40,568 bases of DNA from Kiritimatiellia bacterium. GTDB lineage: Bacteria; Verrucomicrobiota; Kiritimatiellia; RFP12; UBA1067. Made by a program: the position numbers and the translations under genes. The first letter of the stretch is position 1, and each line of letters begins with the position of its first letter. Of this stretch, positions 1-40,568 are shown piece by piece. A model generated the notes under the pieces. It saw only the letters and a list, made by a program, of their open reading frames with translations. It had not been told where the DNA came from and did no database searches. The DNA lies in contig JAFXTB010000069.1 of NCBI GenBank assembly GCA_017525225.1, positions 1-40,568 on the forward strand, in the 5' to 3' direction.

Positions 1-503
1 CCGCGCGCGCGCATCACCTCCGCAAGCAGCTCCGCCTTCGTGAGCGACCTCTTCGGGAGGGCCGCGCTTGTCGCGGCCTTCGCGGACGGATCGACGAACA
101 TGTCAACCGTGTAGTAACCGTCGAACAACTTGTCCCAGCCGAGTTTCTCCATAAGGATGTGCGTGGGGTTCCAGCGTTTGTTCGTGGCCACGTAGATGTG
201 GCAGCCCTGGCGTTTCAAGTCGGTGAGCCACGCCGGCACCCACGGGTAGGGGCGCGTGGAGGGAAACCCTCCCGCGTCGTAGCAGGTGCGGAACTGCGCC
301 TTGACGGCGTTCACCAATTCGGGCGTGGCGTCGTCGAAAAGCATGTACACCACCTGGTCGAGCGTAGGGCCGGTGCGGTAGACGCGGTCAAACTGCGGAC
401 AGTCGCGGCCGATGTTGCGCAAAGCCGCACGCCAGGCGGATTTGATGTCCGCCTCCGTATCGCAGAGCGTTCCGTCGAAGTCGAAGAACCAGTGCTGTCT
501 CAT
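1..503 (-). CDS. HAD-superfamily hydrolase, phosphoglycolate phosphatase-like (3' end outside window)
   Basis: The reading frame enters from the left edge, so the C-terminus is missing and about 167 residues are visible. Residues 6-13 read FFDFDGTL, the HAD motif I, with Asp8 as the expected nucleophile and Asp10 as the acid/base. A helical cap region follows, then HIYVATNK (motif II, Thr). This arrangement is typical of small phosphatases of the Gph/PGP type that act on phosphorylated metabolites in the cytoplasm; the substrate cannot be told. An in-frame ATG lies nine bases upstream (512) and neither start has a clear Shine-Dalgarno sequence, so the start is uncertain. It lies 110 bp downstream of gap in the same direction and could be co-transcribed with it. 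Confidence 0.85.
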   Translation of the reverse strand, partial: MRQHWFFDFDGTLCDTEADIKSAWRAALRNIGRDCPQFDRVYRTGPTLDQVVYMLFDDATPELVNAVKAQFRTCYDAGGFPSTRPYPWVPAWLTDLKRQGCHIYVATNKRWNPTHILMEKLGWDKLFDGYYTVDMFVDPSAKAATSAALPKRSLTKAELLAEVMRAR

Positions 504-613
504 CGCCGCCATGGAAAAAGAGAAAGGGCACAGCGTGAAGCCACGCCGTACCCTTCCGACATACTTCCCTGTGGAACGTGCTGGGAATCACGCCCCTTCG
601 GGTCGCAAATCGT

Positions 614-3535
<2,922 letters not shown>

Positions 3536-3539
<4 letters not shown>

Positions 3540-4441
3540 TCCATCAACCTTTCCTCTTTGGACTTCCGTGATGACTTCCCGCCGCTGCAGTTCAGAAGAA
3601 CCACGGCGGAAAGGACGATGACGACGAAACCAAGCACGCTCCAGACGTCCGGCACCTGCCCGAAGAGCAGCAGCCCGAACAGCGCGGCGAAAAGGATGTT
3701 GGTGTAGTCCCACGCCGCGATCGTGCGCGGCTCGGCATGTCGGTAGGCGGCGGTCACTCCAAACTGGCCGAGTGCCGCCATGGCGCCTGCACCGACGAGG
3801 GATGCCAGCTGCGAGGGCGTCATGGGCGCGAAGTCCACCACCATGAACGGCACCGACGCGATACAGGAGAACACCGAGAAGAACAGCACTATGAAACTAG
3901 GGTCGACGCGCCGCCGACCCAGCGCATGCACGCAGGCATAGGCACCACCGGCGCCTATCCCGCCAGCGAGACCACAGACGGCGGGAAAGATCGTAGCCGA
4001 GGCGAACCCCGGCTTCACGACACACGCCGCGCCGACAAGTGCTCCGCACAGGCACAGCGCCTGGCCGACATGCAGCCGCTCGCCGAGGAACATCCAGCTG
4101 AAGGCGACTGTGAAGAACGGCGCGAGCTTGTTGAGCATCATCGCATCGGCAAGCGGCATGTGGGATATAGCGTAGAAGTTGAGGAATATGCCCGCCGTGC
4201 CAAGGACGGAACGAAGGACAAGAAGTGGAATGGAGGAAGAAACCCCTAATGCCCTTAAGGGCCTGTTGCGCGCGAACAGCGCGGCCGCTATCACCGCAGC
4301 GATGACATTGCGGAAGAACCCCTTCTGGAAACACGACACCGGCCCGCCGAGATCGTCGGCGAGCCGGATGAACATGCCCATCGCCGCAAACCCAAAGGCC
4401 GAGGCAACCAGGCACAGTGTCCCCTTTATCCTACCACCCAT
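3536..4441 (-). CDS. EamA/DMT-superfamily membrane transporter
   Basis: 301 aa from the ATG at 4441, with about ten hydrophobic segments arranged as two homologous halves. Each half has the small-residue-rich helices of the drug/metabolite transporter (EamA) fold. The N-terminal TLCLVASAFGFAAMGMFIRL and the second-half AAWDYTNILFAALFGLLLFGQVP match the usual first helix and hairpin of this family. Family members export or exchange small metabolites, amino acids or sugars across the inner membrane; the substrate is unknown. A GTG start at 4474 is possible and would add 11 hydrophilic residues. Neither start has a good Shine-Dalgarno, so translation may depend on coupling to rplT, whose stop is 15 bases before the GTG. 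Its own stop overlaps the start of the following gene by four bases. Confidence 0.9.
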
Positions 4442-4488
4442 CGCGCGATTCCCCGGGGAAAGACGGGAATGCACCAGGCCAGAAGAGC

Positions 4489-4839
4489 CTACGCCTTCCG
4501 GGCTATGTCCACAAGGGTCTTGAACCCTTCAGGATCCTGGATGGCGATCTCGCTGAGCATCTTGCGATTCAGCGTGACACCGGCCTTGATTAGTCCGGCC
4601 ATGAACGCAGAATAGCTGACACCCTCCGCACGGGTCGCGGCGTTGATGCGGGCGATCCAAAGGCGGCGGAAGTCGCGCTTCTTAAGCTTGCGGTGGATCG
4701 TCGACATGCGCATCGCGCGGTCGACGGCCTCGGTGGCTATACGGAAGGTCTTGGAACGGTTGCCGCGGAATCCCTTCGCCAGTTCAAGGCGCCGGCGGCG
4801 GCGTTCGCGGGAAGCGGGAGCATTTGTTGCACGTGACAT
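4489..4839 (-). CDS. rplT: 50S ribosomal protein L20
   Basis: 116 aa, the normal length. The basic N-terminal extension (RERRRRRLELAKGFRGNRSKTFR) and the globular part (FRRLWIARINAATR, LNRKMLSEIA) are diagnostic. L20 binds 23S rRNA and is needed early in large-subunit assembly; in many bacteria it also represses its own operon. A strong AAGGAGG Shine-Dalgarno stands seven bases before the ATG. It follows rpmI by 13 bases in the conserved order, but infC is not upstream and the DMT exporter gene follows instead of pheS. Confidence 0.98.
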   Translation of the reverse strand: MSRATNAPASRERRRRRLELAKGFRGNRSKTFRIATEAVDRAMRMSTIHRKLKKRDFRRLWIARINAATRAEGVSYSAFMAGLIKAGVTLNRKMLSEIAIQDPEGFKTLVDIARKA

Positions 4840-4852
4840 TTCCTATTCCTCC

Positions 4853-5050
4853 TTACGCATACGGCTGCATGCGATGCATGGTCTTCTGGACCGTCTTGTC
4901 GGTTACCGTCGTGCCGCGGAGGTTACGCTTGCGACCACGGCTCTTGTAGCCGTTGAGGTGCGCCTTGCCGCCCTGCGAACGCAGGACCTTCCCCGTTGCC
5001 GACATTTTCATGCGCTTTGTAGCGCATTTCTTCGTTTTCATCTTAGGCAT
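4853..5050 (-). CDS. rpmI: 50S ribosomal protein L35
   Basis: 65 aa, the full length for L35. The sequence MPKMKTKKCATKRMKMS and the central GKAHLNGYKSRGRKRNLRG are characteristic; the mostly basic protein packs into 23S rRNA. The frame continues upstream, but the ATG at 5050 fits the family and has AAAGGA eight bases before it. Promoter elements lie about 75 bases upstream, so rpmI is the first gene of this operon. The initiation-factor gene infC, normally directly upstream, is absent here. Confidence 0.97.
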   Translation of the reverse strand: MPKMKTKKCATKRMKMSATGKVLRSQGGKAHLNGYKSRGRKRNLRGTTVTDKTVQKTMHRMQPYA

Positions 5051-5124
5051 TTTTGTATCCTTTTTCTGTTCCTTACCGGTCGGGCAGTCGGTATTGAGCC
5101 CGCTCCAGACGGAAAACGGCGGAT

Positions 5125-5153
5125 ATGATACCAAATTACGGCGCGAATGTCAA
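5125..5153 (-). promoter_or_regulatory. Promoter of the rpmI-rplT operon
   Basis: Minus strand: consensus -35 TTGACA (5153-5148), 17-bp spacer ending in TTTGG, -10 TATCAT (5130-5125). The -35 box overlaps the TGA stop codon of the large surface-protein gene. Its spacer end and -10 are almost identical to those of gap. Confidence 0.8.
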
Positions 5154-8100
5154 TACCGCCAGACGATCCACACCCCTTTGACGTAGAACCGGAGCGATGG
5201 CGCCATGCCTGAATCGACATACAACGTGGTGGAAGCGCTGACTTTCTTCTTGTCAGGAAGAGTTCCGGAAAGCGTCGCCTCGCCAGATGCCTTCAGAACC
5301 ACATTGAGCGCGCCCTTGGCGCCTTCGGCGGGCAGGGAGAGCGTCCAGCCGCCGGCACCGTCGGACGCCGCCGCAAGCGAGTATGTGCCCACGAGTCCCG
5401 CCGCAGCAGCCTTCGCCTCGTCGCAATCGGCGTATGCGTTGCGTTGCGCGGTACCGGCGAGATTCTTCAAGGCGCCAAGCGTGCCCACGGCGGTGAGGGC
5501 GTCCGCATTCCACGCAGCGTCGGCATCGACCTTGACGGACAGCGAAAGTCCGCTTGCCGTCAACGTGGCCGAGAACATGCGATGCGGCGCACCGCCGATC
5601 GTCTCCACCGCCGTACTGCTCCATTTCGCCGCGGAGAGAGAATAGGATTTCGTACCCTTCACAACCGTAGCGGAAAGCTTGCCTGCCGCCGTGGCGGAGA
5701 CCGTCAGCGGATACCGTTTCCCCGCGCCATCCACGAGGATGCCGTTGAACTTGCCCTTGGCGCCGACCGGCAGCGCGAGGATGGCGATCTTGACAGGCTC
5801 GCCAGACTTGGTCTTGTAGGTGTATGTACCTGCCTTCGTAGGCACGCCCGAAAGCACCTTGCTCTTCCAGGTCAGGCCTGCAGGCGGGTTTTTGTAGGAC
5901 GCAAGCGCGTTCCAAGGCGAACCAGAGACCTTGAACGCCACACCCACATAGCCAGTAGTGACGGCATATCCCGCCACATCGACCGTAGTACGCATCAGTT
6001 TCGTGTCCGCCCCGCTGCCGGAGACAAGCATCACATCGTATGTGCCGCTGCGCACCGGAACGCCACCAAGCGTGCCGGTGTCCCTGTCCCATGTCATGCC
6101 GTCAGGCAGGCCGAACGCATCCCAGCCGGCCGCACCGGCAAGGACAGTCCCGCTTTCGGAACCTGCCCTTGCGTCGTAACGCGCGGCCGGAGATTCATCT
6201 GGCGTGGCGGGCACGAGCACGTTCGTGACCACCGTGACTATCACGTTGGACACCACAAGCGACGCCTGCAGGGCGGAATTCAGGTTCCCGGAATCGGCGA
6301 CGAGCGATCCTTCACCCGTCCATTCGCCCTCGTACGCGCCATATCTACCGCCATAGCCGAGATTGCCGAGAGCCTTCTCCCACTTGGCGGCGTGGGAGAC
6401 GGGATAGCAGATCATGTCTGCCATCTGAAGGAGCGACGCGGGACGCACCGACGCCGTGAGAAGCGCGGTCTCGTCCGAACCCGGCGACGCATCGCCGCCG
6501 AACGGAGGCTCGCCGGAGAACACGACGCGTTCGAGATTCCAGCAACCGAGGAACGTCCAAGGCTTGAGAACAACCGCAGAGGCAGGTACCACGACCTCCT
6601 GAAGAGCCTCGCAGCCACGGAAGCTCAATGTCCCCGAGACGGCGCTTCCGGCGGCGAGCGCGACATTCGTGACTTCGGCCAAGTTTTCGAAGAGAGCGCC
6701 TGCGACCGTGATGCCAGGCGGCACCGACACGCTGGTCGCGCCAGACGCGCCGGCAAGCGCATCTGCCGCGACACTCGCGACAGGCAGTCCACCGACCGCG
6801 ACCGGCACCACCACCTCCCCGCCGTCGGAGACGGCCAGCTGCGTCAAGGTGAGGACGTCTTCTCCGGCGTCATTCTTGGACACCTCGTATTCCATGCCTT
6901 CAGGAGCGGGTCCGACGGCGACGGTCAGCTTGCCGAACACGGACGAAATATCGTAATTGCCAGAATCAGTCCCCTCGTCAGGGACCCAAGTGAACGTGTT
7001 TTCGCTTTCTCCTACCTCAGTGCGTTCGCCGGTGACGGAGAAGGAGAAACCCTCGCCCGCCGGCAGCGTACCAGTCACCAGCACCTCGTTCGTCGCAAGA
7101 GGTGTCCCGTCGTAGGGTCTCGAGGCGCTGGCGCTCGTGAAGGTGAGCGGACGCTTCTCCACCGTGACCACGGCGGATGTGACGACCGTCTCGCCGCCAA
7201 TCGTCTCCTTGTACCAGATTCGCACGGACCCCGCATTCGTCAACGACGGCATTTCATCGCCGAACGGACCTTCCTGGTTGAGCGCATAGAGGAACGTCTC
7301 TTCGCCCGTCGCGCCGACCGGCGCCGAAAGCGCATGCGCCTGCCCGTCGTAGATGGCAGTCACGTCATCGTGGTAGACGGGTTTAGGCGAACCAAACGTC
7401 GTCTTGTCCGTATCCCATATCTTAAGCTCGTCGATTGAAAACGTAGTGCGACTCTGAGATGGATTCCCGAAGTATAGAATCGACGATTGCCCCATAAGTG
7501 CCCTATACTCATCCTTGCTCCAACCGTCTTCGCCATTACGCTGAGCAACCACCGTGCCATCGACAAGTATGGCAGACTGACATTCTCCGGACAATCCGGC
7601 GATTCCGTCTACATTCCATACGTATGCATAATGATGCCAAGCGGCCACATCGCCCTGAATGTACGTGGAATATGGTTTCATATAAGACGCGCTCTCGGGA
7701 ATGATTCTAAGCGCTCCAGCCCCAGCACATAGCCCTCCCCCAGAACCACCATTATTTGCCAGGAACTCAAAAGCCATGAACTGACCTCCATTAGCGGCAC
7801 TATTTACACGGTAAAATATAGGAAATCCACCTCCGTCACCGCCATAGTTGCCTCCAACTCCTTCAAGTTTCGCCCAGAATTCAATGCACCCCTTGGACTG
7901 CGGAAGACCGTTTGTAAGCGCCAAAGAAGCGATTTCGGAGTATGCGGGAACTTGAAGCGCCGAACCCTTCTTGCCAGCACCAAAAGTGGCGCTGGACAGG
8001 CAGGTGCCGGAGGACCCTACCGCAGGTGATGTAACCGCATCGGCGGAATCGAAAGTACAGTGAAGGACAAGACGGGGCGTATCACCGCCACCGGTCGGCT

Positions 8101-8296
8101 CTGCCCCCCCACCCTTCTGGCCGGCGAATGTCGCGATTCCAGCGCAGATGCCCAGTATCAGAAGTTGGGTCTTTGGCATCTTTAGCAAGGAAAGATTGCG
8201 TATCTTCTCAAAAAGGTTCGCAAATGCACAAACCGCGAAAATGGCGCCAACCGCCATCACCGTTAAAACGCCAACCATCATAAGTATACGTTCCAT
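5150..8296 (-). CDS. Large modular surface/secreted protein (LamG, MBG, LRR_5, putative Ig domains)
   Basis: 1048 aa from the ATG at 8296, chosen because GGAAAAGG lies about 10 bases upstream; an in-frame TTG at 8326 is possible. Two hydrophobic segments (about residues 3-25 and 43-60) are separated by a short basic linker. Residues about 75-295 form a LamG/concanavalin-like domain (LHCTFDSADAV, CIEFWAKL, WHHYAYVW, FSIDELKIWD). About 381-460 is an MBG-type domain (RPLTFTSASASRPYDGT, NYDISSVFGKLTV). About 500-600 is a BspA-like leucine-rich segment (FRGCEALQEVVVP, FLGCWNLERVVFSG). About 700-840 holds two putative-Ig repeats (LPDGMTWDRDTGTLGGVP, PPAGLTWKSKVLSGVP). The last 200 residues are a beta-rich domain with LTVSATAAGKLSATV-type strands. 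No catalytic motif is seen. Adhesion or glycan binding is the likely role, by inference. Confidence 0.85.
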   Translation of the reverse strand: MERILMMVGVLTVMAVGAIFAVCAFANLFEKIRNLSLLKMPKTQLLILGICAGIATFAGQKGGGAEPTGGGDTPRLVLHCTFDSADAVTSPAVGSSGTCLSSATFGAGKKGSALQVPAYSEIASLALTNGLPQSKGCIEFWAKLEGVGGNYGGDGGGFPIFYRVNSAANGGQFMAFEFLANNGGSGGGLCAGAGALRIIPESASYMKPYSTYIQGDVAAWHHYAYVWNVDGIAGLSGECQSAILVDGTVVAQRNGEDGWSKDEYRALMGQSSILYFGNPSQSRTTFSIDELKIWDTDKTTFGSPKPVYHDDVTAIYDGQAHALSAPVGATGEETFLYALNQEGPFGDEMPSLTNAGSVRIWYKETIGGETVVTSAVVTVEKRPLTFTSASASRPYDGTPLATNEVLVTGTLPAGEGFSFSVTGERTEVGESENTFTWVPDEGTDSGNYDISSVFGKLTVAVGPAPEGMEYEVSKNDAGEDVLTLTQLAVSDGGEVVVPVAVGGLPVASVAADALAGASGATSVSVPPGITVAGALFENLAEVTNVALAAGSAVSGTLSFRGCEALQEVVVPASAVVLKPWTFLGCWNLERVVFSGEPPFGGDASPGSDETALLTASVRPASLLQMADMICYPVSHAAKWEKALGNLGYGGRYGAYEGEWTGEGSLVADSGNLNSALQASLVVSNVIVTVVTNVLVPATPDESPAARYDARAGSESGTVLAGAAGWDAFGLPDGMTWDRDTGTLGGVPVRSGTYDVMLVSGSGADTKLMRTTVDVAGYAVTTGYVGVAFKVSGSPWNALASYKNPPAGLTWKSKVLSGVPTKAGTYTYKTKSGEPVKIAILALPVGAKGKFNGILVDGAGKRYPLTVSATAAGKLSATVVKGTKSYSLSAAKWSSTAVETIGGAPHRMFSATLTASGLSLSVKVDADAAWNADALTAVGTLGALKNLAGTAQRNAYADCDEAKAAAAGLVGTYSLAAASDGAGGWTLSLPAEGAKGALNVVLKASGEATLSGTLPDKKKVSASTTLYVDSGMAPSLRFYVKGVWIVWRY

Positions 8297-8350
8297 AACC
8301 CAGCAACCTTTTCCATAAGACTTCAAGGCACCACGCCAAGAAGTGCCGCA

Positions 8351-8386
8351 ATTCTAACATACCATACGCCGTACGCGCAAGTGCAA
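8351..8386 (-). promoter_or_regulatory. Probable promoter of the large surface-protein gene
   Basis: Minus strand contains TGGTATGTTAGAAT. Two readings are possible: -35 TTGCGC (8380-8375) with an 18-bp spacer to -10 TAGAAT (8356-8351), or -35 TTGCAC (8386-8381) with a 19-bp spacer to an extended -10 TGGTATGTT (TATGTT at 8361-8356). Either gives a leader of about 50 nt. Confidence 0.5.
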
Positions 8387-8478
8387 AATGGAAAATCTAA
8401 TTGGTCGATTGGCCGGGGTGAAAACCATGCCCTCGCCCACCGGCATTGCTTGGGCCTATTGTGGAATTATCGGGAACT

Positions 8479-9780
8479 TCATCGCACCATGTCATCTTTG
8501 AGTCCGGCCAATCCACGCCAGGGCGAATGGAAACGATCACGGAATTTAACATAGAATGCAATTGCAAACGCTGCTGTCGACAGCAGATACACAATCGAAC
8601 CTATGTCAAGCACGATATCACCGTTTTCAGGGAACACGAGTTGGCGGCGAACGATATTGTTGACGAAGTCCTTGAATATTATGACACACATCCAGAATGC
8701 CATCCAACTGCGATATCTTCGAGACTGCGGACAGTCCATCCCGCTGGCCATATGGAACGCAAGGCAGAAGCCCATCGGCAAAAGATATTGCACGAAATTT
8801 ATGCGGAAAAAGAGCATCAATACAAGCATCAATGCCCCGTGGAGAACGCAGGCATTGTCAAACGCATCACATAGCCTTCCCCCAGATGAAAAATTCGGCA
8901 AAAGCGAGAGCCCGACAATTCCCATAACAGACAGGAGCACAATGTTCTGCAACCAGACAGGCACAAAATCAAGAAAATACCAAACATTCCCAAGTTGCGT
9001 CTCAAATGCGAGCATAGACAAAGTTCGCATGTCGCTCATGTCCTTCGTGGTACGCATGTCAAACGGATCTATGCCTATCGCCCAACAAAGACAGTAGTAT
9101 GCAAGCATGCCGGCGATAAACGGCAGAAGTCCCTTCCATCTTCTCATCAAGGCAAACGGCATGAGAAACAACGGCGCGATAAGCTTGGAGAAGAATATCG
9201 CGGTAAACGACACATACCATTGTGCCAGCATCCCACTTCCCTTGTGATAGAGAAGAAGCAGCAACGCGGCGATCAGCAGGTAGAACGGCTCGTCTTGAGC
9301 CCCCAGCCATGATATGAAAAGACAGAATGGCGATGCCAGATACAATATGATCGTGCGCTTTGCAATCCGTTCGGAGAAAACGGCCCTGAGTGACACGAAA
9401 AACAAAACCATCGCGACCATCTCGCAAAGCGACCAGGAAATCGCTATGGATAGGGGATTGTTCCATATCCATGTCGATAGCGCAAGAACGTACGAAAACC
9501 CAAGATGGTAGCCGGTCTTGCATTCAAGCCCTGGTATCAGATGCTCATCCACGATCCATCGGGACATCGAATGCCATTCCGGCAGGTCACCTGGATAAGC
9601 GCCACCTATCTTGCAGAGCACAAACAATGCGACAAACCGTAAAATGTAATAGGCGACAAACGCCTTCACACCAAACTTCCCCCACCATTTTCTGGCAACA
9701 GGAATTGCAAGAAGAAAAACGGAGACAATGCAAACATAGCGTACCGCAAGCGAAATGAGAAAAAGCCGATCGTAAGACAT
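8479..9780 (-). CDS. Polytopic membrane protein, probable GT-C-type glycosyltransferase
   Basis: 433 aa with about ten hydrophobic segments from residue 7 to the C-terminal region. An early periplasmic loop carries acidic and aromatic residues (YPGDLPEWHSMSRWI), and SWLGAQDEPFYLLIAALLLLLYH resembles the helix-loop-helix seen in mannosyltransferase-like GT-C enzymes. GT-C enzymes move sugars from polyprenyl-phosphate donors to lipids, proteins or glycans on the outer face of the membrane. The donor and acceptor are not predictable. AAAGGGG precedes the ATG. It follows the YfhO-like gene by 17 bases, suggesting a shared role in cell-surface glycosylation. Its base composition is visibly less G+C-rich than most of the window, which hints at a foreign origin. 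Confidence 0.8.
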   Translation of the reverse strand: MSYDRLFLISLAVRYVCIVSVFLLAIPVARKWWGKFGVKAFVAYYILRFVALFVLCKIGGAYPGDLPEWHSMSRWIVDEHLIPGLECKTGYHLGFSYVLALSTWIWNNPLSIAISWSLCEMVAMVLFFVSLRAVFSERIAKRTIILYLASPFCLFISWLGAQDEPFYLLIAALLLLLYHKGSGMLAQWYVSFTAIFFSKLIAPLFLMPFALMRRWKGLLPFIAGMLAYYCLCWAIGIDPFDMRTTKDMSDMRTLSMLAFETQLGNVWYFLDFVPVWLQNIVLLSVMGIVGLSLLPNFSSGGRLCDAFDNACVLHGALMLVLMLFFRINFVQYLLPMGFCLAFHMASGMDCPQSRRYRSWMAFWMCVIIFKDFVNNIVRRQLVFPENGDIVLDIGSIVYLLSTAAFAIAFYVKFRDRFHSPWRGLAGLKDDMVR

Positions 9781-9797
9781 AGGCTACCCCTTTACGC

Positions 9798-11720
9798 CTA
9801 TGCAAGGCCGTCGTTACGTCGCCGGAAGACCATGACGTATGCAAGCCATACAATCACCGCAATTGTCGTAGCGATGGACACGTAGTTGAACACCCGCCTC
9901 AAAGGCGGCAGGGATGGCTCATCATTCCCCTTGGCGGGCCTGCCGGGAATCTCAATCAAGACCGCCTGCGACTGATTGCGGGGGGCGCTCCGTATTCCAC
10001 TACCCGAAAGCGAGTAGGTTCCAACCAATCTTAGCCGGCCATCCCTCAACTGTTCACTCAAAGACGCCGTATTTGCGAAAACAGATCCAGAGACGAACAG
10101 ATACTTCGCGTCCGTCTTCATCGGATCACCGCCGGCGGCAGAAAGATCTGCCGTCGGCGCCAGATGCGCGTTGAAGGAATCGCCGATTGCACGTCCCCCT
10201 TCCTGCGGCGGGACAAGTATGGCAGTCTTTCCACCGCCAAGTCTACGGACATCATCAGCGGCGGAATTGGCAGCGCGCTGGAAGGCGATGCTCTCCGGAC
10301 CGACATACAACGCATCGATACGAGCGAGATCGACAACATTGGCGACAAGAAGTGCCACCACCACCCAGAACACAGGCTTCAAGGACGAGAACCGGCGAAG
10401 AACTGCTGCCACGCCGAAACCAGAAAGCGCCGCTACGCAAAATTCCACAATATGCACGAACTTGACTGGCGCACGCAAATAACCACCGAATGGCATGGCA
10501 TATACAAGCCGGTAGAAGGGCGTGAAGCAACCCATCGCACAGAAAAGCGTGACTACCACCGATCCCCCCCAGAAAAAGACCTCGCCTCTATTGGAATCTT
10601 TGCGACACATCGCGGCAAAGAGTCCATAGGCAGCGAATGCAAGCGTGATCAATCCAAAATAGAGCGAATGCTGCCGATAGGGCATCCACCGCGATGGTTT
10701 GCCGTCCGGCCCTGGCACAGGCATGCCAAGCCGTCCAGTATAGGGCGTCGTCTCGCGCCACCCGGCACGTTTGCGAAGCTCTATGATGTTGACGTCGCTC
10801 GTGTCACCATTGATCCTCGGAACGGCAAACTCCAGAATGTCCTCAGGCGGTAGCGACCAGCTTGTGCAGAAACGCCACCTCTCCTGCCCGGCAGCGCTTT
10901 TTGCGGACGAATCAGTCTGGTTCTTCCCGGTTGCGCGGGACATTGCCGATGAACTCTCGGCAATCTGGCGGTCGCGCGTGGCGAGTGACTCTGTAAACGC
11001 ATTCAATACCGCAGGCATGCCAATCAAGCATGTCATCGCCATAGTGACGCAAATCCCGACCAGAAGTCCTCTCATGCCTTTGAGCCCACCAATTCCAGCG
11101 AACGTACCGGCCCCGTGAATTCTCCATTCCCGCGCTATACACCATACGCCATACGCGAGCGTCAGCACCGAGAAAAGCAGCCACATATCCGGTTGCCGGA
11201 ACATCCCCCATGCCAGGACGGCACCAAGGAGCAGCCAATTCTTCACCTTCCCCTTCCGTACCGCCCGATCGGTCAAGCCAAACGCAAAAGGTCCATACAT
11301 GAGCCAATAGAACCAGCCCATGTGTCCAGCGGAAAACAGCGTGAAGGAATAGCCCATAAGACCATACGCGGAGCCTCCGCCATAGGCCGCAACGAGCGGC
11401 AATCCGCGCCCGCGCAGATAGTAGGCCATGCCCAACGCGGCCAGATATGCGGCAATCGCATAGCGCAACTCATGCCAGAAATAGGGCGAGCATACGAGGC
11501 CGGTCACGTCCAACGGAAGAAATACGTCTCTGCCACTAAGAAAAGCCCGCCAGTTGCGTGCGACCTGGTCAATTCTGAACGTATGGCCGGCGTCAGGCTG
11601 TATCGCGGCCACGTCGAACGACCATGTGCCGCCAAAAATGCATCCAAGGCAGATTGCATACAAGGTCGTGAACGCCAGAAATAACAAGACCGATGGACGT
11701 TTGAGAAAATCCATGCGCAT
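9798..11720 (-). CDS. YfhO-like large polytopic membrane protein
   Basis: 640 aa from the ATG at 11720, preceded by a GGAGGA Shine-Dalgarno. The frame runs upstream into the helicase gene, but that part is not coding here. There is an N-terminal membrane helix (residues 9-28), a long periplasmic loop, then about ten further helices. YGLMGYSFTLFSAGHMGWFY, MFRQPDMWLLFS and YAMPFGGYLRAPVKF are typical of the YfhO family (PF09586), which is related to GT-C glycosyltransferases. YfhO proteins have been linked to glycosylation of cell-wall polymers. A soluble domain (about 480-590) and a last helix close the protein. It lies 16 bases after the helicase gene and is followed by another membrane glycosyltransferase-like gene. 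Confidence 0.82.
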   Translation of the reverse strand: MRMDFLKRPSVLLFLAFTTLYAICLGCIFGGTWSFDVAAIQPDAGHTFRIDQVARNWRAFLSGRDVFLPLDVTGLVCSPYFWHELRYAIAAYLAALGMAYYLRGRGLPLVAAYGGGSAYGLMGYSFTLFSAGHMGWFYWLMYGPFAFGLTDRAVRKGKVKNWLLLGAVLAWGMFRQPDMWLLFSVLTLAYGVWCIAREWRIHGAGTFAGIGGLKGMRGLLVGICVTMAMTCLIGMPAVLNAFTESLATRDRQIAESSSAMSRATGKNQTDSSAKSAAGQERWRFCTSWSLPPEDILEFAVPRINGDTSDVNIIELRKRAGWRETTPYTGRLGMPVPGPDGKPSRWMPYRQHSLYFGLITLAFAAYGLFAAMCRKDSNRGEVFFWGGSVVVTLFCAMGCFTPFYRLVYAMPFGGYLRAPVKFVHIVEFCVAALSGFGVAAVLRRFSSLKPVFWVVVALLVANVVDLARIDALYVGPESIAFQRAANSAADDVRRLGGGKTAILVPPQEGGRAIGDSFNAHLAPTADLSAAGGDPMKTDAKYLFVSGSVFANTASLSEQLRDGRLRLVGTYSLSGSGIRSAPRNQSQAVLIEIPGRPAKGNDEPSLPPLRRVFNYVSIATTIAVIVWLAYVMVFRRRNDGLA

Positions 11721-11736
11721 TGTTTCAATCCTCCGA

Positions 11737-13842
11737 TTATCGTCTCCAGGTCGTCTTCCAGCCAGACTTGCCGCCGCGACCACCGCCCCAGCGCGAAGAA
11801 CCGCCGCCGTAGCCACCACCCCAGCGAGAGGAGCCCCGGCCATAGCCGCCGCCGTAATCGTCGTCGTCGTCGAACCGGCTGCGCGGACGCTGCATCGCCT
11901 CCGGCGTGTAGGAATAGATTTCCTGCTCTTCGACAAGCTCTTTCGGTATCTCCTTGATGAAGATGGACGGCTCAACGGGGTACATCCCGCCATCTGTCGT
12001 CTTCTTCGTGCGCGGCACGGAAAGGTAGAGTCTGTCTTTCGCACGCGTAACCGCCACATAGAAGAGCCGCCGCTCCTCGTCCAGATTGCCGTCCTCCACC
12101 GACCGCGCGCTCGGGAAAACCGTGTCCACCAGCCAGGGCAGGATGACGACAGGCCATTCCATCCCCTTTGCCTGGTGGATGGTGGAAAGCTGCAGATGGT
12201 CGGCAGGCAGATTCGCGCGCGCGTTCGCGTCAAGGTTGGTCATGAGAGCCACCTCGTTCAGGAAGCCCTCCAGCCCGCCCTGGTTCACGGCGATCTGCGC
12301 CGTTATCTCGTTCAGGTCCTCCAGCCGCTGCTCTGCCTCGTCCTCGTCGAACTGCCGCCGCAGATGGTCGCCGTAGAAGAAATGCACGAAATCCTGCACA
12401 AGCCTGTTACCCTCGCCGTTCTTCAGATGGTCGCGCGCGCCGGCAAACGCCTTGGAAATCCCCTCCCAGCCTGCGCGGCCTTTGGCGGACATCATGGAAT
12501 CCAGGTTCATCCTGTTCATCGCGTCCGTACCATCGAACGAACCGCCCAGGTTCCGCCACCACTTGCGCGCGCTCGCCTCGCCGACACCCGGCAGAAGCGC
12601 CATCAGCCGCATGAAGGAGAGCTCCGCCTTCGGATCAAGGCAGAGACGCAGGAAGGCCAGAACGTCCTTTACATGCAGCTGCTCGAAGACGCCTATGCCG
12701 GAGGTGATCCGGAACGGTATGTGGTTGCGGGTGAGCGTCAGCTGGATGTCGATCGAGGTGTAGTGCGACCGGTAGAGTATCGCAATGTCCCTGTAGGCCA
12801 CACCCCGCTCGCGCAGTCCCTGCACGAGCTTGAGGATGGTCTCGGCCTGCACGTATCCATCGTACATCCTGTAGAGCCGCGGCCTGGGCGCGTCGTCTGC
12901 GCTACGGAACGGACGGAGAGTCTTCTCGAAGGAATGCGGCACGTCCTTCATCACGATGTTGGCAACGTCGAGTATCGGCGCGAGCGAACGGTAGTTGCGT
13001 TCGAGCTTCACGATCCTGCAACCGGGCCAGCGTTCCGGGAACTCCATGATGTTCTCGTACTGCGCGCCGCGCCAGGTGTAGATGCATTGGAAGTCGTCTC
13101 CCACGACCATGAGGTTACGCGACTTCGCGGCGAGGATGTCGGTGAAGCGCGCCTGTAGCGTGTTGGTGTCCTGGTACTCGTCCACCAGCACATGCATGAA
13201 GTGCTCCTGCAGATGGGCGCACAGCTCGCCGTTCTCCTCCAGCAGCCTGAGACCGTTAACGAGCAGGTCGTCGAAGTCCATCGCGCCCAGTTCCCTCTTG
13301 CGGGCCTCGTAGGCGCGACCGACCTTGATGACCTCCTCGACGTCGAGCGCGGTCTTCGTCTGGTACGACTTCACCACCGCCTCGAACGGACGCTCGCGGT
13401 TCTTCGCGTCGGAAAGCATCTTCAGCAGAAGCTCCTTCTTCACGAAGTCCTTGGGCGTCTTCACCAGCGCCTTGATGCACTCGTTCATCAGCTTCTTCTG
13501 GTCGTCCTCGTCGAGGATGGCGAAGGACGGCCGGTAACCGAGGAACGATCCGTAGCGGCGGAGGAACCGCGCGCACACATGGTGGAAAGTACCGCTCCAT
13601 ATCCCACCCACGCTCGGCACGAGCCTTTCGGCCCGTTCAAGCATCTCGCGGGCGGCGCGGTTCGTGAACGTCAGCAGCAGAATGCGTTCGGCCGGTACGC
13701 CCTTCTCCACGAGATAGGCCACACGATGGACGAGCGTGCGCGTCTTGCCCGTGCCTGCGGCGGCAAGTACAAGCAAGGGACCGTCAGGCGCCGTCGCCGC
13801 GGCACGCTGTTCGGGGTTGAGGACCTGCGCGAAATCGGTCAC
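11737..13842 (-). CDS. UvrD/PcrA-type superfamily 1 DNA helicase
   Basis: 701 aa. All SF1A motifs are present: Q motif LNPEQRAA (Gln12), Walker A AAGTGKT (Gly30-Thr34), motif II VDEYQDTN (220-227), motif III GDDFQCIYTWRGA (from 248), motif IV LERNYRS (about 280), motif V STIHQAKGMEWP (553-564) and motif VI EERRLFYVAVTRAKDRLYLS (589-608). It should be a 3'-5' ATP-dependent DNA helicase for repair or replication-conflict resolution. After residue 657 comes an Asp run, then a Gly/Arg/Trp/Ser-rich low-complexity tail, not the usual PcrA C-terminus. The GTG at 13842 is chosen because it overlaps the deaminase stop in the classical GTGA arrangement; a GTG at 13869 would add nine residues. Confidence 0.93.
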   Translation of the reverse strand: MTDFAQVLNPEQRAAATAPDGPLLVLAAAGTGKTRTLVHRVAYLVEKGVPAERILLLTFTNRAAREMLERAERLVPSVGGIWSGTFHHVCARFLRRYGSFLGYRPSFAILDEDDQKKLMNECIKALVKTPKDFVKKELLLKMLSDAKNRERPFEAVVKSYQTKTALDVEEVIKVGRAYEARKRELGAMDFDDLLVNGLRLLEENGELCAHLQEHFMHVLVDEYQDTNTLQARFTDILAAKSRNLMVVGDDFQCIYTWRGAQYENIMEFPERWPGCRIVKLERNYRSLAPILDVANIVMKDVPHSFEKTLRPFRSADDAPRPRLYRMYDGYVQAETILKLVQGLRERGVAYRDIAILYRSHYTSIDIQLTLTRNHIPFRITSGIGVFEQLHVKDVLAFLRLCLDPKAELSFMRLMALLPGVGEASARKWWRNLGGSFDGTDAMNRMNLDSMMSAKGRAGWEGISKAFAGARDHLKNGEGNRLVQDFVHFFYGDHLRRQFDEDEAEQRLEDLNEITAQIAVNQGGLEGFLNEVALMTNLDANARANLPADHLQLSTIHQAKGMEWPVVILPWLVDTVFPSARSVEDGNLDEERRLFYVAVTRAKDRLYLSVPRTKKTTDGGMYPVEPSIFIKEIPKELVEEQEIYSYTPEAMQRPRSRFDDDDDYGGGYGRGSSRWGGGYGGGSSRWGGGRGGKSGWKTTWRR

Positions 13843-14324
13843 GGCTGGGCCGGTCCATGGCAGCGGCACTTCACGCCGGCGGATTTGAACATGTCCTTGA
13901 CCGTGTCCACGAACGCCGTGTAGTCACCGGCATAGACCACCTCCCTTATGCCGGCGTTGATGATCAGCTTGGCACACGTGAGACACGGCGAGAGGGTGAT
14001 GTAGATCGTGGCGCCAGCAACGTCTATGCCGTAACGCGCCGCCTGGCAGATGGCGTTCTGCTCCGCGTGGACGCACAGGCACTCCTCGAGATGGCTGCCC
14101 GACGGCGAATGGCCCGCGCACCGCGGACATCCACCGTCGAAACAGTTCTTCACGCCGCGCGGCGTGCCGTTGTAGCCCGTGGAGAGAAGATGGTTCTCCT
14201 TGACTATCACGGCGGCCACCTGGCGACGAGAGCAGTTGGAACGCTTCGCCACCACGCGGGCTATCTCCATGAAGTAGTCGTCCCAGCCGGGACGTGGATC
14301 CTTAGTCTTGGTTCGGCGAGCCAT
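13839..14324 (-). CDS. dCMP deaminase (ComEB-like cytidine/deoxycytidylate deaminase family)
   Basis: 161 aa, usual for the family. The zinc site is complete: CVHAEQ with His86 and catalytic Glu88, and PCLTC with Cys114 and Cys117. The loop STGYNGTPRGVKNC and the extra Cys/His cluster (CFDGGCPRCAGH) are typical of dCMP deaminases. The enzyme converts dCMP to dUMP, the substrate for dTMP synthesis. The ATG is preceded by AGGA at short distance, right after a 54-bp tandem repeat. The stop overlaps the start of the helicase gene by four bases, so the two are translationally coupled. Confidence 0.93.
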   Translation of the reverse strand: MARRTKTKDPRPGWDDYFMEIARVVAKRSNCSRRQVAAVIVKENHLLSTGYNGTPRGVKNCFDGGCPRCAGHSPSGSHLEECLCVHAEQNAICQAARYGIDVAGATIYITLSPCLTCAKLIINAGIREVVYAGDYTAFVDTVKDMFKSAGVKCRCHGPAQP

Positions 14325-14333
14325 AAGATCCTA

Positions 14334-14387
14334 CCCAACCTTCACCACCTTCACAACCCTCACAACCTTCACAACCTTCACCACCTT
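14334..14387 (-). repeat. Six tandem 9-bp repeats (minus-strand consensus AAGGTTGTG)
   Basis: Between the propeller gene stop and the deaminase start lie six contiguous 9-bp units. On the minus strand they read AAGGTGGTG, AAGGTTGTG, AAGGTTGTG, AGGGTTGTG, AAGGTGGTG and AAGGTTGGG. Every unit contains an AGG-like core, so the tract may also affect ribosome loading on the deaminase gene. The same unit family recurs at 31508-31543. Confidence 0.9.
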
Positions 14388-14399
14388 GCCATCCAAAGG

Positions 14400-15518
14400 T
14401 CAGTCAAGGTCAATAACGCTCAGCGTATGGATCGGATCGTTGACCGTGTTGACAAGCCCAGGGAAGGCCATGTCGAAATTGACCACTATGAGCTTGCGCT
14501 TGCCGTCCTTGTCCTTCCAGATGAGCGGTTCGCACGGCTGGTCCAGGAGGCCGTCCGCGCCGTCGGTGTCGCCGTTCTTCCACAGTTCACCGAACTGCCT
14601 GCGGGCTATGTCCCAGGTGTGCACGGCGTTCAGGGCGGAGTCCGTCATGATGATGCGGTTGGCCTTCGCGTCGAAGCAGATGCCGTCGCAGCAGGGGAAG
14701 CGGGCAGGATCCTCGAACAGCAGCTCGGGCTTGCCGTACGAGCCGTCGCCGTTGCGCTTCATCGTGTAGAAGCGGCCCGAGCCGAACGTCCCGAAGTAGA
14801 GGTCGCCCTTGTCCGTGATCGCAAGGCCGTCCGCGCCGGAATTGTCGCCGCCGCGTCCTGGCAGTGGCTTCGTCTCGGTGTTGCCGAGGAAGTAGGGATC
14901 CTTCTTGTAGTCCTCCTTTGGCAGCAGCTTCACGGCCCTCGTGCGGCAGTCGCTCATCGGGATGCGGTACACGCCGCCGAGCCCGACCTCGCCAGGCAGG
15001 TCGAAGTACGTGTCCGTGAAGAACAGGTCGCCCTCGTAGAAGCGGATGGCGTTCGCGAGTTTGATGTTCTCGACCACCGTCTCGATGCGAAGGGCCTCCT
15101 TGGTGTCGGGGTCTATCACCACGCGCATGATGCGGCTGGCATAGTCCTTGGACAGGAAGTACTGGTTGTCGCAGTAGTAGAGGTTGCCGTCGGGACCGTA
15201 CTCGATGCCCATGGGGCAACCGCGGCCTGTCTTGGGCGAGATCTGCCCGGCGCAGAAGACGCTCCACTTGCCCGTCTTGAAGCAGCGCTTCATGACGACG
15301 CCCGCGTACGACTTGTTGATTAGGTTGGGCGCCGACATGAAGATGTTGCCGTCGCGGTCCTGCGTGAGGCCGTCAGGCAGGTTCACCACGTCGCCGAACC
15401 GCTTGAAAAGGCGTGGACGGTACTTCTCATCGCCCCACGTCTGCACCTTCCCAGCCGCTCCGGCCGCGAAACCGGCCGCAAGCGCAGCGGCCACCGCGAA
15501 TCTGAATGTTGCGTTCAT
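14400..15518 (-). CDS. Secreted SMP-30/gluconolactonase-like six-bladed beta-propeller protein
   Basis: 372 aa with a signal peptide (residues 1-23, Ala-rich core). The rest is a string of propeller blades with the pattern (L)P-D-G-L-T-Q-D-R-D-G-N-I-F, GIEYGPDGNLYYCDN, GADGLAITDKGDLYFG and CDGICFDAKANRIIMTD. This matches the SMP-30/gluconolactonase/LRE region or NHL-type propellers. Family members include sugar lactonases and streptogramin lyase-like proteins; the present activity is unknown. The ATG at 15518 is preferred over 15527 and 15539 because AAAGGA lies eight bases upstream. It follows tpiA by 27 bases, so it is probably co-transcribed from the tpiA promoter. Confidence 0.85.
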   Translation of the reverse strand: MNATFRFAVAAALAAGFAAGAAGKVQTWGDEKYRPRLFKRFGDVVNLPDGLTQDRDGNIFMSAPNLINKSYAGVVMKRCFKTGKWSVFCAGQISPKTGRGCPMGIEYGPDGNLYYCDNQYFLSKDYASRIMRVVIDPDTKEALRIETVVENIKLANAIRFYEGDLFFTDTYFDLPGEVGLGGVYRIPMSDCRTRAVKLLPKEDYKKDPYFLGNTETKPLPGRGGDNSGADGLAITDKGDLYFGTFGSGRFYTMKRNGDGSYGKPELLFEDPARFPCCDGICFDAKANRIIMTDSALNAVHTWDIARRQFGELWKNGDTDGADGLLDQPCEPLIWKDKDGKRKLIVVNFDMAFPGLVNTVNDPIHTLSVIDLD

Positions 15519-15545
15519 CGTCTTCATCCTTTCAACCATTCTGCA

Positions 15546-16307
15546 TCATGCCTTTGCCGCAGCCTCGATGATCGCGGCGAAAGAATCCGCCTTGAGGGCC
15601 GCGCCGCCGATGAGGCCACCGTCGATATCCTTCTGCGCGAGCAGCTCGGCCGCGTTGCCGGGCTTCATGGATCCACCGTACTGGATGCGGACGGACTCGG
15701 CCGCCTCGACACCCACCAACTCGCCCAGCGTCCTGCGGATGAGCGCGTGCACCTCCTGCGCCTGGTCCGGCGTGGCGGTACGGCCGGTACCGATGGCCCA
15801 CACGGGCTCGTACGCGATCACGAGATTCGCGGCGTCCGCGGCGGAAAGGCCCTTGAGACCCTCCTTCATCTGGCGTACGATCACCGCCTCCACCTGGCCG
15901 GCATCGCGCTCGGCAAGCGTCTCGCCGACGCATACGATGGCGACAAGCCCCGCCTTGAGCGCGGCGGTCGCGCGCTTGTTGACCGTCTCGTCCGTCTCAC
16001 CGAAATACTGGCGGCGCTCGGAGTGGCCGATGATCACATACTTCGCGCCGGCATCAAGCAGCATACCAGTGGATATCTCGCCAGTGTACGCGCCGGACGC
16101 CTCCCAGTGCACGTTCTCGGCACCTACGCTAACCTGCGTGCCGGTGGCGGCCGCGACAGCGGCGGCGACATCGATCGCCGGAGTGCAGCAGACGATCTCC
16201 ACGTTCGTGAAGGCCTTGGTTGCCTCGGCTATGCCCGTGACGAGTGCGGCCGTCTCGGACGGTTTGACATTCATTTTCCAGTTGCCAGCGATGATTTTCT
16301 TGCGCAT
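15546..16307 (-). CDS. tpiA: Triosephosphate isomerase
   Basis: 253 aa, normal length. NWKMN (Lys11), IIGHSERR (His95) and YEPVWAIGTG (Glu167) give the full catalytic triad, and the phosphate-gripping YGGS and GG motifs occur near the C-terminus. It interconverts dihydroxyacetone phosphate and glyceraldehyde-3-phosphate in the cytoplasm. AGAAAGG precedes the ATG by about 11 bases. A good promoter lies 42 bases upstream and the next five genes follow in the same direction with short gaps or overlaps, so tpiA may lead a six-gene operon. Confidence 0.98.
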   Translation of the reverse strand: MRKKIIAGNWKMNVKPSETAALVTGIAEATKAFTNVEIVCCTPAIDVAAAVAAATGTQVSVGAENVHWEASGAYTGEISTGMLLDAGAKYVIIGHSERRQYFGETDETVNKRATAALKAGLVAIVCVGETLAERDAGQVEAVIVRQMKEGLKGLSAADAANLVIAYEPVWAIGTGRTATPDQAQEVHALIRRTLGELVGVEAAESVRIQYGGSMKPGNAAELLAQKDIDGGLIGGAALKADSFAAIIEAAAKA

Positions 16308-16348
16308 TTTACATGAACCTTTCTAAGTCTTGTTTCGGGACGGCGCCT

Positions 16349-16377
16349 ATTATACCATTTCCCCGCATCCAACGCAA
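16349..16377 (-). promoter_or_regulatory. Promoter of tpiA
   Basis: Minus strand: -35 TTGCGT (16377-16372), 17-bp spacer ending TGG, -10 TATAAT (16354-16349), an extended consensus -10 (TGGTATAAT). The leader would be about 35 nt. Confidence 0.8.
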
Positions 16378-16434
16378 AGGCAAGATTTTCGACAAACTGG
16401 GCCCCCGCCGAAACGCGCCAAGATTGGCAAACTG

Positions 16435-16471
16435 CAAGACCCGGTCACGCATCCTGCGCGACCGGGTCTTG
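16435..16471 (-). terminator. Inverted repeat, possible terminator of the ASRT gene
   Basis: A perfect 12-bp inverted repeat (16435-16446 with 16460-16471, 13-nt loop) lies 34 bp after the ASRT-family stop and before the tpiA promoter. There is no T-run after the stem on either strand, so it would be a weak intrinsic terminator or could serve as mRNA 3'-end protection. Confidence 0.45.
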
Positions 16472-16504
16472 GAACTGGTCATTGCGTAGATCGCATTCAG
16501 CAAA

Positions 16505-16864
16505 TCAGCACGAATAGCCCTGTACAGGATAGTAGGCCATGTCCTTGCGGCGGTCGAGCCGGCCGTAGACCGCCACCACCGGCACGTCGGACTCCAGGAT
16601 CGTCGCCGTCTGGCCCGGGCCCAGCTGGAAGCCTTCATCGCCGAGAGGCATGTCCATGCGGAAGCAGTTGACGCGGCGGGCAGGGACGTGCAGGGTGATG
16701 CCCTCATGCGGATCCTTGTCGTCGAAAAGGATGGTGAGCTTGATCGTCGCATCCTTTTCACCGTTGTTGACTATCATCAGTGCCTCGTGCCCGAACGGCT
16801 CCGAATCACCGTGTGGCGGCAGGTCGCCGTCGGAGAACACCCATGTCTTCTTTCCGATTTCCAT
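16505..16864 (-). CDS. Anabaena sensory rhodopsin transducer (ASRT) family protein
   Basis: 119 aa. The layout matches the small beta-sandwich ASRT family (PF07100): an N-terminal MEIGKKTWVFSDGDLPPHG, then HEALMIVNN, a middle ITLHVPARRVNCFRMD, and a C-terminal LESDVPVVAVYGRLDRR. In cyanobacteria ASRT forms a tetramer that interacts with a sensory rhodopsin and with DNA. Most family members sit in bacteria without rhodopsin, and no rhodopsin is seen here, so light signalling is unlikely. A carbohydrate- or DNA-binding role would be an inference from the fold and the neighbouring glycosidases. The ATG at 16864 is favoured over 16870 because AAGGAG is eight bases before the former and only two before the latter. 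It has its own promoter. Confidence 0.88.
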   Translation of the reverse strand: MEIGKKTWVFSDGDLPPHGDSEPFGHEALMIVNNGEKDATIKLTILFDDKDPHEGITLHVPARRVNCFRMDMPLGDEGFQLGPGQTATILESDVPVVAVYGRLDRRKDMAYYPVQGYSC

Positions 16865-16914
16865 TTCCATCGCTCCTTGATTGTGATGATTTTAGCGTCT
16901 TGTTCCGCCTGATG

Positions 16915-16930
16915 GCGGCGCAACCGCCGC
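16915..16930 (-). other. Small hairpin in the ASRT-gene 5' leader
   Basis: GCGGCG/CGCCGC stem with a four-base loop, between the promoter and the start codon. It could modulate leader stability; no known riboswitch is recognised. Confidence 0.3.
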
Positions 16931-16943
16931 AGACGGCACCATG

Positions 16944-16972
16944 AGTGTATCAAAAACCACGCCTGAAAGCAA
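16944..16972 (-). promoter_or_regulatory. Promoter of the ASRT-family gene
   Basis: Minus strand: -35 TTGCTT (16972-16967), 17-bp spacer ending TGA, -10 TACACT (16949-16944), again with the TGn extension. It starts right after the stop of the GH65/95-like gene (16987). Confidence 0.6.
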
Positions 16973-16986
16973 CCGTGCAATGCGCA

Positions 16987-19146
16987 TTAAGGAACGAGCG
17001 TTCCATCTGACGAGCCAGGCCGCAAGCGGCACATTCTGCAGCGGCGGCCATCGGGGAAGACCAGCGCCTTTGGCCGACCCGAATACGCCTTCCCCGGCGT
17101 GACTATGAGAAGGACGCAGCGCCCGCCCTTCCACTCCGCCTCGACGGTCAGATCGTCGTATGCCTTCAGGCGGAATGAGTAATTCTTCCATTGCGCGGGC
17201 ACGGCAGGCGCAAGGCGTAGCTCGTCGCCGACGCACTGCAGCAGCATTTCGTCCACCGCCTGCACGAACGTGCCCTGCGGGGAAGAGCACCATGGTATCG
17301 ACATCGCACCCGGATCGTTGTATTCGAATATCTCGCCGAAGCGTCCGCAGGTCGATGACGCCTTCTGGATGTTGCGTAGCGCACCAGCGCCATCGCCAAG
17401 CCGAGCCTGCGCGGCGGCGGTCCAGGCGGCATACCATGTGCATGGACGTTTCACGCCAAGCAGCATGCCGCCGGCCTCGTCCATGTTCTCATCGAAGTCG
17501 CGTACGGCGGCGCGCTGTAGAGGATCGGCCGCGGGGATAACGCCATACGGCACAAGCCCGCCGAGAACGGCCACGCTGCGCGCATCGTATCCGGGATAGG
17601 GGATGTATTTCGTTCCATCCTGCGGCAGATCGCGCCTCAACCGAGCCGACAGATCGCGCCAATGTGCCGCCATCTGCCCATCCACGGACAGAATGACTGC
17701 AGCCTCGGCGGCGGACTCAAGCGCGCATATCGCGGCGCAAGTGGTCAGAAAAGGGTTCTGCACGGGCGACGGCATTCGCTCCAGGTCGCAACACTTGCCT
17801 ATTATGGTCTTGCCGTCCTTCGTCTCATACACGGCCTGATGGTCGTAGAACTCCGCGGAGCCCTTCAGCACGGGATAGATCACATCCTGCAGGAATGCAC
17901 GGTCTTCGCGGTACCGCCAGCATGTCATGGCCTCGTGGCAGATGGTACCCATGTGGAGAATGTGGTCGCGCCATCTGCCGTTGCCGGAGGTTTCCGTACC
18001 GGTTTCGTCCGGTAGCCAAGCGAAGCGGATGCCGGTGGAACGGTCACCGGGATAGGCGCGCCCGGCGCGAACGCGCGCTGAAGGCAGGAGGCCCTTCCAG
18101 AAGCGGGCGACCTTGCGCATGTCGTCCTCGTGACCTGTGGCACAGAGCGCAGGACCGAAGAACGTGAAGCCGAAGAACGCCCCGTTCCAGTGGCTAGGAA
18201 GGATGCCTACTGGAATCGACCAGCGCGTGGACCAACATCTGAGGTTGTAGAGCGCGGTCTCGTATATGCGCTGGATACGTCCATCGGGGATGGATACGAA
18301 CGACCGCTCGTTCCAATCGTGCCATTGCCTCGCATGGCCACGTTTCAATCCGTCCCAGCCGTCGCGACGGATCCTTCCGGCGAGGGCTGCGATTGCGGCA
18401 TCCGGATCGTCGCCGTCGAGATCGTCGGCGAACGCAAGAAGGAATGCCACGTTCCCAGCCGGCCGCCGCAGGCGGATCCGCAGGCCGCGCTCCGTGGTCT
18501 CGACCGTCGCATCCGGCCTGTCGCACAGAAGCGCCACCCGGCCGTGTATGGAGCGGACGGTCTTCTCCACCGTGAACGACAACACGCCGCCGCTGGCCTT
18601 CCAATCCGAATGAAGAGGCTTTTCGTCGCGGGAATCCGGCCGACGAAAGAGATACTCGAAGTCGTACTCCTCCGGCGGAGTTCCTGAAAACGATTTCCGC
18701 ACTGCCAGGACGGGCGCATCGGCAAGGATGAATGCCTCGGACGAAATCTCCGTTCCGCCAGAGTACGAGTTCGAGACCATCGAGATCGCGTCATGGACAT
18801 CGAGGGACTGCCCCCAGCGGACAGGTCTGGCGTTGGAGGCGCCGCCGGTCGCGACGCGTTCCTCGATGCGGCCAAAGCAGGCCAGCCTGGAGTTGTCCGT
18901 GCGCCGACCCTCACGATATATCGACGGACGATAGAGCCCGCCCGTGCATCTTATGAATGCATAGCTCGGCACATCCTGTGCCATCGTGTTGCGGTAGTCG
19001 ACGAGGGTGCACAGATCGCCGTTGGCGAGAACCGGCGGCGAATACTGTTCGGAGGCGTGTTCCCATCCGGAGGACACGTCAACTTCGCCGTCCACCACAT
19101 ACACAACCGAAATTGCCGCAAGAATCGTTGTGCGCATCCAGTTCAT
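16987..19146 (-). CDS. Secreted (alpha/alpha)6-barrel glycosidase, GH65/GH95-like
   Basis: 719 aa. A hydrophobic N-terminus (residues 4-18) is a short signal peptide or anchor. Residues about 25-260 form a beta-sandwich of the type that precedes clan GH-L barrels (YSPPVLANGDLCTLVDY). Residues about 280-640 form a helical barrel with IYETALYNLRCWSTRW, LPSHWNGAFFGFTFFG, ALCATGHEDDMRKVARFWKGLLPSAR and RFAWLPDETGTE, a pattern common to GH65, GH95 and related enzymes. A C-terminal small beta domain follows. The substrate is unclear; the context suggests a side-chain sugar of a plant polysaccharide. The start ATG overlaps the preceding GH stop (ATGA). It is the last gene of the glycan operon. Confidence 0.78.
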   Translation of the reverse strand: MNWMRTTILAAISVVYVVDGEVDVSSGWEHASEQYSPPVLANGDLCTLVDYRNTMAQDVPSYAFIRCTGGLYRPSIYREGRRTDNSRLACFGRIEERVATGGASNARPVRWGQSLDVHDAISMVSNSYSGGTEISSEAFILADAPVLAVRKSFSGTPPEEYDFEYLFRRPDSRDEKPLHSDWKASGGVLSFTVEKTVRSIHGRVALLCDRPDATVETTERGLRIRLRRPAGNVAFLLAFADDLDGDDPDAAIAALAGRIRRDGWDGLKRGHARQWHDWNERSFVSIPDGRIQRIYETALYNLRCWSTRWSIPVGILPSHWNGAFFGFTFFGPALCATGHEDDMRKVARFWKGLLPSARVRAGRAYPGDRSTGIRFAWLPDETGTETSGNGRWRDHILHMGTICHEAMTCWRYREDRAFLQDVIYPVLKGSAEFYDHQAVYETKDGKTIIGKCCDLERMPSPVQNPFLTTCAAICALESAAEAAVILSVDGQMAAHWRDLSARLRRDLPQDGTKYIPYPGYDARSVAVLGGLVPYGVIPAADPLQRAAVRDFDENMDEAGGMLLGVKRPCTWYAAWTAAAQARLGDGAGALRNIQKASSTCGRFGEIFEYNDPGAMSIPWCSSPQGTFVQAVDEMLLQCVGDELRLAPAVPAQWKNYSFRLKAYDDLTVEAEWKGGRCVLLIVTPGKAYSGRPKALVFPDGRRCRMCRLRPGSSDGTLVP

Positions 19147-21152
19147 TCTGCAGCATCCTCCAGCCTGATGATGTAGTACGCCGCATCACTGGGTGTCCAT
19201 GTCTCACCCGGTGCGATCGTACGCGAAACCACATATCCGAGGTCCGGCGGCACTATCGCCTTGCTCCCGGTTATGTTCTCGCGCGTGTCTCCGTATATTG
19301 TATTGTCCGGAGAGAGTATATGCAAATTCCCTTTCCCCCACGGAATCGAGAGATCCACCCATGGACGCCACGTATAGTGGCTTTGCGGCATGGGGAATAT
19401 CGGCAGTGAAAGGGGTTCCGGCGGCGTAAAGCGCCAATATATCGCGCCGAGTTCGAAAGGTTCTCCTTTGTTCTCAACCGATACCACCTCTACAAGCACC
19501 TCCCTCGCATCCGTCCGGAACCAGTTTCGCAACGTCACCGTGAACCGGAGCCGTCCTCGCGGACTCTCCATCGCGTATGTCCTGCAAACCGACTTACCGC
19601 AATTCTCCTCCTTTACCGGAGCCTTGAACGCAAAACGCCGCCACTCCCACTTGCGCGGTTCCTCCGTGGCGCGGATCTTCACCACGGCCGACACGCGGCT
19701 GAAATCGAAATCGGCCAGCATCGCGGTACCTGTCGCACCTGGTATCTCCCGTTGGGCAAACGTTGCTACGGGGACTACCTTCCCAAGCGGCTCTACAAAT
19801 CTGCGGGGCTTGGGATAGCCCTTCTTCCGCATCGAATCGGCAGTGGCGTGGAATTCCTCGAACATCTTGACCAGCTCCGCATACGGCTCGCCCGCTTCGT
19901 TAATGAGCCCGTAGTTGCAATGCTTGGTCTTGCCGGGCCTCAGCTGCGTATCAACCCACATGAAGTAGTTGTAGCCGGCGATGGAAGGCGACGCGTTCAT
20001 CATCTCCGCGAAAAGGCGCGAAGCCATGGCGCGCTCGTGCTGCGTCCTGAAGCGCATTCCGCCGCCGCTCACGCACGGGAAGCCGCCCTCCACGGAGGGG
20101 AAACTCCATTCCGTCACGTGGAACGGCTTGCCGATGATCTTGCCTATGCGGTCTATCTCCCTGAACATTTCCTTGTCGGTCATATCGCCTTTAGAGTCCG
20201 CCAGGTCGGTGCCGGCGAGCAGCACGATGCCGCGCTCGAGATCGACCGGGGGATAGAGGTCGATGGTCACGACATCGCAGTACTTCGCGCAAGCCTCCAT
20301 GGTGGTGAAGGGTCCGTAGCCGCGAAGGCCGGCAAACATGCAACCCATGATCATGTGTCCGCTGTCCGCGGAACGGACCGCCGCCGTTGTGGTACGGAAG
20401 TACCGGTCCGCGACGACCTTCATGAAATCAAGCTTCGCCTCGCGGCTGCCGCCATCCTTGCGCGACGCCATGAACTCTTCGTAAGCCTTTCGCGCTGTGT
20501 GTCCCTCAGGCTGGGCGCAGATCACATCGCATAGCCCAACCTCGCGGTCCTGGCAGCCGTTCTCGCCCCACCACGGCAGTTCGCCGTCGAGGTAGATGCC
20601 TACGAGATCGAAGTCCGCCCCCAGCATGTTTAGCCGGGCTTTGGCAAGCTTGCGGCAATGGTATTGCCACTGCGGCGAGAAGACATTCGGGAAGAAACGC
20701 CCCGTCTTCCTCACGATCATCAAGTCGCGGTCGGCATCCTTGTCGAACATCGGCGCCCATGAAAATCCGACATGGATGAAATGTCCGAAACCGCGTCCGC
20801 GCAGGGAATCGTCGCTCCAGCTGCCAAGCGTGTTGAAGCCCCATTTCCGTAGTTGCCGTTCGACATCGTCCGCCCAGTCCTTCCGCGTCCTGAAGCGATC
20901 GATGTTGCGCTGCTTGTAGGCCGGGGGATGGCGGTCGGGCGTACCGTGGCCGCGCCACACCACCTGCTCCACGCCGCGGATGAATACGTCCCTGCCATCG
21001 GGATCGACGAACGTCCAGTAGCCGTCCGCGTCCTTGCGCACGCTCCAGTACGAGAGTCTTCTACCATGCGCCGCAGAAACTTCCTGCGCATGTCCAGGCA
21101 CAAGCGTACCCAGCACCGCAGAAACAACCATCGCCATCAGAATCTTCGCCAT
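19143..21152 (-). CDS. Secreted glycoside hydrolase, agarase-like (clan GH-A TIM barrel)
   Basis: 669 aa with a signal peptide ending near residue 22 (GHAQ). GYWTFVDPDGRDVFIRGVEQV at about residues 44-64 resembles the start of agarase-like GH50/GH86-type or related GH-A enzymes, in which a small beta domain leads into the barrel. Within the barrel, DLVGIYLDGELPWW (Glu191) and PFHVTEWSF (Glu348) are the likely acid/base and nucleophile positions at the ends of strands 4 and 7. Residues about 460-669 form a beta-sandwich. The target polysaccharide cannot be read from the sequence. AGAAGG precedes the ATG. It lies 59 bp after the SGNH-GH10 gene and overlaps the next gene by four bases. Confidence 0.8.
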   Translation of the reverse strand: MAKILMAMVVSAVLGTLVPGHAQEVSAAHGRRLSYWSVRKDADGYWTFVDPDGRDVFIRGVEQVVWRGHGTPDRHPPAYKQRNIDRFRTRKDWADDVERQLRKWGFNTLGSWSDDSLRGRGFGHFIHVGFSWAPMFDKDADRDLMIVRKTGRFFPNVFSPQWQYHCRKLAKARLNMLGADFDLVGIYLDGELPWWGENGCQDREVGLCDVICAQPEGHTARKAYEEFMASRKDGGSREAKLDFMKVVADRYFRTTTAAVRSADSGHMIMGCMFAGLRGYGPFTTMEACAKYCDVVTIDLYPPVDLERGIVLLAGTDLADSKGDMTDKEMFREIDRIGKIIGKPFHVTEWSFPSVEGGFPCVSGGGMRFRTQHERAMASRLFAEMMNASPSIAGYNYFMWVDTQLRPGKTKHCNYGLINEAGEPYAELVKMFEEFHATADSMRKKGYPKPRRFVEPLGKVVPVATFAQREIPGATGTAMLADFDFSRVSAVVKIRATEEPRKWEWRRFAFKAPVKEENCGKSVCRTYAMESPRGRLRFTVTLRNWFRTDAREVLVEVVSVENKGEPFELGAIYWRFTPPEPLSLPIFPMPQSHYTWRPWVDLSIPWGKGNLHILSPDNTIYGDTRENITGSKAIVPPDLGYVVSRTIAPGETWTPSDAAYYIIRLEDAAE

Positions 21153-21211
21153 AATGCCGCCTTCTGCCTGGATCTCTAGCAGCCTCCGTCTCCTTCACAT
21201 TTCCATGCCGG

Positions 21212-24200
21212 CTATTTCAGTTCCACTTGAATGGAATGATTCTGCTTCGCGGCATCCTGCCAGGAGATCCTGTATCGACCGCGAAAACCTCGGAACGTCA
21301 CCTTGCCGTCCTTCGCCACCGCTTCGACGCATGTTTTCCATCTACGGTGTATGAGATCGTAAAGCGCATGATAAACCGGCTTGGGACGTCCTTCTGCGTC
21401 CATGACCCCCGCCGAGCCGTTCTCCACTCCTCCATCCTTGCTCGCACCGTCCAGCGAATGCCACCAGGTTATACCGCAGGCGTTCGGCTGGGAGAACCAG
21501 CATCGGTAGAGATTCGCCGCCACCACCGCCTGCTGGCGCATCGCCTCCGGAGTCAGACCCGGTGCAGGAATGGTGATCTCCGACAGATTCACCGGACGGC
21601 CCGAACGTCCAAGCAGCGCAAACTGGCGGCGAATGCCTTCCGGCGTCTGCGGAAAACGTCCTATAATCTCAGCCCCGGCTACGATACGCATGAAGTCTTC
21701 GTCCCTGAAAATGTGGAACTGCGCACCGACCATGTCCACCCGTGCGCCGTGCACCAGAAGATCGTCCACCTGTGAAGCGTATTTCTGCCATCGCGAGTTG
21801 TCGTTTATCGCCAGCAGCGAGTGCGGTGACGCATGCCGCCCAGCCAGCAGAAACATCTCGAGCGTATAGTCACCTGGCATCAGGAAGTAATTGTCGCCCG
21901 GACACACACATATCGGCTTTCCTGTTTTGCAGGTACCGTATTTCTCCCACTCGGCGACAGATTCGTTCACCACGTCCCAGCTGTCGACCCGGTCACCGCA
22001 GTAATCCAGTATTTCGGCGACACGATTTTCCCAGAGTTTCTTCATGTTCGAGATAAACACCGGGCATTTCACGGCGATCTCGTCATCCGTGTAAAGTTTC
22101 TTCAGCTCCGCAATTCTCGCCTTATAGGCATTCAGCCAATCCCACTCCGCAAACAGTCGACTGATCGTCCCAGGGTCCTTGTACGGCAGACGGAGGAAAT
22201 CCTTCTCTTCCTGCGGACAGTATTTCTCGTATACCCAGAATGGAATCATCCACGAGGCGCTCGCCCATACCAACGGATGGCCGTGCACGATCATGCCGTG
22301 TTTCTTCGCGAACTCGAGATACTGGTCGGTAGATCTCGAAGGAGAAGCCATATACCGCTCGTGGGGAGTCATCCGGTCGCGTTCGCCGGATACAAAGGCG
22401 GATTCCAAATCGCCTTCGGTTGTTTTGAAATGGGGTTTCCCGGGAAGCGTCTCGAAACGCCGCCAATAGAAGTCTATGGTCACCTGGTTGAAGAGACGGG
22501 CGAAATTCTCCTCGTAACGTCTGTTGAGTTCCTCCGTCGGCAGGCGACCGATCTTAAAGCTGTGGGCTCCGAACCGGAACGCATGCGAAAGCTGCTCTAC
22601 CTTCACCGCCGTTCCGTCGGGAGCATCCACATTGAACACACCGTCGGCCTTGCGGTACCGTTCGATGTCCGCATCGATGCGTGCCTGCTCCTTGTCGTTC
22701 CATATCGCCATGTACGAATCGCTCATCGCCGCACTTGCGGCGGCACATTCCTTTCCGCCACGGAACGTGAACACCTTTACCCGCGCGGACGGAACGGTGT
22801 GTTGCGTCTCGACACCATCGTGACGCAGAGTGAAGAACGCCCTCCGGGCCGGATGGTAGTTGAACACGGCCACAAGCAGTTCGTCACCCTTCTTGTACGC
22901 GACATGCTGCAGGAACGACACGTTCCTGAACGATGCGATCGTCCTGTGGAACGCCGTTGCGTCCGGCTTCGGCCAGTCCGCCCCGGGAACAATCTCCACC
23001 TTCCCGTCGACGCGCTCGGCGCCGGCGATGAAGCCTTCCCACTTGGCGGCTAGAGACACTGCGTCGGCATAGGCCTTCCAATAGCGCGAGTCGTACCCCA
23101 TCGGGAAGAAATAGACGAGCGCGGCATCCCATCCGTTGAAGAAGTACGCGGAAAGGTTGAGGCCGAGAATCTCAGGCTCGATGAGCCAGCTTGAGCACTG
23201 CAGGCCATGCGGATAAGCCATCAGCTTGAGCCCGGGATAGTCGCGGTGCGCGGCCTCGGCACCCTCGCGCGCGTTGTAGAAGTCCATGAGCCACTTTGTC
23301 CCGGGATTTACGAACGGCGAGGATGCGTCCCACACGCCTGAATACGGTCCCCACGGGCAGACCCATGCGAGATCCCTGCCGTAGTCGATCGTGTCGAACT
23401 CGGCATTGTCCACCACGCCCACCCAGTTGCGCGTAATCTGCTCGCGATGCACCGCAGGTATCAGACCCAGCGATGATTCGCCGCCTGTCGCCTTGCGTAT
23501 CCATTTATCCAGCGTGCGCACGACCTCTGCGCACTGCCACGATCTGAACTTCACGACACGGTCGCCGTAACGCCCTTCCCTGGCGATGCAGTCCGGCCAG
23601 TCCTTCGCGACATCCTCTTGGGGCAGTTGAGCCCAGCGCGCGAATTCGTCCCGGCATGATTCGCACATGCAACCTTCCCTGCGGTAGAAGAACGGTTCCC
23701 AGTTCGCGTAGCTTCCATCGGCCCCGGCATGCACATCGTTTATCCGCGCCACGACGTTCGTCATGAAGAACGGCTTCTCCCTGTACACCGCAACGGGACA
23801 GATGGCGTGTTCGAGCCATCTGCTGCGCTTCGGGTGCAACGCCACGAACCGCTCGCCCTCCGGCGCCTTGCCGAAATAAAGCGAATACGCGTTGCCGATG
23901 GGCGACTCCGCCATCGCATGCTTGATGCCGGCCCTGCGCCACATGTCGAAAGGATTGATCTTCCGGCCCCATCCCTTGACCCATCTTACGCCACATCCGA
24001 CCATGAACCTGGCGTACGCCTCGTCCGCAGCGGCATCTCCCGAAAGCAGTCCAGAGGGAGACGCGAACGAAACACCATACAGAAACTTCTCCGGCGCCTG
24101 CGCCTTTATCTCCGGTATGACGAACAGCTCGAGGCTTTCCTCGTTCGAAGCCGTCCGCCCGTCGATCTCCAGACGGAACTTCGCCTTGCCGCGCGTGCCA

Positions 24201-25765
24201 TGCGGCGCCGTCGTGCCGACGATAAGACCCTGCCTTCCCCACCAGTCGAACTTGCCGCTCTGCGGCGGACGCATGGGTATGCGGTAGCGGACCTCCATCC
24301 CGCCGTCGGGAAGCGTCTTTTCACGCACAGTTCCCGACAAGGCGTTCATCGGCGCGACGCACCTGAACCCAGGGGGCAGAGTCGCTACGAATTCATATCG
24401 GCACTTCGCATCCTTCTCTCGTGCGCGGGCCCTGCGCCACATGTAGTTGACTATCGCCAGACCGTTCGAGGAAACGGCGAAGTCGCGCCCGAGCCAGCCA
24501 TGCGGGGTGATGAACAGCTCCACATCCGGCGAAGACGGGTCGTCTTTCACCTCAACCGCCTCGATGTTCTTGAACTCAAGTGTGCCATGGCTCTCAACGC
24601 GCAGACAAAGGTCGATTTCCCTGACAGACTGTGGTATGTTGAACTCGCGGCTGAAGAGATGGAAGAATTCGTCCGTCTGCCCTATCACCGAGTACAGATA
24701 GCCCTTGTCGTTGAATTCCCTGGCGAACAGGAACATGATGGACCGTCCCGGCTTGCCGGCCTCGGGAGATGCGCGATAGTGGAATCTGATACGCAGGCGT
24801 CTCGCAGAGTCGCCGCCGAAAACGATTTTCGTCCGCCACTGCGCAGCATCGTCCTGCGGTCCCTTGCCGGTGCCGACGAGTTTCACTGGGCTGACGCACC
24901 TCTTGTCGGGAGGAAGCATGTTCACGCCACCCAGATCCTTTTCAAATATCTCCGCCGAAAGTCTCTCGAAGTCGAAGGACACTCCCGTGCATGCCTTGCG
25001 GAAGATCGGCGCCAGCGCCTCCGCCCAGATGTCGTATGCAGGCGGAGCGGGGTGGAGATCGTCCGGCTTCATCAGCTCCTTCCTCAGAGTGCCGTCGGAA
25101 TTGAGGAAGCGTTCGTTGAAATCGCACCAGATTATGCGTTTACCGTCGGCAAAAGGACGTATCAGGGCGTTCACCTTCGAGTTGCGCACACGCCAGGGAT
25201 GGTCGGCGGTGGCTCCGCTGGGGAAGATCGGGTGAAACACCACCTTGGCGAGCGGCTGCTTGGCGACGATCACATCGAGGATGGCCTTTATTCCAGTGGC
25301 GGTATCTTCAGGCCTACCGCCGTTGTTGGTACCGACCATCAACACGAAGCACTTGGCCGTGTAGCCGTCCAACTCGCCGTTGAGAAGGCGCCATAGCACA
25401 TTCTGGGTGCCATCTCCGCCAAAGCCGAGGTTCAGAACGGAATACTGCCTCTTCAACTCCGCCAGCGGTCTACCCCCGAAGTCCGATCCAGGACCTCTGG
25501 CGCCTTCCCAGTTGTGCGTGATCGAGTCGCCAATGAAGACGATGTCGATCTCGCCGCCGGAGGCCTCTATCTGCGCGAGCTTCTTGGCGTGACGATCCTC
25601 CCACCAACCGGGGTATGGATCCCAGCTATGCTTCATCCCAATACAGCTTTTCGGCGTCGCCGCCGCGCATTTGCCCACCTCTGCCGAATTTCCATGTACA
25701 GGCCACGTCGCAAGCGCGGCAGCCAATGCGACAACTGTCAGCGATCCAACAGGCGGCATTCTCAT
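21212..25765 (-). CDS. Multidomain enzyme: SGNH esterase + central TIM-like domain + GH10 xylanase
   Basis: 1517 aa with signal peptide. Residues about 70-265 are an SGNH/GDSL esterase: FIGDSITH (Ser81), GFGGDG, VGTNN (Asn147), DDLHP (Asp235, His238). About 270-550 are two beta-sandwich regions. About 555-930 look like a TIM-barrel glycosidase-type domain with a CMCESC cysteine cluster near residue 700, seen in GH42-like and related proteins; its active site is not clear. About 1015-1475 are GH10: HAFRFGAHSF, HGHPLVW, WDVVNES (acid/base Glu1268) and NLSEITIP (nucleophile Glu1396). A short beta tail (VTFRGFRGRYRISW) closes it. This couples deacetylation or feruloyl removal with xylan backbone cleavage. 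A GTG at 25777 overlapping the upstream stop is possible, but AAGGAG is correctly spaced only for 25765. Confidence 0.92.
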   Translation of the reverse strand: MRMPPVGSLTVVALAAALATWPVHGNSAEVGKCAAATPKSCIGMKHSWDPYPGWWEDRHAKKLAQIEASGGEIDIVFIGDSITHNWEGARGPGSDFGGRPLAELKRQYSVLNLGFGGDGTQNVLWRLLNGELDGYTAKCFVLMVGTNNGGRPEDTATGIKAILDVIVAKQPLAKVVFHPIFPSGATADHPWRVRNSKVNALIRPFADGKRIIWCDFNERFLNSDGTLRKELMKPDDLHPAPPAYDIWAEALAPIFRKACTGVSFDFERLSAEIFEKDLGGVNMLPPDKRCVSPVKLVGTGKGPQDDAAQWRTKIVFGGDSARRLRIRFHYRASPEAGKPGRSIMFLFAREFNDKGYLYSVIGQTDEFFHLFSREFNIPQSVREIDLCLRVESHGTLEFKNIEAVEVKDDPSSPDVELFITPHGWLGRDFAVSSNGLAIVNYMWRRARAREKDAKCRYEFVATLPPGFRCVAPMNALSGTVREKTLPDGGMEVRYRIPMRPPQSGKFDWWGRQGLIVGTTAPHGTRGKAKFRLEIDGRTASNEESLELFVIPEIKAQAPEKFLYGVSFASPSGLLSGDAAADEAYARFMVGCGVRWVKGWGRKINPFDMWRRAGIKHAMAESPIGNAYSLYFGKAPEGERFVALHPKRSRWLEHAICPVAVYREKPFFMTNVVARINDVHAGADGSYANWEPFFYRREGCMCESCRDEFARWAQLPQEDVAKDWPDCIAREGRYGDRVVKFRSWQCAEVVRTLDKWIRKATGGESSLGLIPAVHREQITRNWVGVVDNAEFDTIDYGRDLAWVCPWGPYSGVWDASSPFVNPGTKWLMDFYNAREGAEAAHRDYPGLKLMAYPHGLQCSSWLIEPEILGLNLSAYFFNGWDAALVYFFPMGYDSRYWKAYADAVSLAAKWEGFIAGAERVDGKVEIVPGADWPKPDATAFHRTIASFRNVSFLQHVAYKKGDELLVAVFNYHPARRAFFTLRHDGVETQHTVPSARVKVFTFRGGKECAAASAAMSDSYMAIWNDKEQARIDADIERYRKADGVFNVDAPDGTAVKVEQLSHAFRFGAHSFKIGRLPTEELNRRYEENFARLFNQVTIDFYWRRFETLPGKPHFKTTEGDLESAFVSGERDRMTPHERYMASPSRSTDQYLEFAKKHGMIVHGHPLVWASASWMIPFWVYEKYCPQEEKDFLRLPYKDPGTISRLFAEWDWLNAYKARIAELKKLYTDDEIAVKCPVFISNMKKLWENRVAEILDYCGDRVDSWDVVNESVAEWEKYGTCKTGKPICVCPGDNYFLMPGDYTLEMFLLAGRHASPHSLLAINDNSRWQKYASQVDDLLVHGARVDMVGAQFHIFRDEDFMRIVAGAEIIGRFPQTPEGIRRQFALLGRSGRPVNLSEITIPAPGLTPEAMRQQAVVAANLYRCWFSQPNACGITWWHSLDGASKDGGVENGSAGVMDAEGRPKPVYHALYDLIHRRWKTCVEAVAKDGKVTFRGFRGRYRISWQDAAKQNHSIQVELK

Positions 25766-25773
25766 CGCAGTCT

Positions 25774-26601
25774 TCACTCCTTGAAGCCGGGGGGCAGGGC
25801 ATAGAGCCTGGCTGCGATAGTACGCGCCATGCGCTGATGGCCCAGCCCGTTCGGATGGAGGTTGTCCTTCCCGTTCTCCCCGCCGTCGCGGAAATACTTC
25901 GCGTAGGCGGGATCGGCGGGATGAAGGCCGGAATCGCGGTAGAGGTCAATCACCGGAACACCCCAGATGTCCGCAGCCTCGCGCAGAACCTTGACATAGT
26001 CCTCAAGGTACAGCCCCAGAACGTTCGGGAAGCATTCCGACGGCTGCACGTTCGAACCTCCGAAATTCGCATAGCCGCGATGGAGGGGTGTCATGATGAC
26101 GATCTGCTGGTCGGGGAAGTTCTGCTTGAGGTATTCCATCACCGTGTTGATCCGGCCACGGAACGTGCCCATGTTCTTCACGAAACTCCGGCGCGGCTGG
26201 CGGATCGTCACACCCCGCCGGTCGACATCCTCCTCTGCGACGGAGAACCATTCGCCCAGCGGGACACCTGAGTTGAAGTCGTTCGTTCCAAGCAGTATCA
26301 GGATTGCGTCCGGCGAATCGCCCATCTCGTTGCGCATCTTCTGCGCCATCGGATAGATGTGCTTCCATTGGTAGCCGCTTACCGCGTAGACGTGAGGCTC
26401 GATGCCGTACATCTCCTGCAGGTAGCTCCAGTACACCTTGTGCCCGTGGCGTTCGAACTGCGTAGGATCGGTGATTGAATCGCCCAGATAGACAACCTTC
26501 TTTCCGTTCCATGGATGTGGCGCGGGCGTTGCCGCCGCGCAAGGCAAGGCGATCGCCGCAAGCGCCACCATGGACGCAACTACCAACATTGGCATCTTCA
26601 T
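25774..26601 (-). CDS. Secreted SGNH/GDSL-type esterase
   Basis: 275 aa with a signal peptide (cleavage near residue 23, AAA-TP). SGNH blocks are complete: block I VVYLGDSITD (Ser42), a Gly-containing block II (AVSGYQW), block III LLGTND (Asn107) and block V DNLHPNGLGH (Asp246, His249). Such enzymes remove acetyl or other acyl groups from xylan, pectin or related glycans outside the cytoplasm; rhamnogalacturonan acetylesterases share this layout. AAAGGAG lies eight bases before the ATG. It sits 18 bp after the beta-helix gene and its stop is eight bases before the SGNH-GH10 start, so it belongs to the same operon and presumably works on the same polysaccharide. Confidence 0.92.
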   Translation of the reverse strand: MKMPMLVVASMVALAAIALPCAAATPAPHPWNGKKVVYLGDSITDPTQFERHGHKVYWSYLQEMYGIEPHVYAVSGYQWKHIYPMAQKMRNEMGDSPDAILILLGTNDFNSGVPLGEWFSVAEEDVDRRGVTIRQPRRSFVKNMGTFRGRINTVMEYLKQNFPDQQIVIMTPLHRGYANFGGSNVQPSECFPNVLGLYLEDYVKVLREAADIWGVPVIDLYRDSGLHPADPAYAKYFRDGGENGKDNLHPNGLGHQRMARTIAARLYALPPGFKE

Positions 26602-26619
26602 TTCCGCACTCCTTTCACT

Positions 26620-29600
26620 CTACCTGAACGATACCGCCATTCCCCTGTTCATGGCGATACCGGAAAGCACGACTGGCGCGCCATCGGCGGCAAAGGCGAG
26701 GTTCATGAAATCGGCGAACGACACGATCCGCATGAACTGGTTGGCTCCGGCCGGAAGGACCGTCGCGCTCGCGCCATCCCTCAGAACCGAACAGGTACCG
26801 CCCGCATCCACCGAAGCCATGAGCGTATAGGATGCGCCGGCGCGCCCTGCATGGCCGACCGTCGCCTCCAGCGAGGCACCGGCAGGCATCGATACGCCGG
26901 ATGCCGTCAACTCCACCTCCGGCGAGGCCGCCGTCACCGCCACCGCAGCCCCAAGGCGCTGCGAATAGACGGGCAGCCATACGGCCTCCACCGCGCCGAC
27001 ATCCATCCGGGCCCCGTTCACGGCGCGCGGATTGCCGTAAACGTCCAGAGCGCCAAGCTTCGAGGCGTCGTACATGGACGCATCACCCGCATCGACCGCG
27101 ATGTTCGACCCGATCGCCGGCGCGTAGCTCCCGTCTATCGCCAGTTCGTCATCGGTTGCCGCGACAAGGCAGGCGTTTGTGGTGACGTTTGCGTGGACTC
27201 CAACCCTCGTCGCCATCGCCGCGCTGAAGACGCAATTTGAAAATCCGACAGTCTCAAACGTGTCCTTGTCGCCAAGTATGAGCGTGTTGCATACCCTGTG
27301 GCAGTTCCTCAGAAGCACTATGCCGACCGCCACACCATCGGGATTTACATTGTCGGAAGCAAACGTGCAGTTGTCGCTGGACACAAAGTACATGGTGTAT
27401 CCTCCACGATTGCCGGCAACAATGCAATTGTTCAGCACGGCTGTACCGGTATTGGACGGTGAACCAGATCCGTGCCCTCTCACGGCCGAACCATTTCCAT
27501 TGGGAGCAAGCCTGTTACAGACGATCCGGCATCGGTTGTAAGTACCGTTGTATCCGCCGCCGCCACGATATGCCACATTGTTGGAAATGATGCAGTCGGT
27601 GACGACTGCTGTATTGTTGCGGGCGAGAATCCCGCCTCCTACGCTATTATCGTTGTTATCGCTTGTATAGCCCGTACGTCCGCCCATGACTGTGAAGCCG
27701 GTCAGCCTCGCATTGGCCTCCATGAACACGCCGCGCACGGCGTCGTTGCCGCATCCGTTCACATCCGGATCCGATGCATCCTCGCCTACGATGAACGTGT
27801 TCGTGGCCGAACCCTGCGACACCAGCTCCACACCAGAAGGTATGTAGGCCCTGCTGCCAACAGTGGGGGAACTGCCGTACGTGACAACGGTGGAATGGTG
27901 GAACACGCCAGAACCATAGGTGCCGGGCGCCACATGCACGACATCACCGGACACCGCGTTCGTGAGAGCGCCAAGAAGCGTCTGCTTCGGATTCGCCGCC
28001 GTTCCAGTTCCCGTCTCGTCGCTGCCATCCCTATCGCTCACATACCAGTTGGTGTCGTATATCGCACGGATGGAATACGGTTCGTCGCACAGCGCACCCG
28101 GCGGAATCTCCAGCGTGTAGGCTACGCCTTCCACGAGCTGCGTCACGCCATCCACCTCGAATCCAATGAGAGGGCGCGGCGTCGTGGCGGTAAATTCAAT
28201 CGACGACTGCATCGGCGCCAGCACGCTGGTGCCGGACGGGCTAATGCCATCGCCTTCGGCCACGACCGTAGGCGCGAACGCCTGCACCGCGCCGCAGAGC
28301 GGCTTGCCGTCGATGAACCGCAAAGGATTGCCGTAGAAGTCGCGGCCTATGAATATGTGGTAGTCGGAAGAATAGTCGAACGTGCCGTAGGACTTCACAG
28401 GCGACGCCGGCAGAAGACGAAGATCCCCGGATGCAGGAGCAGCGAAAAGCGGATCGGCCTTGATGCACGACGCTCCCTGGTGTGCACCGCCGGAATACTG
28501 CACCACGCCGCCATAGAGCGGATTTCTGTTATTGCTTGCATTTGGGAAGCTGATCACGGAATTGTAGTTCGTGGAATTGCCATTTATGATGTTGCTTCCG
28601 GCGTAGAGGCTGGAGTACATGGAGCAGTTGTAGAAGTACTGGTACTCGTAGCTGCCGAAATGTCCGCCATTGTTGTTCGCAATAATCAGGAACGCGCCCC
28701 TGGTCGTGCGTATGATGCCGGAACCTCCCTCTGTTCCGCTGGTCGTGTACTGCCTATTGTCGGCGACAAGGCATCTGAATGCGTAGACAGTTGACGATGT
28801 CCCGCTTTCCTTACCATTTATGGCAACACCCTGATATCCTACATTGTTGGAGACTACACAGTCCGTAATATGGGAACCTGCGGAAAGAAACGCCCCTGCA
28901 CCACGGCGACCAGTGTTATTGACCGTACCATCTGTAGTTCGGCCACCCGTGAGCGTAAAGCCTTGTATTGCAGATCCTACACTTGACTTGCCCAGGTACA
29001 GGCAACGCGTGGCACCATCTCCCATTCCGTACGGCCAGACATCCTGAGCTACGGAAGTGTCCACTCCGCCAACGATGAAGTTGTTCGTCGGCCCGCCCAC
29101 GCCCACGATGCGGATGTCTTTGCCGTTGAAACCAATGCGGCAGGCGAGGTTTTCGTATGTGGCGCCGCCGGTGGAGAACGTCCCTCCATTACAATAGATT
29201 ATGCTTTTCCCGGAAGCGATGGAATTGATGGCCGTCTGGAGATCCTTGTAGGGGGCATCCTCCGTGCCATCCTCGGTCGCGGCCGTTGAACTCTGCTGCA
29301 CATAGATGACATTTGCGGCTTCTACAGGCGTAAGCGTGAGCGTGGACGCCGGATCCTGCGGTGGCGCGATCTCGTACGTTCCATCAAGGTACGGGTAGCG
29401 CATCACCGTATCCGCCCCGCTGGCGCTGAAGCCGTACAGCCCGGCCCACTTGTTGGTCTCGAAGGAAACCTTCACCACGATCGGCCATTCCATCGCGCGC
29501 ACGTACGCAAGGTCGCCCCTGATCAACGTGTCGGCATCGCCGTTGAAGCGGTAGGCGTTATGGTTCAACTTGTGTGCGTATGCGACAGAAGCCCCTTCCG

Positions 29601-30792
29601 CGGAAGGTATCGACGCGAACCTCAGGGTTCCGGCGGTAGGTGTAACCGGTTCCTGGCAGCAGCCGAGATGGCATGTCGCGGCGGATCTGTCAAGAACAGT
29701 CCCGTCGTAGGCCACGTACCTGTATTCGTCCGGAATCGACAGTGCCGAAAGATACGCCATGTCGCCCGCGTTCAGCACGTTTGCGCCGGAATGCAGGCGA
29801 TAGTCCTTCATGAGCGGCGCAATGAACTGGTCGCGCCCGATGCTGAACAAGCAATGCTCGTTGGTGACGGCGGGCGAAAGGACATAGGACTGTTCAACTG
29901 GAAAGCCGCAGTTGTAGTATGAGGCCCCATGATCGGCCTTATACCAATAGTCCGCGAAGAAACAGTTGTATGCCTGGACGTCGGCGGAGTCACCAAGGCT
30001 GCGGCAGTAGTTGTCGGCGAACGTGCAGTTCACGAAGGTACCGGAATGCACCATCGGATTGGTATAGGCATGGTGCGTGAGAAGGCAATGAACGTGTGAC
30101 AGGCCACGGGTCGCCGGATAGTACAGTCTGGCCCGACCGGCATGGAACCAGCAGCGGACTGCCGTCATGCCGCGCGTGCTGTCGTTGTTGTACCGCGCAT
30201 GCGCCGCCTGGTGCGCTATGTTGTTGGAGACTACGCAATCGACGATGTATATCCCCGAAAGCCCGTCCGCCGCGTAGATGCCGCCGCCGCTGCCGTTCGG
30301 ATCGTTGTCGGCCGCAGGCTTCTTCGTCGCGCCGCCGGTGATGGTCAGGTTGGATATGACGACGTTGCTCGCATTGATGCCGATGCAGCGGACGGCATCG
30401 GAGCCAAGCCCGAGCCCGACGGAATCCTCGGGCGTCGTGGCATGTGCGCCCATGATGACCGTGCGCGCCTTGTCCTCGCCGCAGATCGTGAGCGACTTGT
30501 CGATGTAGACGCGGTTCAACATCGTGCAGGACACATCGCTGGAGTTCTTAAACGCGTCCTCCGTCGCCCCGGTCGCGTACGTGCCGGCCGCGACATGTAT
30601 GACCGCACCTGCCTCCGCCGCATCGACCGCGGCCTGGATCGTCTGGTAAGGCGCGGCCTGCGAACCGTCCCCCGACACCGTAACGCCGGCATCAACATAG
30701 AGATCTGCGCCCATCAGAGCCAACGACGACACAAACGCCAGCACAAGAGCCAATACCCTCTTTTGATGTGACTCGCAAACTGTTTCATTCAT
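26620..30792 (-). CDS. Giant secreted right-handed beta-helix protein with three homologous modules
   Basis: 1390 aa. An N-terminal signal-like segment (residues 12-29) is followed by three modules that start at about residues 31, 496 and 915. Each begins with a (L/I/W)YV strand, a Gly/Thr-rich loop, an APYQTIQAAV-like helix and HVAAGTY or the equivalent (DUF1565-like start of a beta-helix). Each continues with Asn-, Gly- and Cys-rich rungs such as IVDCVVSNN, ITDCVVSNN and VTDCIISNN. Such folds occur in polysaccharide lyases and adhesins; no lyase active site is recognisable. The ATG at 30792 is chosen from the signal peptide and the promoter just upstream; the frame stays open beyond it. It is the first gene of the glycan operon, suggesting a glycan-binding or degrading role. 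Local A+T content is raised in the two C-terminal modules. Confidence 0.88.
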   Translation of the reverse strand: MNETVCESHQKRVLALVLAFVSSLALMGADLYVDAGVTVSGDGSQAAPYQTIQAAVDAAEAGAVIHVAAGTYATGATEDAFKNSSDVSCTMLNRVYIDKSLTICGEDKARTVIMGAHATTPEDSVGLGLGSDAVRCIGINASNVVISNLTITGGATKKPAADNDPNGSGGGIYAADGLSGIYIVDCVVSNNIAHQAAHARYNNDSTRGMTAVRCWFHAGRARLYYPATRGLSHVHCLLTHHAYTNPMVHSGTFVNCTFADNYCRSLGDSADVQAYNCFFADYWYKADHGASYYNCGFPVEQSYVLSPAVTNEHCLFSIGRDQFIAPLMKDYRLHSGANVLNAGDMAYLSALSIPDEYRYVAYDGTVLDRSAATCHLGCCQEPVTPTAGTLRFASIPSAEGASVAYAHKLNHNAYRFNGDADTLIRGDLAYVRAMEWPIVVKVSFETNKWAGLYGFSASGADTVMRYPYLDGTYEIAPPQDPASTLTLTPVEAANVIYVQQSSTAATEDGTEDAPYKDLQTAINSIASGKSIIYCNGGTFSTGGATYENLACRIGFNGKDIRIVGVGGPTNNFIVGGVDTSVAQDVWPYGMGDGATRCLYLGKSSVGSAIQGFTLTGGRTTDGTVNNTGRRGAGAFLSAGSHITDCVVSNNVGYQGVAINGKESGTSSTVYAFRCLVADNRQYTTSGTEGGSGIIRTTRGAFLIIANNNGGHFGSYEYQYFYNCSMYSSLYAGSNIINGNSTNYNSVISFPNASNNRNPLYGGVVQYSGGAHQGASCIKADPLFAAPASGDLRLLPASPVKSYGTFDYSSDYHIFIGRDFYGNPLRFIDGKPLCGAVQAFAPTVVAEGDGISPSGTSVLAPMQSSIEFTATTPRPLIGFEVDGVTQLVEGVAYTLEIPPGALCDEPYSIRAIYDTNWYVSDRDGSDETGTGTAANPKQTLLGALTNAVSGDVVHVAPGTYGSGVFHHSTVVTYGSSPTVGSRAYIPSGVELVSQGSATNTFIVGEDASDPDVNGCGNDAVRGVFMEANARLTGFTVMGGRTGYTSDNNDNSVGGGILARNNTAVVTDCIISNNVAYRGGGGYNGTYNRCRIVCNRLAPNGNGSAVRGHGSGSPSNTGTAVLNNCIVAGNRGGYTMYFVSSDNCTFASDNVNPDGVAVGIVLLRNCHRVCNTLILGDKDTFETVGFSNCVFSAAMATRVGVHANVTTNACLVAATDDELAIDGSYAPAIGSNIAVDAGDASMYDASKLGALDVYGNPRAVNGARMDVGAVEAVWLPVYSQRLGAAVAVTAASPEVELTASGVSMPAGASLEATVGHAGRAGASYTLMASVDAGGTCSVLRDGASATVLPAGANQFMRIVSFADFMNLAFAADGAPVVLSGIAMNRGMAVSFR

Positions 30793-30849
30793 CGGTATTC
30801 CGCCTTTCCGTATGCATCTCCATCCGCGACATGCATCGCGACGGCACAC

Positions 30850-30878
30850 ATTATACCATATCACCAATGACTTAGACA
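30850..30878 (-). promoter_or_regulatory. Promoter of the beta-helix/glycan operon
   Basis: Minus strand: extended consensus -10 TGGTATAAT (TATAAT at 30855-30850). The -35 is poor: TGTCTA at 17 bp, or TTGTCT at 18 bp. A weak -35 with a strong extended -10 would fit a regulated promoter. The leader is about 50 nt. Confidence 0.65.
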
Positions 30879-30893
30879 AATAGAATGGCAACA

Positions 30894-31169
30894 TCAAGAC
30901 CTTCGAGGCTGCGTTTCGCAAGCGTTTCGGCAGGTCGCCTGGCGCCGGCCGCGACTGCGCGCACATCTGAAGGCCGATACGGCCAATCCAAGCACGCCCC
31001 AATAGGCGAACACACCGGCGGCCACGAACACCCACCAGGAAACCTCGTTGGAAGACCCCACCTGGTTGTCCTCCCCATATCGCACGGCAAAGGCAAGCCC
31101 CACGAGGATCGCCGATACGATCAGCAGCAACGCGGATTTGCGCCAGGAGTATGAAGTCAAGAATGCCAT
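30894..31169 (-). CDS. Small two-TM membrane protein of unknown function
   Basis: 91 aa from the ATG at 31169. Two hydrophobic segments (about residues 11-29, SALLLIVSAILVGLAFAV, and 45-65, WWVFVAAGVFAYWGVLGLAV) are joined by an acidic loop, and a basic, Arg-rich C-terminal tail probably lies in the cytoplasm. AAGGCGGG is about seven bases before the start, and the gene begins 14 bases after the RluA-family stop, so it is the last gene of that operon. I do not recognise the family. Coding status is supported by the ribosome site and gene spacing, not by homology. Confidence 0.6.
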   Translation of the reverse strand: MAFLTSYSWRKSALLLIVSAILVGLAFAVRYGEDNQVGSSNEVSWWVFVAAGVFAYWGVLGLAVSAFRCARSRGRRQATCRNACETQPRRS

Positions 31170-31183
31170 CCAGCCCGCCTTGC

Positions 31184-32152
31184 CTACATCACCTTGAGCG
31201 CCCACTCCGGCCAGGGCGTCTCGATACGGCATGGCTCGCCCGAGACGGGATGCCTGAACGCCGCGGCGAGCGCATGGAGCCTGTGGCCCACCATGTCCTC
31301 CACCGCAAACGCGCCATAGAGTCTGTCGTTGACTATGTGCATCCCCGCAGCCGCCAGCTGGGCGCGTATCTGGTGGGTCACGCCTGTGCGGATGGTCACC
31401 TCAAGAAGCGTCAGCTCCTCCATGCCGCAACGGGTGATGGCAAGCGGACGGAAAGCGGTTATGGCGCGCATCGGCCTCTCTTCCGATCTAATGCCCTTAA
31501 CTCCATTCTCAACCTTCCCAACCCTCTCAACCTTCTCAACCTTCCTCACTATCATTCGGCAATATGGCAGACTGGCATCGTGAACCAGGTCGTTCTCAAG
31601 CGTACCGCCTGCGGCCACGGTTCCCTCCACAAGCGCAAGATAGGTCTTCACGACCTCGCGCCCCGCGAACTGCGCGCGCATGGCTTCGAACGCCGCATCC
31701 GTGCGCGCCACCAGAACAAGCCCCGATGTGCCCGAATCGATTCGGTGGAGCGCCCCTGCCATCAAAGGGCCGTCGCCGACATCGGATACTTCCGGCCAGC
31801 GCGCAACGACGCCGTTCATGAGCGAGCCGGTCTCATGGCGCGACAGCGGCTGCACCGGCATGCCTGCAGGCTTATCGAAGGCAAGCAGCGCCGCGTCTTC
31901 AAAAATCGCCCTCGCCGGAATGGAACGGTCCGGGCGGACGCGATTGTCGGCAGCCTCCGCGAGTTCCGCCACCTCCACCACTTCGCCGCCATGCAGCCTG
32001 CGACCCTTCTCGGCGGGTCTGCCATCCACCTTGACCGCGCCGGACGCGCAGGCCTCGCGCGCAAATGCACGCGTCGTGGAAGGAAAGCGCATAAGCAAGG
32101 CGGCATCCAGCCGGATGCCGCCCGATGCCGTGAACGAGACATTCTCAATCAT
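31184..32152 (-). CDS. RluA-family rRNA/tRNA pseudouridine synthase with a repeat insertion
   Basis: 322 aa. Residues about 10-70 form an S4-like RNA-binding domain (LDAALLMRFPSTTRAFAREACASGAVKVDG is split over this region). The catalytic motif HRIDSGTSGLVLVA lies at 136-149 with Asp139 as nucleophile, followed by KTYLALVEG and TGVTHQIRAQLAAAG. The enzyme isomerises uridine to pseudouridine in rRNA or tRNA; the target is unknown. Residues 203-227 (KVEKVERVGKVENGVKGIRSEER region) are an extra stretch between two core strands, encoded partly by four tandem 9-bp units, with codon use unlike the rest. The ATG overlaps the lipoprotein stop by eight bases and lacks a Shine-Dalgarno, so it is probably translationally coupled. 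Confidence 0.92.
   Translation of the reverse strand: MIENVSFTASGGIRLDAALLMRFPSTTRAFAREACASGAVKVDGRPAEKGRRLHGGEVVEVAELAEAADNRVRPDRSIPARAIFEDAALLAFDKPAGMPVQPLSRHETGSLMNGVVARWPEVSDVGDGPLMAGALHRIDSGTSGLVLVARTDAAFEAMRAQFAGREVVKTYLALVEGTVAAGGTLENDLVHDASLPYCRMIVRKVEKVERVGKVENGVKGIRSEERPMRAITAFRPLAITRCGMEELTLLEVTIRTGVTHQIRAQLAAAGMHIVNDRLYGAFAVEDMVGHRLHALAAAFRHPVSGEPCRIETPWPEWALKVM
31508..31543 (-). repeat. Four tandem 9-bp repeats in frame inside the RluA-family gene
   Basis: Minus-strand units in coding register are AAGGTTGAG, AAGGTTGAG, AGGGTTGGG and AAGGTTGAG, encoding KVE-KVE-RVG-KVE. The consensus is the same as at 14334-14387 (AAGGTTGNG), including one AGGGTTG variant in each tract. Confidence 0.9.
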
Positions 32153-32327
32153 ACTGGTTCGCCGCGCCGGCCGGGATGGGAATCATGCCCTCCCAACCCT
32201 GGTTCGTAGCCCACGGCAGATCGGAATCGGCCGCGGTATCGGCGATGCACCCGCCCAGCAGCGCCAGCGCAAGGAGCGCCAGCGCCCAGACCAGCGGCCG
32301 CCGCCCGTCACTCGGCGAATACGGCAT
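32145..32327 (-). CDS. Very small lipoprotein
   Basis: 60 aa. A basic N-terminus, a Leu/Ala-rich stretch and the lipobox LGGC give a lipoprotein signal peptide with acylated Cys near residue 27. Only about 34 residues remain after processing, including SDLPWATNQGWEGMIPIP. From memory, similar tiny SDLPWN..WEG lipoproteins recur in Verrucomicrobia-related genomes; I cannot check this. The ATG at 32327 (a GTG precedes it directly) has GGAG seven bases upstream, inside the end of the coiled-coil gene, which it overlaps by 20 bases. Its own end overlaps the RluA-family start. The tight nesting supports it being real and membrane-associated. Confidence 0.72.
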   Translation of the reverse strand: MPYSPSDGRRPLVWALALLALALLGGCIADTAADSDLPWATNQGWEGMIPIPAGAANQYD

Positions 32328-33456
32328 CACCCTTCTCCACGGGCGCCTGCTGCCAATCGCCCAGGATATCGGCGATGACGAAGTTCTTGCCTGCGACGGA
32401 CTGGCGAAGCTTCATGCGGCCGATGTACTTGTCGGCACCGTTGACCTTGCGGCGTATGCCGAGCTCGAGACGCGGCAGCGGGCTCTGGCGGTTCTCGCCG
32501 AGAAGCTCCTTGATCGCGGCGTCGGTAAACTCGATGACGGCGAACATGTACTCGTTGTTGACCTCCACGACCTTGCCCTTGTCGCCGGCGGAAAGCGTCG
32601 TGATCGCAGCGCCGTTTCCAGTGGCGCCGGCCGCCGGCGCCTGCGCCTGGGCCTGCACCTGCTGGAAGAGCTTCTTGAGCTGCTCGTAGTTCTGCTTCTC
32701 CTTCGCGAGATCCTCCTTCACGGCCTCCGTCTCGTCCTTGGCCGATGACACCTCGTCCTTGAGCGAGGTGATCTCGCTGTTGAGATCCTCTATCTGGCCC
32801 TTGATCTTGGTCACCTGCTCCCTGGCGGCATCGCGCTCCTTCTCGGTGGCCTCCACCTTGCCCTTGAGCTCCTCGATCTCGATCTTGCTCTGGCGGGCCG
32901 GCGGCTTGAGCTTGTTGTAGTCGCCCGTGAGGGTCTCGAGCTTCGCGCGGACAGTCGCCAGCTCCGCGCGCGTCTCGTTGAGGTGCGCCTGCTGGGCCTT
33001 GGCGCGGTCGAAGAGCTGCTCCAGGAGCTCGGACGCCGTGCCCTTGCCCTTGGTCACGAACTCGCCGGGGTTGGCCGGGTTGGGGACCTTCTTGCCTTCC
33101 GGGTCAAGCAGGTATATCTTGCGAAGCTGGGCGCGCTCGCCGTCGTCCCACTTGAACGTCTCGAGGTTCTGGCTCTCGAGATGCGCGGCATAGTCCTCCA
33201 GCAGGTTCTCCGTCTCGGGAGTGTCCACCGCCTTTGCCTCCACGGCCGAGATGTCCTTGCGGGCCTCCGGAACGGTGCCGGTCTTCGGCGCATCGGACTT
33301 CTCTATCGTGTGCGAGATCTTCACGATGTAGTCGGCGAGCTGGGTGATGCTGTCGTTCTGCAGGCTGCGCTTGTCGAAGATGTTCATCTCGAAGTACAGC
33401 GCAGCACCTGCGAGCAGCAGGATCAGATATACGATAGCGTGCAGTGCCTTGTTCAT
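32308..33456 (-). CDS. Membrane-anchored coiled-coil protein
   Basis: 382 aa. There is one TM segment near the N-terminus (residues about 7-23, IVYLILLLAGAALYFEM), so most of the protein is periplasmic or extracytoplasmic. Residues about 140-280 are a long heptad-type coiled coil rich in Glu, Lys, Leu and Gln. About 300-382 are a compact beta domain (GKVVEVNNEYMFAVIEF, LELGIRRK, YIGRMKLRQSV, ADILGDW) like the domain at the end of several PVC coiled-coil proteins. A role in envelope architecture is an inference. The frame extends upstream, but AGAGGA precedes the ATG at 33456 and a promoter lies further up. It heads an operon with the lipoprotein, the RluA-like enzyme and the two-TM protein. 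Confidence 0.82.
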   Translation of the reverse strand: MNKALHAIVYLILLLAGAALYFEMNIFDKRSLQNDSITQLADYIVKISHTIEKSDAPKTGTVPEARKDISAVEAKAVDTPETENLLEDYAAHLESQNLETFKWDDGERAQLRKIYLLDPEGKKVPNPANPGEFVTKGKGTASELLEQLFDRAKAQQAHLNETRAELATVRAKLETLTGDYNKLKPPARQSKIEIEELKGKVEATEKERDAAREQVTKIKGQIEDLNSEITSLKDEVSSAKDETEAVKEDLAKEKQNYEQLKKLFQQVQAQAQAPAAGATGNGAAITTLSAGDKGKVVEVNNEYMFAVIEFTDAAIKELLGENRQSPLPRLELGIRRKVNGADKYIGRMKLRQSVAGKNFVIADILGDWQQAPVEKGDAVFAE

Positions 33457-33528
33457 TTCTGTTTTTTCCTCTTGTAGAAAACCTTGCCGAAGGACGCCGG
33501 GCGAAGGCCTAGTGTCCCACAAGCGAGT

Positions 33529-33557
33529 AGGATAATCTAATTTCGCGGATAACGCAA
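33529..33557 (-). promoter_or_regulatory. Promoter of the coiled-coil gene operon
   Basis: Minus strand: -35 TTGCGT (33557-33552), 17-bp spacer, -10 TATCCT (33534-33529). It lies back to back with the tgt promoter in the 173-bp divergent region. Confidence 0.6.
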
Positions 33558-33590
33558 CTGGAAAATGAATAAAAATTTTTGACAGGGGGC

Positions 33591-34797
<1,207 letters not shown>

Positions 34798-34809
34798 AAA
34801 GGAAAAACG

Positions 34810-35142
34810 ATGAACCTCACATCCATATTCGCAGACGCAGCCGTGCCGGCCAGCCAGCAGGCCGGAGGAGGCATGGGCATGTTCGTGCCGATGCTGCTCA
34901 TCTTCGCGATCTTCTACTTCATGATGATCCGTCCGCAGCAGCGCAAGGAGAAGGAACGCCGCAAGATGATCGAGGAGCTGCGCGCCGGCGCGCGCGTGGT
35001 GTTCGCAGGCGGATTCCTCGGCACCATCGTCGAGGCGAAGGAAAAGACCTTCCGCATCGAGATCGCCGGAGACGTGGTGGTTGAAGTCGCGCGCAGCGCG
35101 GTGCAGGAGGTCGTGAAGCCGGAAGAACCCAAGGCAAGCTGA
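34810..35142 (+). CDS. yajC: Sec translocon accessory subunit YajC
   Basis: 110 aa, typical for YajC. A single TM helix at about residues 25-42 (VPMLLIFAIFYFMMIRPQQ) is followed by the diagnostic RPQQRKEKERRKM and a small beta domain (GARVVFAGGFLGTIVEAKEKTFRIEI). YajC associates with SecDF-YidC in the inner membrane and supports protein export. AAAGGA stands about seven bases before the ATG; the frame is open further upstream but unsupported. secD and secF, often next, are not in this window. Confidence 0.95.
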   Translation: MNLTSIFADAAVPASQQAGGGMGMFVPMLLIFAIFYFMMIRPQQRKEKERRKMIEELRAGARVVFAGGFLGTIVEAKEKTFRIEIAGDVVVEVARSAVQEVVKPEEPKAS

Positions 35143-35155
35143 CCACGCCTGGAAG

Positions 35156-36091
35156 ATGGGCTACACACGCGACATATTCGGCATCGAGTACGATGCGTCG
35201 AGAAGAGACAGGGGCGACGGCCATCTGCTGCGCTGGACGGTGGGCGGAGTCGCCGTCCTCGCGCTGCTGTCGTTCCTCTCCGCGCGCGGTTGCGCGCGTC
35301 GCGTGAAGATCCCGGACTTCAAGCCGCCTGCCGCACCTGCCGCGCCGGCAGCGGTACCGCGGAACGATCCGCCGCCGCGTGCGACGACGGCGACGCCGCC
35401 CGGCAGGGACGTCAAGGTCACCGAGCGGCGGCGAACGGACCATGCGCCCGCGACCGTGCCGGCGGCAGCACGGATGGTCGAGCGGTGGCTGGCTGATTCC
35501 GGCGGAAGACCCGCCCAGGAACGCACGCTGCTGGAGAAACTCCTGGCGGCGGAGCGCAGTTCAAGCGCGATGCTCGCGCTCGATACGCTGGAACGGCTTC
35601 GCAAGAGTCCCGCCATGGCGGACCTCGACGAACCGCTTGCACGGCGCATAGGCGCGCTCAACATGCAGAGGCTGATGTCCGGAAAGCCTACGCCCTGGAC
35701 GGCCACCGTCGTATCGAGGCGCGGCGACACGCCCTACCGCATAGCCCGCGAGCATGCCACGACCGTGGCGGCCGTACTGAAGCTGAACGGGCTTGTCTCC
35801 GATGCCAAGCTTGCGCCAGGCACGACCCTGCGCGTGCTGGAATTCACCCGCGCGGCGCTCGTCGTCCACCGGCGCACCAAGCAGGCCGATCTCATGCTGA
35901 ACGGCAAGTTCTTCAAGCGCTACTACGCCTCCACCGGGGCCACAACCAAACCTGGCTCGATCCTCGTTACGCGCGAGGCCGGGCCGCGTACGCGATTCAA
36001 GGAGCTTTCGATCACGTTCGCGCCGGCGGACCTGGACGAAATTGCCATGCTGCTGCCGCCGAACTCGTCGATCGTGGTGACCGACCCGTAG
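35156..36091 (+). CDS. Membrane-anchored LysM protein with a degenerate L,D-transpeptidase (YkuD) domain
   Basis: 311 aa. There is one TM helix (about 26-42), a Pro/Ala-rich linker (50-100) and a helical region (103-175). A LysM domain at 181-228 (VSRRGDTPYRIAREHATTVAAVLKLNGL) binds peptidoglycan. A region like the first strands of YkuD (LVVHRRTKQADLMLNGKFFKRYYASTG) follows. The final segment ADLDEIAMLLPPNSSIVV resembles the end of YkuD after the catalytic Cys. The part between, which should carry HGT and the SHGC or SxGC motif, is missing, so transpeptidase activity is not expected. A wall-binding or scaffold role is inferred. It follows yajC by 13 bases and ends before a terminator. Confidence 0.85.
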   Translation: MGYTRDIFGIEYDASRRDRGDGHLLRWTVGGVAVLALLSFLSARGCARRVKIPDFKPPAAPAAPAAVPRNDPPPRATTATPPGRDVKVTERRRTDHAPATVPAAARMVERWLADSGGRPAQERTLLEKLLAAERSSSAMLALDTLERLRKSPAMADLDEPLARRIGALNMQRLMSGKPTPWTATVVSRRGDTPYRIAREHATTVAAVLKLNGLVSDAKLAPGTTLRVLEFTRAALVVHRRTKQADLMLNGKFFKRYYASTGATTKPGSILVTREAGPRTRFKELSITFAPADLDEIAMLLPPNSSIVVTDP

Positions 36092-36121
36092 GTCGGCGCC
36101 TTCGCCGCATGGTGACAATGG

Positions 36122-36153
36122 AAAGGGGCGCGCCGATGCCGGCGCGCCCCTTT
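36122..36153. terminator. Bidirectional intrinsic terminator
   Basis: A perfect G+C-rich stem of 13-14 bp (36122-36135 with 36140-36153) around a four-base loop, flanked by AAA on the left and TTTT on the right. It therefore works as an intrinsic terminator for both the LysM gene (+) and rplL (-), which converge here. Confidence 0.88.
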
Positions 36154-36176
36154 TGCATCCAGATGGAAGCAGGGAC

Positions 36177-36542
36177 CTACTTGATCTCGACCTGGGCGCC
36201 AGCCTTCTCGAGCTGGGCCTTGATCTTCTCGGCCTCGTCCTTGGCGATGGCCTCCTTGACCTTCTTCGGCGCACCATCGACCATGTCCTTGGCGTCCTTG
36301 AGGCCGAGGCCCGTGATCGCACGGACTTCCTTGATGACCGCAATCTTGTTCGCGCCGGCGGCGGCGAGGATCACGTCGAACTCGGTCTTCTCCTCGGCGG
36401 GCGCGGCTCCTGCGGCCGGACCGGCCACGGCCACGGCGGCGGCGGCGGAAACGCCCCACGCCTCCTCGAGCGCCTTCACGAGTTCATTGATTTCGAGAAC
36501 CGTCTTGCCCGACAGTTCCTTGATGATTTCTTCATTCGTCAT
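36177..36542 (-). CDS. rplL: 50S ribosomal protein L7/L12
   Basis: 121 aa. N-terminal dimerisation domain ([24 protein letters not shown] split over residues 4-28), Ala/Gly-rich hinge (33-52) and C-terminal factor-binding domain with [22 protein letters not shown]12 dimers form the ribosomal stalk with L10 and recruit GTPase translation factors, including the EF-Tu encoded at the right edge. AAAGGA precedes the ATG by about nine bases. It is separated from rplJ by an unusual 175-bp spacer and followed by a terminator, so rpoB does not follow. Confidence 0.98.
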
Positions 36543-36613
36543 TGCTTTGTTCCTTTGTTTTACCTGTCAACCCTTGGCGTGTTCCATCCAAGGGAAATCG
36601 TTGTTTAATTGCT

Positions 36614-36699
36614 CACAAATCACAATTGTCAGAACTGTCCACAAATCACAAATACCAATTATCTGTATTTTTCAATTGTGACAATTGTGAACAATTGGG
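36614..36699. repeat. AT-rich spacer with 9-bp-periodic and palindromic repeats between rplJ and rplL
   Basis: Plus strand shows CAATTGTGA twice in tandem (36673-36690) followed by ACAATTGGG (36691-36699). A 12-bp direct repeat CACAAATCACAA occurs at 36614-36625 and 36640-36651. CAATTG palindromes recur. The tract is far more A+T-rich than its ribosomal-gene neighbours. The rest of the 175-bp spacer (36543-36717) holds only the rplL Shine-Dalgarno; no clear promoter is seen. Confidence 0.8.
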
Positions 36700-36717
36700 A
36701 TTTTTGAACATTCCCTC

Positions 36718-37212
36718 TTAGGCTTCGCCGCCCTCCTTCTTGGCCTTCTCGGAAAGGACGCGTGCGAGGCGCGTGGCAGGCTCCTTGAGGAGCATGAGCA
36801 GCGTTGCGCGCAGCTGGTCCTTGCCGGGAATCTTCGAGAGGGCCTCCACCATGGCTGCGTCCACGATCTTGCCATCGTAGTCCGCACCCTTCACGGAAGC
36901 CTTGCCGCCCGAATCCTCCACGAACTTCATGACGGCCTTCGCGACCGCCGTCGGTTCGCCCTTGCCGGTCACCACCGCAGTGGGTCCCTGGAACATCTTC
37001 TCGACGTCCTCAGGCCAGCCCTTCTCCTTGGCAACCTTCGAGAGGAAGGTGTTCTTGACAACCAGAAGACGCGAGTCGCAGCCGCGCAGGGCGTTGCGAA
37101 GCGCCCCCATCTGGACTACGTCCACGCCGCCGTGGTTGATGATGAAGCAGTATTCCGAGGCCTTGATGCGCTCGGTCACCTCGTTGAGGATTGCAACCTT
37201 TTCGATTCTCAT
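36718..37212 (-). CDS. rplJ: 50S ribosomal protein L10
   Basis: 164 aa. The N-terminal globular domain (KVAILNEVTERIKASEYCFIINHGG, then GALRNALR and VVKNTFLSKVAKEKG) binds 23S rRNA, and the C-terminal helix (LRATLLMLLKEPATRLARVLSEKAKK) holds the L12 dimers. AAGGAG lies nine bases before the ATG. It follows rplA by 12 bases, leaving no room for the classical L10 autoregulatory leader directly upstream. Confidence 0.97.
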   Translation of the reverse strand: MRIEKVAILNEVTERIKASEYCFIINHGGVDVVQMGALRNALRGCDSRLLVVKNTFLSKVAKEKGWPEDVEKMFQGPTAVVTGKGEPTAVAKAVMKFVEDSGGKASVKGADYDGKIVDAAMVEALSKIPGKDQLRATLLMLLKEPATRLARVLSEKAKKEGGEA

Positions 37213-37224
37213 GGCTCGAACTCC

Positions 37225-37923
37225 TTACTCGCCGTCCGCCGCAAGCACGCAGGGGACGCCCACGCCCATCGTGGAGGACAGCGTGAGGGATCTGATGAAT
37301 GCGCCCTTGACCGTCGCGGGACGCGCCGACTGGATCGCCTCGACGACCGCCTTGACGTTGGCCACGAGCTTGTCGGCCTCGAACGAGAGCTTGCCCGCTA
37401 TGACCGACACATTGCCCGTCTTGTCCATGCGGAAGTCGACCTTGCCGGCCTTCGCCTCCTTGACAGCCGTGGCGGGGTCGTCTGTGACGGTGCCCGTCTT
37501 GGGGTTGGGCATCAGGCCGCGAGGACCCAGGACGCGGGCGCACTTGCGTACGCTCTTCATGGCCTCCGTCGTGGCGATGGCCACGTCGAAGTCCGTCCAG
37601 CTTTCCTTGGTGACCTTCTCAATGAGATCGTCGAGACCCACGAAATCGGCGCCGGCCTCCCTCGCCTGGTCGGCATGCTCGCCGCCGGCGAAGACCGCCA
37701 CCTTGATCTTCTTGCCCGACCCGGCGGGCAGCTTGACCGTCCCGCGGACGGGGGTGTCGGTCTTGCGGAAATCCACGCCCAGACGCATGTAGACGTCAAG
37801 CGTCTCGTCGAACTTCTTGGAGCCCGGATGGGCCTTGATGAACGCCACTGCCTCGTTGATGGACACAGGGGCCTTGGGGGCCGCCTTGGCGATGGCGCGA
37901 TACTTCTTGCCGTGTTTGGACAT
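37225..37923 (-). CDS. rplA: 50S ribosomal protein L1
   Basis: 232 aa, normal length. The L1 signature CARVLGPRGLMPNPKTGTV and the basic N-terminal segment are diagnostic, and the FIRSLTLSSTMGVGV ending is typical. L1 forms the mobile stalk near the E site and commonly represses the L11-L1 operon by binding its mRNA. GAGGGAG stands about eight bases before the ATG. It follows rplK by 19 bases. Confidence 0.98.
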   Translation of the reverse strand: MSKHGKKYRAIAKAAPKAPVSINEAVAFIKAHPGSKKFDETLDVYMRLGVDFRKTDTPVRGTVKLPAGSGKKIKVAVFAGGEHADQAREAGADFVGLDDLIEKVTKESWTDFDVAIATTEAMKSVRKCARVLGPRGLMPNPKTGTVTDDPATAVKEAKAGKVDFRMDKTGNVSVIAGKLSFEADKLVANVKAVVEAIQSARPATVKGAFIRSLTLSSTMGVGVPCVLAADGE

Positions 37924-37942
37924 TCTAGAACTCCCTCTGCGG

Positions 37943-38368
37943 TCAGTCGACCACCTCGATGCCCATGTTGCGCGCGGTGCCGGCGATCATGCGCATCGCG
38001 GCCTCGACGTCGGTCGTGTTCAGGTCGGCCTTCTTCATCTCGACGATCTTGGCGAGCTGCGCCTTGGTGACCTTGCCGACCTTGTTCTTGTTCGGCACGC
38101 CCGAACCCTTGGCGAGCCCCGCCTCCTTCTTCAGGAGCACGCTCGCGGGCGGCGACTTGAACTGCAGCGAGAAGCTGCGGTCCTGGTAAACGGTGATGAT
38201 GACGGGGATCACAAGCCCCGCCTGTTTCTGCGTCTTGGCATTGAACTCCTTGCAGAACTGCATGATGTTCACGCCGGCGGAGCCGAGCGCAGGTCCGACA
38301 GGCGGCGCGGGATTCGCGGCACCGGCCGGAATCTGGAGCTTGACGACGCCCTTGACTTTCTTGGCCAT
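37943..38368 (-). CDS. rplK: 50S ribosomal protein L11
   Basis: 141 aa. It has the typical N-terminal domain ([34 protein letters not shown]) with the Pro-rich hinge, and a C-terminal rRNA-binding domain ([25 protein letters not shown]). L11 forms the GTPase-associated centre and is needed for stringent factor activation in bacteria that have it. AAGGTA precedes the ATG. Confidence 0.98.
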
Positions 38369-38447
38369 TTTCTACCTTGCTTTTCTTTTCTTGTTCCGCG
38401 GCCCCTCCCGGCATCCTACCGGTACGGACGGGACCGCACGACACGCC

Positions 38448-39059
38448 TCAGCCGGCAGGAGCATTGGCAAGCTCCTCGGGAGCCACCTTCTCCACCTGCC
38501 AGTATTCGGCGTCGACAGGGACCGTGCGACTGAAGACGGATACTTCAATCTTGAGTTTGGCCTTGTCGGGATCAACCATTGAAACGACGCCCGTCAAACC
38601 CATGAACGGGCCGTCGTTTATCTTCACCGTGTCTTTCACGGAGAAATCTATCTTGGGACGCGGCTTGTCCGCCGCATCCGCGGGCTTGTTGAGGAGGATC
38701 GCGTCCACCTCCGACTGCTTCAGGGGCTGGGGATACTGCGTAAGCCACGAGCCTATCACCCCGGGCGTCTCGCGAAGGAACTGCCATGTACGCGCGAATA
38801 CGGCCTTCTTCCCCGTCGACGGATCGATTCCGCGCGCATCGTCGTAGAGCGCAAGCTGCACCAGCACGTACCCCGGGAAGAACTTCCTGTTGAATGTGCG
38901 GGTCTTGCCCTCCCTCTTCTCGGTCACACGCTCTGAGGGGATGATGCATTCGCCGATGAACTCGCCCATCTCCTCGAGCTTCTTGCGGGCGTCGATCGAC
39001 TTCTTCACCTTGTTTTCCTGCCCCGTGAGGGCATGGAGCACAAACCATTCCTTCTTCAT
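38448..39059 (-). CDS. nusG: Transcription termination/antitermination factor NusG
   Basis: 203 aa. The NGN domain starts with EWFVLHALTGQENKVKKSI and contains FFPGYVLVQL, the RNA-polymerase-binding face. The C-terminal KOW domain has VKINDGPFMGLTGVVSMVD. NusG links RNA polymerase with Rho and the ribosome. It is about 20 residues longer than E. coli NusG, with the extra length in the NGN-KOW region (ARGIDPSTGKKAVFART and PADAADKPRPKID). The ATG at 39059 has GGGAGGG about six bases upstream; the frame extends ten codons further without support. Confidence 0.97.
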   Translation of the reverse strand: MKKEWFVLHALTGQENKVKKSIDARKKLEEMGEFIGECIIPSERVTEKREGKTRTFNRKFFPGYVLVQLALYDDARGIDPSTGKKAVFARTWQFLRETPGVIGSWLTQYPQPLKQSEVDAILLNKPADAADKPRPKIDFSVKDTVKINDGPFMGLTGVVSMVDPDKAKLKIEVSVFSRTVPVDAEYWQVEKVAPEELANAPAG

Positions 39060-39075
39060 CGGACCCTCCCGTCGA

Positions 39076-39276
39076 TCATGCGCCGGCATGCACGAGCTGG
39101 ATGAACAGCTGTATGGCCTTGTCGCACACCAGCGTGGTGACGGCCAGAATGCAGATGAACGCTATGACCACCAGCGTGGAATCGTACAATTCACGCCTGC
39201 CAGGCCACGACACACGCTTCGCCTCGCCCTTGACCTCGGCCAGGTAGCCTCTCAACCTGCTGAAAAAATCCTTCAT
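39076..39276 (-). CDS. secE: Preprotein translocase subunit SecE
   Basis: 66 aa, the short single-TM form. A cytoplasmic amphipathic helix with the conserved KRVSWPGRREL is followed by one TM helix (about 33-55, TLVVIAFICILAVTTLVC). SecE clamps SecY in the translocon. GAGGA precedes the ATG. The order tRNA-Trp, secE, nusG, rplK is the conserved bacterial arrangement. Confidence 0.96.
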   Translation of the reverse strand: MKDFFSRLRGYLAEVKGEAKRVSWPGRRELYDSTLVVIAFICILAVTTLVCDKAIQLFIQLVHAGA

Positions 39277-39293
39277 CTCGTCCTCGTGACTTT

Positions 39294-39367
39294 TGGCAGG
39301 GTAGGAGGGAATCGAACCCCCATAGGCGGTTTTGGAGACCGCTGCACTGCCATTGTGCTACTACCCT
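39294..39367 (-). tRNA. tRNA-Trp (anticodon CCA)
   Basis: 74 nt including an encoded CCA. The 7-bp acceptor stem AGGGTAG/CTACCCT, D arm (GCAC-GTGC), anticodon stem GCGGT/ACCGC with loop CTCCAAA (anticodon at 39335-39333) and T arm with TTCGATT all fold. It lies between rpmG and secE, as in many bacteria. Confidence 0.97.
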
Positions 39368-39386
39368 AGAAAGAGCATCGTGAAGA

Positions 39387-39539
39387 CTACTTCACTTCCT
39401 TGTGTCCGGTCCGCTTGCGGCAGAACGGGCAGAACTTGGACTTCTCGACACGCTCGGTCATCGTACGCTTGTTGCGCGTCGTAGTGTAGTTGCGGCGCTT
39501 GCACTCGGTGCAGGCCAGGATTGCCAGATCTCTCGGCAT
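39387..39539 (-). CDS. rpmG: 50S ribosomal protein L33
   Basis: 50 aa. It reads MPRDLAILACTECKRRNY, then TTTRNKRTMTERVEKSKFC, PFCRKRTGHKEVK. Two CxxC pairs (CTEC and CPFC) make this the zinc-binding form of L33. The KSKFCPFCRKRTGHKE ending is typical. AAGG lies about nine bases before the ATG. It follows tuf by 104 bp and is followed 19 bp later by tRNA-Trp. Confidence 0.96.
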   Translation of the reverse strand: MPRDLAILACTECKRRNYTTTRNKRTMTERVEKSKFCPFCRKRTGHKEVK

Positions 39540-39553
39540 TTTGCCAACCTTCC

Positions 39554-39634
39554 GTCTTCAGGAGAATCGAACCCGCCCCGGAACCCGGACGGCCACGCGG
39601 CGGCCGGGTCCGGGATGGGCCTCTCACAGAAGAC
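39554..39634 (-). other. tRNA-like or structured spacer between tuf and rpmG
   Basis: On the minus strand the 81-nt segment starts with GTCTTC and ends with GAAGAC (six pairs). A canonical T-loop GGTTCGATTC precedes the 3' strand, as in a real tRNA, but its stem has mismatches. The middle is one very G+C-rich hairpin (CCCGGA and CCCGG pairing with CCGGG and TTCCGGG) in place of D and anticodon arms, so no anticodon is recognisable. It could be a decayed tRNA or an attenuator. Confidence 0.45.
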
Positions 39635-39643
39635 CTTTGCTTC

Positions 39644-40568
39644 TTACTTGATCACCTGCGACACCGTGCCGGCGCCGACCGTGCGGCCACCCTCGCGGAT
39701 GGCGAAGCGCATCTTGTCCTCGAGCGCGACAGGGGCGATCAGCTTGACGGTGATCTCCACGTTGTCGCCAGGCATCACCATCTCGACGCCCTCGGGGAGC
39801 TGGATGTCGCCCGTCACGTCCGTCGTACGGATGTAGAACTGGGGACGATAGCCCTTCATGAACGCCGTGTGGCGGCCGCCCTCTTCCTTCGTGAGGACGT
39901 ACACCTGGCCCTTGAACTCGGTGTGCGGCGTGATGGAGCCGGGCTTCGCGAGCACCTGGCCGCGCTGCACCTCTTCCTTCTTCGTACCGCGCAGGAGGCA
40001 GCCGATGTTGTCGCCGGCCTGGCCCTGGTCGAGCAGCTTGCGGAACATCTCAACGCCCGTCACCGTCGTCTTCTGGGTCGGCTTGATACCGACGATCTCG
40101 ACTTCCTCGTTCACCTTGATCACGCCGCGCTCGACACGGCCAGTAACCACCGTGCCGCGACCTTCGATCGAGAAGATGTCCTCGATAGGCATGAGGAACG
40201 GCTTGTCAAGCTCGCGAACGGGCTCGGGGATGTAGGAATCCAGCGCGTCCATGAGCTCGGTGATGCACTTGCACGCCGGATCGTCGGCGGAAGCGGCCTG
40301 GGTGGCGGGGAACGCCGCACCGCGGATCACGGGAGCGTTGTCGCCGTCGTACTCGTACTTGGAAAGCAGCTCGCGGACCTCCATCTCGACGAGGTCGAGC
40401 ATCTCCGCATCTTCAACGAGATCGCACTTGTTGAGGAACACGACGATCTTCGGCACGCCCACCTGGCGGGCCAGAAGCACGTGCTCGCGCGTCTGCGGCA
40501 TCGCGCCGTCGACGGCGGAGACCACGAGGATCGCGCCATCCATCTGCGCCGCGCCGGTGATCATGTTC
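39644..40568 (-). CDS. tuf: Elongation factor Tu (5' end outside window)
   Basis: About 307 C-terminal residues are present; roughly the first 95, including the Walker A motif, lie beyond the right edge. Visible features are [18 protein letters not shown], the guanine-specific NKCD motif, [13 protein letters not shown] in domain 2 and the typical [14 protein letters not shown] and [10 protein letters not shown] of domain 3, ending in VSQVIK. EF-Tu delivers aminoacyl-tRNA to the ribosome. It is the first visible gene of the operon running through rpmG, tRNA-Trp, secE, nusG and rplKAJL. Confidence 0.98.

Follow-up and report, generated by a model that had tools for sequence, protein, structure and literature searches.

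Four tandem copies of a nine-nucleotide unit lie in frame inside an RluA/RluD-type pseudouridine synthase gene of a Kiritimatiellia bacterium, and they belong to a degenerate repeat family that is dispersed over the genome, mostly between genes and close to stop codons. The window, that is, the whole stretch of 40,568 nucleotides that was analysed, contains the following features:

31184 to 32152, minus strand: RluA/RluD-family pseudouridine synthase with S4 and PseudoU_synth_2 domains (Pfam), an intact ORF of 322 residues.
31544 to 31549, minus strand: GTGAGG (codons V R), on the 5' side of the array and possibly a partial, degenerate unit, at the position of the relatives' conserved Asp codon.
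31508 to 31543, minus strand: four-unit nonamer array AAGGTTGAG/AAGGTTGAG/AGGGTTGGG/AAGGTTGAG, from the sequence and TRF, coding for KVEKVERVGKVE (residues 204-215).
31470 to 31507, minus strand: 3' flank of the array, A+T-richer and non-repetitive (NGVKGIRSEER...), which can be aligned only poorly with the relatives' hypervariable loop.
14336 to 14387, minus strand: second array of the nonamer family (TRF), intergenic, with a dCMP-deaminase-like gene starting at 14324 on one side and the stop of an SGL-like gene at 14400 on the other.

On the plus strand, positions 31508-31543 read CTCAACCTT CCCAACCCT CTCAACCTT CTCAACCTT, which on the minus strand gives KVE KVE RVG KVE in the frame of the gene, and TRF scores a 9-bp array at this locus. 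The four in-frame units reported in the preliminary description are thereby confirmed, although the interval it gave, 31470-31543, is too long, since 31470-31507 is flank without any repeat. The second locus that it ascribed to the same repeat is also real. Matches to AAGGTTGAGAAGGTTG with at most three mismatches number 10 in the window against 0.16 expected from shuffles, and in the whole genome a three-unit pattern gives 65 matches and its reversed control none; chance is excluded by these two controls as the origin of the rluA array.

The list of arrays was derived from the pattern matches and the stretches surrounding them, with degenerate units permitted at array edges; as degenerate arrays may be missed, the count is a minimum, and at least 54 arrays occur in the genome, on both strands, each with 3 to 12 units (mostly 5-6, the commonest length being 5). 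Both loci of the window are therefore members of one family dispersed genome-wide, as had been proposed, while its status as an "element" is not established. Over 271 units, the consensus is GGTTG, followed by T (139), A (75) or G (53), then GA, and finally A (158) or G (112). With position 9 being either A or G throughout the genome, the AGGGTTG variant, initially taken as a sign of kinship between the two loci, is not diagnostic. The longest arrays reach about 110 bp, and the 54 places, each with unique flanks, are spread over many contigs. This dispersal bears on a possible assembly or sequencing artefact. Beside the rluA array, at 31478-31489 on the minus strand, the gene contains in frame the 12-mer AGATCGGAAGAG, which is identical to the first 12 nucleotides of the Illumina universal adapter. 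The match is probably a coincidence, 0.24 matches being expected in the window at up to one mismatch; moreover, the 12-mer is followed by normal rluA sequence with no further adapter, and an artefactual origin of the arrays is exceedingly improbable.

All arrays draw on one genome-wide pool of unit variants, a fact left unexplained if each array had expanded locally and independently from a random seed. Units two positions apart within an array differ at 1.33 positions on average, against 1.67 +/- 0.06 after permutation (0 of 500 permutations as low), and adjacent units differ at 1.57 against 1.67, that is, nearly as much as random pairs. A period-18 substructure is shown by these values, as expected from the duplication of two-unit blocks; the near-random difference between neighbours counts against slippage in its simple single-unit form, which does not predict it. 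In three places (G000:C13:16967-17106, C100:1779-1934 and C121:10142-10362), nonamer arrays of opposite orientation lie close together, making long hairpins possible.

Of the 54 arrays, 45 are intergenic, 8 lie inside ORFs, including a weak match of three units, and 1 is overlapping. Coding density is 0.918 in the sampled array-free contigs, drawn from outside the array list and used for this estimate and for other repeat families only, so the arrays strongly avoid coding DNA. Nearly all intergenic arrays fall in codirectional gaps. When one array per gap is considered, the upstream stop is no more than 10 bp away in 18 of 27 cases, against 9.2 expected under uniform placement, and the stop is closer than the start in 21 arrays and the start closer in 4 (p=0.0009), with the reservation that the gene finder is an ad hoc one based on codon usage, in which stops are exact, starts approximate and distances to starts rough. 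Relative to the genes, 19 arrays are on the same strand and 15 on the opposite one; within 10 bp of stops the figures are 7 and 11. A heptamer family, GTTAGTS, is found in the same genome in runs of 5-16 units, often just after stops (e.g., L173, L181, L119, L102 and L127), and further 8- and 10-mers (AAACTCTC, GRTTGAACWA) occur near nonamer arrays.

The strong adjacency to stop codons, and a placement between aligned ORFs like that of the GGGAATC repeats (PMC4692102), would suit regulatory elements selected after stops, acting in RNA stability, in transcription or translation coupling, or as G-quadruplexes. Nevertheless, without a strand preference there is no fixed RNA sequence under selection, the tracts are mostly GG, a congener does without arrays, and simple avoidance of promoters and genes predicts an equal bias, which together make a regulatory role rather unlikely.

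Seven of the in-gene arrays look genuine, all of them in frame and located in variable loops or, in one case, a tail. The host proteins and array peptides are:

RluA: KVE.
FAD-dependent oxidoreductase: KVE/RVE.
TrmD: KVV/KVE/RVE.
Class II tRNA-synthetase-like EpmA-type protein: PSQ.
TMEM260-like membrane protein: PSQ.
Exosortase: GCEGGE.
Protein without Pfam match, C-terminal tail: PSQ.

The genome-wide search for the unit within coding regions, suggested beforehand, has brought out other genes with in-frame arrays in loops. It could be argued, from the fact that all in-gene arrays are open and confined to loops or the tail, that charged or PSQ-rich linkers are selected at the protein level; however, depending on strand and frame, one DNA family yields three unrelated peptides (KVE, PSQ and GCEGGE), and the majority of arrays lie in non-coding DNA, so that we give this explanation very little credence. 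The statement that a 9-bp unit can invade genes without breaking them is not supported in that form either, as it reflects survivorship: ORFs hold only 8 of the 54 arrays although 92% of the sampled DNA is coding, and some sense frames contain TGA. In comparison with congener G001, the affected region has 81 residues against 54 in the EpmA-like protein, 76 against 69 in the TMEM260-like protein and 68 against 67 in TrmD (59 in most relatives); in the last two, the array takes the place of a loop, and the net gain over the congener is only 7 and 1 residues, respectively. Judging from such alignments, the arrays occupy loops that were already variable, replacing as well as lengthening them.

The RluA protein illustrates this. 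Alignment with homologues, the check proposed at the outset, shows the nonamer tract to be missing from all 29 orthologues examined, and the loop measures 24 residues here and 13 in G001. The expectation of an insert where relatives have a short loop is borne out to that extent, but not as a pure insertion: the residue following the conserved Met-Ile/Val is Val here and Asp in most relatives, and nothing else of the ancestral loop can be recognised. As read from the alignment, the array is a replacement of loop sequence together with the conserved Asp. The protein belongs to the RluA type, with PF00849, the RluA/RluD fold and an intact catalytic HRxD motif (H136, R137 and D139 invariant) all present. 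An AlphaFold2 model built from 28 aligned sequences retains the fold (pLDDT 91.2), its best Foldseek match being E. coli RluD, and the sole segment with pLDDT below 50 comprises residues 206-220, between strands 200-202 and 228-242. According to this model, the array probably forms a charged, disordered loop without special function, and it would most simply be regarded as neutral.

The relatives named in a genome collection are MAGs of Kiritimatiellae and other Verrucomicrobia/Lentisphaerae, mainly from the ruminant gut. In a sample of the phylum, 383 of 387 genomes have no matches, the exceptions being the present genome (G000), G019, G039 and a fourth genome with one single match. A pattern search finds no arrays in congener G001, while G019, of the same family, and G039, of the same order, harbour many arrays of a sister unit, GGTTGAARR; with the same forward pattern, none is found in G031, a congener of G019, or in G048 and G052, congeners of G039. 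The existence of array-free congeners for each of the three genomes indicates that arrays were gained or lost recently and in a patchy manner. The search turned up no second genome of the species, and the intergenic DNA of congener G001 is too divergent to show empty sites. Tandem-repeat content is low in the congener stretches and high in G039. G039 (L151-L160) and G019 (L161-L170) each contain a mixture of 7-9-mer families particular to them (GGTTGAARR, CTTCGAAC, ACTCGTC and GTAGCCT), the 9-mers being mainly intergenic.

This distribution also bears on proposals concerning the source of the arrays. A dedicated templated polymerase, telomerase-like or of the defence reverse transcriptase type, whose products were pasted at breaks, would account for one degenerate unit common to all arrays, and the only RVT_1 gene of the genome is about 5 kb from an array on contig C63. 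Against this, G039, with a similar number of matches, has no RVT_1 match and no template locus was identified; such a polymerase is a most improbable source, and the reverse transcriptase was rejected as array maker, being neither required nor present in array-rich G039. A viral vehicle was also discarded, as most of the IMG/VR matches to the units either belong to another kind of motif, made of three GGTTGGGAA units, or are GGTTGAAGA runs on unrelated contigs that have the look of coding sequence. In viral contigs L281, L284, L287 and L290, three GGTTGGGAA units occur as inverted pairs beside G+C-rich stretches, an arrangement that suggests a distinct motif of iteron-like or end-like nature.

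More needs to be said about a discrete mobile element, MITE-like or resembling Rickettsia palindromic elements, that inserts into genes and is spread by a transposase. The arrays are indeed dispersed, lineage-restricted and in frame within genes, and two of them (C24 and C44) have about 45 bp in common, part of it non-repeat flank. In addition, a 9-mer or 7-mer array stands immediately 5' of the GGTAGGG head in about 11 of 47 REP-type palindromes, and in all these cases its strand sense is the same; the genome also encodes a Y1 transposase. On the other hand, the 54 arrays have no common flank or terminal inverted repeat, and gene loops are replaced rather than cleanly interrupted. A composite of decamer, nonamer and palindrome was rejected, since most palindromes lack arrays, and most arrays lack a palindrome. 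The Y1 transposase was likewise rejected as the mover, as Y1 transposases are found in array-free G001, G031 and G048 too. On balance, a mobile element of this sort seems an improbable explanation. The REPIN-like element itself, GGTAGGGCCCGCTCGCCGAGCGGGCCGC followed after about 40 nt by an inverted GGCCGCCTCGGCGAGGCGGCCCTACC, has 49 pattern matches in G000 (e.g., L241, L250 and L117).

The explanation that we favour, and hold to be reasonably probable, is that these are dispersed short tandem repeats that grow by slippage, are seeded by copying and are kept where they do no harm. Arrays would expand and contract through slippage of one- and two-unit blocks, and new ones would be seeded when short sequences are copied from one locus to another, perhaps to fill in DNA as breaks are repaired; this would account for replacement rather than clean insertion. 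Selection would then purge arrays from promoters, conserved domains and sense frames giving TGA, leaving the positions observed. A bolder proposal, which we consider unlikely, is that an active process in some members of the order deposits arrays of species-specific degenerate units (9-mers GGTTGDGAR or GGTTGAARR, 7-mers GTTAGTS) both at the ends of genes and, replacing what was there, in core-enzyme loops; a single DNA family would then be a continuing source of new protein segments in several frames. The spread of dispersed short tandem repeats in bacteria is an old question, and the combination of an array-free congener, two genomes with a sister unit and polarised events in rluA, trmD, the epmA-like and the TMEM260-like genes makes their birth and spread testable. 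The in-gene arrays also show repeat DNA acting as a supplier of new loop sequence in conserved enzymes.

Among known systems, Rickettsia palindromic elements are a repeat family lying in frame in housekeeping genes at tolerated positions, and they are palindromic and of roughly fixed length. The nonamers resemble them in lying in frame within genes, but are direct repeats of variable number and length with neither palindrome nor common ends. The bounding inverted repeats or palindromes of MITEs and REPINs are missing as well: the arrays have no common ends, and the REPIN-like family of this genome is a separate one. Closer in some respects are the tandem repeats of Borgs (PMC9879509), which are likewise recently formed, intergenic as well as in frame in ORFs, and associated with disordered regions, but which arise independently, each array with its own unit, whereas here all loci share one degenerate pool. 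TAACTGA direct repeats, found in marine Beggiatoaceae, cyanobacteria and Bacteroidetes (PMC4679880), are also dispersed, intergenic and patchy across lineages, with a minority in ORFs and many overlapping stops; unlike the nonamers, which follow stops and also enter conserved enzymes, they lie mostly just upstream of starts and, in one orientation, provide stops in all three frames. The GGGAATC/GGGGA(C/T)T heptamers of Xanthomonas and Nostoc, akin to cyanobacterial STRR, are dispersed and non-coding, between aligned ORFs and near stops, with their function unexplained (PMC4692102). The present family shares with them its scattered tandem units, variable copy number, degenerate unit, bias to non-coding gaps between aligned ORFs and stop adjacency. 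It departs from them in being a nonamer without four-unit preference (commonest 5, range 3-12), so that it does not belong to the GGGAATC repeats proper, in showing no strand preference near stops, in having mostly GG rather than GGG tracts, in belonging to another phylum and in having a clear set of its arrays in frame within conserved enzymes. In the literature that was searched, no paper connects such tandem repeats with Kiritimatiellae. By analogy, the nonamer arrays are best read as short tandem repeats of the dispersed type, comparable to the heptamers known from Xanthomonas, Nostoc and Beggiatoaceae; what is new is the unit, the host and the clear in-frame set.
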